In this document: positions 1-64,000 of the stretch, piece by piece
How positions within the stretch are numbered: position 1 is the first letter of the stretch
How the letters are laid out: each line of letters begins with the position of its first letter
Assembly (NCBI GenBank): GCA_937944445.1
Contig: CALDYP010000004.1
Location: 1 to 64,000 of the forward strand
Direction of reading: 5' to 3'
Source: an uncultured Anaerolineae bacterium
Lineage (GTDB): Bacteria > Chloroflexota > Anaerolineae > Aggregatilineales > Phototrophicaceae
Length of the DNA stretch: 64,000 bases
The notes under the pieces: model-generated
What the model was told of the DNA's origin: nothing
Seen by the model: the letters and a program-made list of their open reading frames with translations, nothing else
Database searches by the model: none
Program-made: the position numbers and the translations under genes

Positions 1-85
1 GACGCGACAGGTCGCGTCCCTACAATGCCACCTGTGTAGGGACAGGGCCTGCCCTGTCCGTCGGTTTCAACCACTCGACGGACTT
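1..85. repeat. Palindromic intergenic repeat cluster, copy 1
   Basis: Two hairpin palindromes with 9-nt arms and a 2-nt loop lie side by side: a GGACGCGAC-type unit cut by the window edge (1-18) and GGACAGGGC-CT-GCCCTGTCC (40-59), joined by a CTACAATGCCACCTG-type linker. The tail at 60-82 (GTCGG...CGAC) recurs at 63443-63463. The same modules occur at 5859-5920, 10883-10925, 21673-21811, 58070-58152 and 63421-63485. Confidence 0.8.
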
Positions 86-129
86 CACAACTTCTCATGT
101 GAAAATCGCAAGCGTTAGGCGTTGTTTGT

Positions 130-135
130 TATAAT
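130..135 (+). promoter_or_regulatory. Extended -10 element upstream of the pectinacetylesterase-like gene
   Basis: A perfect TATAAT preceded by TG at the extended -10 position (TGTTATAAT) lies 57 bp before the start codon at 192. I see no good -35 hexamer. A purine-rich GAAAGGA ribosome site lies just ahead of the ATG. Confidence 0.5.
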
Positions 136-191
136 TCAAATCGAAACGGCGCAATAATGCGTTTTTAAACATTTTTTGAAAGGACACACTC

Positions 192-1325
192 ATGAAAAAG
201 TGGTTCATTGGCCTGAGCGTTGGCCTCATGGCGCTGCCTGTGTTAGCTCAGGACATGCCCACATTAGGCGATCTGCCCGTGGGCGAGTGGACGCAGATCC
301 CCGTGGAGGGGGCGCGCTGCCTTTACGACACGGAATACAGCTTTTTGGTGCGCCCTGCGAGCGAGCCGACCGACAACCTGATGATCTATTTTGAGGGCGG
401 CGGGGCCTGTTGGGACGGCTTCACGTGTGGCGCACGCGGGCAGTTCGCCTCACAGTACTTTGTAGACGAGACCGAGCCGAACAACCTGCGCGCTGGCTTC
501 TTCGACTTTGAGAACGAAGAAAACCCCGTTCGCGACTATAACACGGTCTTCATCCCGTATTGCAGCGGCGACGTCCACAGCGGCGCGACGCCTGCCGTCA
601 CGCTGCCCGTGCCGCCAGAAACCGGCCTGCCAATCGAAGAGGTGACGGTCAACTTCACCGGTTTTGAAAACGCCTCCGCCGCGCTCGAATGGGTCTACGC
701 CAACTACACCGAGCCATCTCAAGTGTTCGTGACGGGGTGCAGCGCGGGCGGCTATGGGGCGCTGTTCCACGCGGGGAACATCATGCGCAACTACGCCGAT
801 CAACGGGTGGTGCTGCTGAGCGACGCCGCGACCGGCGTCACCCCGCGCGCGTGGGAAGGCCTCGCCCTGTGGAACACCTACTCGGTGCTGCCGGATTTCA
901 TCCCGGCGTTTGAGAACATCACCCCAGAGCGCTACAGCACCACCTTCCACATGCGCGAGCTGGCCCGCGCCTTCCCAGACAACACCTTCGCCCAGTACAA
1001 CACCTTCCTCGACCAAGTTCAGGTGGGCTTCTATGGGCTGCAAACCGGGCGCGTAGTGGACGCGACCAACTTCGCCCAGATCGCGCCAGAATGGGCGCGT
1101 CAGCTCCTCTCCAACATCTACAGCCTTGAGGCCACCGCCCCCAACTTCTACAACTTCATGCCGGGCGGAACGGTGCACTGCATCACGCCGCTCGACATCA
1201 CCTACACCTATGAAGTGCAGGGCGTGCGCTTCGTGGATTGGGTGCGCAGCTTGCTCGATGGGACGGCCAACGTCAGCCCGATGTGCGACGTCGGCACGGG
1301 TGAGTGCCTCACCTCGCCGCGGTAG
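192..1325 (+). CDS. Secreted pectinacetylesterase/Notum-family hydrolase
   Basis: A 377-residue protein with an N-terminal signal peptide (MKKW, hydrophobic 5-18, cleavage near Ala19-Gln20), so it is probably exported. It resembles the pectinacetylesterase/Notum family of serine esterases: an oxyanion-type Glu-Gly-Gly-Gly-Ala-Cys-Trp stretch at about 68-74, the nucleophile motif Gly-Cys-Ser-Ala-Gly-Gly with Ser184, and a Gly-Gly-Thr-Val-His segment near the C-terminus as candidate catalytic His. The substrate cannot be told from sequence; family members deacetylate pectin or lipids. The gene stands alone, with a repeat array before and after it. The start has a GAAAGGA site and is the only one that keeps the signal peptide. 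Confidence 0.8.
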   Translation: MKKWFIGLSVGLMALPVLAQDMPTLGDLPVGEWTQIPVEGARCLYDTEYSFLVRPASEPTDNLMIYFEGGGACWDGFTCGARGQFASQYFVDETEPNNLRAGFFDFENEENPVRDYNTVFIPYCSGDVHSGATPAVTLPVPPETGLPIEEVTVNFTGFENASAALEWVYANYTEPSQVFVTGCSAGGYGALFHAGNIMRNYADQRVVLLSDAATGVTPRAWEGLALWNTYSVLPDFIPAFENITPERYSTTFHMRELARAFPDNTFAQYNTFLDQVQVGFYGLQTGRVVDATNFAQIAPEWARQLLSNIYSLEATAPNFYNFMPGGTVHCITPLDITYTYEVQGVRFVDWVRSLLDGTANVSPMCDVGTGECLTSPR

Positions 1326-1343
1326 AGACAAGGTCTGCCCTGC

Positions 1344-1431
1344 CCGTTTTTCATTTCTGTGGGCACGGTAAACTCGGCCTTACCCCTAAAGCCCCTCTCG
1401 AAGTGACCTGCCTTGCGGTCACCTAGAGAGG
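1344..1431. repeat. Dispersed intergenic repeat (copy A) with nested hairpin
   Basis: About 80 bp, beginning CCGTTTTTCATTTCTG and ending GCCTTGCGGTCACC-like, recur at 5917-5995 with scattered differences. In this copy the 3' half can form a nested hairpin: outer stem CCTCTC/GAGAGG and inner stem GTGACC/GGTCAC. It sits just after the hydrolase gene and before a convergent gene, so it may work as a transcript end. No T-tract follows. Confidence 0.6.
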
Positions 1432-1469
1432 GAACCGAGAGGCCACCGCGGAAGCGGCAGGCCGCGCCC

Positions 1470-2219
1470 CTACTTGCGCAGGATGTTGATCTGGTTTACG
1501 CCTAGCGCGAGGGGCATGAACGTCGTTTGCGTCAGAACTTGGGCGAGGGCGGGCAGGCCGAACGTGGCAAATTGCAGCGGTTTCGGGATCAGCGGCAGGT
1601 AGGGCACATCCCACAGGCCATCGCCGAACTGCTTAACGACTTGAAAGCCGGCGGCCTCGCTCCACTGCCGCCATGTGGCAGGCACGTGGCAGTTGATGTG
1701 CGTCTTGTCTTTGCCGATGGCGTCTGTCTCGCGGTCTTTGAAGCGGCGCAGGCTGTATTCAGGGTGTGGAGTGGCGAACAAGAACAGCCCGCCCGGCTGC
1801 AACGCGCGGAAGGCGTCTTGCAGCGTCTGCTGTGGGTTGGGCAGGTGCTCCATCAGGTGCAGCGCCACGATCACGCTCAGCTCTTGCGGCTCAAACTCGC
1901 TGAAGTCGGTGGCGTCGCCCATCCACGCGATGGCGCGCGGGGCAGCGCGGCGCGTGGATTCTACGCTGTAGGGGATGAGGTCAACTCCGTAGCAGGTGAA
2001 CTCATCTTGCAGCAAACCGAGCAGATCGCCCAGCCCACAGCCCATCTCGTAGAGCTTGCGCTCGGGGCCGCCTGCTGGAGCATAGCGCCGCACCAGCGCC
2101 GCGTAGTAGCGCCGCGCAAACCAGTACATGCTGAAACGCCCCAGCGGACGATCTGCGTAGTTCCACTTGCGGAAGTAGTCAGCTGTGTAGTGCTGGCGGG
2201 GGACTTCAGGGGGCGTCAT
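1470..2219 (-). CDS. Class I SAM-dependent methyltransferase
   Basis: A 249-residue methyltransferase with the Rossmann motif I Glu-Met-Gly-Cys-Gly-Leu-Gly at about 58-64, followed by a GVDL acidic strand end, a GDATDF segment, and HLMEHLPNPQQTL, typical of the Methyltransf_11/Ubie-like fold. The substrate is unknown. I chose the ATG at 2219 because it overlaps the stop of the upstream phosphodiesterase by four bases (ATGA), which suggests translational coupling. An in-frame ATG 12 bases upstream is also possible. The two genes form a minus-strand operon. No transmembrane segment is evident, so it should be cytosolic. Confidence 0.8.
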   Translation of the reverse strand: MTPPEVPRQHYTADYFRKWNYADRPLGRFSMYWFARRYYAALVRRYAPAGGPERKLYEMGCGLGDLLGLLQDEFTCYGVDLIPYSVESTRRAAPRAIAWMGDATDFSEFEPQELSVIVALHLMEHLPNPQQTLQDAFRALQPGGLFLFATPHPEYSLRRFKDRETDAIGKDKTHINCHVPATWRQWSEAAGFQVVKQFGDGLWDVPYLPLIPKPLQFATFGLPALAQVLTQTTFMPLALGVNQINILRK

Positions 2220-2809
2220 GAGACCTTCCACGAGAGCGGCGTCACGGCCTCGCCCACGCGCGAATCGAACACGTCGAACGATAAATCCGTCAGATCCAGC
2301 ACGCCGTAGGTGTGAGACGTAGCCCGCGTGCTGTCAAACGCATACAGCGACCCGGGGTTCAGCACACAACCGGCTTGCACGCGCACGTAGAGCGGCACGT
2401 GCGTGTGGCCCGTGATGAGCACGTCCGCTTGCAGCGACTTCAACACCATGTTGAGATAGGTATCGCTCAGATGGTCACGATACATCCCCCACATGTTGTT
2501 GCCGGGCTTGCCATGACACATGAAGAGGCGGCGTCCGCCTAGTTCGCCGCGCCAATCGACCGGCAGGCTCTTCAAGAAGGCCGCGTTCTCTTTGGTGATG
2601 CCGTTGAAAAACTCATCGTGGTTGCCGCGCACGGTGATGAACCCGTGCTGGCGGTGCACTTCTACCACGCGGTTCTGCTCTGGGCCGCGCCCGACGAGGT
2701 CCCCCGCGCTCAGAATGGCGCTCACTTGGTGCTCGTTGTACAACTTGTTGAGGGTGTTCTCTAGTGTTTCGATGTCTCCATGGGTATCTGAAATAATCCC
2801 TATCCGCAT
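2216..2809 (-). CDS. YfcE/MJ0936-type metallophosphodiesterase
   Basis: A 197-residue member of the calcineurin-like phosphoesterase superfamily, the usual length for the YfcE/MJ0936 group. Metal-binding motifs are complete: Asp-Thr-His (8-10), Gly-Asp-Leu-Val (36-39), Gly-Asn-His-Asp (62-65), a Cys-His-Gly near 98-100, and Gly-His-Thr-His (134-137), followed by an NPGS segment. Such proteins hydrolyse phosphodiester model substrates in a Mn-dependent way, but the natural substrate is generally unknown. It is the first gene of an operon with the methyltransferase, whose start overlaps its stop. Another protein of the same superfamily is encoded at 31234-31965. Confidence 0.87.
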   Translation of the reverse strand: MRIGIISDTHGDIETLENTLNKLYNEHQVSAILSAGDLVGRGPEQNRVVEVHRQHGFITVRGNHDEFFNGITKENAAFLKSLPVDWRGELGGRRLFMCHGKPGNNMWGMYRDHLSDTYLNMVLKSLQADVLITGHTHVPLYVRVQAGCVLNPGSLYAFDSTRATSHTYGVLDLTDLSFDVFDSRVGEAVTPLSWKVS

Positions 2810-2844
2810 ACCTCTACAACCTTCAGCCGGTTAACATGTGTTTA

Positions 2845-2850
2845 ATTATA
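2845..2850 (-). promoter_or_regulatory. -10 box for the phosphodiesterase/methyltransferase operon
   Basis: On the minus strand this reads TATAAT, 35 bp ahead of the start at 2809, inside an AT-rich stretch. No convincing -35 hexamer is visible at 16-18 bp spacing. Confidence 0.45.
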
Positions 2851-2995
2851 TCGACGAAAAGGGCGTTTTTGTATGCGGAATGTAGGAGCGATACAGCCTT
2901 CAGAGGGCGTACAGTGCCTCATCATCACCCACAGTTGGAGTCACAAACAAGCGCATATTGCGATAACTCACTAAAGGTTTAACTTCCTCAAACGA

Positions 2996-3025
2996 TTGCT
3001 GTCGGAAAGATGCTATGATGATAAT
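2996..3025 (+). promoter_or_regulatory. Promoter of the histidine phosphatase-DUF3090-SCO1664 operon
   Basis: TTGCTG (2996-3001) and GATAAT (3020-3025) are spaced by 18 bp, a plausible housekeeping promoter. It lies about 50 bp upstream of the ATG at 3078, which argues against the earlier in-frame ATG at 3015 that would sit inside the promoter. Confidence 0.5.
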
Positions 3026-3077
3026 GAGAGTAATAGGATGGATTCGTCAACTACAGACCTCACTAGGGGCACGCGCC

Positions 3078-3728
3078 ATGACGACACTGCTGCTGATCCG
3101 ACATGCGACCAACGACTACGTCAAGACTGGCCGCCTCGCCGGGTGGACGCCCGAAGTCCACTTGAACGAGGAAGGCCAGCAGCAGGCGCGCGCGCTGGGA
3201 GAACGCCTGAAGAGCGCCCCGCTCAACGCCCTGTATGCCAGCCCGCTGGAGCGCACGATGGAGACGGCGCAGGCCATCCAGCAGCACCACCCGCACCTGA
3301 CCATCCGCGCCCATGAGGGCATCGGCGAGGTGCGCTATGGCGACTGGGAAGGCATGAAGATCAGCACGCTGGCGCGCCGCAAGATGTGGCAGGTCGTCCA
3401 AGAGTACCCCTCGCGGGCTTATTTCCCAAATGGTGAGACCATGCGCGGCGTGCAGCATCGCATCGTCAACGCGCTGGAGGAACTGGTGGCCGAGCACCCC
3501 AACGAGATGGTCGCTGTGGTGTTCCACGCCGACCTGATCAAGATGGCCGTCGCGCACTATCTAGGGGTGCACTTGGACAACTTTCAGCGCATCGTCATCT
3601 CGCCCGCGTCGATCACCACGCTGCAGCTCGGGCACAGCCGCCCGTACATCCTCAGCGTGAACGACGTGGCGCACTTGATCGAACTCGAACGTCAGCCAAC
3701 ACAAGCAAAGCAGGAACAGAAGGCATGA
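3078..3728 (+). CDS. Histidine phosphatase family protein (MSMEG_4193-type)
   Basis: A 216-residue branch-1 histidine phosphatase (phosphoglycerate-mutase-like). The catalytic Arg-His-Ala-Thr is at 7-11, a second Arg and Glu occur in ASPLERTMETAQ, and the C-terminal catalytic His is in VVFHADLIK. The normal RHG motif is RHA here, as in several related phosphatases. It heads a three-gene operon: its stop overlaps the next start by four bases. The following genes are DUF3090 and SCO1664 proteins, the partners found beside this phosphatase in Actinobacteria, so a shared but still undefined role is likely. Start chosen at 3078 because of the promoter position. Confidence 0.85.
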   Translation: MTTLLLIRHATNDYVKTGRLAGWTPEVHLNEEGQQQARALGERLKSAPLNALYASPLERTMETAQAIQQHHPHLTIRAHEGIGEVRYGDWEGMKISTLARRKMWQVVQEYPSRAYFPNGETMRGVQHRIVNALEELVAEHPNEMVAVVFHADLIKMAVAHYLGVHLDNFQRIVISPASITTLQLGHSRPYILSVNDVAHLIELERQPTQAKQEQKA

Positions 3729-4228
3729 GCCGCACAGAGATTGAACTGCGAGAACTGGATTTCGTCACGATTGGAACCATCGGCCCGAAGGGGCAGCGCG
3801 TGTTCCACCTTCAAGCTGGCTATGGATCACAGCTTCTCACGTTTATCATCGAAAAAGAACAGGCATGGGCGCTGGCCGAGGCCATCCGTCAAGTGATTGA
3901 CGACTACGACGAGCGCCACAACACCACTACTGAGGTGGAGATGGCCGCGCTGGACATGGAACTGCGCGAGCCGATCCAGCCGCTGTTCCGCGTGGCACAG
4001 ATGGGGCTGGCGCTGGACGAAGAATCCCAGATGATCATCCTCATCGCGCAGGAGATGGTGCTCGCCTCTGACGGGGAAAGCGAAGACGAGGCAAAAGAAC
4101 CCGCGGTCGCGCGCATGTGGGCTACCCTGTCGCAGATGCGCGCGCTGAGCCTGCACGCGATGGACACGGTGGAACAAGGCCGCCCCAACCCCCGCCAGAA
4201 CGGACGTATCACTTATTATTGGATGTAG
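3725..4228 (+). CDS. DUF3090 family protein
   Basis: A 167-residue soluble protein that matches the DUF3090 family in its N-terminal pattern (LDFVTIGTIGPKGQRVFHLQ followed by a hydrophobic strand and an AWALAEAI helix). No catalytic motif is known. The start overlaps the preceding phosphatase stop by four bases, and the next gene begins four bases after its stop, so the three are almost certainly co-translated. In Actinobacteria the same neighbours occur next to mshC. No mycothiol gene is seen in this window, so a role in thiol metabolism should not be assumed. Function unknown. Confidence 0.87.
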   Translation: MSRTEIELRELDFVTIGTIGPKGQRVFHLQAGYGSQLLTFIIEKEQAWALAEAIRQVIDDYDERHNTTTEVEMAALDMELREPIQPLFRVAQMGLALDEESQMIILIAQEMVLASDGESEDEAKEPAVARMWATLSQMRALSLHAMDTVEQGRPNPRQNGRITYYWM

Positions 4229-4232
4229 CCCC

Positions 4233-5021
4233 ATGCGCCCGACGCTCTACACGGCCCGCCAGCTGGAAGAACCGCTCACGCTCGCGTTTGAGGAAGGCCT
4301 GCGCCTGCTGCAGCTTGGCTCTATCGACGCTGAACACGGCATCATGCGCTTTGGCAGCAACTACACCTTCCTCGTCACCGTGCGGCTGGAGGCGTTGGAG
4401 GCGCTGGCGATCTACAAGCCGCGCGTCGGCGAAGCCCCGCTGTGGGACTTCCCCAGCGGCACGCTTTGTCAGCGCGAGCTGGCCGCCTTCTGCCTGTCGG
4501 AAGCGCTGGGGTGGAACCTCGTCCCGCCCACCGTGCTGCGCGAGGACGCCCCGCGCGGAATCGGCTCGCTTCAGTTGTTTATCCACCACGACCCACGCTG
4601 CCACTACTTCCACTTTGAGCCGCGCCACCTGCCGCAGATCAAGCGCTTTCTCGCGTTTGACGTGGTGGCCAACAACGCTGATCGCAAAGGCGGGCACGTG
4701 CTGCTCGACGAAGCCGACCACATCTGGGGCATCGACCACGGCCTATGCTTCAACCACGTGCCCAAGCTGCGCACTGTCATGTGGGAGTTCGGGCCAGAGG
4801 AAACCCCGCTGGCGGGCACGCCCATCCCTGAGGACATCATGGCGGATTTGCGCTGTCTGCTGGCCAAGCTCAACCAACCCGATGAGCTGATCGAGCAGTT
4901 GATCAGCCTGCTGGCTGATGACGAAGTGGCCGCGCTGCGCCGCCGCTTGACGACCCTCGTCAACAACGGAACCTACCCCCTGCCGCGGCCGGGCGGCAGC
5001 CGCCCGTGGCCTGCCGTGTAG
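4233..5021 (+). CDS. SCO1664 family protein (PI3/4-kinase-like fold)
   Basis: A 262-residue protein resembling the SCO1664 family, distantly related to phosphatidylinositol 3/4-kinases. Recognisable blocks are the LAIYKPRVGEAPLWDFPSG stretch (a candidate ATP-binding Lys near 60), the FCLSEALGW helix, a FDVVANNADRKGGHVL segment with an Asn-Asn-Ala-Asp-Arg catalytic-loop-like motif, and WGIDHGLCFN where the metal-binding Asp would sit. This suggests an active kinase-like site; the substrate is unknown. It is the last gene of the phosphatase-DUF3090 operon. Confidence 0.82.
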   Translation: MRPTLYTARQLEEPLTLAFEEGLRLLQLGSIDAEHGIMRFGSNYTFLVTVRLEALEALAIYKPRVGEAPLWDFPSGTLCQRELAAFCLSEALGWNLVPPTVLREDAPRGIGSLQLFIHHDPRCHYFHFEPRHLPQIKRFLAFDVVANNADRKGGHVLLDEADHIWGIDHGLCFNHVPKLRTVMWEFGPEETPLAGTPIPEDIMADLRCLLAKLNQPDELIEQLISLLADDEVAALRRRLTTLVNNGTYPLPRPGGSRPWPAV

Positions 5022-5077
5022 TGGCATTTCCTCGCAGCTTTGCTAGAATATGAGCTAAGCACAAACAGGGGGAAACC

Positions 5078-5797
5078 ATGAGAAGAGGGACTCTATTAGG
5101 TGTGACAGCAGCCGTCATGGTTATTGGCCTGATGGCAATCAGCAGCGCCGCACAAGCCCCGTGCAGCAGCACGGACACCGTCCGCGTGAGCACTAACGCC
5201 GACTGCAACACAGACACCGGCATCGGGGTGGGCCTATCGCGCAACTTGGAAAGCCGCATCATCCGCGCGGTGAACCTGTTCGGTAACCGCTTCAACGCTG
5301 AAAACCCAGCAGGCGTGTGCTTGAAGGGCACGGGCGCGCTGTACCTGAGCCGCGCCTCGCTCAACCCGCGCGCCGCTTTCTTCGCGTGGTACTACGTGAC
5401 CGACGACGGCTACACCTGCACCAACGTCGATTCACCCGCGACGGTGATCCTCGTAGAAGGAACCTCGCCCATCGCCCCGGGCCAAGCGCCAGATGTTCCG
5501 CTCGCAGTTGAGGGCACAAGCAGCGACGCGCCCACTGCCACCCGCACCCCATCCGCGCCCAGCGCTAGCCAAGCGGTCGGCGGCCAGATCGTGCTCACCA
5601 ACTGCCAAGTGGTGACGCGCGCCATCCTCAACTTCCGCGACGCGCCCAGCCTCAACAGCAACGTGATCGAGCTGATCCCGTATCGCACCATTCTGCGCGC
5701 CATCAACCGCAGCGGCGATTGGTTCAACGTGATCTACGGCAGCAACAACGGTTGGGTGGCGGCCTCATTGGTGAACACCCGCGGGCGCTGCGAGTAG
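5078..5797 (+). CDS. Secreted SH3-domain protein
   Basis: A 239-residue exported protein: signal peptide about 1-25 (RRGTLLG followed by a hydrophobic stretch, then Ala-Gln-Ala), a Cys-containing domain about 26-130, a Pro/Thr/Ser-rich linker about 140-165, and a C-terminal bacterial SH3 domain about 168-235 with the pattern LNFRDAPSLNSNVIELIPYRT...WFNVIYGSNNGWVAA. SH3b domains usually bind peptidoglycan or other cell-surface ligands, so an envelope role is likely. The start follows a GGGGGAAA-type ribosome site. It is monocistronic as far as can be seen; a similar SH3 module appears in the 21952-24885 protein. Confidence 0.75.
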   Translation: MRRGTLLGVTAAVMVIGLMAISSAAQAPCSSTDTVRVSTNADCNTDTGIGVGLSRNLESRIIRAVNLFGNRFNAENPAGVCLKGTGALYLSRASLNPRAAFFAWYYVTDDGYTCTNVDSPATVILVEGTSPIAPGQAPDVPLAVEGTSSDAPTATRTPSAPSASQAVGGQIVLTNCQVVTRAILNFRDAPSLNSNVIELIPYRTILRAINRSGDWFNVIYGSNNGWVAASLVNTRGRCE

Positions 5798-5858
5798 CGG
5801 CGTTGCGTATTACGGACGCGGCGACCCGCGTCTCTACACCACACGTCACTCGACACGC

Positions 5859-5918
5859 GGACGCGGCAGGCCGCGTCCCTACAATGCCACCTGCGTAGGG
5901 ACAGGGCCTGCCCTGTCC
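5859..5918. repeat. Palindromic intergenic repeat cluster, copy 2
   Basis: Two 9+2+9 palindromes: GGACGCGGC-AG-GCCGCGTCC (5859-5878) and GGACAGGGC-CT-GCCCTGTCC (5899-5918), joined by CTACAATGCCACCTGCGTA, nearly the same linker as in copy 1. The arm sequences differ between units, but each remains perfectly self-complementary. Confidence 0.85.
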
Positions 5919-5995
5919 GTTTTTCATTTCTGTGGGCACGATACCCCCGCCTCACCCCTGAATCACCTTCTCGAACTGGCCTGCCTTGCGGTCAC
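5917..5995. repeat. Dispersed intergenic repeat (copy B)
   Basis: Matches 1344-1423 over about 80 bp: both start CCGTTTTTCATTTCTGTGGG and both end with CCTGCCTTGCGGTCACC, with a more variable middle. The inner hairpin of copy A is partly lost here. It follows directly on a palindromic cluster, so the two repeat types form a composite. Confidence 0.7.
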
Positions 5996-6037
5996 CCGTG
6001 AGCGAAGGGGGGGATGAGACATTTTCAGACACATCCC

Positions 6038-6163
6038 GGGAGTGTCCAAAGATAAACAGACAGTCATCGGCCTTCACCGTCGCGCTAAGCGCTCCAGCGC
6101 TCGGCTAGGGCGCGCCCCCTGAAGAGGGCTGGATGAGGCCTCTGTTCGAATTTAGACACTCCC
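6038..6163. repeat. MITE-like element, copy 1 (126 bp, inverted ends)
   Basis: Begins GGGAGTGTCCAAA and ends TTTAGACACTCCC: 13-bp terminal inverted repeats with one mismatch. The interior matches the element at 7713-7822, including AAAGATAAACARACAGTC, the AGCGCTCGGCTAGGGCGCGC stretch, GGGCTGGATGAG and CTCTGTTCGAA. It has no coding capacity. The two copies bracket the CNNM/CorC-type gene. No clear target-site duplication is visible. Confidence 0.75.
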
Positions 6164-6357
6164 CACATCTCAAATGTGTAGCCCACGGCGCGCAACGTGT
6201 GCTACAATGCGTATGTGTATCTGCCAATGTAGCTAGGGTGATTATCCCCAGCCGTGCCTGATCCAGTTCGATACCCTAACTCCATATCCAACTGGTTACC
6301 GCCAGTCGAGCGACTGCGCGGCGCTTTTGTGTTCGCCATGATCGAAAGGCTGACTGT

Positions 6358-7680
6358 TTGAACGAGCTGACCTTCGCCATCGTCGCTGGCCTCGTCGTCT
6401 TTAGCGCGGTGCTCACGCTGGCGTATGCTGCGCTCAACAACACTCGCCCCGGGTATTTAAAAGAACAAAGCGAAAGCGGCAGCGCCACAGCGCGGCGCGC
6501 ACTTGCTCTGATCGAGGTCAAAGGGCGCTTGCAGATCACCTATCAACTGTGCTTGACGCTGGCGTACACCCTCATCACCGCGGTGCTGGTGGTGTATCTC
6601 TATGAGCCGATGGTTGAATCCAGCGGCTTAGAAGCCGCGCTGATCGTGGCGGTGTTGGTGGCGGTCACCGTGCTGATTATCACCCAGATCGCGCCGGAAG
6701 GCATCGGCAGCGCCCACGCGCCGCGCCTCTACCCGCTGCTGACGCCCTTCTTGACCGTCGTCGTGTGGCTGCTGACGCCCATCACGGCAGGCCTCATCTT
6801 GATCTCGCGTGGGCTGGCGGGGCTGTTCGGCGGCAGCCAGCTCGTCAACACGGTAACGGAAGAGGAAGTCCTCACGCTGGTGCAGAGCGGCGACTTCGAA
6901 GAGGACGAGAAGGACATGATCTACAGCGTCCTTCAGCTTGACCAGCGCGACGCCCGCCAGTTGATGGTTCCACGCATGGACATTGTGGCCGTCAGCATCG
7001 ACGACTCGCTAGAGCAAGCCGCCGAGGTGTTCACCAACAGCGGGTTCAGCCGCCTGCCCGTGTATGAGGGGACGATCGACAACATTCAAGGCATCCTTTA
7101 CGCGAAGGATTTGCTGCCGCTGTGGCGGCGCGGCAACTTTCAGACCGCGCGCATCCAAGATTTGATGCGCACCGCTAATTTCGTCCCAGAGACGCTGCGC
7201 GCGGATGACCTGCTCCAGCTCATGCAGAAGCGCAACTTCCACATGGCGATTGTCGTGGATGAGTACGGCGGCACGAGCGGCTTGATCACAATTGAGAACC
7301 TGATTGAAGAGATCGTCGGCGACATTCGCGACGAATACGACCAGAACGAAGAGATCGAACACACTCAGATCAGCGAGACGGAACACATCGTCGCTGGCTC
7401 GATGAACATCTCAGACATCAACGAACTGTTGGAATTGAACATCGAAGAGGACGCCAACTACGACACCATCGGCGGCTTGATCTACGCCACGCTGGGGCGC
7501 GTCCCCCATCTAGGCGACCGCATCACCCGCGACACCTTTGAACTCGAAGTCAGCGCGGTAGAAGGGCGGCGCATCCGCAAGGTGAAGATCCACCTGCTGC
7601 GCCCTGCCGACACATCAGAGCCGCTTGAGCGCACCCCCGAACCAGCCGAAAACGACACAGACCCCGAGGCGGCATCGTAG
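6358..7680 (+). CDS. CNNM/CorC (HlyC-type) membrane protein with CBS pair
   Basis: A 440-residue protein with the hemolysin-family architecture: DUF21/CNNM membrane domain with about four hydrophobic segments (about 3-25, 65-85, 95-115, 125-150), two CBS domains (about 200-320, including MVPRMDIVAVS and FSRLPVYEG), and a C-terminal CorC_HlyC transporter-associated domain (about 335-415). Family members are linked to Mg2+/Co2+ efflux or divalent-cation homeostasis. The start is TTG, preceded by GAAAGG at nine bases' spacing; the nearest ATG is out of frame. The acidic Pro/Glu-rich tail beyond residue 415 is not part of the family core. Both flanks carry the same short inverted-end element. Confidence 0.83.
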   Translation: MNELTFAIVAGLVVFSAVLTLAYAALNNTRPGYLKEQSESGSATARRALALIEVKGRLQITYQLCLTLAYTLITAVLVVYLYEPMVESSGLEAALIVAVLVAVTVLIITQIAPEGIGSAHAPRLYPLLTPFLTVVVWLLTPITAGLILISRGLAGLFGGSQLVNTVTEEEVLTLVQSGDFEEDEKDMIYSVLQLDQRDARQLMVPRMDIVAVSIDDSLEQAAEVFTNSGFSRLPVYEGTIDNIQGILYAKDLLPLWRRGNFQTARIQDLMRTANFVPETLRADDLLQLMQKRNFHMAIVVDEYGGTSGLITIENLIEEIVGDIRDEYDQNEEIEHTQISETEHIVAGSMNISDINELLELNIEEDANYDTIGGLIYATLGRVPHLGDRITRDTFELEVSAVEGRRIRKVKIHLLRPADTSEPLERTPEPAENDTDPEAAS

Positions 7681-7712
7681 ACCCTGTCTGTAGACTTCCG
7701 TACCCCGACGGA

Positions 7713-7822
7713 GGGAGTGTCTAAAGATAAACAAACAGTCGCGCCAAGCGCTCAAGCGCTCGGCTAGGGCGCGCCCCCTGAAGGGGGCTGGATGAGTCCT
7801 CTGTTCGAATTTAGACACTCCC
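7713..7822. repeat. MITE-like element, copy 2 (110 bp, perfect 13-bp inverted ends)
   Basis: Starts GGGAGTGTCTAAA and ends TTTAGACACTCCC, perfect 13-bp terminal inverted repeats. It shares most of its interior with the 6038-6163 copy but lacks about 16 bp. A half-end with TTTAGACACTTCT also lies at 63620-63632. No open reading frame of note is contained. It sits just upstream of the cdd promoter. Confidence 0.75.
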
Positions 7823-7837
7823 CCGACAGACGCCACC

Positions 7838-7866
7838 TTGCCGCTGCTGCCAAGCCAGCGTACAAT
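7838..7866 (+). promoter_or_regulatory. Promoter of cdd
   Basis: TTGCCG (7838-7843) and TACAAT (7861-7866) are separated by exactly 17 bp, a good housekeeping promoter. Transcription would begin near 7873, ahead of the terminator hairpin at 7886-7911 and the ATG at 7934. Confidence 0.6.
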
Positions 7867-7885
7867 TCACAACAATCAACCGTCC

Positions 7886-7911
7886 AGCACACGCCTTTTG
7901 TGTGCTTTTTT
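7886..7911 (+). terminator. Intrinsic terminator or attenuator in the cdd leader
   Basis: A perfect AGCACAC/GTGTGCT stem with a GCCTTTT loop is followed directly by a run of six T. It lies between the cdd promoter and start codon, so it would stop most transcripts from that promoter unless regulated. It could alternatively end read-through from the upstream gene. Confidence 0.65.
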
Positions 7912-7933
7912 GTCCTCAACCACGGAAGATTGC

Positions 7934-8338
7934 ATGCAGCCACTCGATGATGGACAGCAGCGCGCGGTTCAAGCGGCCATTCAAGCCGCGCAGCAGGCTT
8001 ATGCCCCCTACTCACAGTACCACGTGGGGGCGGCGCTGTTGGCGGCGGACGGGCGCATCTTCACTGGCTGCAACGTTGAAAACGCCTCTTACCCAGCCGG
8101 CATCTGTGCCGAGCGCGGCGCGTTGGCTAAAGCCGTCAGCGAGGGCGCACGAGACTTCTCACTGGTGGTGGTGGCCACACAAAATGGCGGCTCGCCATGC
8201 GGCATTTGCCGTCAGTCATTACTCGAATTTTCGCCAGCGGCCCGCGTGCTGTGTGTAACGTTTGAGGGCCTCGTGCACGTTGATTCCACCGTGGCTGAGT
8301 TATTGCCGTTCGGGTTTTCCCCCCGCAGCTTGATCTAA
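7934..8338 (+). CDS. cdd: Cytidine deaminase
   Basis: A 134-residue homotetrameric-type cytidine deaminase of normal length, which converts cytidine and deoxycytidine to uridine forms in pyrimidine salvage. The zinc motif is complete: Cys-Ala-Glu in NASYPAGICAERGAL and Pro-Cys-Gly-Ile-Cys in GGSPCGICRQSLLEF. The conserved Asn-Val-Glu-Asn substrate loop is also present. The start is the ATG at 7934, preceded by GGAAG; an upstream in-frame start at 7838 would fall within the promoter and terminator. The gene stands alone between the second inverted-end element and the 8.4-9.0 kb box cluster. Confidence 0.92.
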   Translation: MQPLDDGQQRAVQAAIQAAQQAYAPYSQYHVGAALLAADGRIFTGCNVENASYPAGICAERGALAKAVSEGARDFSLVVVATQNGGSPCGICRQSLLEFSPAARVLCVTFEGLVHVDSTVAELLPFGFSPRSLI

Positions 8339-8618
8339 ATCGCCTCGCTTCAACTGCTCTTAACGTGCGGCCAGTGGCCTCAACGCGCCTATCTCGCGGC
8401 ATTTTTTCCCAAGCCGACGCCGTCATTTTTGGGACATATATCCCCATGTTACAACCATGTAACAAATCTGATCCGTTTTTGTCAGAAAATATCGCAAGAT
8501 GCAGGCCGATAGGGGAGGGGATTTCGCAAATATCAATCAATAAGTGAACAAGTGTTCCGAACATATCGCAAGTAATTTTACCCAAGTGATATGTTTTATC
8601 ACAACCGAACACTTGATC

Positions 8619-8911
8619 TGTTCATAACTCTGTTGATAACCTGTTGATAACCTGTTCATAACTGGCACTTGCCTGTTGATAACTTATCGCAGATTTTATA
8701 ATCGGTGTAATCCTTGCGAAACGCTGGGGATATATCAGAGCACCCCTGTTGAAACTGTTGATAACCTGTTCATAACTTTGGCGCGCCTGTTGATAACTCA
8801 TCGCGCCAAGTATCACACATTGACCCACAAACTGGGGAAATGTGCGCGCTTTCTGGGATAGGCTTGGGACAAATAACCCACATGACGGCTTTCGTTTCAA
8901 AGTTATCAACA
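8619..8911. repeat. Array of nine DnaA-box-like TGTTSATAA repeats
   Basis: Forward copies of TGTTGATAA or TGTTCATAA begin at 8619, 8631, 8642, 8653, 8674, 8756, 8767 and 8788; one reverse copy (TTATCAACA) is at 8903-8911. Spacings are 12, 11, 11, 21, 82, 11 and 21 bp, that is, near one or two helical turns, and the 11+21 triplet is repeated (8642-8682 and 8756-8796). The sequence differs from the canonical DnaA box TTATCCACA at position 6, and in three copies also at the tolerant position 5. Confidence 0.85.
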
Positions 8912-8999
8912 GTTTGAACAGCCCTACTACTAGCACTACCCTACATACATAAGAAATGATCCTATCAAGCCATTGCACACGTTCCTCTAGAACAAACCC

Positions 9000-9026
9000 C
9001 ATGTTCTACGTAGAACATGCTACAAT
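9000..9026 (+). promoter_or_regulatory. 20-bp perfect palindrome beside a -10 box
   Basis: CATGTTCTACGTAGAACATG (9000-9019) is a perfect palindrome, followed one base later by TACAAT (9021-9026). The position suggests an operator that overlaps the promoter of the GAF kinase gene starting at 9072. A related imperfect GTTC...GAAC site is just upstream at about 8981-8993. The regulator is unknown. Confidence 0.55.
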
Positions 9027-9071
9027 GAGGATGCTGTATGAGTTGCATTTAATCAAATTGGATGAACACTT

Positions 9072-10322
9072 ATGAACGACCTTATGGAAAAGGTTCGTCA
9101 GTTAGAGCGTAAAAACGCAATCCTCGTCAAACTGGCCGAGATCAGCGCATCGCTGAACTCGCAGTATGACCTGCAGCCCTTGTTACAGTACATCATGCAG
9201 GTAGCGGTTGAAATTACGGATTGTGAGGCAGCATCCGTTCTGTTGTGGGACAGCCAGCGCCAAGAGCTGTTCTTTGCGGCGTCTACGACGGTGGACAACA
9301 ACAACGAGCTGGTTGGCAGGGCTGTCCCGATGGAGAGCATCGCGGGGACGATCCTGCGCCAAAATGAAATCGTCATCGTCAACGACACAAGGCGCGATCA
9401 ACGTCACTACGACCAAGTGGACAAAGAAATTGCTTTCCAGACGCGCTCGCTGTTGGGCGTGCCGATGCGTTATAAAGACCGCGTCATCGGCGTGCTGGAG
9501 GCGCTTAACAAGCGCACGCTCCCGTGGACGAAAGACGACAGCGATTACCTGATGACGTTAGCTGCGCAGGCTGCCGTGGCCATTCAAGGCGCGCAGCTCG
9601 TGATGGAGCTAAAACGCGCCAATGATGAGCTGAGCGAGGTAGATAAGCTCAAGAACGATTTCATCGCCATCGCCTCACACGAGCTGCGAACGCCGCTGGG
9701 CGTCATCATGGGCTATGCCAGCTTCTTGCAAGACAGCGACAGCCCCGACACGCAAGAACATGCCACCAAAGTGCTGGAGAGCGCCCTGCGGCTGCGCAAG
9801 ATCATCGAGGACATGGTGAACCTGCGCTACCTCAAACAAAAGCAGAGCGACTTGCACCGAGAAGAGACCGACGTCCGCACGATCCTAGACTTGGTGCGCA
9901 TCGAGATCGACGCTGTGTTTGACGTGAGCCATCACGATTTTCAGATTAAATACCCGGCTGAGGGGCTGCGCGTCTACGTCGACCAAACGCGCTTGTCGAT
10001 GGCGTTGATGAGCTATGTGCACAACGCCTTCACCTTTACCCCTCAAGGCGGCAAGATCACGATTGACGTGCAAGCGACCCCCTCAGAGGTGCGTTTCCGT
10101 GTTGCTGATACCGGGATCGGCATCGAGAGCGACAAGCTAGAGCGCATCTTTGAAGAGTTCTACCAAGTTGAAGATCACATGATCCGCCACCATGGGGGGC
10201 TTGGCATTGGGCTGAGCATCGCCCGCGCGATTGCCACCGCCCACCGTGGCCGTGCATGGGCTGAAAGCGCTGGCCTCGGCAAAGGGGCGACGTTCTATCT
10301 CTCGCTGCCGCGGCTAACTTAG
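9072..10322 (+). CDS. GAF-domain sensor histidine kinase
   Basis: A 416-residue soluble kinase: short coiled coil (1-28), GAF domain (about 30-175), a second coiled coil, HisKA with the phosphoacceptor His203 in [10 protein letters not shown], and a HATPase domain (about 295-412) with N-box-like HNAFTF, G1 DTGIGI and G2 GLGIGLSI. It should autophosphorylate in response to an intracellular signal; there is no transmembrane segment. Its first gene neighbour downstream is the convergent FHA gene, whose end overlaps by nine bases, so no cognate regulator is adjacent. The OmpR-type regulator at 17395 is the nearest candidate. The start is preceded by an operator-like palindrome. Confidence 0.88.
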   Translation: MNDLMEKVRQLERKNAILVKLAEISASLNSQYDLQPLLQYIMQVAVEITDCEAASVLLWDSQRQELFFAASTTVDNNNELVGRAVPMESIAGTILRQNEIVIVNDTRRDQRHYDQVDKEIAFQTRSLLGVPMRYKDRVIGVLEALNKRTLPWTKDDSDYLMTLAAQAAVAIQGAQLVMELKRANDELSEVDKLKNDFIAIASHELRTPLGVIMGYASFLQDSDSPDTQEHATKVLESALRLRKIIEDMVNLRYLKQKQSDLHREETDVRTILDLVRIEIDAVFDVSHHDFQIKYPAEGLRVYVDQTRLSMALMSYVHNAFTFTPQGGKITIDVQATPSEVRFRVADTGIGIESDKLERIFEEFYQVEDHMIRHHGGLGIGLSIARAIATAHRGRAWAESAGLGKGATFYLSLPRLT

Positions 10323-10802
10323 GGTGTCGATGTCGATAAAGTAGATGCGTATGCGCAGCGTCCCTAGCGCGATGATGTCCTCAGACCGCAGCCTGTGCAG
10401 CGTGTTCGGTGGGATGCGGTGTTCGTTGATCATTGTCCCGTTGCGGCTGTTCAAATCCGCGATGTAGATCTCGTTGGTGATGCGGCGCAGCACCGCGTGG
10501 CGGCGGCTGACGCCCATCCGATGCCCACCGTATGGGTCAACGTCAATATCTGGTTGGCTGCCGCTGACGTTGTCGATGCGGCCAAGGATGAGGTCACGAT
10601 CCACTGGGATGATCAACCGCGGGAAGTTGACAACCTCCAACGCCAAGCGGTGCTGATCGGTGAAGCGCGCGTTCGCCAGCGGCTGGGTGGCCTCGCGCTC
10701 ACGGTGGTACGCATCGCGCGCGAGCTTGAGGTCGTCGATGCTGATCTGCATCGTGGAGCCTTCGGCGGGTTTCGACACCTCGTCTGAGGACATGTCCGTC
10801 AA
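10314..10802 (-). CDS. FHA-domain protein
   Basis: A 162-residue protein with a C-terminal forkhead-associated domain (about 55-155): LILGRIDN, then SRRHAVLRR and LNSRNGTMIN, carrying the Arg, Ser, His and Asn residues needed for phosphothreonine binding. The N-terminal 45 residues are charged and helical. It probably binds a phosphorylated partner in the cytosol. No Ser/Thr kinase gene is seen in the window. Its stop overlaps the end of the GAF kinase gene on the other strand. An internal ATG at residue 18 is an alternative start; the first one is kept because the spacing to the AT-rich upstream region is better. Confidence 0.82.
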   Translation of the reverse strand: MTDMSSDEVSKPAEGSTMQISIDDLKLARDAYHREREATQPLANARFTDQHRLALEVVNFPRLIIPVDRDLILGRIDNVSGSQPDIDVDPYGGHRMGVSRRHAVLRRITNEIYIADLNSRNGTMINEHRIPPNTLHRLRSEDIIALGTLRIRIYFIDIDTLS

Positions 10803-10882
10803 ACCTTACAAATTTTACAACTTTTTATATTTTAGCATTTTTTTGAGCGAGTGGCGAATGAAATTGGTCTGATAAGATAAGC

Positions 10883-10925
10883 GGACAGGGCAGGCCCTGT
10901 CCCTACGCAGGTGGCATTGTAGGGA
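10883..10925. repeat. Palindromic intergenic repeat cluster, copy 3 (inverted)
   Basis: GGACAGGGC-AG-GCCCTGTCC (10883-10902) is followed by CTACGCAGGTGGCATTGTAGGGA, the reverse complement of the linker seen in copies 1 and 2. A degenerate GC-rich hairpin follows up to 10950. It lies between the FHA and DUF4230 genes. Confidence 0.8.
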
Positions 10926-10956
10926 GGCGGCAGGGTGCGCCGTGCCCGGGGCGGAC

Positions 10957-11697
10957 TTAATTCAGCACCCAGCTATCAGTTGCCTCGTCGTGGCTCCAGC
11001 GCATCGGCGTAGGCGGGCGACACGTGGTGTCCACGCGCGTTTGAGCGGGCGTTTCTAAAAACTCGAATTCTACTGTGATGTTCGGGTCAATGCCGTTGAC
11101 GATGCGGCGGATGATCTCGCGGGCGTTGTTGCGCGCCAAGGTGAAGTTGTCCTCATGACTGATGCCTTGCACAACTGCTTTGTTCATCAGCATGTACTCG
11201 CCCAGCTCGCGCGTGGCAGCCCAATCCGGGAACATGGCCGTAGAACGGTCTTTTTCCTCAACAGGCGTCATGCTGCACGAGAGCAGTTCCACTTTAGGCA
11301 GGGTGATACGGGCAGTTCTAGGCCCGGTCAACTCGACTTTGAACTCATCGCGCAGCAGGTTGTAGCCGTAGCGCACCACGATATCCGCTTCATAGGTGGC
11401 CCCGTAGCCCCCCATGTTGAAGGGGCCGCGCGACACGTTGACGCGCGCGCGCACTTTGCGCATCACCTCCTCGCCCGTCACGAGCTCGGCGTTGGCTGTC
11501 AGCGTAGAGGTGATTGTGTTCGTCAGGTTGACGGTGGCCCGGGCAGGCTGGGCACTAAAAATGCGGTCGATGGCGTCACGACCGATGGCGGCTACCAACC
11601 AGAAGCCGCCCACGATGAGCAGCACGGTGATGATCAACGGGGCGACGGCTTTAGGCAGATGGAACATTTCGATTGGGCTTCTCTTCCCTTTTGACAT
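10957..11697 (-). CDS. DUF4230 membrane-anchored protein
   Basis: A 246-residue protein with a single N-terminal transmembrane segment (about 17-38) and a large outer domain. The layout agrees with DUF4230: a conserved domain of β-strands (RVNVSRGPF...YEADIVVRYGYNL) followed by a helical region (NNAREIIRRIVNGI) and a final strand. The function of the family is unknown. The two Cys residues (SCSM and TTCR) could pair outside the membrane. It reads away from the gene at 11899; the 200-bp spacer upstream contains a terminator from serA and AT-rich promoter-like sequence. Confidence 0.6.
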   Translation of the reverse strand: MSKGKRSPIEMFHLPKAVAPLIITVLLIVGGFWLVAAIGRDAIDRIFSAQPARATVNLTNTITSTLTANAELVTGEEVMRKVRARVNVSRGPFNMGGYGATYEADIVVRYGYNLLRDEFKVELTGPRTARITLPKVELLSCSMTPVEEKDRSTAMFPDWAATRELGEYMLMNKAVVQGISHEDNFTLARNNAREIIRRIVNGIDPNITVEFEFLETPAQTRVDTTCRPPTPMRWSHDEATDSWVLN

Positions 11698-11849
11698 GGT
11701 GACGATTCATCCTTAGCTATGACGTTACCTGATGAGATGCGATTGCCCAGCTCTTATGACACGAGATCTGACCAAAGGCAATTAAACTTTTACACTATTT
11801 ATATCACTCATGTCATTCTGGAATTTTAAATGAGCATGAGAAGCGCTCA

Positions 11850-11880
11850 AACAAAAAGCCCCACCATACAGCGGGGCTTC
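11850..11880 (-). terminator. Intrinsic terminator after serA
   Basis: Read on the minus strand, AAGCCCC pairs with GGGGCTT (11856-11879), followed by TTTTTGTTT. It lies about 20 bp past the stop codon of the phosphoglycerate dehydrogenase gene and is a textbook Rho-independent terminator. Confidence 0.85.
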
Positions 11881-11898
11881 TGTGTGCGTCGGGTTGCT

Positions 11899-12855
11899 CT
11901 ATGAGCGGATCACGTCAGGGTTGCAGACGTTGTTCACGCTGCCTTTGAGGAAGAAATCGCGGATCAGCTCGGCAGCTTCGATGGCGACGGTGATTTGCGC
12001 GTCGACGGTGCTCGCGCCGAGGTGGGGCGTGTCGATCACGTTGGGGGCGTTCAGCAGCGGGTGATCGGGCGGCGGCGGCTCCACGTCGTAAACGTCCACG
12101 GCGGCCCCGGCCACCTTGCCGATCTTGAGCGCCTCAGCCAAGTCCTGATCGTTGATGAGCGCGCCGCGCGCCGCGTTGACGATGCGCACGCCGTCCTTCA
12201 TCTTGGCGATGTTGGCGCGGTTGATGAGGTGCTTCGTCTCAGGGGTGATGACGCTGTGGAGCGTGATGAAGTCGCTCTGAGCGAACAGCTCGTCCAGCGT
12301 GACCATCGTCGCCAAGTCGCCGCCGTCTTCGACGAACGGATCATGGGCGATCACCTTCATCTCAAACGCCTTCGCGCGGGCGGCCACCGCCTTGCCGATG
12401 CGCCCAAAGCCCACGATGCCCAACGTCTTGCCGCGCAGCTCCACGCCGACCATGTTCTTGCGCTCCCACTTGCCCGCCTTGAGGGTGGCATCGCCCTGTG
12501 GAATGAAGCGCGCCAGCGCCAGCATCAGGCCGAGCGTCAGTTCGGCGGTGGCGATGGTGTTGCCGCCGGGCGTGTTCATCACGACGACGCCGTGACGGGT
12601 GGCCGCCTCGAGGTCGACGTTGTCCACGCCGACGCCGGCGCGGGCGATTGCCTTCAAGTTAGGGGCCGCTTCGAACACATCCGCGGTGATCTTCACGCCG
12701 CTGCGAATCATGAGCGCCTCCGCGTCAGGGATCAGCTCTTTGAGCTTCTCTTGCGAGATTTTGCCGGTGTAGGTGACTTTCAACCCTTCCGCCGCGTTGA
12801 GGATGTCCAGCGCGGCGGCGTCCACGTCGTCAGGCACTAGTACATGAAAGGTCAT
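11899..12855 (-). CDS. serA: D-3-phosphoglycerate dehydrogenase, short form
   Basis: A 318-residue 2-hydroxyacid dehydrogenase that probably oxidises 3-phosphoglycerate to 3-phosphohydroxypyruvate, the first step of serine synthesis. Signatures: [16 protein letters not shown], the NAD-binding GFGRIGKAV, the [10 protein letters not shown] segment with its Arg, and the catalytic-His region TPHLGAST. It lacks the C-terminal ACT and intervening domains of feedback-regulated SerA, so serine inhibition through ACT is not expected. It begins 12 bp after the stop of an aminotransferase gene and is followed by a strong terminator, so the two form an operon. Other hydroxyacid substrates cannot be excluded. 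Confidence 0.83.
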
Positions 12856-12867
12856 GGTCAGCCTCCG

Positions 12868-13959
12868 TTATTTCGCGCCGATGAACTCGTCCAAGCCGGC
12901 CAACACCTCTTCGAGGATGTCGGTAGTCATGTCGCCCATGTGGGCGATGCGGAAGGTCGTGCCCTTGATCTGGCCGTAGCCTTTGTCCATCGAGAAGCCC
13001 TTGCCGCCCATGAACTTGGCCATGTCGTCCACGTTGATCTGGCGGGTGCGGTTGTCGACGGCGGTCACAGTGGGCGAGCGGTAGCCTGCCTGCGCGAAGA
13101 GGCCAAAGCCGCGCTCGTTGGCCCATGTGTGGGTCATCTCGCGCATCGTCAGGTGGCGCTGCCAGCGGTTTTCGAGGCCTTCGGCAAGGATGTCGTCTAA
13201 CTGGCGGTCAGCGGCGAACATCAGGCTGATGGGCGGGGTGCTGGGGGTGTTGTTCTTCTGGGCGCTCTTCTCGATCTCGATGAAGTCGAAGTAGTAGCCG
13301 CGGTTCTTGACCTGCTTGGCGCGCTCAAGGCAGCGGTCGTTGAGGGTGGCGAAGGCGATGCCGGGCGGCAGCGCGAAGGCCTTCTGGCTGCTGGTGAGCG
13401 CCATGTCGATGCCCCATTCATCTGTGCGCAGCTCCGCGCCGAGGAAGCCGCTCACCGTGTCGATCACGAACAGCGTGTCGTCGTATTGGCGCACGACCTC
13501 GCCGATCTCTTTCACAGGGTTGAGGACGCCGGTGCTGGTCTCGTTGTGGACGACGAACACTGCGTCGTAGTGCTGCGTCTTGAGCGCGTCGGCCACCATC
13601 TCCGGGGTGTGGGCCGCGCCCCACGGCACTTCAATCACGTCAACCTCTTTGCCGTTCTCTTGGCTGATCTTGGCCCAACGGTCGCTGAACGCACCGCCGA
13701 CGAGGTGGAGCGCCTTCTTGCCGTCGCGGATGAAGTTGCGTGATGCGCCTTCCCATAAGCCCGTGCCGCTGGAGCCGTGCACGACCACGCGATATTGCGT
13801 CAGAAAGACTTGCTGAAGCTTAGGCTGAAGCCGCGCGAACAGATCGGCGAACGCCGTGGAGCGGTGGCCGATCATCCACTGGGTTTGCGCCTCAAGGATC
13901 TCCTTGCGCACTTCGACTGGGCCGGGGATGACGAGATACTTATGATCGCGGTTGCTCAT
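12868..13959 (-). CDS. Class V aminotransferase, probable phosphoserine or serine/alanine-glyoxylate aminotransferase
   Basis: A 363-residue PLP enzyme of the alanine-glyoxylate/serine-pyruvate aminotransferase group (class V). The PLP lysine is K193 in LTSSQKAFALPPG and the pyridine-N-binding Asp167 lies in VIDTVSG; GSSGTGLWEG forms the phosphate loop. Because the phosphoglycerate dehydrogenase gene follows 12 bp downstream, I infer a role as phosphoserine aminotransferase, as is known for SerC-like class V enzymes in some lineages. Glyoxylate or pyruvate transamination remains possible. I use the ATG at 13959, since alignment with the family begins at SNRDHKYLVIPGPVEV; a 16-residue extension upstream has no family support. 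Confidence 0.78.
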   Translation of the reverse strand: MSNRDHKYLVIPGPVEVRKEILEAQTQWMIGHRSTAFADLFARLQPKLQQVFLTQYRVVVHGSSGTGLWEGASRNFIRDGKKALHLVGGAFSDRWAKISQENGKEVDVIEVPWGAAHTPEMVADALKTQHYDAVFVVHNETSTGVLNPVKEIGEVVRQYDDTLFVIDTVSGFLGAELRTDEWGIDMALTSSQKAFALPPGIAFATLNDRCLERAKQVKNRGYYFDFIEIEKSAQKNNTPSTPPISLMFAADRQLDDILAEGLENRWQRHLTMREMTHTWANERGFGLFAQAGYRSPTVTAVDNRTRQINVDDMAKFMGGKGFSMDKGYGQIKGTTFRIAHMGDMTTDILEEVLAGLDEFIGAK

Positions 13960-14179
13960 CTTGAACGAGACTCCTGCCTCATCGGGCCTATTTGTGAGAA
14001 ACGTCACATGGGACGAGCGGTAGTATAACGCAGACTGGGCGTTGTGGTAAGCGCTAACCTTTGGATGAGGCCGTCGGGCTGTGCGCGTGGCCTGCTTCTA
14101 GTGAACGGTTTAGTTTCATGCTATAGTAAAGTCGTCGTTGAAATTCAATGCCTCAGCCAAAGCAAGTTAAGGGTCGCCC

Positions 14180-14584
14180 ATGCCTCCGGTCGAATTTCGT
14201 GAGCAGAAGCTGATTGCAGAGTTGAAAAAGCTCTACCACATAGTAGAGGGTGTGAAGGCTGTTGTGATCGTCAACATCGATGGGCTGCTGGTCAGCAGTT
14301 ATCCAGTCGATGACGAAGAGAACCCCCACGAGACGCCTACTTCTAGCCCGCAGGTGGCGGCCATGTCGGCGACGCTGGTCGGCCTTGCGGAAAAAACGTT
14401 GGTGCGTTTGGCGCAGGGCAAGCTCGAACGGCTGCTGATGGAAGCGGAAGAAGGCACGATGGTGGTCTACCCGGCTGGGCGCACTGCGGTGGCCGTGCTC
14501 GTTGACAAAAACGCCAACATGGCCCACGTCCTCTTTGCGACCAAACAAGCCGCAGCCGAAATTGCTGCTATCTTGGCCGGCTAG
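14180..14584 (+). CDS. Roadblock/LC7-domain protein
   Basis: A 134-residue single-domain protein with the Roadblock/LC7 fold: an N-terminal helix, VVIVNIDGLLVSSYPVD, an alanine-rich middle helix after the SSPQVAAMSATLVGLAEK segment, and closing strands TMVVYPAGRTAVAVLVD. Bacterial relatives such as MglB act on Ras-like GTPases, but no MglA-type GTPase gene is in the window. It reads in the same direction as the large VWA gene 21 bp downstream. A second Roadblock gene starts at 63758. Whether it is a regulator of a distant GTPase is an inference. Confidence 0.8.
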   Translation: MPPVEFREQKLIAELKKLYHIVEGVKAVVIVNIDGLLVSSYPVDDEENPHETPTSSPQVAAMSATLVGLAEKTLVRLAQGKLERLLMEAEEGTMVVYPAGRTAVAVLVDKNANMAHVLFATKQAAAEIAAILAG

Positions 14585-14605
14585 AGGGCTGGCCAGCCGC
14601 ACGCG

Positions 14606-17398
14606 GTGACCTTCTCATTTGCCCCCGCGTTGGCGCTGCTGTTGGCGCTGCCGATTCTGTGGTGGATCGGGTGGCCGCGCGTGGCGCACCGCCGCCTGCG
14701 CGATCGTGCTAGCCTCATTCTGCGCACATTCATCGCCCTATGTTTGATCGCCGCTGTGGCAGGCCTCACGTGGCCGCAGCCCTCACAAGCGTTGGCGGTG
14801 CTCTTCCTTGTGGACGTGTCGGACAGCGTGGGGGCCGGCGCGCGCGCCCAACAACTGCAAGTGATCGAGCGCGCCCTAGCCGAAAAACGCCCCGACGACC
14901 GTTGGGGCGTGCTCATCTTTGGGGCAGAAGCAGCCGTTGACCAAGCCCTGACGACCCGTGACAGCGTGCAGCCCCTCCGCGCGCGCGTCAACAGCGGCGA
15001 GACGAACATCGCCGCTGCCCTCACCAGCGCCTTGAGCGTCTTCCCGTCCGACGCCACGCCGCGGATCGTCATCCTAAGCGACGGCCTTGAGACGATCGGC
15101 AGCGCCCTGCCGGTGGCACAGCGTGCCGCGGCGGTCGGCGTTGAGCTGCACTACGTGCTCTTCCCACCCAGCGATGAGCCTGATGCCCGCGTGAGCGAGG
15201 TGAGCGCACCGGCCCGCTTGAGCGAAGGCCAGCCCTTTGACGTTGTCGTAACCGTCGAATCTGACCATGAGGCCAGCGCGCTGCTGCTGCTCTATCGCAA
15301 TAACCAGCTCATCAGCGAGAACGCGGTGCGGCTGCGCGCCGGGACGACCCGCTACACCTTTGCCCAGCAGGCGGCGGGCAGCGGCCTGCTGACCTACACC
15401 GCGCAGATCGTCCTTGAAGACGACGCCTTCAGCCAGAACAACCGCCTGACGACTTTCGCGCAGGTGGCGGGGCAGCCGCGCGTTTTGCTGGTCAGCGCGC
15501 CCGATGCGCCGCTCAGCGCGCTGACGCAGGCGCTGCGCTCGGCTGGCTTCGACGTCGATCAGCGCCCGCCCGCGGCGCTGCCCGCGGACGCGGCGGGTCT
15601 GGCTGCTTACCGCGCTGTGGTGATCGTCAACGTGCCCGCCGAGCAATTCAGCACGCGCCAGATGGAGCGGCTGCAAACCTACGTGCGCGATTTGGGCGGG
15701 GGCTTGGTGGTCGTCGGCGGGGATCGCAGCTTCGGGGTGGGCGGCTACAGCGGCACGCCCATCGAGGCGGCGCTGCCCGTGGAGATGACCCTGCGCGACG
15801 AGGAACGCCTGCCGCGCTTGACCGTGGCCTATCTGATCGACACGTCGGGCAGCATGGCCGCCAGCGACGATGGCATCGTCACCTATCTTGAACTGGCGCA
15901 GCAGGCGATCATCCTGTCCCTATCGCTGCTGCAACCCGATGACCGTGTGGCGATCAGCTCCTTTGCCAGCGCGGGGCAGTGGCTGGCGCGCTTCCAGAAC
16001 GTCGAGAACCGCGTGCTGCTTCAGCAGGTGGTGGCCGGGCTGCGCCCCGGCGGCGGGACGGATATCCTCGCCGGGCTGCGGCTGGTGGAGCGCGACATCA
16101 TCCTTGAGCCGACGCCGCTGAAGCACGTGATCCTGTTGACGGACGGCGGCGCAAACAGCGCCGGGTTGGTCGCCACGGCGGCGCGCCTCTACCGCGATCA
16201 CGGCGTGACGATGACGACCATCGGCATCGGGGGGCAGATCCCACCGTTCTTGGAGCAGATGGCGCGCGCCTCGGATGGGCGCTTCCACGCGGTGACCGAC
16301 GTGAGTCAGATCCCGACGATCTTCGCGCAAGATACGCTGCTGGCGACGCGCTCTTACTTGATCGAAGAGGCCGTGCAGCCGCAGTACGCCGCGCTCAGCC
16401 CGATCATGAGCGGCATCAGCCAGCCGCCAACGCTGCGCGGCTACATTGCCACAACGTTGAAGGACACCGCGCAGCTCGTCTTGAGCGCGGGCGACCCCTA
16501 CCGTGATCCGCTGCTGGCCAAATGGCAGCACGGCTTGGGGCGCAGCGTGGCTTTCACCTCGGACGCGGTGGATCGGTGGGCGAGCGAGTGGCTGACGTGG
16601 GAGGACTTCGCGCGCTTTTGGGGGCAGGTCGTCGCGTGGACGATCACCCGCAGCGACGACGACGCGCTGCGCGTGCAGATCAGCGCGGAGGGCGGGCTGG
16701 CGCGCGTGACGCTCGACGCGCGCGACGGCGCAGGCGACTTCCTCAACGGGGCTGAGTTCATCGGCACTGTCCTTACGCCTGAGGGCGACGCGCTGCCGCT
16801 GACCTTCCGCCAGACGAACGCGGGCGTTTACAGCGCGTCGTTCGTCCCTAGCGGCGAAGGGGCTTACTTTGTCTCAGTGGTGGGCACGGCCCCAGACGGC
16901 AGCGCCCTCAGCGCGCGGGAAGGATGGGTGCGCAGCTACAGCCGCGAGTACGCCGCGCCATCGATTGAGACGACGCTGCTAGCGGACATGGCAGCGCTGA
17001 CCGGCGGGCGTGACCTGCGCAGCGAGCCAAGCGCGGCCTTCACCCCACCGCGCGAGCCGCGCACCACGCAGCAGCCGCTCGCGCCGTGGCTGCTGTTGAT
17101 CGCGGCGCTGCTGCTGCCGTTGGATGTGGCGGTGCGCCGCCTGCTGGTCACGCGCGCAGACGTGGAGCGGCTGCGGGCGCGCTGGCGACCGGCTGCGGCG
17201 GTTCCATCTGATGAACGCATCCAAGCGCTGCGCCAAGCCCGCGCGCGCGTCCGCATCGAGCCGATCAACGCGCCGCCTACTGTGAGCGCCCCCAGCGATG
17301 CCCCATCAACCCCTGCTGCACCGCCTGCCCCCAGCGCCCCCACCGACACCGTCGGCGCGCTGCTCAAGCGGCGGCGCAGCCGTGACGCTCAAAGCTAG
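14606..17398 (+). CDS. Large membrane protein with two von Willebrand A domains
   Basis: A 930-residue protein starting at GTG. Two N-terminal transmembrane segments (about 5-22 and 38-56) are followed by a first VWA-like domain (about 66-195, MIDAS-like DVSDS), a β-rich domain (about 200-300), a glutamine-amidotransferase-like domain (about 300-400 with VRDLGGGLVVVGG), a second VWA domain (about 405-590, intact DTSGS MIDAS and TDGG), another β-rich region, a membrane segment near 818-838, and a Pro/Ala-rich cytosolic tail. Such proteins are common and poorly understood; metal-dependent adhesion or chaperone roles are typical of VWA. The end overlaps the converging response-regulator gene by four bases. 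Confidence 0.78.
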   Translation: MTFSFAPALALLLALPILWWIGWPRVAHRRLRDRASLILRTFIALCLIAAVAGLTWPQPSQALAVLFLVDVSDSVGAGARAQQLQVIERALAEKRPDDRWGVLIFGAEAAVDQALTTRDSVQPLRARVNSGETNIAAALTSALSVFPSDATPRIVILSDGLETIGSALPVAQRAAAVGVELHYVLFPPSDEPDARVSEVSAPARLSEGQPFDVVVTVESDHEASALLLLYRNNQLISENAVRLRAGTTRYTFAQQAAGSGLLTYTAQIVLEDDAFSQNNRLTTFAQVAGQPRVLLVSAPDAPLSALTQALRSAGFDVDQRPPAALPADAAGLAAYRAVVIVNVPAEQFSTRQMERLQTYVRDLGGGLVVVGGDRSFGVGGYSGTPIEAALPVEMTLRDEERLPRLTVAYLIDTSGSMAASDDGIVTYLELAQQAIILSLSLLQPDDRVAISSFASAGQWLARFQNVENRVLLQQVVAGLRPGGGTDILAGLRLVERDIILEPTPLKHVILLTDGGANSAGLVATAARLYRDHGVTMTTIGIGGQIPPFLEQMARASDGRFHAVTDVSQIPTIFAQDTLLATRSYLIEEAVQPQYAALSPIMSGISQPPTLRGYIATTLKDTAQLVLSAGDPYRDPLLAKWQHGLGRSVAFTSDAVDRWASEWLTWEDFARFWGQVVAWTITRSDDDALRVQISAEGGLARVTLDARDGAGDFLNGAEFIGTVLTPEGDALPLTFRQTNAGVYSASFVPSGEGAYFVSVVGTAPDGSALSAREGWVRSYSREYAAPSIETTLLADMAALTGGRDLRSEPSAAFTPPREPRTTQQPLAPWLLLIAALLLPLDVAVRRLLVTRADVERLRARWRPAAAVPSDERIQALRQARARVRIEPINAPPTVSAPSDAPSTPAAPPAPSAPTDTVGALLKRRRSRDAQS

Positions 17399-18123
17399 CC
17401 GACCGGCTGTTCTTGGATGAACGACTCCGGGGGCTTGACGGTGAACATGTAGCCGATGCCGCGCTCGGTGCGGATGTAGTGCGGGTGGTGGCTGTCGGCT
17501 TCCAGTTTGCGGCGCAGGCGGTGCATGTGCACGCGCAGCGTGTCCTCATAGACGTCCTGCCCGGGCCAGACGCGCGCAATCAGCATGCGATTTTCCACCA
17601 CGCGCCCGCTGTTGCGCAGCAGCACATGCAGCAGGATCGATTCGGTTGGCGTGAGCGAGATCGGCTTGCCGTCCAGCAGGATGCGGTTGTGGGCGAAGTC
17701 GATCTTCAAGTGGGCGTCGATGTGGATGATCGGCTCGTTGGCGTAATCTAGCGAGGGCATGCGCGACAAGACGACCTGCACGCGCGCCTCGAGTTCGCGC
17801 AGTTGGAAGGGCTTCACCACGAAGTCCTCGGCATATTTCTTCAAACCTTGCACGATGGTGTCTGTGTCGCCGCTGCTTGTAACAAAAATAATTGGGACGT
17901 CGGCCATCGCTTTCAACTTGCTGGCCAACTCAAACCCGTGCATGGTCGGCAAGTTAAGGTCAATCAACGCAATGTGGGGCAGGCCGCGCATCCGCACCAT
18001 CTCTAGAGCTTCTGGCGCATCAGCGAACGGGAGCACTTCATAACCTTCGCGCGTCATGAAATCGTTGATGAGCTTGCGTACAGTTTCATCATCCTCAACC
18101 AGCAGCACTTTGGACTTTCTCAT
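17395..18123 (-). CDS. OmpR/PhoB-family response regulator
   Basis: A 242-residue two-domain regulator. The receiver domain (about 5-120) has the acidic pair Glu10-Asp11, the phosphoacceptor Asp55 in LIDLNLPTMHG, a Thr/Ser in VTSSG and Lys in VVKPF. The C-terminal winged helix (about 135-230) includes LTPTESILLHVLL, RVWPG, DTLRVHMHRLRRKLE and IRTERGIGYMF. It therefore should bind DNA when phosphorylated. No kinase gene is adjacent; the GAF kinase at 9072 is a possible partner. It is transcribed away from the MFS gene, with 240 bp of AT-rich sequence between. Confidence 0.9.
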   Translation of the reverse strand: MRKSKVLLVEDDETVRKLINDFMTREGYEVLPFADAPEALEMVRMRGLPHIALIDLNLPTMHGFELASKLKAMADVPIIFVTSSGDTDTIVQGLKKYAEDFVVKPFQLRELEARVQVVLSRMPSLDYANEPIIHIDAHLKIDFAHNRILLDGKPISLTPTESILLHVLLRNSGRVVENRMLIARVWPGQDVYEDTLRVHMHRLRRKLEADSHHPHYIRTERGIGYMFTVKPPESFIQEQPVG

Positions 18124-18280
18124 AGACGACTACCTTACCTCAAGGATCAGTCAATTAATCTCTTGTAATGAATATACAGCACCCGTAATGATATGTCAAA
18201 TAAAGGTTGATGAGAAGATAACTAACGTCATAAAGCAGGTCAACCCCTGACGACTGCCCCACGCTGGGTGGAATGGTCTA

Positions 18281-18308
18281 TTGTGTGCTATTAGAAGCGG
18301 CCTATAAT
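18281..18308 (+). promoter_or_regulatory. Promoter of the MFS transporter gene
   Basis: TTGTGT (18281-18286) and TATAAT (18303-18308) are 16 bp apart. The predicted transcript begins near 18315, which excludes the upstream in-frame start at 18273 and supports the ATG at 18366. Confidence 0.55.
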
Positions 18309-18365
18309 GACATGTGGCAGCACTGTACTCGTCCCCGCTGCTGGTCAAGGATTGTTAGAGACAAC

Positions 18366-19625
18366 ATGCCAAACACAATAAAGCCTCCGACGCAGGTTGA
18401 AGGGGCTAACTTCAACCATTTGGTGTGGGACATCGCGTGGTTCGGCATTGCGCTGGCTGCAACGACGCGCTTCCTGCAATTCTTCGCGCTCGAGATGGGC
18501 GCTAGTGCGATGGACTTGGGCTGGCTGACGGCGCTGCCCGCGCTCGTCGTACTGCTGACGACCACGCTCAGCCCGTGGTGGCGCAGCCGATACAACAGCT
18601 CGATCCACGCAGTCATCATCCCGGGCTTCATCCAGCGGCTGGCCTTCCTGCTGCCTGCGTTTGCGCCCGTCTTCCCTGAAGCGTGGCGCGTGCCGTGGAT
18701 CATCTTCGCCTCAACGCTGCCGATGATCGGACAGGGGGCGGTCTCGGCGATTTTCGTCCTGATGATGCGCGAGACGATCGATGACAGCCAACTGCAACCG
18801 CTGCTGACGCGGCGGCACATTGCCATGAATGTGACGATCACCGGCGGGGCGCTGGCTTTCGGCCTCATGTTGGAGGCGCTGCCCTTCCCGTTCAACTATC
18901 AGGTGATGTTCGTCGCAGCGTTCGGCTTTGCGATGGCCAGCCAATGGCATCTGACGCGGCTGCGCCCGCTGCAAACGGAGGCCGCCAGCGCGTCAGTGAC
19001 GCATCGCAGCTATCGCCAACTGCTAGCGGATCCCGCGTTTCGCGGCGTGATCGCGGTGCTGATCGCTGGGTTTGGCGCGTTCCATCTAATCATCGCGGTG
19101 GTCCCGATTCACTTGAAGAACGGGCTGGGCGCGACGGAAGGCTACATGGGCGTGTACGGCGGGTTGGAGGTGCTGGCGGGCTTCCTCGCTGCGCTGGCGC
19201 TGAACCGTCTGTCGCGCCGCTTTAGCAACCGCACGTTGGTGGCCCTCTCGATGGCGGCTACGGCGCTGGCGGCGCTGGTCGTGGCGCTGGCCCCCAACCG
19301 CGAGGTCGCCCTCCTCAGCGCCCTGCTGAACGGCGCGGGCTGGTCAATCGCCGGGTTGTGCAGCTTCGCTTTCTTCGCGGAGCGCACCGCCAAGAGCGAC
19401 ATGCACGCCGCAATGGTGTATCATCAAATCATCTACGCCTGCATCTTCGTGACGCCGCTGTTAGGCAGCTGGCTGGTGGATGCCGGGCTGGGGGTGATCG
19501 GCGTGCTGCTGCTGGGCTTCTTGGCGCGGCTGCTGGGCGCGGCCGTGTGCGAGTTTGCCGTTGACCCGCGCAAGAAGGCCAAACGCTTCGGCAACCTAGC
19601 GGAGATGGGCGCAGCCGGCGACTAA
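18366..19625 (+). CDS. Major facilitator superfamily transporter
   Basis: A 419-residue integral membrane protein with about 12 hydrophobic segments and an MFS-like arrangement. The first segment follows VWDIAWFGIALAATTRFLQFF, which resembles the unusual MFS group seen in Chloroflexota and Bacteroidota. There is no signature that identifies the substrate. I chose the ATG at 18366 (MPNTIKPPTQ) because the predicted promoter lies downstream of the earlier start. The next gene is only 39 bp away in the same direction, so co-expression with that secreted protein is possible. Confidence 0.75.
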   Translation: MPNTIKPPTQVEGANFNHLVWDIAWFGIALAATTRFLQFFALEMGASAMDLGWLTALPALVVLLTTTLSPWWRSRYNSSIHAVIIPGFIQRLAFLLPAFAPVFPEAWRVPWIIFASTLPMIGQGAVSAIFVLMMRETIDDSQLQPLLTRRHIAMNVTITGGALAFGLMLEALPFPFNYQVMFVAAFGFAMASQWHLTRLRPLQTEAASASVTHRSYRQLLADPAFRGVIAVLIAGFGAFHLIIAVVPIHLKNGLGATEGYMGVYGGLEVLAGFLAALALNRLSRRFSNRTLVALSMAATALAALVVALAPNREVALLSALLNGAGWSIAGLCSFAFFAERTAKSDMHAAMVYHQIIYACIFVTPLLGSWLVDAGLGVIGVLLLGFLARLLGAAVCEFAVDPRKKAKRFGNLAEMGAAGD

Positions 19626-19664
19626 CCCCTGCAGGCCAATGTGAACTGCGGAGGTAAAACAGCT

Positions 19665-21029
19665 ATGAAACACGTGCTGATGGGATGGGTGCTGTGGGCG
19701 CTGGCTGTCACCGGCTGGGCACAGGTCGGGCTGCCGACGCCGCCCGGCTTCAACCGCGCGGTGGCCTTCACGCTGAGCGGCGAGACGCTCAGCGCCGCCG
19801 AGGTGACGCTGCCGAGCGAGAGCTACATGATCGACTTCAACCCACAAGACGCCTCGCGCTGGGCGCGCACGGACAGCATCGGCCTCATCCGCTTTGCGCC
19901 GCTGGGCAGCCCGGAAGGGGTCTACACGTTCTCGCCCTATCATGACGGCTACGGCGCGGCCTCAGCAGCCGAGAATCGGCTCTTCGCGCAGGAAGTGCGC
20001 TGGTCGCCTGATGGCCAGCAGATCGCCTTTGTCGTGAACAACCCCAACTTCGAGACGATTGCCACCGGCGTCTGGTTCTGGCAGCCCGCCCGCGAAATGC
20101 CCACCGACCCGGCCTATCAACTGCTGCGCGAGTGCCCGGGCGCGTGCGACATGACGAACAACTTTGCCAATCTACAGTGGCGCGCCAACTTCGTTGAGTG
20201 GTCACCCGATGGGACGCAGCTGCTCGTCAGCATCGACCTGCTGCAAGAGGGGCGGCGCGCCCTCGCGGTGCGGCCCGTCGCGCGCAACACCGAGATCGCC
20301 AACAGCGCGCCGCAGCCGCTGCGCTACGACACCGGCCACTGGACGGCCACCGGGCAGATCGCTGTGGCGGGCGAGAACTCACAGGGGCAGGTCGGCTTCG
20401 GCCTCATCAGCGCGGATGGCAGCGTCATCAGCTTCACGCCGATCATGCCGCCGGTGGCTGCATGGGTGCAGGACGCGATCCAAGCGGCGGATGGCCGTTT
20501 TTACATGTTCGCCAGCCCGACGGGGCGCGGCGCGCCCGTCCAGTTGATCGACGACAGCGGCACGCCCATCACTGAGCTGCTCGGCAGCAGCGCGCCGCGC
20601 CGCGTCTGGTGGAACAGCGCCCGCACCGCCGCACTGTTGGAGACGCTGAGCGCGGAAGTGTTTGTCGTGCAGCGCAGCGGCACGGTGACAGACGTCAGCG
20701 CGCTGGTCGCTCAGCGCGTGTTCGGCTGGGCGACGTCAACCCCAGCGGACAGCCGTACGCTCACGCTGCCGCCGCCGCTGGCGCAGGGCCGCAGCGCGCA
20801 GCCTCAGCTCGGTGACATCCTCATCGTGGCGCGCGGCAAGCAGGTCGTCTACGTCGAACCCGCCGATAACGCCGCGGTGGCGGGCACGCTCCAACTCGGC
20901 CAAGAGCTGATGATCGTCAGCGAGCCGATTGTGATCGGCGCGGTGACGTGGTATCGCGTGCAGACCGTCACCTTCAGCGGCTGGATTCGCGACACGCAGA
21001 ACCTCGACCCCGCGACGCTAGAGGGTTAG
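19665..21029 (+). CDS. Secreted β-propeller-like protein with C-terminal SH3-like domain
   Basis: A 454-residue exported protein: signal peptide about 1-21 (MKHVLMGWVLWALAVTGWAQ), then blade-like repeats reminiscent of TolB/WD40-type propellers (FAQEVRWSPDGQQIAFVVNN and FVEWSPDGTQLLVSID are the clearest), and a C-terminal SH3-like domain about 385-445 (ILIVARGKQVVYVEPADNAAV...TVTFSGWIRD). This suggests a cell-envelope binding protein; no enzymatic residues are evident. The ATG at 19665 is preceded by a good GGAGG ribosome site, while the upstream in-frame GTG at 19641 would break the signal peptide. It is 39 bp after the MFS gene. Confidence 0.7.
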   Translation: MKHVLMGWVLWALAVTGWAQVGLPTPPGFNRAVAFTLSGETLSAAEVTLPSESYMIDFNPQDASRWARTDSIGLIRFAPLGSPEGVYTFSPYHDGYGAASAAENRLFAQEVRWSPDGQQIAFVVNNPNFETIATGVWFWQPAREMPTDPAYQLLRECPGACDMTNNFANLQWRANFVEWSPDGTQLLVSIDLLQEGRRALAVRPVARNTEIANSAPQPLRYDTGHWTATGQIAVAGENSQGQVGFGLISADGSVISFTPIMPPVAAWVQDAIQAADGRFYMFASPTGRGAPVQLIDDSGTPITELLGSSAPRRVWWNSARTAALLETLSAEVFVVQRSGTVTDVSALVAQRVFGWATSTPADSRTLTLPPPLAQGRSAQPQLGDILIVARGKQVVYVEPADNAAVAGTLQLGQELMIVSEPIVIGAVTWYRVQTVTFSGWIRDTQNLDPATLEG

Positions 21030-21577
21030 ACCTCTACGCCGCGCTTGGCGTTGGGAAATTTCGTTTTATAGGCCTCCACCGATTTCACGATGTCAGCCAG
21101 CGTCTCATCGCGTTCGGCCCAGCCCTGCGTTTGGGTGATCTTGTTCTGAAGCGTCTTGTAGGCTTGGAAGAAGTGTTCGATCTCGCGCAGGTAGTGCGGC
21201 GAGACGTCCGCCAGCGATTGATAGTGGTTGAAGTAGGGGTCGTTGGCGGGCACGGCGAGGATTTTGCTGTCGGCCTCGCCGCTGTCGATCATGCGCAGCA
21301 TCCCCAACGGGCGCGCCTCAATCACGCAGCCCGGAAAGGTCGGCAGGTTCATCATCACCAGCACGTCGAGCGGGTCGCCGTCGTCGTAGTGCGTCTGCGG
21401 GACGAACCCGTACTCTGCGGGGTAGACGAACGGGGAATACAGCACGCGGTCGAGCTTGAAGACCCCGGCTTCTTTAGAATACTCGTATTTGTTGCGGCTC
21501 CCTTTGACGATCTCCACCACCACGTTGATCACGTTCGGGATGTCGCTTCCGGGGGATAGTTCATGCAGCAAGTTCAT
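21026..21577 (-). CDS. ppa: Inorganic pyrophosphatase, family I
   Basis: A 183-residue soluble inorganic pyrophosphatase, which hydrolyses PPi to phosphate and pulls biosynthetic reactions forward. The family I core is complete: VEIVKGSRNKYEYSKEAG, YPAEYGFVPQT, the metal-binding DGDPLDVLVM, and RMIDSGEADSKILAVP followed by the IEHFFQAYKTL helix. The start at 21577 has a GGGAGC ribosome site eight bases upstream; five extra residues from an upstream ATG are less likely. It converges with the preceding gene, overlapping its end by four bases. The catalytic residues give high confidence. Confidence 0.94.
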   Translation of the reverse strand: MNLLHELSPGSDIPNVINVVVEIVKGSRNKYEYSKEAGVFKLDRVLYSPFVYPAEYGFVPQTHYDDGDPLDVLVMMNLPTFPGCVIEARPLGMLRMIDSGEADSKILAVPANDPYFNHYQSLADVSPHYLREIEHFFQAYKTLQNKITQTQGWAERDETLADIVKSVEAYKTKFPNAKRGVEV

Positions 21578-21951
21578 GTGGACAGCTCCCATCAGGCAGA
21601 ATCAATCAGCGCCCCTATTGTACGGGGCGAACGCCCAAGCCGCTATATTGAGGGGGATGAGGCCTCACCCCGCGTCCCTACAATGCCACCTGCGTAGGGA
21701 CAGGGCCTGCCCTGTCCGTTTTTCTGTTCCCCCGCGGACGCGACAGGTCGCGTCCCTACAATGCCGCCTGCGTAGGGACAGGGCCTGCCCTGTCCGTTTT
21801 TCTGTTCCTGACAACCCGTCGAAGAATTGAGAATTGCCTACGATTGCTTAACGGATAAAAAAAATTGAATAATATATGAGTGTATCAAAAGTCTGTGATA
21901 TTCAGACTCACCAAACCAAAGGCTTACGACATGATCGAGGGGGAGTTTCTT
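21578..21951. other. 374-bp gene-free interval with tandem palindromic repeats
   Basis: Between divergent ppa and the TSP3 gene. The first 80 bp hold the ppa leader; 21673-21811 are two tandem palindrome modules; the rest is AT-rich (21830-21870) and can contain the promoter of the TSP3 gene, although I cannot assign precise hexamers. No gene supported. Confidence 0.6.
21673..21811. repeat. Palindromic intergenic repeat cluster, copy 4 (tandem duplicate)
   Basis: Two tandem modules of about 75 bp. GGACAGGGC-CT-GCCCTGTCC at 21698-21717 and 21776-21795, and GGACGCGAC-AG-GTCGCGTCC at 21736-21755, are joined by CTACAATGCCACCTGCGTAG-type linkers and CCGTTTTTCTGTTCC tails. The duplicate shows recent array expansion. 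Confidence 0.85.
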
Positions 21952-24885
21952 ATGAAACGATGGGTTCTTTTGTTCTTGGTGGCGGCGCTAGTCGCTGTGC
22001 CGATTTACGCCCAGCGCGACCCCGACACGGACGGGGACGGCATCCCGGACAGCGTCGACCAATGCCCGCGCGAACCCGGGCCGCGCGACAACCGCGGCTG
22101 CCCGCTGCCAACCCCAACGCCTTTCCCCGACACCGACGGGGACGGCATCCCGGACAATGTCGATCAGTGCCCGCGCGAAGCCGGCCCACGCGACAACCGC
22201 GGCTGCCCTGTCAGCGTTCCGCCGCCATCTGACCGCGACGGTGACACCGTGATCGACGAGGTCGACAACTGCCCTGACCAGCCCGGCCCGCGTGAGAACT
22301 TCGGCTGCCCGGTGGCAAACCAGCCAGTCCCCACCAGCGCCCCACAACCCACACGCCCGGCGTATCGCCCGGCCCCGCCGCCCGACACTCAGAACTGCTA
22401 CGCCACCCCCGCCAGCGAGATCACCGTCAACGTGCGCGAGCAGCCCACCACACAGGGGCGCGTCCTGCGCAGCCTGCCGCCTAACACGCATCTGCTGGTC
22501 TTGGATACGACTGTCAACCCACAGGGTCAGACGTGGTTCCAAGTGCAGCTCCCGGATGGGCTGGCCTTCGTCGCTGACAGCGCCGTCGTCGTGCAAGGGA
22601 ACTGCGTCAACCTGCCGGGCGTGACGCTCGCGCCGCAGGGCGGCGGCGGCATGCTCGTCGGCCTGTGCGTCATCGACCCGTCCAAAGTGGCGGGCAGCTT
22701 CAACGCGGGCGTGCTGGACGACTTCACCACCATCCCCAACCCCAGCCAAGCCAACCCCGAGACGGGCAACCTCTTCCTGAACGCTGCTGTGGTCACTGTC
22801 GGCCAGCCCGCCACCGCGACTTTTATCGCTAACCCCGTGCCGATGAACGTGCCGTGGGCCAGCAGCGTCACAACCGCAACCTTCATGCGCGTGACAGTCT
22901 ACACGAGCAGCTTCCAACAGGTGGCCTACGAAGAGGTTCCGCTAGGGCAGCCGGTCAGCGTAGACTTGCCCGCCGGGGACTACTACTGGCAGTTCCAGTT
23001 CGACACGGCGGGCGCGTCGCTGCGCATCCAGTGCCAACCCAAGCCCGAACAAGCCGCGCCAGCTACCATGCCGATCTGCATGGTGGCCGAAACGACGACC
23101 GCCAACGGCGACCTGATCGACCCGCGCCGCATGGACACGATGCCGCTGGTCAATGGCCAAGACCAGCCTAACGAAGCGGGCGCATACGTCCTAGAGTACC
23201 CCTTCATCGCCTACGAAGATATTTTGCTGCGCGTGCTGACGATGGGCAGCAGCCCGATCAAGGCGATGGTGTTCACCCCATCCGTGCAGTTGTACCAGAG
23301 CGAGACGACGATCCCCGCCGGCGGCTTCGCTGACATCGCCATCCCGCAGGGGGTCTACACGTTGGAGTTCTTCAGCAGCGCGCCGTTTGACGTGCAGGCG
23401 CTGTGCTGGCCGGGCGACACGCCGCCCGAGGTCATGGGCACGCCTGAACCCCCCCCAGCGGCAGACGACGCCATCGGCTTCATCATGGGCGACTGTGTGG
23501 CCGCCACCGGCTTTGAACCCAACGGCATGCCGCAGAACCCTTTCACCTTTGACCCGATGAGCCCGCTGCAGTTGATCTACGACACGCCCAACGCAGACGG
23601 CAAGTTCTTCAACGACATCAAGCGCTTGATCGTCAACGTGCCGTCGAAGTTCATCTTCAACCTGATGGGGAACGAAGGCACAACCGAAGTCTACATCTAC
23701 GACTTCTCCGGGGGCACGGGGGCCGTCTTGAACAGCGCCTATCCTGCGTCGTCGAACAACATCATCAACCTCGGCGTGGGCGTGTACTACGTCTCGTTCA
23801 AGAGCGACTCCCTTGGCTGGGCGGTGATTAACTGCCTGCCCGGCGAATCGACCAGCGCAGGCAGCCCCTTCGCCATCCCAGAGTTCAACGGCCCGCTCAC
23901 CGACCTGTTGGGCGTGCCCACCTTCGGCTTTGAGCTGTTCGCGCCCACGCCGAGCGACACCTCGGACGGCAGCGCCGCGCTGCTCACCCCGCCTGATTCG
24001 TCGCTGCCGTCGCTCCTTGTCACGCGGTTGGGCGATGGCTCCGTCCGCGTCGAGCAGCCGCCAAGCGGCAGCTTTGAACTGCTGTTCGGCGATGGCAGTG
24101 TGGAGCCGTCCCCCGAGCGCCCGACGCTGGTGCTGAACACCGGCCTGCTGCTGGGCGATGGCAGCGTCATGCCGGTTGATTTGTTTGCTGATGGCAGCGT
24201 CATGCCAGAGATGCCGATCGCGGGCGATGGCAGCGTCATGCCGATCATCGGGGTGGTGTTAGGCTTTCAGGCGCTCGGCGGCACGCTGGAGCAACCTGCC
24301 AACCTCGGCGCGCTCGTCCTACAAACGCCTGACCCAGCCTTCAAGATCGGCGATTTGGCGGGCGGCGTCAGCTTCGGCGCGCTGGATGTGGAGAACTTCG
24401 CGCTTCAGCCCGAGGCGTGCGTGGTGATCCCGGTCACAGGCTCCGGCTGTCCTATCGACCCGCAGACCGGCCTGCCCTCTCCGAACTGCATGGCAAATCA
24501 GGCGGCTCAAGGGGCGGCATCCATCGCCAGCAGCGTTCAAGGTGGCCTCAACAGCCTCGCGCCTGATTTTGACGCCAGCAGCGATCAGACGTCGTTTGTG
24601 CTGATCACCAAGCCGATGCAGGTCAACCGCCCGGCGCGTGTGACGGCGCAATTGGTGCAGAACGTGGGCGGCGGCCCCGTGACCTTCGACTTGAGCGGGA
24701 TTGCCGTCAGCGTGCAGGCCTTCCGCGCGGATGGAGGGTGGTTCACGCAGGTCAACGTGGGGCAGGCTGCCGCCAGCGTCGACATCCTGCCCGGCCCCTA
24801 CAGCCACTTCCGCGGGGCAGTGGTGCGGCTTGGGCCGCCGGTGGCCGGCAACGGCGATCTGAAGCTGCGGTGTGAGGCGCGGTAG
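21952..24885 (+). CDS. Large secreted protein with TSP3-like Ca-binding repeats, SH3 domain and DGSV repeats
   Basis: A 977-residue exported protein. Signal peptide 1-20; three thrombospondin type-3-like calcium repeats (about 22-52, 58-86, 93-121), each with D-x-D-x-D-G spacing and a [14 protein letters not shown]-type tail; Pro-rich linker; SH3 domain about 160-230; then several β-rich, Cys-poor domains to the C-terminus. Between about 690 and 765 five GDGSV/ADGSV units occur, three of them with MP following. The architecture suggests a structural or adhesive surface protein rather than an enzyme. I use the ATG at 21952, which has a GGGGGAG ribosome site; longer starts add a non-signal extension. 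A transcript from the AT-rich region upstream is likely. Confidence 0.72.
24034..24245 (+). repeat. In-gene DGSV repeat
   Basis: Five units encoding (L/F/A)(G/A)DGSV lie in the TSP3 protein gene. The last three share a nearly identical 17-bp nucleotide core (GATGGCAGCGTCATGCC), which points to recent slippage or duplication rather than selection on the protein alone. Confidence 0.7.
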
Positions 24886-24951
24886 AACCCGCGTCAGCGT
24901 AGGGGGAAAGCGCGCCTCGCCCACGGTTGAAAGTGGCGAGTTGCATAGTAG

Positions 24952-24971
24952 GGGCGACGCATGCGTCGCCC
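24952..24971. repeat. Palindrome GGGCGACGC-AT-GCGTCGCCC
   Basis: A 20-bp perfect palindrome of the same 9+2+9 geometry as the GGACAGGGC family but with different arms. It falls at the end of the iron permease gene, just before its stop codon on the minus strand, in the space after the converging TSP3 gene. Confidence 0.7.
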
Positions 24972-24975
24972 GCAT

Positions 24976-26658
24976 TTATCGCCGTTCGCCCACGCGCATC
25001 AGCAGCAGCACCGGGATCACGCCGACGGCGAGAACGGTGATCGACGGCAGGGCCGCCGCCTGCCAGAACGACTCGCTGGCGAGGAAGTAGGCCCACAGCG
25101 CCAACGTGTCCATGCCGAAGGGGCGCAGCATGAGCGTGGCGGGCAGTTCCTTCATCACGTCCACGAAGACGAGCAGCGCCCCCGCTGCGATCCCGGCGCT
25201 CATCAGCGGCAGGTGCACGCGCCAGAGGATGCCCAACGGGCGCGCCCCGAGCGTGCGCGCCGCGTGCTCCATGTTAGGGGTGATCTTGTCGAGGCTTGAT
25301 TCGACGCTGTTGTAGCCTACGCTCATGAAGCGCACGATGTAGGCGTAGATCAAGCCGGTCATCGTCCCCGTGAGGATGAGGCCCGGGCGCTGCAAGCCCA
25401 GATCGCGCGCCCACTGGTTGATGCTCAGGTCGATCGGCGAGAGGAAGAGCAGCACCCCCACCGCCACCACCGCCCCCGGCATGGCATAGCCCAACGTCAC
25501 CAAACGGGCGACCCAGCGCGCCACCCGCCGACCGCGCCGCTGGCTCGTCGAGCGCACGCCGTGCGCGACGATCACCGCGAAGAACACGACGAAAAAGGCC
25601 GCCGTGCTGGCCAACGTGACGCTGTTGCCGATGTAGGTGAAGTAGGTGTTCTGCCAGCCGCCCACCGTCTGACGGTTGATCTCTTCCACTGTCCATGCGA
25701 TAAGCTGCGCCGTCGGCAGCAGGAAGGCTACGCTCAACAGCAGCAGGCATGCTCCCGCGGCCAGCAGCCCGTTGATCCCGCGCAGGCGATGGCGCGCCGG
25801 CCGCCGCCCCTTGCTGCCGCCCCCCTGTTGATAGTAACGCGCCCGCCCGCGCAGCGCACGCTCGAACACGAACATCGCCAGCGCGAAGAACAGCAGCAGC
25901 GACGCGAGCTGAATCGCCGCCTCGCGGTCGAGCCGCCCCTCCCACAGCCGCACGACGCCCTCGCTCAACGTCGGAAAGCTGAAGAACTTGACCGTGCCGT
26001 AGTCGGTCATGGCTTCCATCATGGCCAAGATCGACCCCGCCACGAGCGAAGGCCGCGCCATCGGCAGCACCAAACGGAAGAAGGTCTGCATGCGCGAGTA
26101 GCCCATGACGCGCGCTGCCTCTACAGTGTTGGCGGATTGTTCGGCGAAGGCCGCCCGCGCCAGCACGTAAACGTAGGGGTAGAGCACTAGCGTCATGACG
26201 ATGATCACGCCGCCCGCGCTGTAGATGTTGGGGAAGGCGGCGTCTCGCCCGAACGTAGCGCGCCACCACGTCTGCACTGGCCCGGCAAAGTCGAACGTCG
26301 CCATGAAGATGAACCCCATGACGAAGGTCGGCACGGCCAGCGGCAGCATCAGCGCCCGCTCCAGCAGCCAGCGCAGCGGGAACTCATACGCGCTGACCAG
26401 CCACGCGAACGCCGTCCCGATGAGGAACGTCCCCACCCCCACCCCCAGCACCAGCGTCAGGGTGTTCAGCAGCATGGTCGGCAGCACTGTCTCCCATAAG
26501 CTGCGCCACAGCGCCCAATCCGGCGCGAGCAGTTGCAGCACCAAGATCCCCAACGGGATCAGGATCAGCACTGCGATCAACAGCGGTGGCAGCAGCGACC
26601 ACGAGAACGACACGCGACGCACAGGCAGCGGTAGCAAGGATGGGTTGAGTGGGGTCAT
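24976..26658 (-). CDS. Ferric-iron-type ABC transporter permease (FbpB-like, fused halves)
   Basis: A 560-residue permease with two repeated BPD_transp_1 halves, about 12 transmembrane segments in total (first half about 20-290, second about 300-550), as in FbpB/SfuB. Each half carries the EAA loop for the ATPase: EQSANTVEAARVMGYSRMQTFFRLVLPMARPSL in the first and KITPNMEHAARTLGARPLGILWRVHLPLMSAG in the second. The gene lies 118 bp downstream of the solute-binding protein on the same strand. No ATP-binding subunit is encoded nearby, so the transporter must borrow one from elsewhere. Specificity for Fe3+ is inferred from the partner protein. Confidence 0.85.
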   Translation of the reverse strand: MTPLNPSLLPLPVRRVSFSWSLLPPLLIAVLILIPLGILVLQLLAPDWALWRSLWETVLPTMLLNTLTLVLGVGVGTFLIGTAFAWLVSAYEFPLRWLLERALMLPLAVPTFVMGFIFMATFDFAGPVQTWWRATFGRDAAFPNIYSAGGVIIVMTLVLYPYVYVLARAAFAEQSANTVEAARVMGYSRMQTFFRLVLPMARPSLVAGSILAMMEAMTDYGTVKFFSFPTLSEGVVRLWEGRLDREAAIQLASLLLFFALAMFVFERALRGRARYYQQGGGSKGRRPARHRLRGINGLLAAGACLLLLSVAFLLPTAQLIAWTVEEINRQTVGGWQNTYFTYIGNSVTLASTAAFFVVFFAVIVAHGVRSTSQRRGRRVARWVARLVTLGYAMPGAVVAVGVLLFLSPIDLSINQWARDLGLQRPGLILTGTMTGLIYAYIVRFMSVGYNSVESSLDKITPNMEHAARTLGARPLGILWRVHLPLMSAGIAAGALLVFVDVMKELPATLMLRPFGMDTLALWAYFLASESFWQAAALPSITVLAVGVIPVLLLMRVGERR

Positions 26659-26750
26659 CGTTTAACCAGTCATCTAATGAACGGTGTTGGTGGTGAGGTC
26701 AGCGCCTGCGCTGTCCGCTTTCTCACGATTCGACAGACAGCGCAGGCCTC

Positions 26751-26770
26751 GGACAAGGCAAGCCTTGTCC
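26751..26770. repeat. Palindrome GGACAAGGC-AA-GCCTTGTCC
   Basis: A further member of the 9+2+9 palindrome family, between the binding-protein and permease genes of the iron importer. A weaker AGCGC-CT-GCGCT unit lies at 26701-26712. In the operon transcript this hairpin could adjust the expression ratio of the two genes, but that is a guess. Confidence 0.75.
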
Positions 26771-26776
26771 CTGTGA

Positions 26777-27814
26777 TTAATTCTCGCGCAGGCCGTAGCC
26801 CACACGGTTGATCAAATCAACCGCCAGCGCCTGATACTGCGCGTACTCTGCCAGCGGGAAGCCCATGTCAAAGACGACCTCGCCAAAGCCCGCAATGATC
26901 TCGTTCAGCTCGGCGGCGCTGTTGGCCGGGTATTCGTAGTTGCTGCCGGGGAAGCCGATCGGCTCGCCGCTCTGACCTTCCACCGTGCTGAAGTAGCGGA
27001 TGAACTCGGCGGCTTCATCGACGTTGACCGCCGCTGCCGTCACGCCGACGATGTTCACGTTGAAGAACACGCCGGTGGTCTCTTGGTTGGCGGGCTTGAA
27101 CTGCACCGGATAGTCGGGGTTTTCGTTCAGCTTACGCGCGAGGTAGTAGTGGTTGGTCAAGCCCACGTCGCAGCCGCCCGCCTCAATCGTCTCGATGATG
27201 CGCGTGTCGCTGTCGATGTAGCGCGGGTTGTTGGCCACCCAGCCGGCCACGATGCGCTCGGCCTCTTCCTCGCCGAGGTTGTAGATCAGGCTGCTCACGA
27301 GCGAGATCGTGTAGATGTGCGCCCCCGGCCGGAAGCACAGGCGATCTTTGAAGATCGGGTCGGCAAGGCTCGCGTAATCCACCAGCAGATCGGGGTCAAC
27401 CGTGGCCGGGTTGAACATGAAGCTGCGCGCCCGCTTCGACAGCGCAAACCAGAAGCCCTCCGGGTCATACATGCCTTCTTCAAGCTGACCCTCCACCAGC
27501 GCCACATCCATCGGCTGGAGCAAGCCCTCCTGCTTGGCGATCATCATCGTGCCGGCGTCGATCGACAGGAACATGTCGGCGGGGCTGAACTCGCCTTCAG
27601 CGCGCAGCCGCTCCAACAGCGCCTGCGGCGACCCCTGCGACACGCGGATTTCGATGCCGGTTTCCTCGGTGAACCGGTCAAACGCCTGCTCGATCGCGCC
27701 GTAATGCCGCGCCGAGTAGATGTTCAGCACGCGCCGTTCTTGAGCGGCCGTCGGCAAAACTGCCAGCGTCAGTAGGGCAGCAAACCCCGTCAGCCAAACC
27801 TTACGAGACAACAT
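26777..27814 (-). CDS. Fe3+ ABC transporter substrate-binding protein (FbpA/FutA-like)
   Basis: A 345-residue periplasmic-type iron-binding protein with a signal peptide (about 1-24, ending Ala-Ala-Gln). It begins RVLNIYSARHYGAIEQAFDRFTEETGIEI, the usual FbpA opening, and has the CDVGLTNHYYLARKL segment with the paired tyrosines that bind ferric iron. No lipobox is seen, so the way it is retained in a monoderm-like cell is unclear. It is the first gene of the iron importer; the permease follows. AAGGAG precedes the ATG. Two hairpins lie in its upstream leader, and a DtxR-type repressor gene is 3 kb away, so iron regulation is plausible. Confidence 0.87.
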   Translation of the reverse strand: MLSRKVWLTGFAALLTLAVLPTAAQERRVLNIYSARHYGAIEQAFDRFTEETGIEIRVSQGSPQALLERLRAEGEFSPADMFLSIDAGTMMIAKQEGLLQPMDVALVEGQLEEGMYDPEGFWFALSKRARSFMFNPATVDPDLLVDYASLADPIFKDRLCFRPGAHIYTISLVSSLIYNLGEEEAERIVAGWVANNPRYIDSDTRIIETIEAGGCDVGLTNHYYLARKLNENPDYPVQFKPANQETTGVFFNVNIVGVTAAAVNVDEAAEFIRYFSTVEGQSGEPIGFPGSNYEYPANSAAELNEIIAGFGEVVFDMGFPLAEYAQYQALAVDLINRVGYGLREN

Positions 27815-27871
27815 AAACCTTACTCCTTTGAGTTTTTGCGGAATCTGTCGTAGGATTCCAGTTAACGATCA

Positions 27872-27914
27872 GCGTCTGTTGGCCTTCAGCTCTCACCCTG
27901 CGGCCAATAGACGC
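27872..27914 (+). terminator. Strong hairpin in the iron-binding-protein leader, terminator-like on the plus strand
   Basis: GCGTCTGTTGGCC pairs with GGCCAATAGACGC with a single mismatch around a 17-nt loop, followed on the plus strand by TTTTCTTT. No plus-strand gene lies upstream, so it may instead be a leader structure of the minus-strand gene, or end a small antisense RNA. Confidence 0.5.
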
Positions 27915-27927
27915 TTTTCTTTGTACC

Positions 27928-27948
27928 AGACTTGTGCGCTGCAAGTCT
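27928..27948 (-). promoter_or_regulatory. Second leader hairpin upstream of the iron-binding-protein gene
   Basis: A perfect 7-bp stem AGACTTG/CAAGTCT with a 7-nt loop lies 14 bp from the first hairpin. Together they occupy the 5' leader of the gene at 27814 and may control it. No known riboswitch class was recognised. Confidence 0.4.
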
Positions 27949-28048
27949 ACGATGGTGGTCAATTTCACTTTGATACGCTGAACACAGTCCGTTTTCAGCT
28001 CGGTTAAGTTAGAACTTGTGCGGCTTGGTGCAGCGGCTTCGCGCGCGT

Positions 28049-28076
28049 AAAAAAACAACCCGGCGGGTAGGCCGGG
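28049..28076 (-). terminator. Intrinsic terminator after the FGE-sulfatase gene
   Basis: On the minus strand CCCGGC pairs with GCCGGG around a 6-nt loop, followed by GTTGTTTTTTT. It is 36 bp past the stop at 28112 and separates this gene from the iron importer. Confidence 0.82.
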
Positions 28077-28111
28077 CGTTTAGTTGGGGCTGTCAATCGT
28101 TGGCGGGGGGC

Positions 28112-29572
28112 TTACCCGCGTGAGCCTTCAGTCGGTTGGGTGGGTTGCAGCTCCGGCACTGTGCCGAAAGACCCCGCGCCGGGCAGATTGTCCGTGCCGA
28201 GCGTGGCGGGGTTGGGCGCGCCGCCTGCTGCGGGTGCGCCGAAGCCGCTGTTCGTCGCGGTGGGGTTCACGTCGGCCGCACAGCGGAAACCAACTGAGCG
28301 CGAGTAGTCGTCGTTGATGCGGTCGGGCGCGGGCGCAAAGCTCGTGCGGATCATGGTCTGCGCGAAGAAGGGCACTGCGTCCCAGTTGCCGCCGCGCAGC
28401 ACCTTTTGCAGCGCAATCGGCGGCCCCTGCGGGTTTACAATCGGCTGCGGCAGGCTAGCGTACTGGCTGTAGATCGTCTCGCTGTACCAGTCGTTGACCC
28501 ACTCTGAGAGGTTGCCCGCCATGTCGAGCAGGCCGAAAGGGCTGGCCCCGGCGGGGAAGCTGCCAACAGGGCGCGGGCCGGGGTCTTGGCCGCGCGGGCG
28601 GCTGGTGCGCGCCAGCGCCTCGCTCCAGTTGTTGCCCCACGGGTAGTAGCGGCGGTCGGTTCCGCGCGCGGCGTATTCCCACTCGGCTTCCGTCGGCAGG
28701 CGGCGGCCAATGGCGCGGCAGTAGGCCTGCGCGCCGTACCACGTCACCGCGTAAACGGGGTAGTTCAACAGCGTGGGCGCGACGTTGTAGTTCTGGCTGT
28801 CAAACGTGATCTCACGGGTGGCAACTTCGTTGGCGGTCTGAATGCAGGGGAAGCCACCGCAGCCGTTCAAGTGGCTCACCCCCTGCGACCGCAGGTAGTT
28901 CAAGAAGGCCACGTATTGGCCAAACGTGACCTCGGTGATCTCCATCTGGAAGCTGTCGAGCGACACTTGGAACTCAGGGCTGGCGTCTTGGCCCATCGAC
29001 GGCTCGCACAGGCCGCCGTCGCGGTTGCGGCATTGATCGACCGCTTCCAGCACTTGCAGCGGGCTAGTGCCCATTGTGAACGTCCCCGCGGGGATCGTGA
29101 CCATCGTTGTGACGATGCTGGCCAACTGCGGCGGGATGTCCGCGACAGCCTGATTGGCAACGGTCGGGTTCGGCACGTTGGGGGCGACGACTTGTTCCAC
29201 TTGGTTTGGGGAGGTTAGGCCCGGGGTGAGGGCGATCTGAGTCGCGGCGGTGTCGGTGGCGATCACCGCCGGATCGGGCGTCGGGGTGGCAGAAGGCGCT
29301 AAGACCACCGCTGAAGTGTCCGGCGTGGCGGTCACCACGAAGGGCGTCGGTGAAGGCTGGTCAGGATCGGGCGTGGCAGTCACCACCTCCACGATGCGCG
29401 GCGCGGGGGTGTAGGTGGGCAGCGGCTCGCGCAGGTCGCCCAGCGGCCCGAAGAAGAGCGCTGCGAAGATCACCGACCCGCCGCACAAGATGCCCGGCAA
29501 GAAGCCCAGCACGAACCACTGAAAGCCGCCGCTGCTGCGCCGCTTGCCCAGCTTACCATAATTTTGACCCAT
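28112..29572 (-). CDS. Membrane-anchored formylglycine-generating-enzyme (SUMF1) family protein
   Basis: A 486-residue protein: one transmembrane segment about 18-42, a Pro/Thr-rich spacer about 50-150, then an FGE-sulfatase domain about 160-440. Family landmarks are MVTIPAGTFTMGTSP, FQMEITEVTFGQYVAFLNYLR, LPTEAEWEYAARGTD, FGLLDMAGNLSEWVNDWY and the final KVLRGGNWD...SVGFRCA. True sulfatase-activating enzymes need two Cu-binding cysteines near the C-terminus; I do not see them at the expected place, so it is more likely one of the many non-canonical, possibly ligand-binding or C-type-lectin-like, members. No sulfatase gene is nearby. Its domain should face outside the membrane. Confidence 0.83.
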   Translation of the reverse strand: MGQNYGKLGKRRSSGGFQWFVLGFLPGILCGGSVIFAALFFGPLGDLREPLPTYTPAPRIVEVVTATPDPDQPSPTPFVVTATPDTSAVVLAPSATPTPDPAVIATDTAATQIALTPGLTSPNQVEQVVAPNVPNPTVANQAVADIPPQLASIVTTMVTIPAGTFTMGTSPLQVLEAVDQCRNRDGGLCEPSMGQDASPEFQVSLDSFQMEITEVTFGQYVAFLNYLRSQGVSHLNGCGGFPCIQTANEVATREITFDSQNYNVAPTLLNYPVYAVTWYGAQAYCRAIGRRLPTEAEWEYAARGTDRRYYPWGNNWSEALARTSRPRGQDPGPRPVGSFPAGASPFGLLDMAGNLSEWVNDWYSETIYSQYASLPQPIVNPQGPPIALQKVLRGGNWDAVPFFAQTMIRTSFAPAPDRINDDYSRSVGFRCAADVNPTATNSGFGAPAAGGAPNPATLGTDNLPGAGSFGTVPELQPTQPTEGSRG

Positions 29573-29688
29573 GTTTAGGCACTCCTTGCCACTGCTTCAA
29601 TGGGATGCTTACGCAGGAAGCGTGATAGTTGTAAACGAGAATGAAAGGGGATGCAAGGGATAGTCCCCTGACGGCTGCAATACGCCCC

Positions 29689-30456
29689 TCAGCTCACCAG
29701 CAGCGCCAGCACCAGCGCGATGATCCCCACGCCGCTGAGCGCCACGATTGCGCCCAGCGTGCTGGCCGTGCGGACGCGCAGCGCCGCCACGCTGAGCATC
29801 GTCATGAATGGGACGAACACGCCGTACCAGAATTGATCGCTCGGGTTGAGCGTGCTGCCAAAAACGAGGAAGTGATACGCCGTGTAGAGCGCCGCCGTCG
29901 CCAGCAGGCCCAAGCGCGGCCCCAGCCGCACGCGCAGCGCCGGCAGCATCACCCCCGTGAACGCCAGCCCGTGCGCCGCGGGCAGCACCCCGCACACCAG
30001 CACAATGCCTAACAACAGTTGGCCGCCGTCGTTCAAGCGCAGCCCGCGCAGCTCTGCAATGGGGCTGAACGCGCCGTTGGCCAGCCCGGCCAGCGTGTCC
30101 ACGGTTGCGCCCACGGCCACGCCCATCAACAGCAGCAGCGGCAGCGGCAGCAGCCCGCGCTCTAGGCGCAGCGCCTGCCAGTCCTCAGGGGTGCGGCGGC
30201 GCGTCAGCCATACATAAGCGATCACCAAGAAGCCGCCGACGCCCCACCCCACCGCCAGCGCAATCGGCGTCACGAGCGCAGGGTCAGCGCTGTTGACGCT
30301 GGCGACGCCCCCTGCCACCAGCAGCATGGCCAGCGCCAGCACGATCAACAGCGTAAACACGTCGCCCAGCCCCCACGGGGGCGGAAGCTGCGGCATGCCC
30401 AACCGCTTGAAAAAGGACGGGTTCGGGTTGGCTTCGTGGCGGCGTTGATCGGCCAT
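29689..30456 (-). CDS. CPBP-like membrane protein with degenerate active site
   Basis: A 255-residue membrane protein with about seven hydrophobic segments, similar in layout to CPBP intramembrane proteases (CAAX protease and bacteriocin-processing family). Where the family has EExxxR, this protein reads CGVLPAAHGLAFTGVMLPAL, so both glutamates and the Arg are absent; the later His of the second motif is kept in LYTAYHFLVFG. It is therefore probably not a protease, although the fold assignment itself is tentative. The ATG at 30456 was chosen over a start five codons upstream. It lies between the repressor operon and the FGE-family gene, all on the minus strand. Confidence 0.5.
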   Translation of the reverse strand: MADQRRHEANPNPSFFKRLGMPQLPPPWGLGDVFTLLIVLALAMLLVAGGVASVNSADPALVTPIALAVGWGVGGFLVIAYVWLTRRRTPEDWQALRLERGLLPLPLLLLMGVAVGATVDTLAGLANGAFSPIAELRGLRLNDGGQLLLGIVLVCGVLPAAHGLAFTGVMLPALRVRLGPRLGLLATAALYTAYHFLVFGSTLNPSDQFWYGVFVPFMTMLSVAALRVRTASTLGAIVALSGVGIIALVLALLVS

Positions 30457-30540
30457 GACTATCCTCATCAATCAAGAGCAGACGGCTGCCCCCATTGTGC
30501 CGAGTTTCACAGGGGTTGTGGTCAGTTTCTAAGCAAGCCT

Positions 30541-31233
30541 TCAGTCGCTGGCCAGTGGCCGCACGCGCACCAGCTCAGCGAGGTTGTGGCCAACAATACG
30601 GTACTCGTTCTTGACGCGAAGCTGCATGGGGCCGTTGAACGGGGCGGCGTGCAGCACTTCGAGCGGCGCGCCGGGCAGCAGCCCTAGTGCGGCGATGTAG
30701 TGCAGCCGGTCGCTGTCGCGCGTGCGCATCCGCGTGACTTGCACCTTTTGGCCAGCCGGGGTGTCCGCAAGCGGCTGATCGTTCATCGCTTCGATCTGGC
30801 CGTCCGCGCTTGGGATCGGCTCGCCGTGCGGGCAGTAGCGCGGCTCGCCAGCCATTTCGTTCATGCGCTGGACGATCGCATCGCTCAGCGAGAGGCTCAG
30901 CGCGGTGGCCTCTTCGTAGGCGCTGGCCCAGTCTAACCCCATGACTTTAGTCAAGAAGACCTCAGCGATGCGCTGCACGCGCAGGTAGCGCAGGGCTTCA
31001 CGGCGGCCTTTCTCTGTCAAGCGGATGCCGCGGTACGGCTCATGCTCCAGCAGGCCAGCTTCTTTCAGCCGGTTGACAGTGCGGTTAACGGCGGGGGCCG
31101 TCACCATCAGCGCGTCGGCGAGGGCCGAGGTGGTGATGTAGTCGCTGTCTTGGTCGAAATCAGCCAGCCGATAGACCTGTGCGAGGTAGTACTGAGTTTT
31201 GACGTTGGCATCGTCTTGCAAGCGCTCGGTCAT
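30541..31233 (-). CDS. DtxR/MntR-family metal-dependent transcriptional repressor
   Basis: A 230-residue repressor with the DtxR plan: winged helix (about 1-75: YYLAQVYRL, ITTSALADALMVTAPAVNRTVNRLKEAGLLEHEPYRGIRLTEKGR), metal-binding/dimerisation domain (about 76-145, with Glu, Cys and His ligands such as CPHGEPIPS), and a C-terminal FeoA/SH3-like domain (about 155-225). It probably senses Fe2+ or Mn2+ and controls metal uptake genes, perhaps the importer at 24976-27814. Its start codon directly follows the stop of the phosphoesterase gene (TAG-ATG), so the two are co-transcribed. Metal specificity cannot be read from sequence. Confidence 0.88.
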   Translation of the reverse strand: MTERLQDDANVKTQYYLAQVYRLADFDQDSDYITTSALADALMVTAPAVNRTVNRLKEAGLLEHEPYRGIRLTEKGRREALRYLRVQRIAEVFLTKVMGLDWASAYEEATALSLSLSDAIVQRMNEMAGEPRYCPHGEPIPSADGQIEAMNDQPLADTPAGQKVQVTRMRTRDSDRLHYIAALGLLPGAPLEVLHAAPFNGPMQLRVKNEYRIVGHNLAELVRVRPLASD

Positions 31234-31965
31234 CTACCAACCATGCTCCAAGCGCGCAATCAGGCGTTCAGGCATGCCGTGCTGGCGCATGCGCTTCTGC
31301 ACGTCGGCCACGTCGTAGGGGATGCGGCGATGCTCAAAGGTGTTGGCGCTGAGGTCGACGAGCGCATAGGCGGCGTCGGGGTTTTGGTCGCGCGGTTGGC
31401 CGACGCTGCCGGGGTTGATGATCTGGCGCTTGCCGTTGAGCGTGAACGGCTGGCGGTAGCGCGGCTCGCGTGGGACGGTGTCCCCGTTGACGCTGACCTG
31501 TTCGTAGATCACCGGCTGATGGGTGTGCCCGACGAGGCAGTAGGGCGTCTCGAAGTGGCCGAAGTTGAGGGCAGCCACTAGCGGCTCAAGGATGTACTCC
31601 CAAACGGGTTCGCGCGGGCTGGCGTGAACGAGCGTGTACTGCCCGATGACAAAGGTCACTGGCAGCGCCTCCAGATAGGCCACGGCCTCAGGCTTGAGCG
31701 TCTCCTGCGTCCATTCGACGGCGCGGCGCGCGTCGGTGTTGAAGGTGCGCACGTCCAAGCGCCCCAGCGCGGCCCAGTCGTGGTTGCCCGCAAGGCACAA
31801 GTGCGGCAGCGTGTTGAGCAGGTCTACGCATTCGTTGGGGTCAGGCCCATAGCCGACGACGTCCCCCAAGCACCACACAAAGTCCCACTGGCCGCGCGCG
31901 TCGTCTAGCACGGTCTTGAAGGCCGTTAAATTGGCGTGAATGTCAGAGATGACGAGGATGCGCAT
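31234..31965 (-). CDS. Calcineurin-like metallophosphoesterase
   Basis: A 243-residue phosphoesterase of the YfcE-like superfamily: Asp-Ile-His (about 8-10), Gly-Asp-Val-Val-Gly-Tyr-Gly-Pro (about 38-45), Gly-Asn-His-Asp, His in LVHASP, and Gly-His-Thr-His, then the INPGSVGQPRD segment. It is first in an operon whose second gene, the DtxR-type repressor, starts on the next base after the stop. This direct coupling suggests a metal-related role, but no reaction can be named. I chose the ATG at 31965, where family homology begins (MRILVISDIHANL); the extra 24 residues upstream have no support. Confidence 0.87.
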   Translation of the reverse strand: MRILVISDIHANLTAFKTVLDDARGQWDFVWCLGDVVGYGPDPNECVDLLNTLPHLCLAGNHDWAALGRLDVRTFNTDARRAVEWTQETLKPEAVAYLEALPVTFVIGQYTLVHASPREPVWEYILEPLVAALNFGHFETPYCLVGHTHQPVIYEQVSVNGDTVPREPRYRQPFTLNGKRQIINPGSVGQPRDQNPDAAYALVDLSANTFEHRRIPYDVADVQKRMRQHGMPERLIARLEHGW

Positions 31966-32070
31966 AGTTCCAACCTGACCTGTTTTGCGCCACAATAGGC
32001 CACAAGATGCATCAATAAATTTAGGACAGTGTAGCATGTTTTTGATGTGGATGCGACGCGAGGTTCAAGC

Positions 32071-32595
32071 ATGAGGGGCGCGTTTGCTCTGTGGGGCATC
32101 GGACTGCTGCTTGCCGCCTGTAACCTGACGCTGCCTGTCGCGGAACTGCCGCCGCCGACTCTGCCGCGCGTGTCCATCGCCACGCGCGCGCCCACCGCCA
32201 CGCCTGACCCGTTCGATGGGCTGGAGGACGCGCGGGCAGTCATGGTGGGGGTCTGTTTTGAGGCGGCCTATCAACGCCGCGACACGCCCTTTGTGCTGCG
32301 CTCAGAGGCTGATCTAACGCGCCTCTACAACGAGATCGACCAATCGGAACACTGCCGCCGCCCCGTTCAACGTCAAGCGTTCGACTTTAGCGGCGGGCGC
32401 ACGCTCGTTGGGCTGTGGAGCTATGGGGTGGGCTGCACGGCCAATCACACGCTCACGCAGCAGCGCGATGAAGCAGTGCGCACGGTCACGCTGCGCGCTG
32501 CCCTCAGCGTCGACGGCGACTGCAACTATGAACTCATCCGTCCGCTGTGGGTGGCTGTGCCGCTTGAAGCGGGATGGGAGGTGAGTTTGGAGTAG
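32071..32595 (+). CDS. Hypothetical lipoprotein
   Basis: A 174-residue predicted lipoprotein: MRGAFALWGIGLLLAAC gives a signal peptide with lipobox Leu-Ala-Ala-Cys, after which a Pro/Thr-rich linker (PTATPDPFDG) leads to a small domain of about 120 residues with three Cys. I do not recognise the domain. It is divergent from the phosphoesterase operon, about 105 bp away. The ATG at 32071 is chosen because the signal peptide begins here. There is no close functional link to the downstream genes. Confidence 0.68.
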   Translation: MRGAFALWGIGLLLAACNLTLPVAELPPPTLPRVSIATRAPTATPDPFDGLEDARAVMVGVCFEAAYQRRDTPFVLRSEADLTRLYNEIDQSEHCRRPVQRQAFDFSGGRTLVGLWSYGVGCTANHTLTQQRDEAVRTVTLRAALSVDGDCNYELIRPLWVAVPLEAGWEVSLE

Positions 32596-32680
32596 GACAG
32601 GGCGTGCGCTGTCGTGCTGCTGTGCGCCGCGCAATCTGCTATGATAGGGCCATAAACAAAGCGATGAGGGAGACCGCCCC

Positions 32681-32992
32681 ATGCAATTTCTCAAACGCCT
32701 CTTCGCGCCCGCCCCGCCGAAAGATCGGGCGCTGGTGCTCTACGTCAAGCCGAAGGCCTGCAACGAGATCCTCAAGGTGCGCATCGACACGATGAACGAA
32801 CTCAGCCGCAGCGACGACGGCGAAGGCTTCTTCGTGCGCAAGCTGGCGCGCGGGCAGCGCTGCCCCTTCCAAGTGGAGATCGAACTGGCGCTTGACCGCA
32901 ACCACAACATCCTCGAGAAGACGATCACCAACGGAACAGAAGCCACCGCCGAGGAGTATGAGGCCTTCCTCGCAGCGCAGGGCGGCGCATGA
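32681..32992 (+). CDS. Conserved hypothetical protein, 103 aa
   Basis: A 103-residue soluble protein (MQFLKRLFAPAPPKDRALVLYVKPKAC...) with a Cys-rich strand pattern: VKPKACNEILKVRI, GEGFFVRKLARGQRCPFQVEIEL, ending in an acidic helix. I do not recognise a family with confidence. Its stop overlaps the start of the following glycosyltransferase gene by four bases (ATGA), so the two form an operon. TATGAT lies about 40 bp before the start and may be a -10 box. Confidence 0.65.
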   Translation: MQFLKRLFAPAPPKDRALVLYVKPKACNEILKVRIDTMNELSRSDDGEGFFVRKLARGQRCPFQVEIELALDRNHNILEKTITNGTEATAEEYEAFLAAQGGA

Positions 32993-34026
32993 GCCATCTG
33001 CTCGTGTTCAACCTCGCCACCGACGCCGACGACCCGATCTTGGGCTTCACGACGCGCTGGCTGAACGAGCTGGCCAAGCACTATGAGACGCTCGACGTGG
33101 TGACGATGCGGGCCGGACGGCTGGCCACCGCGCCGAACGTGCGCGTTTACTCTGTCGGCAAGGAACGCGGCCTGAGCGAGCCGGCGCGCGCGCTGCGCTT
33201 CTACGCGATCCTCACAGGGCTGCTGCGGCGCAAGCGCTACGCGCGCTGCTTTGCCCACATGATGCCGCTGTTCGCCGTGATGGGCGCGCCGCTGCTCAAG
33301 GCTGCGCGCGTGCCCATCCTGCTGTGGTACACCCATCGCCAGAACCACCGCCTCTTGCAACTCGCGGAGCGCGTCGCGTGGCAGGTCGTCACCGCCTCTG
33401 CGGACAGCTTCCCTTTCTCAACGCCCAAGCTGCGCGTCGTCGGCCACGGGATCGACACTGCCCTGTACGCGCCCGCCGCCGACCCCGCGCCGGAGCCGTT
33501 CCAAGTGCTGCACGTAGCGCGCCTCTCACCCATCAAGCATCAGACAACCCTGCTAGCCGCCACGGTCGATCTGCCGGCGCGGGTGGCGCTGGTGGGGGAC
33601 GCGCTCACGGCAGATGACGCGGCCTACGCCCAAGCCGTGCGCGAGCAGGCCGCCAACCCTGCCCGCTGCTTCCCTGCGCAGTTGACCGGCGCGCTCTCAC
33701 CGGAGCAGGTCATCGCGCTGGCGCGCCGCTCGCACGCGGCGGTCAACCTCTCGCCGCCGGGGCTGTTCGACAAAGCCGCGCTGGAGGCGATGGCCTGCGG
33801 CCTGCCGACGATCGTCGCGTCGGACGGGTTCAACGATCTGCTGGGGCGTCATCACGCTGCGCTGCGCGTGGCGCACCCCGCCGACGTAGACGGCCTGCGC
33901 GAGCGGCTGCGCGCGCTCATGGCGATGTCGTCTGCTCAGCGCCAGCAGATCGGCGCGGACTTGCGGGCGGCGGTTGTGGCTAGTCACAGCCTGCCCGCGC
34001 TCGTGGCGCGCTTGGTGGCGATGTGA
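32989..34026 (+). CDS. GT4-type glycosyltransferase
   Basis: A 345-residue GT-B glycosyltransferase. The C-terminal half shows the GT4 donor-binding pattern: LHVARLSPIKHQTTLL, a Glu-rich loop region, NLSPPGLFDKAALEAMACGLPTIVASDGFNDLLG with the conserved acidic residue before the AMACG loop. The acceptor and sugar are unknown. Its start overlaps the previous 103-residue protein by four bases. A second glycosyltransferase starts 71 bp downstream in the same direction, so the group may build a surface polysaccharide or glycolipid. Confidence 0.78.
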   Translation: MSHLLVFNLATDADDPILGFTTRWLNELAKHYETLDVVTMRAGRLATAPNVRVYSVGKERGLSEPARALRFYAILTGLLRRKRYARCFAHMMPLFAVMGAPLLKAARVPILLWYTHRQNHRLLQLAERVAWQVVTASADSFPFSTPKLRVVGHGIDTALYAPAADPAPEPFQVLHVARLSPIKHQTTLLAATVDLPARVALVGDALTADDAAYAQAVREQAANPARCFPAQLTGALSPEQVIALARRSHAAVNLSPPGLFDKAALEAMACGLPTIVASDGFNDLLGRHHAALRVAHPADVDGLRERLRALMAMSSAQRQQIGADLRAAVVASHSLPALVARLVAM

Positions 34027-34096
34027 TGCGGGTGCGCGTGCGCTGCACGGCAACGCTCGCCTGACTTTGCGCCTGCCGTGCGGTATGATAAGCCCC

Positions 34097-35266
34097 ATGA
34101 AACGCATCCTCTTCTCCACGTGGTACACCGGCCTCGGCGGAGGCGAAACTGACCTGCTGACGCTGGCGCAGTCCCTGCCGTCCGAGCGCTACACGCCGCA
34201 CCTGATGCTGCCGCGCGCGGGCAAGCTCAGCGAGCGGTGGCAGGCGTCGGGCTGGCCGGTGCACATCGTGCCGTTTCGCGGGGCGACGACCCTCTTTTAC
34301 CCGCCCGTCTGGACGCGCTTGCCCGTCGTGGGGCGGATCGCGCGCCTGCTGCGTGACCAGCACATCGACCTCATCCACGCCGACTATCACAGCCTGCCCT
34401 TTGTGGCCGGGGCGGCGGCGCGCGTCGGTGTGCCGCTAGTGTGGACGGTGCATGGTTGGTGGTTTCGACCGTGGCCGTGGCAGCGCGACTTCTTCCGTGC
34501 GCTGCCCACTGTGGCGCGCTCGCATAGCATCCGCGCGGGCTTCCTCGGCAAGCCGCCCTTCATGCCGCCCGAACGAATCCCCGTGATCTACAGCGGGATC
34601 GACACACAGCGCTTTCAGCCGGGCGACGGCTCCGCGCTGCGTCAAGCGCTCAAGATCGCGCCTGATGCCCCTGTTGTGGCGATGATCGCCCGCTTTCAGC
34701 GCGTCAAAGGGCACGATGTGTTTCAAGATGTCGCCCGTCAAGTGGCGCTGCAAATCCCTGAGGCGCGCTTCATCGTGGCCGGGGAAGATGCGTTCGGCGT
34801 GGCCGCGGACGCCAAACTGCGCGACGCAACGCTGCAAGCTGCGGCCAACGATTCGATCCTGCGCGACCGGCTGCACTACATCGGCTTCCGCCACGACGTG
34901 GAGGCCGTCTACCACGCGGCAGATGTCGTGGTCTGCGCCAGCCACTTCGAGAGCTTGGGCATCGCCAACCTTGAGGCGATGGCCTGCGGCGTGCCGGTCG
35001 TCAGCACCAACGCGGGCGGCCCGTCTGAGACGGTGCTCGACGGCGAGACGGGCTATCTCGTCCCGCCGCGCGACGTGACGACGCTCGCGCTCTACACGCT
35101 GCTGCTGCTGCGCGATCCAGCCCTGCGGGCGCAAATGGGGCAGGCCGCGCGCCGCCACGTGGCCGAGCGCTTCAGCGTGGCAGCCATGCGCGCCGCCTAT
35201 GAGCGCGCGTTTGAGCGCCTGCTGACCGACGCATCCTCATCTGTTTCTCAACCGCCTGCTCTATAA
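34097..35266 (+). CDS. GT4 glycosyltransferase
   Basis: A 389-residue GT4 enzyme with a full GT-B fold: N-terminal ILFSTWYTGLGGGETDLLTL with the glycine-rich acceptor loop, then VAMIARFQRVKGHDVFQDV, FIVAGEDAFG, and the donor site SHFESLGIANLEAMACGVPVVSTNAGGPSETV, which includes the E-x7-E pattern. It likely transfers an activated sugar to a lipid or polysaccharide at the inner membrane face. The ATG at 34097 is used because homology begins with KRILFSTW; extensions upstream lie inside the previous gene. It is followed by a molybdoenzyme gene that has its own promoter-like box. Confidence 0.88.
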   Translation: MKRILFSTWYTGLGGGETDLLTLAQSLPSERYTPHLMLPRAGKLSERWQASGWPVHIVPFRGATTLFYPPVWTRLPVVGRIARLLRDQHIDLIHADYHSLPFVAGAAARVGVPLVWTVHGWWFRPWPWQRDFFRALPTVARSHSIRAGFLGKPPFMPPERIPVIYSGIDTQRFQPGDGSALRQALKIAPDAPVVAMIARFQRVKGHDVFQDVARQVALQIPEARFIVAGEDAFGVAADAKLRDATLQAAANDSILRDRLHYIGFRHDVEAVYHAADVVVCASHFESLGIANLEAMACGVPVVSTNAGGPSETVLDGETGYLVPPRDVTTLALYTLLLLRDPALRAQMGQAARRHVAERFSVAAMRAAYERAFERLLTDASSSVSQPPAL

Positions 35267-35267
35267 T
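35262..35267 (+). promoter_or_regulatory. -10 box of the sulfite-oxidase-like gene
   Basis: TATAAT at the very end of the glycosyltransferase gene (overlapping its TAA stop), 33 bp ahead of the ATG at 35300. No clear -35 hexamer is present. Confidence 0.4.
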
Positions 35268-35299
35268 CATCGCATCATTTGAGCAACAAGGAACACATC

Positions 35300-35926
35300 A
35301 TGAGCCTGTTTGACGATCTGCTGAGCCGTCGTAAACAAGAGACCGAGATGCGCAAGAGCAACCGCCTGCCGCCCGGCCAGTCGCTAACGACGGGGTTTCC
35401 GGTGCTGACGTATGGCCCAAACCCACCATTTGACCCTGCCACGTGGGATCTGCGCGTGTGGGGGGAGGTTGAGCGCGAAATGCGCTGGACGTGGGACGAA
35501 TTCCTCAAACTGCCCACCAAGACCGTTACCGCCGACATCCACTGCGTCACGCGCTGGAGCAAATTTGACACCACGTGGGAGGGCGTGCCGTTCAAAGAGT
35601 TCGTGAAGCTGTTCGGGGTCAAGCCTACCGCCAAGTTCGTCATCGCCCACTGCGACCACGGCTACACGACCAACCTGCCGATTGAGGCCATGATGGAAGA
35701 CGACGTGCTGCTAGCCTACAAATATGCCGGCGAGCCGTTGACGCCCGACCACGGCGCGCCGCTGCGGACGCTCGTCCCCAAGCGCTATTTCTGGAAGAGC
35801 GCCAAGTTCCTGCGCGGCCTTGAGTTCAGCCAAGTGGACAAGCCCGGCTTCTGGGAGCAAGGCGGCTACCACAACGACGGCGACCCGTGGAAGGAAGAGC
35901 GCTTCGGTCGGCGCGGCTTCTTCTAG
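35300..35926 (+). CDS. Sulfite-oxidase-like molybdopterin oxidoreductase
   Basis: A 208-residue enzyme of the sulfite oxidase-like family (COG2041). It has the single molybdopterin domain: [22 protein letters not shown] contains the Mo-coordinating Cys, followed by [40 protein letters not shown] and [15 protein letters not shown]-like residues. There is no heme or Tat signal, so it is probably cytosolic; the electron partner is unknown. Start at ATG 35300 with AAGGAA ahead; the TTG upstream would add seven residues. The substrate has not been defined for this subgroup. Confidence 0.9.
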
Positions 35927-36008
35927 TCTGCGAGAAGAGCGCGCCACACCTCTACATTTCGCTGCGCTTTTCGTTATATCATAGCCCCCGTACACATGAG
36001 GGTTGGCT

Positions 36009-37868
36009 ATGCTGCAACGTCGTTACTTGGCGTGGATGACCGCGCTGCTGATCGCGGTTACGCTGCTGGGCGCGCGCCTGCTGAATTATGATCTGCTCTT
36101 CACCGATGAATACCTCTCGATGCGCAACGCGGGGCTGGTCGATGGGCCGCTGACTTATGGCGGTGTGATCGAACGCACGATCACCGACGACATCGGCGGC
36201 ATGGGCGTCCTGTATCATATCGAGCTGAAGGCGTGGGGCGATTGGGTGGGGGGCACGCCGTACTCCGTGCGGGCGTTCAGCCTGCTGTGGGGGATCGTGG
36301 CGGTGGCGTGGCTGTATCGGCTGGGGGCGGACATGGCTGGGCGGCGTGTTGGCCTCTATGCGGCGGCGCTGCTGGGCACGGGGGCGTTCTTCATCGACTA
36401 TCTGCACGAGGCGCGCGCTTACACTCAATTCGTCGCGCTGACGGTGATTGTCGTGTGGCTCTACTGGCGCATCCATCAGCAGGCGCAGCCGCGTTGGGGC
36501 TGGTACGCGGCGCTGGCGTTGGCGCTGGGCTGGCTGGTCTACACGCACTACTTGGCGCTGGCGATGGGGGCGGTCTTGGGGGCCTACCACCTGCTGAACT
36601 ACCGCGCGGCGCGCCGCTGGTGGCAGACGGTGGGGGCGATGGCCGTGGGCGGCTTGCTGTTCGTGCCGTGGTTGGGCAACACGCTTCAGGTTGCGCAGCG
36701 CGGCGCAGGCGAGGTCACGCGCCACAACACGTCCATGACGGCCGCGGAGTTTCTGCCGTCGTTTTTCGCCACCGCGGCGAACGGCAACGCGCTGATTGTG
36801 TTGATGGTGGTGGGCTTGCTGCTCGTTGGGTGGCGCTGGCAGCCGCCGCGCAAGCTCTTCGCCACGCCGTTGATGCTCATCGCGTGCTGGGTGGTGGTCT
36901 CGCTGGCGCTGGTGGTGGGGGTCAACGCGCGCATCCCCTTCATGGTGCACCTGCGCTACTTGATCTTTTTGCTGCCGGCGCTGGCGTTGGTGGGGGCGCT
37001 GGCGCTGCGCGTGGCTGATCGGCGCGGGTGGCCCGGGGGCGCGCTCGTCGGCCTAATTGCCCTCGTCGGCGCAGGCCAGAGCTTCAACCCGCAGTTTGTC
37101 GGCAGCTTGTTCGGGCAGGTGTACCGCGCCCCGGCGCGCGGCATGTACCAAGCGATGGACATCGTGCGCGCCCAAGCGACCCCCGACGACGCGCTGATCA
37201 TCCACATCGCTCAGCCGGGCTTTGAGCCGTTTCAACTCTTCCCTAACGGTTACCTCTTCCGCGGCCTGCCGGTGCGCCGCGCCGAGCAGTTCGAGCTGAT
37301 GAACCTCTCGCTCAAAACCGACGACAACAGCTACTTGCGCGAGGCGCTGCCCGTGTTCGACGGGGTCAGCGGCGTGTGGACGGCGGTCATCCCGGATCTG
37401 CCGACGACGAACCGTTCTGGCGTGGTGAACTACATCCTCGCGACGCAGTTCGCCGAGTGCGGCACGCTGCTCGATCGCCCTGACGTGCGCCTGCGCTTCT
37501 ACTTGCGCCCGGCCGTCGATGACTTGCCACTCGCCGAGGTGTCGAACGCAGACACCGGCCCCATCGCGCTCTATGCGCCGCGCTTGCACGCCGATGAACA
37601 ACTGCGCGTGGCGCTCGTCTGGGATGTGCCCGACCTGCCGCGCAGCGGCTACTCGTATTCGCTGCGACTGCTCAACGCAGACGGTCAGCCTGTGGCCGCG
37701 CAGGATGCCGGCCTGCCAGAGCAGCGCCCGCGCGCCTGCACCTATGCTTCTCTGCCGTGGGACGAGCTGCCAGCGGGCAGCTATCAACTGGGGGTATACG
37801 TCTACAACTGGCAGACGCTCGAACAGGTCAACGCCGAGCCGCTGCGGTTGGCCACGCTGAACCGTTAA
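36009..37868 (+). CDS. GT39-like membrane glycosyltransferase (ArnT/PMT type)
   Basis: A 619-residue multi-spanning membrane protein. The first outside loop carries the acidic LLFTDEYLSMRNAG motif expected for GT-C enzymes, with about 10-12 hydrophobic segments up to residue 370, and a soluble C-terminal domain that begins near PARGMYQAMDIVRAQATPDD. A polyprenyl-phosphate sugar donor is expected. The acceptor could be protein or lipid. ATG at 36009 is used; a TTG two codons earlier is possible. The gene is directly upstream of the large sensor operon but probably separate, with 120 bp and a TATAAT box between. Confidence 0.77.
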   Translation: MLQRRYLAWMTALLIAVTLLGARLLNYDLLFTDEYLSMRNAGLVDGPLTYGGVIERTITDDIGGMGVLYHIELKAWGDWVGGTPYSVRAFSLLWGIVAVAWLYRLGADMAGRRVGLYAAALLGTGAFFIDYLHEARAYTQFVALTVIVVWLYWRIHQQAQPRWGWYAALALALGWLVYTHYLALAMGAVLGAYHLLNYRAARRWWQTVGAMAVGGLLFVPWLGNTLQVAQRGAGEVTRHNTSMTAAEFLPSFFATAANGNALIVLMVVGLLLVGWRWQPPRKLFATPLMLIACWVVVSLALVVGVNARIPFMVHLRYLIFLLPALALVGALALRVADRRGWPGGALVGLIALVGAGQSFNPQFVGSLFGQVYRAPARGMYQAMDIVRAQATPDDALIIHIAQPGFEPFQLFPNGYLFRGLPVRRAEQFELMNLSLKTDDNSYLREALPVFDGVSGVWTAVIPDLPTTNRSGVVNYILATQFAECGTLLDRPDVRLRFYLRPAVDDLPLAEVSNADTGPIALYAPRLHADEQLRVALVWDVPDLPRSGYSYSLRLLNADGQPVAAQDAGLPEQRPRACTYASLPWDELPAGSYQLGVYVYNWQTLEQVNAEPLRLATLNR

Positions 37869-37944
37869 AGCCCAAGCGTTGAGGTCATTGAAGAAAAGTA
37901 AAGAATCTTGACAATTGATGAGTGTTTTGAATGCTGTAACGCGC

Positions 37945-37950
37945 TATAAT
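37945..37950 (+). promoter_or_regulatory. -10 box of the large sensor operon
   Basis: Perfect TATAAT 39 bp ahead of the first receiver gene (37989). An upstream TTGACA (37909-37914) is 30 bp away, too far to pair with it directly. The promoter would drive the whole 37989-56062 gene set; no other strong promoter or terminator is evident until 54320. Confidence 0.55.
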
Positions 37951-37988
37951 CTGTTTAGAACTGACAGAAACACCGATAGGCTGGGCTG

Positions 37989-38351
37989 ATGCACATCCTG
38001 TACATTGACGATGAGCCAAGCAACCGAATGTTAGTACGCCGTATCTTGATGGCGGAGGGATTTGTTGTCGATGAAGCAGACAGCGCCCCGCTTGGCTTGC
38101 AGAAAGCCCTCGCCAACCCACCGGATGCCATTCTGATGGACATCAGCATGCCCGGTGTGGACGGGCTGACGGCGACGCGCCAAATCCGTGAGACGCCCGA
38201 ACTGTCGCATGTGCCGGTCATCGCGCTGACGGCGCTGGCGATGGCAGGCGACCGTGAGATGATCCTTGCTGCGGGATGTGACGGCTACATTAGTAAGCCC
38301 ATCAATATTGATTCGTTCGTTGATGAAATGATGAAGTATATTCGCAGATAA
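37989..38351 (+). CDS. Stand-alone CheY-like receiver protein 1
   Basis: A 120-residue single receiver domain. All key residues are present: acidic pair Asp7-Asp8, phosphoacceptor Asp51 in ILMDISMPGVDG, Thr81 in IALTALA, and Lys103 in ISKPI. It lacks any output domain, so it must act by protein contact, most likely as a phosphate relay for the giant hybrid kinase encoded 9 kb downstream in the same operon. First gene of that operon. Short spacing (13 bp) to the next receiver gene. Confidence 0.9.
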   Translation: MHILYIDDEPSNRMLVRRILMAEGFVVDEADSAPLGLQKALANPPDAILMDISMPGVDGLTATRQIRETPELSHVPVIALTALAMAGDREMILAAGCDGYISKPINIDSFVDEMMKYIRR

Positions 38352-38364
38352 GGCAAAAACAGCC

Positions 38365-38787
38365 ATGGCCAAGATAAAGCCGATTGACCCGAGCGAAGCG
38401 CACGTTCTGGTAGTAGAAGACAACGTGCCTAATTTCGTGCTCATCGCTCGGATGTTAGCATTTATGGGAGTGCAGCGCTGCGAGTGGAAAACATCGGGCT
38501 GGCAGGTCGTGCAGTTTGCCGAGACGCTCCCGCGCATTGACCTCATCCTGATGGACATCCGTCTGCCCTATGAGGACGGCTATCAGGCGCTGCAAAAAGT
38601 GCGCGCCAACCCCCGTCTGAAAGATACGATTGTGTGTGCGGTGACAGCTGAGGCCAGCGAAAACGACATGCGCCGCGCTCAGAAAGCCGGCTTTGACGGC
38701 TTCCTCGGCAAACCGCTTGACCCGGATCGCTTCCCCGATCAAATTCGGCGGTTGCTGGCCGGCGAGCAAGTGTGGGAGTGGCAGTAG
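38365..38787 (+). CDS. Stand-alone receiver protein 2
   Basis: A 140-residue receiver with an N-terminal extension of about 12 residues. Acidic residues Glu18-Asp19, phosphoacceptor Asp64 in LILMDIRLPYEDG, Thr94 in CAVTAEA, and Lys116 in FLGKPLDP are intact. It has no output domain. It lies between receiver 1 and the first GAF sensor gene, all same strand, so it probably belongs to the same phosphorelay. Confidence 0.9.
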   Translation: MAKIKPIDPSEAHVLVVEDNVPNFVLIARMLAFMGVQRCEWKTSGWQVVQFAETLPRIDLILMDIRLPYEDGYQALQKVRANPRLKDTIVCAVTAEASENDMRRAQKAGFDGFLGKPLDPDRFPDQIRRLLAGEQVWEWQ

Positions 38788-38822
38788 CTTAGATCGTCTA
38801 TTTTATCTTGAGGAATACCCTG

Positions 38823-40040
38823 ATGTCTGATTTGCCGATGGATCACGCGCCCACTGTTCATGAGCAAGGCCTAAAGCTGCTGACTGTCATCAACGAGGCG
38901 ATCATCAGCGAATCGACAGAGTTAGGGCTGCTCAAGGCGGTGGCGCAGCCGCTGCAAACGTTCGCCAATGCCGATCACGTCGGCATCGTCCGCATTCACG
39001 AAGTGAGCGGCGCAGCAACCCTCGTCGCCGAGCACCCCCCCACGCCGATGCTCGGCACAGAACTTCCCGATGACAGCACAAACCCGACGGCCATCCTGCG
39101 CCGCACCCGCGGCGACCTATTGATTGACGACGTCACCACCAGCCCCATCATCAGCGATGACCTACGGCAGATTCTGCTGCAAGTGGGCGCTAGGAGCCTG
39201 CTGCTGCTGCCCCTTGTGGACGCACAAAACGCCCTGATAGGCTCCATCGGGTTCGATTTCGGCGCACCCCATGCGCTGCCGGACTCCACCCGCTTAGACT
39301 ACCTGCGCGTGGTCATCGTACAAGTGGCCGCTGCTGTGATGCGCTTGCGCTTACAGGTGCAGAGCCAACGCCATGCTGATCAGCTGCAAAAGATCAACGC
39401 CTACGCCCGCCGCATTCCCGCCGATACCGAGCTGGCGCAGGCGCTGCAAATCGTGCTGGACTCAGCGCGGGCGCTGGAACCGTTCGACTACGTTGCGCTG
39501 TATCTGCGGCGCGGTGACCAAGCGCACCTGCAGCAGGCCGCGCTGTGGCGTGATGGCGCTGCTACGATCACCCCAGAGGGGCGGCGCAGCGAGGACGGCA
39601 GCAGCGCCCCCTATCATGAAGCCTTCTTGGACGCCGCGCCCATCATCGTTCACGACTTGGCCACTGACCCCGCGTGGAACTACCCACAGGCAGCAGGCAT
39701 CCGCTCACTGGTTGCTTATCCGCTCATCATGCAAACGGGGCCGTTTGGTGTGCTGGAGTTGGGCAGTGCGCAGCCGCATGCCTACAACTCGGCGGCCTTC
39801 AACATCTTTCAGCAGTTCGCCAACGAAACGGCGCTGCTCCTGTCAAACGTGCTGGCTTATCGCAGAGCGCAGCGCCAACTGAGTGTGAAGGCGCGCGCCG
39901 CGGAGTTAACCATGACCCTCCAGCAGCAAACAGAGATGGATGCGATCATCAAGACAACGCTGCAAGCCCTGACAACCGCATTCGGCGCGTCACGCGCGCG
40001 CATTCGCCTTGGCGTCACCCCTGATGAGAAGAAAGGCTGA
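38823..40040 (+). CDS. Soluble tandem-GAF sensor without transmitter
   Basis: A 405-residue cytosolic protein with two GAF domains (about 10-170 and 190-355) linked by a coiled coil, then a third coiled coil and the beginning of another GAF-like domain that stops at ASRARIRLG. There is no HisKA, HATPase, GGDEF or DNA-binding output. It is the first of five such proteins encoded in a row. The ATG at 38823 is supported by GAGGAA eight bases ahead; a TTG upstream is possible. The next gene starts four bases after its stop. Probably delivers a ligand or redox signal to the downstream kinase through protein contact, which is an inference. Confidence 0.78.
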   Translation: MSDLPMDHAPTVHEQGLKLLTVINEAIISESTELGLLKAVAQPLQTFANADHVGIVRIHEVSGAATLVAEHPPTPMLGTELPDDSTNPTAILRRTRGDLLIDDVTTSPIISDDLRQILLQVGARSLLLLPLVDAQNALIGSIGFDFGAPHALPDSTRLDYLRVVIVQVAAAVMRLRLQVQSQRHADQLQKINAYARRIPADTELAQALQIVLDSARALEPFDYVALYLRRGDQAHLQQAALWRDGAATITPEGRRSEDGSSAPYHEAFLDAAPIIVHDLATDPAWNYPQAAGIRSLVAYPLIMQTGPFGVLELGSAQPHAYNSAAFNIFQQFANETALLLSNVLAYRRAQRQLSVKARAAELTMTLQQQTEMDAIIKTTLQALTTAFGASRARIRLGVTPDEKKG

Positions 40041-40044
40041 TCCT

Positions 40045-41730
40045 GTGATCCGCAGAATAGAGGGCGTGTTCGAATTTCCTCAGTACGCGAACTTAGTCGA
40101 GCGCAACCGCGCGCGCTACATCGCTATCTTGCAAATCGCGGCGGTGATCGTCACGTTCGCTTACGTGCTCTTCGTCCCAGAGTGGGTGCTGCCCAGCGCT
40201 GCCCCGGATGCGCCGCGCGTCATCGCGTTGGTCGCTTTGGCAGAGCGGCCCGACCTGCTGATCGTGTACGGCGGCGTTGTTGTGCTGGCGCTTGCAACGC
40301 TGGCGCTGGTTCATGTCAAGCGCCTCATGGCGGCAGGGATCGCGCTGGTGCTGAGCGTCTTGTTGGTAACAGGCATTTTGGTGCTCGTCACGCCCGATCA
40401 AAGTTTTGACAACGTCACATTTGTGACCGCGTTTCCGCTTGCTGCCTTTTTGGGGTTCTTGCTCATCAACCAGTGGGGCGGCATCTTCACCATCATCTTC
40501 TGCACCATGCTGTTGATCGCTGACCCGGGAACCCTCTCCGTTGAGGAGATACTCGGCTCGGTCTTGGTTCTAACCGGAACCGGGGTGATCGGCTTCTTCT
40601 ATTTGCGCTTGTTCGATGTAGCCCAACTCGAAGAGCAGCGCGCAGTCAGTGGCGAACGCACTCGCTTTGCTGAGATCATCAGCGAGCTGACCCGCCTGAG
40701 CAGCGAAACCCGCTCGCTCAATCAGACGCTGACCGACAGCCTAAAGCTCATTCAAACGAATTACTCGCAGTTTGAATCCGCTGCGGTGTATCTCATCGAC
40801 GACAAAGGCCTGTACGCTGAGCTGGCTGAAAGCGTTGGCGTGATGCGCACCAGCGAGCAGGGGCGCTTCACGGTGGGCGATGTGTCGCCGGTGGGGCAGG
40901 CTGCGCTCTCAGGCACAATTCAGACGCGCATCATAGACGGTAACCTTGTGGAGGGGGCCGCGCTGCTGCCCGGCATGCAGTCACAGATCGCCGTGCCGAT
41001 GCACTTCGGCCAGCGCGTTTTGGGCGTGCTCGACTTGCAGAGCAGCCAGCGCAGCCCAAGCAGCGACTTAGCTGACCTCATCACGCTGGCCGATGCGCTG
41101 GCGCTCGTGGTCAACAGTGTGCAGCAGATTGAAGCGGCGCGCGAGCGGCTGAGCGAGAACGTGCGGCTGGCGGAACAAGCGCGCAACGCGCTGACTGAGG
41201 TGCAGCGTTTGAACAGGCGCCTCATCGGGCGGGCTTGGAACGAGTACCTCAAAGAGAAGCGCGAATTTGCCAGCGTGGAGTATGACCCCGCCAGCGGCAC
41301 GCTGACGAGCGCGGATGTGTCGTCCCCGCACATCGACGCAGTTGTTCAGTCCGGGCGACCGCACGCAGCCGATGGGGTGCTGGCCATCCCACTGCGCGCG
41401 CGCGGGCAGGTGCTTGGCGCAATTGAGCTAGAACTGCCGCCTGACGCGGTGATTGACCCAGCGCAGATGGAGCTGGTGAACGAGCTGGCAGACCGCTTCG
41501 GCCTCGCCATCGAGAACACGCGCCTGTTGGAGCAGAGCCAGAGCAGCGCTCAGCGCGAGTCGCTCATCAACGTCATCAGCGCGCGCATTCAAACGACCAC
41601 CAACGTTGAGGCGATGCTGGCTGAGACGGCCCGCAGCCTGAGCGAACTGATGCAGCTAGACCATGTCAGCATCCGCTTAGGCACACCCGATCAACTGCCG
41701 CCCAAGCGGGCGATGGAGGAGATGGCATGA
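40045..41730 (+). CDS. Membrane GAF sensor without transmitter, paralogue 1
   Basis: A 561-residue protein starting at GTG 40045, preceded by GAAAGG. The start is supported by alignment of VIRRIEGVFEF with MLLDRIRALFRL of the paralogue at 43318. About five transmembrane helices (about 25-190) form a sensor module without large outer loops, then a coiled coil, a complete GAF domain (about 225-380), the shared block RLNRRLIGRAWNEYLKEK, a degenerate GAF and an unfinished GAF end DHVSIRLG. No output domain. The preceding stop is four bases away and the next ATG overlaps the stop. It is one of several tandem duplicates feeding, presumably, into the giant kinase. Confidence 0.78.
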   Translation: MIRRIEGVFEFPQYANLVERNRARYIAILQIAAVIVTFAYVLFVPEWVLPSAAPDAPRVIALVALAERPDLLIVYGGVVVLALATLALVHVKRLMAAGIALVLSVLLVTGILVLVTPDQSFDNVTFVTAFPLAAFLGFLLINQWGGIFTIIFCTMLLIADPGTLSVEEILGSVLVLTGTGVIGFFYLRLFDVAQLEEQRAVSGERTRFAEIISELTRLSSETRSLNQTLTDSLKLIQTNYSQFESAAVYLIDDKGLYAELAESVGVMRTSEQGRFTVGDVSPVGQAALSGTIQTRIIDGNLVEGAALLPGMQSQIAVPMHFGQRVLGVLDLQSSQRSPSSDLADLITLADALALVVNSVQQIEAARERLSENVRLAEQARNALTEVQRLNRRLIGRAWNEYLKEKREFASVEYDPASGTLTSADVSSPHIDAVVQSGRPHAADGVLAIPLRARGQVLGAIELELPPDAVIDPAQMELVNELADRFGLAIENTRLLEQSQSSAQRESLINVISARIQTTTNVEAMLAETARSLSELMQLDHVSIRLGTPDQLPPKRAMEEMA

Positions 41731-43328
41731 ACCAGCGTCGTCTTTCTACGTCACAAGTTTTCGTCAACTACGTGGATGAGCTGCGGCGCGTGCTCATCGG
41801 CGTGCTGATGCTGATGGCGCTCATCATCAACGGGTTTTTGCTGCTGGTGGAGGTTGCTGAGCAGCGCCCGATCACGCCCATCCTGCCGCTGTTCTTGGGG
41901 CTTGTCGGCTTGTCGCTGCTGGCGGTCGTTCGGCGCTTTGCCGTGCAGTTGACCAGCGACGTGATCATGCTGATCTTCACGCTGCGGATTACGAGCCTGC
42001 TGCTGCTGCCATCTGTGCCGTTCGCGGTGATCGTTGTGTTGGTGGCATCCCTAATAAACAGCCGCTGGGCATATGCTGTCATCCTAGTCGCAGCGCCAGC
42101 CCAAGTCTTTTGGTCAGAGCTGAACCGCGCTCAACCAGAAGATGGGAACGCCCTGCTCGGCACAGCGCTGATCTTGATCGTCGCGGCTGTCTCTTCGCTG
42201 GTGCTGCGCGTCTTCCGCGAACGGCTAGACGTGTTCCTTGAGAGCGCCCGCCAAACGAGCAGCATGCTCCAGCGCAGCCTCCAGCTCAGCAGCAGCCTTG
42301 CCGGCTACACCGACGAGGCCAGCCTTGCGCAGTACACCGCGCGCGGCTTGCAGAAGCAGTTCGACCTGCTGCGCGTGGGGGTCTATCTTGTTCAGCAGTC
42401 CAACGAGGCAGCGCTGATCGCTGCGACGGATGAAAAACTGCAAGGCCAACGCCTGCCGATCAACACGCGCAGCACAGTTGGGCGGGCGTTGCTTTCGGGC
42501 GAGACGATCACGCTGCGCTTGGACACGCTGCGCGCGGCTGACCCGTCCTTGCGGGTGGGCGGGGCACAGGTGCAGGCCGTCATCCCGCTATTCGATCGAG
42601 ATCGCGTGGTCGGCGCGCTCGACCTCTACAGCGCTGACCCCAACGCTTTCACGGTGGACGCCCTCAACACGCTGAAGGTTGTAGCGTTGGGCTTCTCGCA
42701 AGCGCTGCGCCAGACGCGCACCCTCGCCGAGCAGCAGACGACGCTCCAGCAGATGCGGCGCGTGTCTCAAGAGAACGAGGTCAACCTGCGCGAGGTTGAA
42801 CGACTCAGCCGCCAGTTGACCCGCCAGATTTGGTCAGAATACGTGCGGACAGGGGGGGCAGTGACTGGGGTAAAATTGGAACCGAACGGCTTCTCACCGG
42901 GCGCAGCGTGGACGCCGCCCATGGTGCAAGCGGTGCAGGGCCGTCGTCCCGTCTCAGCAGAAGCGGAGGAGGGTGGGCGCTGGGTGGCTGTGCCGATTGA
43001 ACTGCGTGGCGAGGTGATTGGCGCGCTGCAAGTCAAACTGGCGGATGCGAGCCACGTCAACGAGACGACCGACCTGCTGCGCACCGTGTCAGAGCGTCTC
43101 GCCATCAGCCTTGAGAACGCGCGTCTGTTTGAAGAAGCCCAAGCCGCCACCATACAGGAACAGCGCGTCAACGAGATCATCGCGGAGCTGCAAGCAGGCG
43201 ACTCGCTCGAGGCGATGCTCCAACGCACGCTGGAGGGTCTAGCGGACGCGCTCGGCACGTCTGACCTCTCCATCCGCTTAGGCAACGTGGCGATGCAAGG
43301 GACGAACGGAGGCTCACATGCTTCTTGA
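41727..43328 (+). CDS. Membrane GAF sensor without transmitter, paralogue 2
   Basis: A 533-residue protein laid out as its neighbours: about five transmembrane helices (about 20-155), coiled coil, GAF domain (about 180-330), the shared block VERLSRQLTRQIWSEYVRTG, a degenerate GAF (VPIELRGEVIGALQVKL, LAISLENARLFEEAQ), and a truncated end SDLSIRLG. It starts with an ATGA overlap to the previous gene and overlaps the next by 11 bases, so translation is coupled. No catalytic or output domain. The membrane part has no known ligand motif. Confidence 0.78.
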   Translation: MNQRRLSTSQVFVNYVDELRRVLIGVLMLMALIINGFLLLVEVAEQRPITPILPLFLGLVGLSLLAVVRRFAVQLTSDVIMLIFTLRITSLLLLPSVPFAVIVVLVASLINSRWAYAVILVAAPAQVFWSELNRAQPEDGNALLGTALILIVAAVSSLVLRVFRERLDVFLESARQTSSMLQRSLQLSSSLAGYTDEASLAQYTARGLQKQFDLLRVGVYLVQQSNEAALIAATDEKLQGQRLPINTRSTVGRALLSGETITLRLDTLRAADPSLRVGGAQVQAVIPLFDRDRVVGALDLYSADPNAFTVDALNTLKVVALGFSQALRQTRTLAEQQTTLQQMRRVSQENEVNLREVERLSRQLTRQIWSEYVRTGGAVTGVKLEPNGFSPGAAWTPPMVQAVQGRRPVSAEAEEGGRWVAVPIELRGEVIGALQVKLADASHVNETTDLLRTVSERLAISLENARLFEEAQAATIQEQRVNEIIAELQAGDSLEAMLQRTLEGLADALGTSDLSIRLGNVAMQGTNGGSHAS

Positions 43329-44964
43329 TCGCATTCGTGCGCTGTTCCGCCTGCAATACGACTACCGCGACCCGTATCAACTGACCATCGCGCGTGACTT
43401 GCTGCGCTACACTATCGCGCTGTCGGTGGTCTTGGGGCTGGGGCTGGTGCTGCCCCTTGTCGTCGGCTTTTTCGAGCCGACGCCGGCGGTTGTGTTGAGC
43501 ATCGTCGTCGATTACGTCCTCATTGTGCTAATCGGCTACATGGTGCAGACGGGGCGCGTGTTCATCGGGCGCAACCTGCTGTTGGCGCTGGTTGTCTTTG
43601 CGACGCTCAACGCGGCGTTCCAAATTGAGCTAACCCTTGCCACGCTGCTCAGCTTCCTGCTGCCGATCGCTGTGGCGGGCCTGCTGTCGTCGCGCAACGT
43701 CACGGTCGGCGTCACGCTGCTGACGATGGGGGTGTTCACTTACGTCATCCTGTCGCAGCCGGTGATCGACCTCACCATCAACGCAGACAACCGTCTTACA
43801 ACGCTGTTCTCGGTGCTGCTGATCGTCGTCTTGATCGGGCAGTTCGCCGTCATCTTTGGCGCGGCGCAGCAGCGCATCGCGCAGGCGTTCAGCCGCGACA
43901 CGCGCAGCTTGATGAGGTCGTTAGAGTTGGTCGAACTCGACACGCTCAACATCGACGAACCAACGTTGATCGCCAAGAGCCTGCGCAGCCTAAAATCAGG
44001 CTTTGACCGTGTACAGGTCTACCTTGTGGAGCAGAGCACCGGCAGCCGTGCCACGCCGTACTATGAGTCGCTGGATGCAACCGTTCTGACAGGTGAGCCG
44101 GTTGATCTGTCGGCTGCTTCCGCCGTCAGCGAGGCCATCCGAACGGGCGAGGTGCTGACCATCACCCCTGACAGCGGCGATCAGCGTCGGCGTCAACTCG
44201 CTGCAGGGATGCAGATGGCCGTCCTCGTGCCGCTTCTCGCCGATGGCAAAGTGCTGGGGGTATTCGACTTCCAACTGAGCACGGTCACCACTTTTTCCGA
44301 AGCGCAGATGGCCGTGTTCCAATCGTATGGCCGACGGTTGGGGCTGGCGCTGGCGCGCGTGCGGCTGCTCAACCAGCTTTACGCCGATGTGCAGCTTCAG
44401 CAGTCCGTGATCGCTGGGCTGCGTCGGCGTATTGAATCGCTAGAGCGCGAAACACGCCGTGAGGTGGACGCCAGCACGTGGCAGGTCTACTTCCAAGAGG
44501 TGGCCAAAGGCGCATTGGGTTACGACATCGGATCAGGGGCAGCGATGATGGCGCTGGATCAACTGCCAGCCACCACTTACGCCAGCCTGCACGCTGGCCA
44601 AATTGTCATGGAGCCGAACGGGGACAAGACGCTGGTCATGGTTCCGATCCGCCTGCGCGACGTGCTGCTGGGGGCGCTCTCTTTCCGCATCGCTGGCAGC
44701 CAAGAGCTGAACCAGCGCCAGCAAGAGCTGATCCAAGACGTCGTAGATCGTCTGGCGCTGGCGCTGGAAAACCGCCGCCTGCTGCAACAAAGCCAGAGCC
44801 AAGCCCAACGCGAGGCCAAAGCAAGCGAGGTGGCGCGTCTTCTGTTTAGCGAGACGGATCTCACCGCGCTGCTGAGCGTCGCAGCGGGGCAGTTCAACGA
44901 GGCGCTGGGCGCGGTTAACACGTCGGTGCGAGTGCTCAGCTTGGAAGGAGGGGAAAGTTCATGA
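43318..44964 (+). CDS. Membrane GAF sensor without transmitter, paralogue 3
   Basis: A 548-residue member of the same series: five to six membrane helices (about 25-190), coiled coil, GAF domain (about 205-350), a block related to the others (IESLERETRREVDASTWQVYFQEV), a degenerate GAF, and an unfinished end VNTSVRVLS. It overlaps both neighbours (11 bp before, 4 bp after). The N-terminus MLLDRIRALFRL matches that of paralogue 1. Its GAF cavity could bind a small ligand, but no specific one is implied. Confidence 0.78.
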   Translation: MLLDRIRALFRLQYDYRDPYQLTIARDLLRYTIALSVVLGLGLVLPLVVGFFEPTPAVVLSIVVDYVLIVLIGYMVQTGRVFIGRNLLLALVVFATLNAAFQIELTLATLLSFLLPIAVAGLLSSRNVTVGVTLLTMGVFTYVILSQPVIDLTINADNRLTTLFSVLLIVVLIGQFAVIFGAAQQRIAQAFSRDTRSLMRSLELVELDTLNIDEPTLIAKSLRSLKSGFDRVQVYLVEQSTGSRATPYYESLDATVLTGEPVDLSAASAVSEAIRTGEVLTITPDSGDQRRRQLAAGMQMAVLVPLLADGKVLGVFDFQLSTVTTFSEAQMAVFQSYGRRLGLALARVRLLNQLYADVQLQQSVIAGLRRRIESLERETRREVDASTWQVYFQEVAKGALGYDIGSGAAMMALDQLPATTYASLHAGQIVMEPNGDKTLVMVPIRLRDVLLGALSFRIAGSQELNQRQQELIQDVVDRLALALENRRLLQQSQSQAQREAKASEVARLLFSETDLTALLSVAAGQFNEALGAVNTSVRVLSLEGGESS

Positions 44965-47255
44965 ACACGCAAGCGCGCTTCTTCCCGCTCTGGAGCCAGT
45001 TTTTGCTGGTGCTGGGGGTCGCTGTCTTGATCCCCGTCGGTATAATGCTGCTGGTGGTGGTGGACGCCACCAACCGCCTCAATGAGCGTAATCTCTCAGC
45101 GCTGGTGGAGCAGGTCGGGCGCTATCGTGAGTATCTCATCCAGACGGACTTTGACGCAGCGCTGCGGCTGCTCGACAGCGTTGAGGACAATGCCCCCGTC
45201 TACACGCTGGTAGTGTCGGCGGCGCGCAATCTCGCCTTGCCCGGCACGACGCCTGAGACGCGCCAGAGCTTGACCGACCGCACCAACGCTGATCTGCGCC
45301 GCGCCTTTTTTGGCATTGATCAACGCCTTGTAGACAGCTACTGGCTGCTGAGCACGCGCGGCGAGGTGCTGCTCTCCGCGACGAACAGCAACCGCACGCT
45401 GCCCTTCAACGCCCTTCAGCCCAACGAGGAAACGTCTGAAGCCTTTCTGCGCGCTCGTGACGCATCGCTGAGCACGACCACACGCTTGCTCATCCTCACC
45501 AACCGCGGCGGCCAGCCCAACTTTGAGGTGGTGCTCATCTTGCGTGACGTAGTCGGGATCACCGTCGGGTATCTCGTGCTGGACTTGGACTTGGGGCAGA
45601 TCGTGCTGCGCCACCTCGGAACAGAGGTAGGCCTGCCGCTTTACAGCTTTGTTGTGCTGCCAGACGGCAGAACAGCCTTGAGCCTAGCGGAAACACAGCG
45701 CCAGAACCTCATAGACGTGCGCACGCCCGCCGTGCAGCGCGCGTTGGAGGGAACCACCAGCGGCGTTCTCGCCTATGACACCAGCCGACAGGGCGAAACA
45801 CGCCAGCTCGTCGGCTATTATTCGTTCATTCGCGTGCTTGATCAAACGTTGGGCTTCATCACTGAGGCGGACAGCGGTTTGATCATCACCGAGCGGTTGG
45901 AGTACTTTTCCGCGGTGGGCGTCCCGCTGTTGTTGGTCATATCGCTGTTGATTGCGGGCTTAGTGCTGCTGCTGTCGCAGTCGATCGTGCCACCCGTCAA
46001 GCAACTGCGCACGGCCATACAAGCCGCCACCGGTGGCAATTTCAACGCTCCGCTGCCCGCCACCACACGCCCCGACGAACTCGGCGAGCTGAACAGCAGT
46101 TTCGCCGTCATGCGCGATCAGGTGCAGCGCGTGTTCAGCGACCTGAAGACCCAAGCCGCTAAGAGCAGCCGCGAGGTGCAGCTCACGCAGGAAATCGCGC
46201 AAGTGGCGCTCGACGTGCGCGATATCGACGTCCTGATGACGCGCATCGTCACCCTCATCACCGACAACTTCCCCGTGATCTACCACGCGCAGGTGTTCCT
46301 GATCGATCCAAGCGGGCGGTACGCTGTGCTGCGCGCGTCAACAGGGCGCGCCGGGCAAGAATTGCTGCGGCGCGGCCACCGTTTGGAAGTCGGCAGCGTG
46401 TCCGTCATTGGCCAAGTGACTGAGCAGGGGCAGATCGTCGTGGTGCGCGACATCGGCGCGAGCGCCGTCCACCGTCAGAATGAGTTCTTGCCTGAGACAC
46501 AGGCCGAGCTGGCGATCCCGTTGAAATTAGAAAATCGAGTGATTGGCGCGCTCGACGTGCAGAGCAAAGAGCGCGACAGCTTTTCAGAAGAGTTGATCGC
46601 CACGCTGCAAACCCTCGCCAACCAGATCACGATTGCGATTGAAAACGCGCAGTTGAACGAGAAATCGCAGCAGCTGCTGCGCACAGTCGAACAAGAGACG
46701 CGCCAGCGCACTCAGCGTTCATGGCAGGAGCTGTTCGCGCTGCTGCGCGCGCCCATGCTGAGCGCCAGCGCTGGCAATCAAACGGGCTACGACACGAGCG
46801 ACCTGCGCGAGGCGGTGATCCGCTCTGGCCGAACCGCCGTCGGCACCCGCACCGACTACCGCACGATCCCCGTCGTTGTGCCGATCAAGCTGCGCGGCCT
46901 CGTCGTGGGCGTGGTTGAGCTAGAGCTGCGTGAGGTCGATTTCAGCTATGGCAAGGTGCTGCTAGCGGAAGAACTGGTGAGCCGCCTTGCCATCAGCCTC
47001 GACAACGCCCGCCTGTTCCTAGAGAACGCACGCAACGCCGAGCGCGAGGCGTTCGTCAGCAATGTGGGCGACCTGCTCAGCGCAGAAAACACCGTCAAAG
47101 GCATTTTCGAAACGGCCATCCGTGAATTGAGCGCCACCCTCGGCACGCCCCAGATTGGCGTGCGGCTCAACACGAACGGCGCGGACAACGGTTACACACT
47201 GGCCGAAGACGTCATACTCGTTTCATCGTCCGATTCAGACAGGAGGCTCAGCTAG
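44961..47255 (+). CDS. Transmembrane sensor with dCache-like domain, HAMP and GAF domains
   Basis: A 764-residue sensor: transmembrane segment about 12-34, extracellular Cache-like domain about 35-305, transmembrane about 315-338, HAMP about 338-395 (PPVKQLRTAIQAATGGNFNAPLP), coiled coil, GAF domain about 410-575 (IYHAQVFLIDPSGRYAVLRASTG...), the block TRQRTQRSWQELFALL, a degenerate GAF, and an unfinished tail TPQIGVRLN. Again there is no kinase domain. Its stop is followed directly by the start of the giant kinase (TAG-ATG). Its periplasmic-type domain probably detects an external ligand. It resembles the kinase's N-terminal half, so the two may have arisen by duplication. Confidence 0.8.
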   Translation: MNTQARFFPLWSQFLLVLGVAVLIPVGIMLLVVVDATNRLNERNLSALVEQVGRYREYLIQTDFDAALRLLDSVEDNAPVYTLVVSAARNLALPGTTPETRQSLTDRTNADLRRAFFGIDQRLVDSYWLLSTRGEVLLSATNSNRTLPFNALQPNEETSEAFLRARDASLSTTTRLLILTNRGGQPNFEVVLILRDVVGITVGYLVLDLDLGQIVLRHLGTEVGLPLYSFVVLPDGRTALSLAETQRQNLIDVRTPAVQRALEGTTSGVLAYDTSRQGETRQLVGYYSFIRVLDQTLGFITEADSGLIITERLEYFSAVGVPLLLVISLLIAGLVLLLSQSIVPPVKQLRTAIQAATGGNFNAPLPATTRPDELGELNSSFAVMRDQVQRVFSDLKTQAAKSSREVQLTQEIAQVALDVRDIDVLMTRIVTLITDNFPVIYHAQVFLIDPSGRYAVLRASTGRAGQELLRRGHRLEVGSVSVIGQVTEQGQIVVVRDIGASAVHRQNEFLPETQAELAIPLKLENRVIGALDVQSKERDSFSEELIATLQTLANQITIAIENAQLNEKSQQLLRTVEQETRQRTQRSWQELFALLRAPMLSASAGNQTGYDTSDLREAVIRSGRTAVGTRTDYRTIPVVVPIKLRGLVVGVVELELREVDFSYGKVLLAEELVSRLAISLDNARLFLENARNAEREAFVSNVGDLLSAENTVKGIFETAIRELSATLGTPQIGVRLNTNGADNGYTLAEDVILVSSSDSDRRLS

Positions 47256-54281
<7,026 letters not shown>

Positions 54282-54319
54282 TGAGGGCGGGCTACTCACC
54301 CGCAGACGCCATTTCTGTT

Positions 54320-54346
54320 CTGGGGCGGCTCACGAGTCGCCCCCAG
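54320..54346 (+). terminator. Hairpin after the kinase gene, possible partial terminator
   Basis: CTGGGGCG pairs with CGCCCCCAG (one bulge) around a short loop, followed by TTTGTTAGCTTT. It lies in the 110-bp gap between the giant kinase and the threonine synthase-receiver gene. If active it would lower, not abolish, expression of the fusion gene, since no separate promoter is evident. Confidence 0.5.
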
Positions 54347-54391
54347 TTTGTTAGCTTTATCGGTATTCGGGCAACAAGTCGAAGGACATCC

Positions 54392-56062
54392 ATGATTCGC
54401 CACACCACCAAGACCATTTTCGTTGAGTGCACCAACTGTCAAACCATCACCGACTTTCACGACTTCCACGGGAAATGCCCCGCGTGTGGTGAGACGATCT
54501 GTGAGGCGCGCTATGACCTGCTGGGGCTGGACGTCAAGCAGTGGCTGCACGAGATCAGCCAGCGCCCGGCCTCGCTGTGGCGCTATCATGAGGTGCTGCC
54601 AGTCTTCAACCCTGAGAACATCGTCACGATGAACGAGGGGGGGACGCCGCTGCTGCGCAGCACGAGCCTCGCCGCCAGCTTGGGCTTGAAGAACCTGTTC
54701 CTCAAAGATGAGCGGCAAGGCCCCACCAGCAGCTTCAAAGATCGGCAGGCGACGGTGGCGATCACTGCGATGAAAGAGCGCGGCATCGATGAGGTGGTGG
54801 TGGCCAGCACGGGCAACGTGGCCATCGCCTACGGGGCATACTGTGCCCGCGCGGGCATCAAGCTGTGGGCCTTCTTCCCGATGCTCGCCCCCAACGAGAA
54901 GATGCGCGAGACGGCGGTCTACGGCGCGGAGGTCATCAAGACGACCGGCACGTATGACCAAACGAAGCAGCTCGCCGCCAACTTCGCCGCCACCAAGAAC
55001 ATCTTCCTCGACCGCGGCATCAAGAGTGTGGCCGCCATCGAGGCCATGAAGACGATGGCCTATGAGATGGCCGAACAGCTGGGGCGGATGCAGTATGCAG
55101 GGCGGCAGTGGGCTACGCCCGATTGGTTCTTGCAAGCGGTGAGCGGCGGGCTGGGGCCGCTGGGCGTGGCGAAGGGCTTCCGCGAGCTGCGCGACTTCGG
55201 CCTTGTCGATCGCCTGCCGGCTTTCGGCCTGATCCAGAGCGAGGGGTGCGCCCCGATGGTGCGGGCGTTCGAGCGCGGCCAGCGCGTCGCCACGCCGATT
55301 GAGGAAGAGAACACGGTCATCGCCACCTTGGCCACCGGCAACCCGGGCCGCGCCTATGAGATCCTCTACGACTATGTGCAGGAGAACGGCGGCCACTTTG
55401 AAGCCGCCAGCGACGAGGAGGCCTTCAACGCGATTCGCGTCGTGGCGCGCTATGAGGGCATCTCAGTCGAGCCTGCTACGGGGGTGGTGTTCGCTGGGCT
55501 GTTCAAAATGGTGCAGAAAGGCCTCATCAAGCCGGATGAGGTGGTGGTGGTCAACGTGAGCGGCCACACCCTGCCCGTCGAGCGCGACATCCTCGGCGAG
55601 CGCTGGCAGAAAACAGTGGACATGTCGACGGCGTCGCGCACGCCCTCCGTGCCGCTGGAGCGCTTCTCAAAAGTGGTCAGCAAGTTGGAGCGCCTGCGCC
55701 GCGTGATCTTGATCGAGGACAACGCCGCGTCTGCCAATTTGATGTCGCGCATCCTTGAGAGCCGCCAAAACTGCGAGGTCTACCTTGCGACGGATGGACG
55801 AAGCGGCCTTGAGATGGCGCATGAGGTGCGGCCTGACCTCATCATCACGGATCTGATGATGCCGGTCATGGATGGGTTCGCGGTCGTAGAGGCGATCAAA
55901 GCCGAGCCGACGCTGGCCAACGTGCCGATCATCGTCGTCAGCGCGAAAGACCTCAGCAAGCGCGAGATGGACTATCTGCAAGCCAACACCGACATGATCC
56001 TGCAAAAAGGCTCATTCGTAGACGACGAGTTCATGGAACGCCTGCTCGAGCGCCTGAACTAG
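54392..56062 (+). CDS. thrC: Threonine synthase fused to a receiver domain
   Basis: A 556-residue fusion. Residues 1-420 are threonine synthase: N-terminal zinc-ribbon-like Cys13, Cys16, Cys29 and Cys32, PLP lysine K116 in TSSFKDRQ, VVVASTGNVAIAYGAYCARAG, the glycine-rich phosphate loop VSGGLGPLG and a C-terminal GHTLP. It should convert O-phosphohomoserine to threonine. Residues about 434-554 are a receiver domain with the acidic Glu-Asp pair (LIEDN), phosphoacceptor D487 in ITDLMMPVMDG, VVSAK and Lys in ILQKGS, so it can probably be phosphorylated. The single open frame crosses the junction without a frameshift. ATG 54392 (after AAGGAC) is preferred over a start at 54278 that overlaps the kinase stop and would include the hairpin. 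The link to a kinase operon suggests direct phospho-control of the enzyme. Confidence 0.88.
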   Translation: MIRHTTKTIFVECTNCQTITDFHDFHGKCPACGETICEARYDLLGLDVKQWLHEISQRPASLWRYHEVLPVFNPENIVTMNEGGTPLLRSTSLAASLGLKNLFLKDERQGPTSSFKDRQATVAITAMKERGIDEVVVASTGNVAIAYGAYCARAGIKLWAFFPMLAPNEKMRETAVYGAEVIKTTGTYDQTKQLAANFAATKNIFLDRGIKSVAAIEAMKTMAYEMAEQLGRMQYAGRQWATPDWFLQAVSGGLGPLGVAKGFRELRDFGLVDRLPAFGLIQSEGCAPMVRAFERGQRVATPIEEENTVIATLATGNPGRAYEILYDYVQENGGHFEAASDEEAFNAIRVVARYEGISVEPATGVVFAGLFKMVQKGLIKPDEVVVVNVSGHTLPVERDILGERWQKTVDMSTASRTPSVPLERFSKVVSKLERLRRVILIEDNAASANLMSRILESRQNCEVYLATDGRSGLEMAHEVRPDLIITDLMMPVMDGFAVVEAIKAEPTLANVPIIVVSAKDLSKREMDYLQANTDMILQKGSFVDDEFMERLLERLN

Positions 56063-56313
56063 GGGAAGAGGCTGCGCTGATTGGGTGGTTCTTGACGCTG
56101 GCTGTGGTTGGCATACGTCGCCCAATCAACGGTGTAATCGTCTACCTCGTTGCCCCACTGCACCCAACCGGGTCGCTGCCCGCGAGCGAACAGCTCCAAG
56201 TAGGGACCCGGGCTGCACGCCTCGATCAGTTGATAGGTTTCATCAGGCTTGCGAGAGTGTTCGCGCTTCTGGCTGGCGATAAAGTTCACCGGTGGGGTGA
56301 GCGTGTCGGTCAT
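56059..56313 (-). pseudogene. MT-A70-family adenine methyltransferase, C-terminal remnant
   Basis: An 84-residue frame whose last 70 residues match the C-terminus of MT-A70 (Ime4-like) bacterial adenine methyltransferases: REHSRKPDETYQLIEACSPG, YLELFARGQRPGW and WGNEVDDYTVDW. The SAM-binding and DPPW catalytic regions, which would need another 110 or more residues, are missing. The first eight codons (MTDTLTPP) and the preceding leader come from a 35-bp copy of the start region of the mntA gene at 56955-56989, so the fragment has acquired a start and ribosome site. It ends four bases inside the converging threonine synthase gene. It lies 13 bases after hepT. Probably non-functional. Confidence 0.7.
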
Positions 56314-56320
56314 GGGGGCG
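56286..56320 (-). repeat. Duplicated 35-bp start region, copy at the MT-A70 remnant
   Basis: Identical to 56955-56989 except for one base near its left end; both contain the ATG and first codons for MTDTLTPP plus the C-rich leader CGCCCCC. The duplicate explains why two unrelated proteins begin with the same residues. Confidence 0.85.
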
Positions 56321-56326
56321 CTCCTC

Positions 56327-56674
56327 TCAAGTTCTGTTGTTGTTTGAATTCTCAGCAAGCATCGCTTCAATCGCTTGCTGCAACTGAGGCAGCATCATGA
56401 CTGCCTCCCACACGATAGCTAAGTCAACACGATCATAGTTGTGGGTGAGAAAGTCACGAAACCCCTTGACCGCTCGCCAGTCGATGTCTGGCTGCGTGGC
56501 GAGCAGTTCATCAGGCAGTCGCTTAGCGATTTCACCGATCACTTGATACTGACGAATCACCGCATCTTGGACGACAAAATCGCTGTCAAATGCGGCTTTG
56601 CCACCGCGCGTGGATTGAGCGATACGGTTGGCATACTCACGCATATCGAGCAGATAGTCATGTGCAGTCTTCAT
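56327..56674 (-). CDS. hepT: HepT-like ribonuclease toxin (DUF86)
   Basis: A 115-residue HEPN-type toxin of the DUF86/HepT family. The R-x4-H-x-Y catalytic motif is intact in FRDFLTHNYDRVD; the Tyr is the residue AMPylated by the MntA antitoxin in studied systems. The protein should act as an RNase when freed. Its ATG overlaps the stop of the antitoxin gene by four bases. It is on the minus strand, downstream of mntA and upstream of the MT-A70 remnant. Confidence 0.88.
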   Translation of the reverse strand: MKTAHDYLLDMREYANRIAQSTRGGKAAFDSDFVVQDAVIRQYQVIGEIAKRLPDELLATQPDIDWRAVKGFRDFLTHNYDRVDLAIVWEAVMMLPQLQQAIEAMLAENSNNNRT

Positions 56675-56982
56675 AAGGTTACAGCGTCGGCCTGTGCGCG
56701 CTGCAAAAAGCGCTGGTCTGCTACGCCGTCGGTGATCAAATTGACCTGACAGCCTAACAGTTCTTGCAAGTCTAACCAGAGGCCGACCACGTCAAAAACG
56801 TTGGTTCCAGCGTTGGCCGTCACCAACAAATCCACGTCGCTTTGTGGGGTGGCTTCGCCGCGCGCGACGCTGCCGAACACGCGCACGTTCGAGACGCCAT
56901 AGCGCGCCGCCAGCGCGAGGATCTCGGCGCGGCGCGCCCGCAGCGCTTCAAGGGTCACAGGTGGGGTGAGCGTGTCGGTCAT
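56671..56982 (-). CDS. mntA: MntA-like minimal nucleotidyltransferase antitoxin
   Basis: A 103-residue nucleotidyltransferase with the motif Gly-Ser-Val-Ala-Arg-Gly-Glu-x4-Ser-Asp-Val-Asp-Leu (about 36-51), including the two metal-binding aspartates. In known HepT/MntA pairs, it adds AMP groups to the toxin and so blocks it. It is the first gene of the pair and overlaps hepT by four bases. Its start region was duplicated at the MT-A70 remnant. Start at 56982, with family homology starting around residue 10. Confidence 0.87.
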   Translation of the reverse strand: MTDTLTPPVTLEALRARRAEILALAARYGVSNVRVFGSVARGEATPQSDVDLLVTANAGTNVFDVVGLWLDLQELLGCQVNLITDGVADQRFLQRAQADAVTL

Positions 56983-56989
56983 GGGGGCG
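56955..56989 (-). repeat. Duplicated 35-bp start region, original copy at mntA
   Basis: Covers the mntA start codon and leader; matches 56286-56320 with one mismatch. Distance between the copies is 669 bp. A recombination joint or a local tandem duplication followed by deletion could produce it. Confidence 0.85.
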
Positions 56990-57038
56990 ACTCGTCCAGC
57001 AGAATACCTTGCAATTAGTATATCACACCCTGTCCCCG

Positions 57039-58058
57039 TCAGATGCGCCAGTCAGGCGGGCGATGCCGCCAGCGCCACCACACCCCGACTGGATAACCCG
57101 CCATCTTAGCGAGGTCGCCCGCCGCGCGGATGAGCGGCACGAGCGCGACCGCCTGCGCCCATGCCGCCGCGCTGCGGTCAGGCGCGTGCTGCATCACCGC
57201 TGGCAGCCGCCGCCACGCCGGCCAGCAGTAGGCCACCCCACCCGCGATCAGCAGCCCCCACAGCAGCGGATGGACTGTCGCCCCGCCAACGAGCAGCAGC
57301 GGCAGCCCGACGAGGTACGTCCCGTAGCGAATGGCGTGCCGCTTGCGCCACAGGTCGGCTTTGCCGTCGCCGCGCGCGTAACGGTAGTACTGCTTCCAGA
57401 ACGCGCGGAGCGACTCGCGTGGGCGAAACGCAACCGTGGCCGCGGGCGCAAAGGCGAAGGGCGGCTGAGTGGCCTTCAAGCGCAGGTCGAAGATCAAATC
57501 CTCGCAGTAGTCCAGCCATTCAGGGTAGCCGCCCACCGTCAGCGCCGCCGACCGCCGCACGGCCACGCTGCGGCTGCTCGGCAGGAAGGTGTGCGGGTTG
57601 ACCTCGTGCGCCAGCGGCAGCACTGTCGCGCCCATCGCCGCCTCGAACGTCGTGTGCGGGTCTGCGCGGAAGAAGCCGCTGACCACCGTCAGCGTGGGGT
57701 CAGCGCGCAGCGGCGCGGTGATGTCCTCAAGCCACGTCACGGGCAGGCGCACGCCCGCATCGGTGATGGCGACGATCTCGGCTTGGGCGTGGGCCAGCGC
57801 GACGTTGCGCCCGCGGCTGATGTTCGCCCCGTGTTCGACGATCAGCCGCAGCGGCAGCCGCCCGGCGTAGGCCTGCACGCGCGCGGCGGTGTCGTCCGTG
57901 CTGCCCCCATCGACGATCACGACCTCAGACGGCGGCAAGGTCTGCGCGCACAGCGATGTCATCAAGGCATCGATGGCTGCGCCCTCGTTATAAACCGTGG
58001 CGATCACGGCGACCTCAGGCGGTGGATGGTGTGCGTTCATGCGATGTCCTTCGTGCAT
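57039..58058 (-). CDS. GT2 family glycosyltransferase
   Basis: A 339-residue GT-A enzyme: AVIATVYNEGAAIDALMTSL, DGGSTDDTA, the metal-binding region ITDAGVRLP (DxG instead of DxD) and CEDLIFDLRLK supplying the catalytic acidic residue, followed by RARESLRAFWKQYYRYARGDGKA-like residues and two or three C-terminal membrane segments (about 240-300). It likely adds sugars at the membrane. It follows the YfhO-flippase fusion gene by about 100 bp on the same strand; the gap holds palindromic repeats. A shared role in surface-glycan synthesis is likely. Confidence 0.88.
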   Translation of the reverse strand: MHEGHRMNAHHPPPEVAVIATVYNEGAAIDALMTSLCAQTLPPSEVVIVDGGSTDDTAARVQAYAGRLPLRLIVEHGANISRGRNVALAHAQAEIVAITDAGVRLPVTWLEDITAPLRADPTLTVVSGFFRADPHTTFEAAMGATVLPLAHEVNPHTFLPSSRSVAVRRSAALTVGGYPEWLDYCEDLIFDLRLKATQPPFAFAPAATVAFRPRESLRAFWKQYYRYARGDGKADLWRKRHAIRYGTYLVGLPLLLVGGATVHPLLWGLLIAGGVAYCWPAWRRLPAVMQHAPDRSAAAWAQAVALVPLIRAAGDLAKMAGYPVGVWWRWRHRPPDWRI

Positions 58059-58069
58059 AGGCGGGCGCG

Positions 58070-58152
58070 GCAGGCCGCGTCCTTACAGTAGGGACAGGGC
58101 CTGCCCTGTCCGCAAATAGTGCCAAACTTCAGGGACAGGGCCTGCCCTGTCC
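58070..58152. repeat. Palindromic intergenic repeat cluster, copy 5
   Basis: GGACAGGGC-CT-GCCCTGTCC occurs at 58092-58111 and 58133-58152, preceded by a GCGGC-AG-GCCGC unit near 58065-58082. It lies in the gap between the fusion gene and the GT2 gene and could form stacked hairpins in their transcript. Confidence 0.85.
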
Positions 58153-58159
58153 CTGATCA

Positions 58160-61100
58160 TCATGCCAGCCGCAGCCGCTGCGCGAGTGGGCGCGCCCGCG
58201 CGGGCAGCAGCTTGGCGAACATGGCGCGTTCGGCCTCGTCCAGCGGGCGCAGCGCGATGAGCGTCACCCCGTAGACCCCCGCGCCCACCAGCGCCCCCAA
58301 CCACGGTGAGATGGGCATCAGCCCCCAGCCGACCAGCAGCATCGCGCCGCCCGCCAGCGCGGGCCGCCACAGCAGACCGCCCCACGCAATGCGCGCGCCC
58401 AGCCCGCGCTCCATCAACAGCCCAAACGGGATGAACAGCACCAGCTCGCTGGCAATCGTCGTGACCGCCGCCGCGATGTAGCCGTACTCCGGGATGAGCA
58501 GGACGTTCATCCCGATGTTGAAGGCCACCGCCGCGACGAAGGCCCGCAGGATGTGCCGCTGCAGGTCTAAAGCCACCAGCGCGTACTGCGTCAGGCTGTT
58601 CATCCAGCCGATGGGAATGCTCCAGATCATCAACACCAGCGCCCCCGCGCCCTCCGGCAGGTACTGCGCCCCGCCGATGAACTCCGTCAGCGGGACGGCC
58701 AGCAGCGTAAAGCCCGCCGCCAGCGGCACGGCCAGCGTGAACATCAACTTGACGCCGAAGGTGTAGGTGCGCCGCAGCGCGGCCAAGTCCTCCGTCGCCT
58801 GCCGTGACATAACCGGCAGCAGCGCCTGTGTGAAGAACGACGGCACGATGTTGATCGCGCTCAGCCAGCGGTAGGCGATGCTGTAACGCGCGACCAGCTC
58901 CGCGCCTTTGAGCGCCTCCAAGATCACGACGTCGACTTGAAAGAAGATCGTCGCTAGGAAGTGGTTGAGCAGCAGCGCCCAACTGTCGCGGATCATCTGG
59001 CGCATGAGCGGCAGCTCTGGCCGCCACGTGGCCAACCGCCCGACCAGCGCCCGCCCCGTGTAGGCCAAGATCGCGAGCGTCAGCAGGTTGTTTGCCACGC
59101 TCACCGCCGCCAGCCCGACGATCCCTGCCCCCGCTAGCAGCACGATCACCCCGAACACCACCTTGTTGATCGTCGTGATCGTGGCGATGGCGGCGGGCTT
59201 CTCCACCTGCTCATGGGCATAGAACAGCGAGCTGATGCCCTTGCTCAGGCTGGCGGGGAACAAGCCCACGTACAGCAGCGCCAGCGTCAGCAGCGCCGTC
59301 TCATCCAGCGGCGGCGTGACGGTGGCCTGACGGATTGCTACGAAGCCCACCACCAGCCCTACGCCGACCACCGCCAGCGCCAGCCGCAGCAGCGTCACGT
59401 TGTAGAGCAGCCGCCCGCTCTGCGCTTTGTCGCGGCTCACCGCGCGGATCAGGTACAAATCCAGCCCGAAGTTGGTGAAGATGTCGAACCAGACGAACAC
59501 CACCACCAGATAGTAATACGTCCCGACCTCTTGGGGCGTCAGCACGCGCAGCATGACCAGCAGGAACGCGAAGTCGATCCCTTTGTTGAACAGGTTCAAC
59601 ACAATCGGGGCGACGCTGTTGCGGGCGACCCGCGCGCTCGTGCTTTGGGCGGCCTCGTGCCCCACCAGCCCGCGCCACACGCTGACGCCGATCAGCAGGG
59701 TGATGAGCGCCGCGCTGATGGCCGTGCCGAACACCCCAACCTGAAAGCTCGTCGGGCTGTAGACCATGCGCAGCGTCCACACGCCCGCTGGGATCGCCAC
59801 GCCTTGAAACAGCCCATTCACGACCTGCACGGGCACGAGTGTCTCGGCGCTCTCTGACGCGCCGATGGGCCGCAGGAAGGCGCGCCAGCCCTCGGCGTAG
59901 GCCTCGCTGACGATCAGCCAGCCGTCCGTCAGCGCGGAAACGTCCAATAGGCGCTCGCGGGCGGTGTCGCTGCGCAGCGTGGCCGTGCCAGAGGAGGCCA
60001 GCGCGTCTAGCTCGGCGTTGGTTAGGGCGTCCCCGCTGGCGAGGCGCGCGTTGAGCGCCGGGCTGTCACAGCACACCATGTAGCGCGGCAGCGCGTCCGC
60101 CACGCGGTAGATCGTCTGAGACGGGTCGGCGTACACTGCGGTGAAGCGCTGCGGGTCGCGCTGCATAAGCGCCTGCGCCGCCTCAGAGCGGGTCTGCGTG
60201 ACGATGAACGCGACGTTCAAACTGCGCAAGCGTGGGCTGCTCAGCGCGTCCCACACGTCAAAGTCGGGGTAGCTGGTGTAGAGCGGCGCGACGCGGTTGA
60301 AGTCGAGCTGCACCTGTGGGGCCAGCCCACGCAGGTAGTCCACTGTGGCGCGCGGGATGATGCTGTCGTAGCCGCGCACGTCGTAGAGGCCGTGCGGCCA
60401 CGTGCTGTTGGCTTGCAGGTTGGCGGGCTGTGCGGGGTCATCTAGCGTGAGGAAGCGCGCCTGCCCCTGCGCTTGCAAGAACTGCACCGAGGGTGGCACG
60501 AAGTCCAGCAGGGCGGGGTCAGAGGCGGGGTTGAAGCCCCACGACGCGGCCATCAGGTCAACGGCGATCACCACGCTGACGGCCACGCCGGCCCACGCCG
60601 TGCGCCAGCGGCCGGCCAACCAGCGCAGCGCCAAGCCGCTGACTGCCAGCGTGAGGCCGAAGATGAAGGCCTGCCCTGCCGTGTAGCTGAAGAACAGCTC
60701 GGCGTTGAGGAAGGCGCGGTCAGCGTTGGTCAGGCCGCGGAAGGCGCGTTCGACGCCGTCGGCCAGCGCGGGGTAGGCGATGCGCGCCACCCCAAGCCCG
60801 ACGATCAGCGCCGCCCCCGCCGCCGCCAGCGCCTCGCTCAGGCGTTTGCCCCAGCGTCGATCTTGCCCCGCCAGCCGGTCGAAGCCCAGCGCGGCCAAGA
60901 CCGCCACGCAAACCGTCAGCGCGTAGATCCAGCGAAAGGGCGAGTTCAATTGGTTGATGCCGGGCAGCGCGAAGATCAGCGCGTAGGTCGGCAGCCCGAA
61001 CATGAAGCTCAGCGCCAACGCGCCCAAGCTGCCGAAGATGGCTTGCAAGCCGCGCTGTGCCCCGCCAAACGCCGCCAGCGCCAGCGCCAGCGGCAGCAGC

Positions 61101-62155
61101 CCCAAGTAGAGCGCCCCCTCCACGTAGTTCTTGATGCCCCATTCAGTGTGGAAGGACGGGCTGCCGTCCAGCGTGACCCACTGGCCGCTGAACCAGTCGA
61201 AGATCGTGTGATGGGCGGGGCTGCCGTAAACGTTGGGCATGAGGAATTGCAGCACGTCGCGCGGCGGGTGGGCGTAGCTCAGGACGGTCTCTAAGCTGGC
61301 GCGTTCGGCTCGCCAGTTGACGCGCACGAAGTCGTACAGCGGGATCAACTGGACGGCCCCCAGCCCCAGCCCCAGCGCCACCATCGCCAGCAGCAGCCCG
61401 CCCGTCTGGAGCAGCCAGCGGGCGTCTCGCTGTTGGGTGAACGTCAGCAGCAGCCGCCCGGCTGCGTACCAGCCCGCGATGAACAGCGTGTAGATCGTGA
61501 TCTCGGCGTGGCCAGCCAGCACGTTCAGCCCCAGCGCCCCTGCGCCGACGATCAGCGACCCGAGCGCGCGCTGGCCGCGCACCAGCCGCTCGATCATCCA
61601 CAGCAGCAGCGGCAGCCACGCCACCCCACCGATCATCATCGGAAAGACCGCGCTAGCGATCATGAAGCCGCCCAACTGGTAGACGATGCCGGCGATCAGG
61701 CTCGCCACGCGCGACGCGCCCAACGCCCGCGCAAAGCCCATCATGAACGCCCCGGCCAGCCACAAGTTGACCACCGTAAACCAGCCGTAAGCCGCCGGCA
61801 AGTCCAGCGCGTAGTAGAGGCCGCTCAGCGGGTAGAGGCCGCTGTGCTGCCCTGCCGCGAGGAACGGGATGCCCGCGAACTGGTGCGGGTTCCACAGCGG
61901 GATTTCGCCGAGGGCGAGCTGGCTGCGCAGGAACTGCTTCCACGGGTAGTTTTGCAGCACTAGGTCGGATACGAGGTGGTTGTGCGGCACGCTCGGCGCG
62001 CGCGCCACCTCGCGGTAGGTGGCGTAAGGCTCGTACTGGTAGAGGTTCTCCGTCGGCAGCAGCGTTCGCCCGCCGAGCGTCTGCTGCCAGAACATCACCA
62101 GCGGCAGCAGGAAGAGCACCCCAATCAAGAGTCCATCAGGAAGATAACGCCTCAT
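58160..62155 (-). CDS. YfhO-like membrane protein fused to a Wzx-type flippase
   Basis: A 1331-residue membrane protein in one open frame. Residues 1 to about 835 are YfhO-like: early TLLPTENLYQYEPY, WNPHQFAGIPFLAAGQHSGLYPLSGLYY, a dozen or more membrane helices and a large extracytoplasmic domain about 560-790. Residues about 840-1325 form a polysaccharide flippase (MATE/MOP-like): NSVAPIVLNLFNKGIDFAFLLVMLRVLTPQEVGTYYYLVV and about 12-14 helices. YfhO proteins act in lipoteichoic-acid or glycan modification, so the fusion couples a glycosyltransferase-like protein with lipid-linked-sugar flipping. It starts the operon with GT2 downstream. Fusion is well supported: no stop or frame change lies at the joint. 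Confidence 0.85.
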   Translation of the reverse strand: MRRYLPDGLLIGVLFLLPLVMFWQQTLGGRTLLPTENLYQYEPYATYREVARAPSVPHNHLVSDLVLQNYPWKQFLRSQLALGEIPLWNPHQFAGIPFLAAGQHSGLYPLSGLYYALDLPAAYGWFTVVNLWLAGAFMMGFARALGASRVASLIAGIVYQLGGFMIASAVFPMMIGGVAWLPLLLWMIERLVRGQRALGSLIVGAGALGLNVLAGHAEITIYTLFIAGWYAAGRLLLTFTQQRDARWLLQTGGLLLAMVALGLGLGAVQLIPLYDFVRVNWRAERASLETVLSYAHPPRDVLQFLMPNVYGSPAHHTIFDWFSGQWVTLDGSPSFHTEWGIKNYVEGALYLGLLPLALALAAFGGAQRGLQAIFGSLGALALSFMFGLPTYALIFALPGINQLNSPFRWIYALTVCVAVLAALGFDRLAGQDRRWGKRLSEALAAAGAALIVGLGVARIAYPALADGVERAFRGLTNADRAFLNAELFFSYTAGQAFIFGLTLAVSGLALRWLAGRWRTAWAGVAVSVVIAVDLMAASWGFNPASDPALLDFVPPSVQFLQAQGQARFLTLDDPAQPANLQANSTWPHGLYDVRGYDSIIPRATVDYLRGLAPQVQLDFNRVAPLYTSYPDFDVWDALSSPRLRSLNVAFIVTQTRSEAAQALMQRDPQRFTAVYADPSQTIYRVADALPRYMVCCDSPALNARLASGDALTNAELDALASSGTATLRSDTARERLLDVSALTDGWLIVSEAYAEGWRAFLRPIGASESAETLVPVQVVNGLFQGVAIPAGVWTLRMVYSPTSFQVGVFGTAISAALITLLIGVSVWRGLVGHEAAQSTSARVARNSVAPIVLNLFNKGIDFAFLLVMLRVLTPQEVGTYYYLVVVFVWFDIFTNFGLDLYLIRAVSRDKAQSGRLLYNVTLLRLALAVVGVGLVVGFVAIRQATVTPPLDETALLTLALLYVGLFPASLSKGISSLFYAHEQVEKPAAIATITTINKVVFGVIVLLAGAGIVGLAAVSVANNLLTLAILAYTGRALVGRLATWRPELPLMRQMIRDSWALLLNHFLATIFFQVDVVILEALKGAELVARYSIAYRWLSAINIVPSFFTQALLPVMSRQATEDLAALRRTYTFGVKLMFTLAVPLAAGFTLLAVPLTEFIGGAQYLPEGAGALVLMIWSIPIGWMNSLTQYALVALDLQRHILRAFVAAVAFNIGMNVLLIPEYGYIAAAVTTIASELVLFIPFGLLMERGLGARIAWGGLLWRPALAGGAMLLVGWGLMPISPWLGALVGAGVYGVTLIALRPLDEAERAMFAKLLPARARPLAQRLRLA

Positions 62156-62232
62156 GCGGCATCCTTCAGTGAGCGGAGACTATCCTCCACTATACAAGAG
62201 ACTACGGCCTTGATTGTAGGGAAGAGATTGTG

Positions 62233-62254
62233 GGGGTTTGGCGTGCCAAACCCC
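62233..62254. repeat. Palindrome GGGGTTTGGC-GT-GCCAAACCCC
   Basis: A 22-bp perfect palindrome with 10-nt arms and a 2-nt loop in the 189-bp gap between the fusion gene and the divergent oxidoreductase gene. It fits the geometry of the other dispersed palindromes but has its own arm sequence. Confidence 0.75.
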
Positions 62255-62344
62255 GCAGGCGCGGCACGCTGGGCGTAAGAATCGGGGGGCGGCGTCGTCC
62301 AAAACACGGAGAGACAACCACATCACACACGAGGACACTCCGCT

Positions 62345-63409
62345 ATGGCTCGCTTATTTGAACCGCTGACGCTGCGCAGCGTGACGCTGCCCAACCGCAT
62401 CGGCGTTGCCCCGATGTGCATGTATTCCTCCGTCGATGGCCACCCGACCGATTGGCACTTGGTGCACTTAGGGACGCGCGCTGTGGGCGGCGCAGGGCTG
62501 GTGATCCACGAGGCGACCGCCGTCAGCGCGCAGGGGCGCATCACGCCGGGCGACGCGGGGCTGTATCTGGACAGTCACATCGCGCCGCTGCGCCGCATCA
62601 ACGACTTCATCCGCCAGCAGGGGGCGGTTCCGGCGGTGCAGTTGGCGCATGCGGGGCGCAAAGCCAGCACCTTCGTCCCGTGGGCGGGCAGCGGGCACGT
62701 GCCGCTGGAGCAGGGCGGTTGGGAGGTGATCGGCCCGTGCGATGTGCCGTTTGGCGCGCCGCTGACGCGCGCCCCGCGCGCCGCCACCGAGGATGATCTG
62801 CGCGGCGTGGTGGCCGACTTCGAACGCGCCGCCGCGCGGGCGGTCGAGGCCGGCTTTGACGTGGTGGAGATCCACGCCGCTCACGGCTACCTGCTGCACA
62901 GCTTTCTGTCGCCGTTGGTCAACCAGCGCACGGATCGCTACGGCGGCAGCTTCGAGAACCGCATCCGTCTGCTGTTGGAGGTGACGGCGGCAGTGCGCCG
63001 CGCGTGGCCGCATGACAAGCCACTGTTCGTGCGCCTTTCCGCCAGCGACTGGGTGGCGGGCGGCTGGACGATCGAGGACAGCGTCGCGCTGGCGCTTGAG
63101 CTGAAGGCGCTAGGGGTGGACTTGATCGATTGCAGCAGCGGCGGCGCAATCTCAGGGGTGCGCATCCCGACTGCGCCCGGCTATCAAGTGCCATTCGCCG
63201 AGGCTGTCCGCCAGCAGGCGCAGATCCCTACGGCGGCGGTCGGCCTCATCACTGATCCGCACCACGCGGAGGCGATCTTGCAGAACGGCCAAGCAGACGT
63301 GATCCTGTTGGCGCGCGAGCTGCTGCGCAACCCATACTGGCCGCATCAGGCCGCGCAGGCGCTGGGGCAGCGCCCCAAGCCGCCCGTGCAGTACGAGCGC
63401 GGATTTTGA
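62345..63409 (+). CDS. Old Yellow Enzyme, YqjM-like NADPH:flavin oxidoreductase
   Basis: A 354-residue flavoprotein of the thermophilic-like/YqjM OYE group, which reduces activated C=C bonds with NAD(P)H and FMN. Key features: LTLRSVTLPNRIGVAPMCMYSS with the redox-tuning Cys25, VQLAHAGRKAST with the group's Arg/Lys, VEIHAAHGYLLHSFLSPLVNQRTDRYGGS with the substrate-binding His pair, and GLITDPHHAEAILQNGQADVILLARELLRNPYWP near the end. Length is typical. It stands alone, with palindromic repeats on both sides. GGAG-like sequence lies before the ATG. The natural substrate is unknown. Confidence 0.92.
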   Translation: MARLFEPLTLRSVTLPNRIGVAPMCMYSSVDGHPTDWHLVHLGTRAVGGAGLVIHEATAVSAQGRITPGDAGLYLDSHIAPLRRINDFIRQQGAVPAVQLAHAGRKASTFVPWAGSGHVPLEQGGWEVIGPCDVPFGAPLTRAPRAATEDDLRGVVADFERAAARAVEAGFDVVEIHAAHGYLLHSFLSPLVNQRTDRYGGSFENRIRLLLEVTAAVRRAWPHDKPLFVRLSASDWVAGGWTIEDSVALALELKALGVDLIDCSSGGAISGVRIPTAPGYQVPFAEAVRQQAQIPTAAVGLITDPHHAEAILQNGQADVILLARELLRNPYWPHQAAQALGQRPKPPVQYERGF

Positions 63410-63757
63410 GCAGACGAGGTAGGGACAGGGCCTGCCCTGTCCGTCGGTTTCCACCTCCCGACGGACGCGACAGGTCGCGTCCCTACTGGCCTATGTTGGC
63501 TCAGATCTGTGTTAATTTTTCAAACTGCATCAGCCGCGGGCGTATCTGCGCCCCGCCCCGTATCTAATTTTCGAACGGCTTGAGCGCTTAGCGACAAACT
63601 ATCAGCGGTTGTGTTTGAATTTAGACACTTCTATTGAGTTGAGTTCAGTGCATTCTAGTCGTAGATCGTGTAAAATGGCCAATGGTACATTTAGCCTTAA
63701 TCATTCTGCACGGAAACCCTGTCAGCGTCAGGGGTGCTACGGCTGAGGAGTTGCGCT
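63410..63757. other. 348-bp gene-free interval with repeats
   Basis: Holds the palindromic cluster at 63423-63482, AT-rich sequence, and a half copy of the inverted-end element (63580-63632, ending TTTAGACACTTCT). A promoter for the Roadblock gene may lie around 63660-63700, but no clear pair of hexamers is visible. No gene supported. Confidence 0.55.
63423..63482. repeat. Palindromic intergenic repeat cluster, copy 6
   Basis: GGACAGGGC-CT-GCCCTGTCC (63423-63442) and GGACGCGAC-AG-GTCGCGTCC (63463-63482), separated by GTCGGTTTCCACCTCCCGAC, which itself is an inverted-repeat spacer (GTCGG/CCGAC). The same spacer occurs in copy 1 at the other end of the window. Confidence 0.85.
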
Positions 63758-64000
63758 GTGGGTAAATCTCGAATCGAGCAATTGATGGAACGCTTACGTG
63801 ATTTGCAGGCCAGCAGTGGCGATGTAGAGGCTGCGGCCATCGTCAGCGTAGATGGGTTGAGCATGGCCTCATCCTTGCCGCCCGGCATCGAGGAAGATCG
63901 CGTCTCAGCCATGTCTGCCGCCATGCTCTCACTCGGCGAGCGCATCGCCAGCGAGCTGGCGCGCGGCGAACTAGAACAAGTCAACGTCAAAGGCGACAAC
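63758..64000 (+). CDS. Roadblock/LC7-domain protein, partial at window end
   Basis: An open frame starting at GTG 63758, with GAGGAG seven bases ahead, that runs for 81 codons to the end of the window without a stop. It reads GKSRIEQLMERLRDLQ, then VEAAAIVSVDGLSMASSLPPG and an alanine-rich helix (VSAMSAAMLSLGERIASEL), a pattern shared with the Roadblock/LC7 protein at 14180-14584 and with MglB-like regulators. The rest of the gene is not seen. Confidence 0.78.
   Translation, partial: MGKSRIEQLMERLRDLQASSGDVEAAAIVSVDGLSMASSLPPGIEEDRVSAMSAAMLSLGERIASELARGELEQVNVKGDN

Follow-up and report, generated by a model that had tools for sequence, protein, structure and literature searches.

Does the AT-rich gap between a cytidine deaminase gene (cdd, 7838-8338) and a GAF-HisKA-HATPase kinase gene (9072-10322), found in a 64-kb stretch of DNA (the window) from an uncultured Anaerolineae bacterium of the phylum Chloroflexota, mark the place where the chromosome of this organism begins to replicate? 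An earlier note, made from this sequence alone, had proposed a candidate chromosome origin here on the strength of nine phased, variant DnaA boxes in about 290 bp. Our computational analysis found a cluster of boxes that is conserved at one place in related genomes, a switch in GC skew at that place in two relatives, dnaN or dnaA as its neighbors in several relatives, and a DnaA-trio module. On this evidence, which comes mainly from the relatives, the gap at 8339-9071 is very probably the chromosomal replication origin (oriC), and we infer that DnaA binds at the boxes and that replication starts in this gap.

The motif TTATSAACA occurs in the window exactly nine times, always within 8619-8911, against a chance expectation of 0.21; nine sites were reached in none of 100 shuffles. 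Eight of the sites are on the minus strand and the final one (8903-8911) is on the plus strand. The start-to-start steps (12, 11, 11, 21, 82, 11, 21, and 115) confirm the 11- and 21-bp phasing, and the repeated triplet that had been noticed with it (8642/8653/8674, recurring at 8756/8767/8788) sits in a 53-nt direct repeat whose copies are 85% identical and 114 bp apart. Six boxes read TTATCAACA, which differs from TTATCCACA only at position 6, and three read TTATGAACA, which differs at positions 5 and 6. The deviation at position 6 described in the earlier note thus holds for all nine boxes, each of which has A instead of the C of canonical TTWTNCACA, but the description passes over the second mismatch in three of them. 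The G+C content of the array gap, taken in 40-bp steps, is 33 to 60%, compared to 62.8% across the window, and the two minus-strand open reading frames in it (8136-8612 and 8622-9002) had no match to any Pfam family, in agreement with the description of an AT-rich gap without a gene. The locus therefore shows what is looked for in an oriC, an intergenic, AT-rich region where DnaA boxes are clustered more than chance would predict. Its features are listed in Table 1.

Table 1. Features of the candidate origin region, in window coordinates
Feature	Position	Strand	Basis
Candidate oriC region, cdd-to-kinase gap	8339..9071	.	Pfam gene absent; arrays of relatives upstream of the same kinase
DnaA-type box TTATGAACA	8619..8627	-	Motif count
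DnaA-type box TTATCAACA	8631..8639	-	Motif count
DnaA-type box TTATCAACA, first member of triplet 1	8642..8650	-	Motif count, repeat
DnaA-type box TTATGAACA	8653..8661	-	Motif count, repeat
DnaA-type box TTATCAACA	8674..8682	-	Motif count, repeat
DnaA-type box TTATCAACA, first member of triplet 2	8756..8764	-	Motif count, repeat
DnaA-type box TTATGAACA	8767..8775	-	Motif count, repeat
DnaA-type box TTATCAACA	8788..8796	-	Motif count, repeat
Conserved final DnaA box TTATCAACA, part of the unwinding module	8903..8911	+	Motif count, relatives
Weaker tandem second box GTTTGAACA	8912..8920	+	Read by eye; tandem second box also in relatives
Short GC-rich spacer, GCC	8921..8923	+	Sequence reading
DnaA-trio run CTACTACTA, complement 3'-GATGATGAT-5'	8924..8932	+	Module statistics; definition from the accessible part of PMC8287927
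AT-rich stretch past the trios, candidate unwinding site	8940..8965	.	Sequence reading; analogy
Second repeated word TATCSC/GSGATA at 8439, 8490, 8564, 8685, 8727, 8855	8439..8860	.	
20-bp perfect palindrome CATGTTCTACGTAGAACATG, upstream of the kinase gene	9000..9019	.	
GAF-HisKA-HATPase kinase gene, conserved neighbor of the array	9072..10322	+	

The genome to which the window belongs (3.23 Mb in 92 contigs, 81% complete) contains 30 copies of TTATSAACA, nine of them in 8619-8911, and a search of these contigs for a second cluster, suggested earlier as a check, found none. As had been stated, dnaA is not nearby: it is encoded on a separate contig (C22), where its 19.5-kb surroundings contain zero copies of TTATNNACA. 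Neither dnaA nor dnaN is near the array in this genome, and the kinase gene is still found with the array.

Orthologs of this kinase were sought in 60 relatives, with a match in 52 of the 61 genomes. Defining an array as at least four TTWTNNACA sites within 750 bp upstream of the ortholog, we found arrays at 30 of 45 kinase loci: the same family contributes 26 (from 30 loci), and the remaining families of the order, which we take to be GTDB order SBR1031, contribute 4 (from 15 loci). The 45 loci do not include G053 (only 116 bp of upstream sequence), G037 (the match starts at the contig end), second kinase copies, or the kinase loci of family f8 (G043, G049, G054, and G059), which have 0 or 1 box each. 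Four of the 15 loci without an array belong to the same family: the upstream sequence is interrupted by contig ends in G004 and G023, and it is complete, yet without an array, in G007 and G015; G023 and G007 carry paired boxes elsewhere, away from the kinase upstream region. Counted from the kinase start, most relatives have a plus-strand box at about -140 to -220. The flank of the array that faces away from the kinase encodes dnaN in six same-family genomes (G013, G020, G022, G024, G025, and G030; checked with Pfam), and dnaN also adjoins the array at the named loci L284, L286, L295, and L355. The dnaA gene adjoins it in G045, in G056, and at the named locus L303; the G045 array, in which three boxes were found, is not among the 30 counted. 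The named relatives are Chloroflexi/Anaerolineae metagenome-assembled genomes, one of them titled Aggregatilineales and one titled Bacteroidetes. Across these genomes, the kinase gene keeps its place by the origin and dnaA and dnaN move; there may be a link between this kinase and the cell cycle. The 30 arrays also contain 130 copies of the word TATCSCA, mostly TATCCCA, versus 5.3 expected, with at least two copies in 27 arrays; these words could be weak DnaA sites or sites for another factor.

At its kinase-proximal end, the array has the layout of a known unwinding module: TTATCAACA at 8903-8911, GTTTGAACA at 8912-8920, GCC, CTACTACTA at 8924-8932, and then AT-rich DNA. According to the text available from PMC8287927, the basal unwinding system consists of one or more DnaA boxes, a spacer of up to 16 bp, and 3'-GAT-5' trios, and at 8903-8932 trios indeed lie no more than 16 bp from a DnaA box. 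The tandem boxes, the short GC-rich spacer, and the 3'-GAT-5' trios are shared with the Bacillus subtilis oriC (DnaA-boxes 6/7 plus DnaA-trios) as presented in that text, and the spacer of 12 bp that separates the first box and the trios falls within the 10-13 peak given there. Unlike the B. subtilis oriC of the same account, the boxes here mismatch TTATCCACA at positions 5-6, and their neighbors are cdd and a histidine kinase gene, not dnaA. A box-like end followed by a trio word within 7 bases was found in all 30 arrays, as opposed to 2.9% of dinucleotide-model shuffles, and also at 2 of the 15 kinase loci that have no array.

Because the genome that contains the window is too fragmented for a GC skew test, the position of the skew minimum, another check suggested in the earlier note, was taken from its relatives. 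The chromosome of G028, a member of the same family, is complete in a single contig of 5,631,885 bp that begins at dnaA. In eighty 20-kb samples, the skew was negative in 38 of the 39 from 3.71 Mb via 0 to 0.79 Mb and positive in 39 of the 41 on the 0.835-3.66 Mb arm. The best two-point split (0.835/3.71 Mb) is near-opposite on the 5.63-Mb circle, and 77 of the 80 samples are consistent with one ori/ter pair. The array of G028 is at approximately 844.5-844.8 kb, 191-543 bp upstream of the kinase gene (843,039-844,280), and the cumulative skew, followed in 500-bp steps through the array-containing sample, has its minimum at 843.5-844 kb. It is thus the orthologous array, rather than dnaA (position 1), that marks the switch in skew sign. 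The numbering of this contig (C1; L074, L134) starts at dnaA, with the skew minimum 0.84 Mb off. In G009 (contig C9), the skew is negative in 15 of the 16 samples on the left side of the array and positive in all 4 on the right, with values of -0.020 and +0.040, so that G009 shows the sign change and G028 the minimum itself. The contig of the window (C4), which is short, shows a weak change in the same direction, from -0.035 on the left to only +0.004 on the right.

The earlier note had also raised the possibility of a lineage-specific DnaA site, and the DnaA sequences bear this out. Residue positions are given here in what we take to be E. coli numbering. Asp433 is missing from 45 of the 54 DnaA domain IVs of this order, its place being taken by Ser (15), Asn (11), Lys (5), Ala (5), Thr (5), Arg (2), Gln (1), or His (1). 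R399, R432, H434, and T436 are kept in all 54 and P423 is kept in 40. DnaA of the window's own genome has Asn433 with R399 and H434 retained, and the other tabulated contacts are kept as well, so that only D433 is lacking from the canonical R399/D433/H434 set; the residue list was taken from the accessible part of PMC7561715. Outside the order, Asp433 is present in 139 of 143 pattern matches, among the 150 matches listed, and two of the four non-Asp rows (G156 and G206) come from genomes that also have an Asp match and may be due to chance. The available text of PMC5742627 places TnCACA recognition in the helix at 434-451, and that of PMC5043019 lists base-specific residues 432-435 and 438-439 and describes the 433-434 dyad as highly conservative.

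The loss of Asp433 co-occurs with non-CC boxes. Among 241 TTWTNNACA boxes in arrays whose genomes have a non-Asp433 DnaA or, in three cases (G018, G021, and G027), an unread domain IV, the central dinucleotide is GA in 117, GC in 44, CG in 30, CT in 25, and CA in 16, with nine others, and the canonical CC is found in none. In contrast, CC centers account for 14 of 17 boxes in the arrays of three Asp433 genomes, G039, G046, and G057, all from family f4. Doublets from two Asp433 genomes of family f7 support this contrast: there are two CC doublets in Asp433 genome G048 (f7) and one mixed doublet in Asp433 genome G042. Of the 115 genomes from outside the order, 66 have CC doublets, versus 0 of 5 from inside it; doublets without C at position 6 are present in 3 of 5 genomes inside versus 5 of 115 outside. 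There are exceptions: in Asp433 genome G052, one doublet located away from the kinase is non-CC; Asn433 genome G038 has two mixed doublets with one CC box in each; and at locus L303 (Asn433) one of the four boxes is TTATCCACA. A finer code relating individual residues to bases was not supported: among non-Asp genomes, residue 433 did not significantly predict base 6 (permutation P = 0.09 in 24 genomes; P = 0.37 in 19 genomes, one per genus and residue). G011 (Thr433) has ten GA boxes and G029 (Ala433), from the same genus, has eleven GC boxes; DnaA of G056, with dnaA next to the array, has Lys433.

Overall, origin boxes of the non-Asp433 lineage read TTWTSNACA. They have the TTWT and ACA ends in common with the E. 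coli consensus TTWTNCACA, as given in the accessible part of PMC7561715, and differ from it in that position 6 can be A, C, G, or T and position 5 is nearly always G or C. A lineage-specific DnaA box is likewise described in the available text of PMC5043019 for the epsilonproteobacterial oriC (core TTCAC, with T at position 5); however, Epsilonproteobacteria, according to that text, keep C6 with rare exceptions and conserve the dyad, whereas the present lineage has lost Asp433 and leaves position 6 free. A literature search by title and abstract found no report of Asp433 loss, of box co-evolution, or of Chloroflexi/Anaerolineae origins of this kind.

Could the array bind DnaA and yet not be an origin? 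A titrating or reactivating locus similar to datA or DARS, with replication beginning elsewhere, is very unlikely, given the change of skew sign at the orthologous arrays of two genomes from the same family, the trio module, the dnaN or dnaA neighbors in relatives, and the single cluster in the window's own genome. DnaA box clusters outside origins are known, and family f8 (G043, G049, G054, and G059) may offer an example: a mirrored 14-box TTATSAACA cluster (L056:9527-9910, L057:9483-9866, and equivalents in G049 and G059), flanked by a PHP-like gene on one side and a CRP-like/Hsp20/Lon cluster on the other (named from their translations), lacks a local skew switch in the 9.5 kb to its left and to its right (19.5 kb in all) and may be a titrating locus. 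An operator array for some other regulator, for example, one controlling the adjacent kinase gene, without any DnaA binding, would fit the deviation of the boxes from the E. coli consensus, and the closeness to the kinase start follows from how the loci were picked; but the Asp433 genomes G039, G046, and G057 use mainly CC boxes at the same place, and with the trio module and the skew switch this makes such an array extremely improbable.

A different objection accepts the origin and questions its tie to DnaA. Positions 5-6 could have drifted independently of Asp433, with both traits shared by descent; the absence of a significant residue-to-base code among non-Asp genomes is consistent with this view, as are the few independent Asp/non-Asp contrasts, the array comparison coming down to three Asp433 genomes of one family. 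We consider such a coincidence unlikely, though it deserves some weight, since 433 is the only tabulated contact lost throughout, CC centers are absent from the 241 boxes of arrays with a non-Asp433 or unread DnaA and prevail in the arrays with Asp433, and outside the order Asp433 accompanies CC doublets. The loss of Asp433, a base-contact residue, is therefore the probable reason that boxes in this lineage are not TTATCCACA.

If the gap is oriC, domain IV of DnaA would bind the phased TTATSAACA boxes, reading them with a changed recognition helix and otherwise unchanged DNA contacts. DnaA would then assemble from the last tandem pair (8903-8920) across the CTACTACTA trios (8924-8932) and, by analogy with other bacteria, melt the AT-rich stretch beyond them. 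The basal unwinding system itself is already known; the new element is the altered specificity, that is, the box center together with the loss of Asp433. It is about an even question whether this loss relaxed or re-set the reading of positions 5-6, so that origins drifted by genus to GA, CA, GC, CG, or CT centers and initiator/origin pairs became perhaps incompatible even within a genus, as in G011 versus G029.

DnaA and the DnaA box are commonly regarded as almost universal, and origin finders that rely on boxes begin with TTATCCACA. With a conserved residue gone and the boxes changed, origins of this environmental order could therefore escape detection or be misplaced at dnaA. A lineage that combines a lost base-reading residue with altered boxes represents a natural series of initiator/origin pairs, which would allow tests of how DnaA recognizes DNA and of the co-evolution of initiator and origin.

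Follow-up and report, generated by a model that had tools for sequence, protein, structure and literature searches.

A receiver domain fused to a threonine synthase-like PLP enzyme in Chloroflexota: a putative two-component response regulator with a metabolic output

Most response regulators have DNA, second messengers or protein partners as their targets. The solved structures nearest to the protein described here are those of threonine synthase (ThrC; TIGR00260) from T. thermophilus (1uim), Aquifex (2zsj) and M. tuberculosis (2d1f). Like our protein, these are PLP enzymes of fold-type II with the PLP-binding lysine in an SFKDR motif and with an STGN motif. A second relative is cysteate synthase (TIGR03844; CapA2, 9k3c), one aligned member of which has similar GxKxVA...GM blocks and a similar QAVxSGxG-like loop at places where ThrC differs from our protein. 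In cyanobacteria a second, subfunctionalised synthase/deaminase ThrC has been described; this bifunctional Microcystis protein is a paralogue of ThrC that has altered activity and occurs alongside a retained canonical ThrC (PMC12172450). Receivers (REC) fused to metabolic enzymes have also been reported already, and the archaeal KaiC-REC and glycosyltransferase-REC proteins resemble the case at hand in carrying a receiver on an enzyme domain with a kinase expected as partner (PMC5847659). Here, we analyze a gene in the window, the whole stretch of 64,000 nucleotides under study (contig CALDYP010000004.1 of assembly GCA_937944445.1, from an uncultured Anaerolineae bacterium), that joins a PLP-dependent (PALP) domain to a receiver. 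The first-pass annotation had rated a receiver on a primary biosynthetic enzyme as very unusual. The architecture is indeed unusual, but it is not unprecedented in kind. No description of a PALP-REC fusion was found in the literature searched; the main response-regulator reviews lay outside that search and an earlier mention is possible.

The fusion protein and its kinase neighbourhood

The fusion gene (54392-56062, forward strand, as are all features below unless stated) is translated from the ATG at 54392 into 556 residues plus stop, with no internal stops. There is an in-frame alternative start, a GTG at 54278, but orthologue lengths favour the ATG. From N- to C-terminus the protein is composed of a CxxC zinc ribbon, the PALP domain, a linker of about 35 residues and a complete receiver. 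The ribbon cysteines C13, C16, C29 and C32 (54428-54487) are kept in all orthologues that cover them (42/42 and 46/46). Pfam places PALP (PF00291) at residues 78-391 (54623-55564) with an E value of 2.7e-68, and the fold of this domain matches ThrC in the PDB. The PLP-binding lysine K116 in SSFKDRQ (54737-54739) is conserved in 47/47 fused orthologues, and translation and alignment thus agree with the earlier description of both lysine and cysteines. Response_reg (PF00072) is detected at residues 438-540 with an E value of 2.3e-20, within a receiver that spans residues 438-555 (55703-56056).

This receiver was said to be complete, and translation and Pfam confirm it: D443, D487, the VVSAK motif (515-519) with S517, and K539 are all there. 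D443, D487 and K539 are invariant in the 47 aligned fused orthologues, where position 442 is always D or E and position 517 always T or S. D487 (55850-55852) is the predicted phospho-acceptor. A degenerate (pseudo) receiver can be rejected, since the acceptor residues are conserved. In all 47 orthologues K539 is followed by glycine at position 540, where proline is the usual residue. The AlphaFold2 model of the fusion has a mean pLDDT of 85 and a pTM of 0.71. Most of the enzyme scores above 83 per ten-residue block. For most of the receiver the values range from 80 to 92, and its last helix is weaker. Both domains are therefore confident, in contrast to the linker between them (403-433; 55598-55690), which stays below 50. 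Hence, the model does not fix how the two domains sit relative to each other, nor does it show a confident domain-domain interface. The length of the linker is constrained, with 33-40 residues over the aligned segment in 47 sequences.

A hybrid histidine kinase gene precedes the fusion, as had been noted before. It encodes a GAF-repeat protein of 2341 aa (47256-54281) in which Pfam finds GAF, HisKA, HATPase and two C-terminal receivers, and the ATG of the fusion lies 110 bases past its stop. This arrangement recurs: in 45 of 55 neighbourhoods the gene immediately before the fusion, on the same strand, encodes a histidine kinase with an H-box motif. By eye, the first of the two kinase receivers has R in place of the conserved K (YLQRPF). 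The last one keeps the K and is 38% identical to the receiver of the fusion over 95 aa. The switching had earlier been ascribed to a phosphorelay. This is more than needed, as direct transfer from HisKA to the receiver is enough and Pfam finds no HPt domain in the partner kinase. Near-overlapping genes (38808-47255) that lead up to the kinase gene encode five GAF/HAMP proteins, and Pfam detects no kinase domain in them. A further kinase of the GAF-HisKA-HATPase type (9072-10322) is 69.5% identical over 410 aa to the kinase whose gene, in many relatives, comes immediately after PALP-REC, and in the window this orthologue is situated some 44 kb from the fusion.

The gap between kinase and fusion was also analyzed for RNA elements. 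Rfam at gathering thresholds detected no regulatory RNA in 36000-58000, and 54279-54391 does not fold better than its shuffles; on both grounds a regulatory RNA upstream of the fusion is rejected. A terminator-like hairpin of nine pairs lies at 54322-54343 and may be due to chance (3 such sites against 2.0 expected). Just 3' of the fusion, on the reverse strand, a HepT-like RNase and a nucleotidyltransferase (56327-56982) likely form a HEPN-MNT toxin-antitoxin pair. Also on the reverse strand is a gene for a 1331-aa membrane protein (58160-62155), in which a YfhO-like part is joined to a polysaccharide flippase (Polysacc_synt) part.

Distribution of the fusion and co-occurrence with a permease

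Full-length fused orthologues of about 49-72% identity, which we term class 1, are present in most of 61 relatives, with some copies fragmentary. A second class (43-47% identity) occurs in many of the 61; its members mostly have about 700 aa and two C-terminal receivers. Fifteen loci, L139:7285-9405 and 14 others, represent this second paralogue class, mostly as PALP-REC-REC. Class-2 loci commonly contain CheY-like receivers and a double-GNAT protein. Beyond the relatives, the subfamily was found in 42 of 400 sampled Chloroflexota. All 58 matches at E<=1e-100 in this sample are in open frames that measure 549 aa or more; their E values are about 1e-168 or better, with nothing between there and the threshold. 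Presence of the receiver was read directly in the orthologues that were fetched and aligned and was inferred from frame length for the others. An assembly error had been named as a finding that would undo the proposal. Such an error, like a frameshift, is ruled out by many independent fused orthologues; several of them lie on single-contig assemblies, some being single-contig chromosomes, and misassembly is therefore excluded.

In the cyanobacterial phylum sample, 4 out of 244 genomes carry the same enzyme subfamily. Three of these four proteins have about 400 aa and no receiver (L209:1477-2691, L210:1474-2736 and L211:1474-2670), and the fourth sits at a contig end. One receiver-free orthologue, seen in L212, is located downstream of an MFS transporter gene on the same strand. 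At E<=1e-90 no member was detected in the Micromonospora, Myxococcales, Planctomycetota and Paenibacillus phylum samples, searches that had no positive control. A whole-protein scan of the genome contigs returned mostly unrelated receivers, because one search pattern was derived from the receiver.

Two arrangements are common downstream of the class-1 fusion: a GAF kinase plus an EamA-type permease, or the permease immediately after the fusion. Of the first 20 class-1 loci, 14 have such a permease close to the fusion, as do 10 of the second set. In 61 genomes, with presence and absence assigned by reading two search tables, 46 have both the class-1 fusion and the permease, 3 only the fusion, 1 only the permease and 11 neither (Fisher p ~1e-8, uncorrected for shared ancestry). 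The permease tracks the class-1 fusion even where both are unlinked, as in the genome of the window, in which the permease gene is on contig C22 away from the fusion. Genomes with class 2 only (G038, G045 and G051) are without it, and hence the permease goes with class 1.

Active site and identity of the PLP enzyme

The active site was compared in an alignment of the 47 fused proteins, to which the unfused cyanobacterial ones were also aligned. K116, S139, T140, N142 and K170 are invariant in the fused proteins, and only S and T occur at position 390. Thus, the features shared with ThrC, the SFKDR lysine and the STGN asparagine, are kept in 47/47. An inactive PLP domain is unsupported, as catalytic lysine, asparagine and S/T390 are all retained. 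The ThrC-specific parts are changed. In every orthologue the block NSVNPxRxEGQKT is replaced by a DxGxK...MKT-like sequence and the loop VGNAGN by VSGGxGPxG. In the window protein these sites read DRGIKSVAAIEAMKT (residues 207-221; 55010-55054) and VSGGLGPLG (250-258; 55139-55165). The equivalents of Thermus ThrC N154, S155, R160, N188 and N191, several of which presumably bind the substrate phosphate, are replaced in 47/47. Glycine is found throughout at those of S155, N188 and N191, and A, S, G or C at that of R160. The ThrC-specific blocks are also replaced in the aligned unfused cyanobacterial orthologues. The ThrC encoded elsewhere in the same genome keeps NSVNPxRxEGQKT and the N188/N191 equivalents.

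It had been proposed that threonine synthesis, or use of O-phosphohomoserine, is the step under phosphorylation control. There are arguments for a real threonine synthase here, or for a synthase/deaminase paralogue with both functions such as the cyanobacterial second ThrC, whose action on O-phosphohomoserine or threonine would be switched by the receiver. The fusion scores 179.3 against the NCBI threonine synthase equivalog TIGR00260, 12 bits above the cut-off of 167.1, and ThrC structures rank first in Foldseek with the AlphaFold2 model. However, the fusion remains below the cut-off of NF006050 (274.9 against 303). The genome of the window encodes another ThrC, which reaches 254.5 bits with TIGR00260 (cut-off 167.1) and adjoins the homoserine kinase gene thrB, and hence the fusion is neither the sole ThrC of the genome nor linked to thrB/hom. 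Relatives that lack the fusion still carry ThrC-type proteins, as found in the search of the 61. In the tree, the fused and the unfused cyanobacterial proteins form a group apart from canonical ThrC with 100/100 support, although the branches there are long. The label of a primary biosynthetic enzyme is unsupported, and we regard a receiver-switched ThrC as unlikely. Since the genome has its own ThrC and the ThrC blocks are replaced, the fused protein probably represents a distinct PLP enzyme subfamily and not a threonine synthase, despite passing TIGR00260. A name given by family score, here threonine synthase, can hide a clearly different active site.

The sequences at the two replaced sites appear closer to cysteate synthase than to ThrC, as judged from one aligned member. 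At the block site this authentic cysteate synthase (L220) has the strings GGAKNVARRDGM and EGGAKNVARRDGMATT, and at the loop site it reads QAVGSGTG. Compared with this one aligned protein, the fusion has a similar GxKxVA...GM/AM pattern and a QAV followed by a glycine-rich loop, but the rest of the active site differs. The fusion obtains 119.5 bits with TIGR03844 (cut-off 324.9), against 462.4 for L220 and 59.1 for the genome's own ThrC. In Foldseek, CapA2 (9k3c) appears at rank 16, with a lower rmsd of 3.4.

A proposed role and comparison with known systems

We think it rather likely that the fusion is a two-component response regulator with an amino-acid-metabolising PLP enzyme as output. 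The GAF-rich kinase would phosphorylate D487, and the phosphorylated receiver could then, via the linker, change how active the PLP enzyme is or how it assembles. The kinase would in this way probably control the amino-acid reaction directly and not through genes. The enzyme itself probably catalyses beta-replacement or elimination, with a serine-type amino acid or, more generally, some amino acid other than phosphohomoserine as its substrate. The EamA/DMT-type permease might move product or substrate across the membrane. A more specific version, in which the enzyme is switched by the GAF-rich kinase and its amino-acid-derived product is exported by the dedicated EamA permease as a module used throughout the phylum, appears possible but doubtful. 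If true, what the two-component system puts out would be a small molecule, synthesised by the response regulator itself and then secreted.

The flow of information may also be reversed. The PLP domain would then be a ligand-sensing input that holds an amino acid as aldimine and tunes the receiver as phosphate sink or kinase partner, with catalysis being secondary. A C-terminal REC without other output fits this idea, as do the two receivers and neighbouring CheY-like proteins of class 2, and REC-associated domains can act as inputs (PMC5847659). However, the catalytic set of the PLP domain is fully conserved, the receiver-free cyanobacterial orthologues share the same active site and the co-occurring permease suggests real catalysis, which makes a sensor role improbable. 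That the receiver is only a tag for docking or localisation, to the kinase or to a ParA-positioned cluster, with turnover unaffected, seems improbable too: other families do have a ParA/MinD-type ATPase gene between GAF proteins and kinase, at 8 of their 20 loci, and the linker is without a confident model and the interface not evident, but a tag would not need all phospho-acceptor residues conserved in 47/47.

Returning to the response regulator with enzymatic output, the receiver is apparently wired straight to a PLP enzyme of amino-acid metabolism, and its wide occurrence in Chloroflexota shows that this is no local accident. Enzyme, partner kinase and permease are defined well enough for direct testing. 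The relation to the described systems can be put as follows. ThrC proteins are the best PDB matches, and the fusion shares 29% identity with the ThrC encoded elsewhere in its genome and 33% with that of Thermus. Unlike ThrC, it has NSVNPxRxEGQKT and VGNAGN replaced, carries a receiver and does not occur with thrB. It differs from cysteate synthase by the attached receiver, an identity of 25% and a score far under the family cut-off, and it keeps SFKDR and EGGTPL where cysteate synthase has SFKET and HGSSAP. In contrast to the Microcystis second ThrC (PMC12172450), the Chloroflexota protein is fused to a receiver. Finally, the archaeal REC-enzymes are narrowly distributed within a family or genus (PMC5847659), whereas the Chloroflexota fusion extends over many families and has a PLP enzyme as the partner of its receiver.
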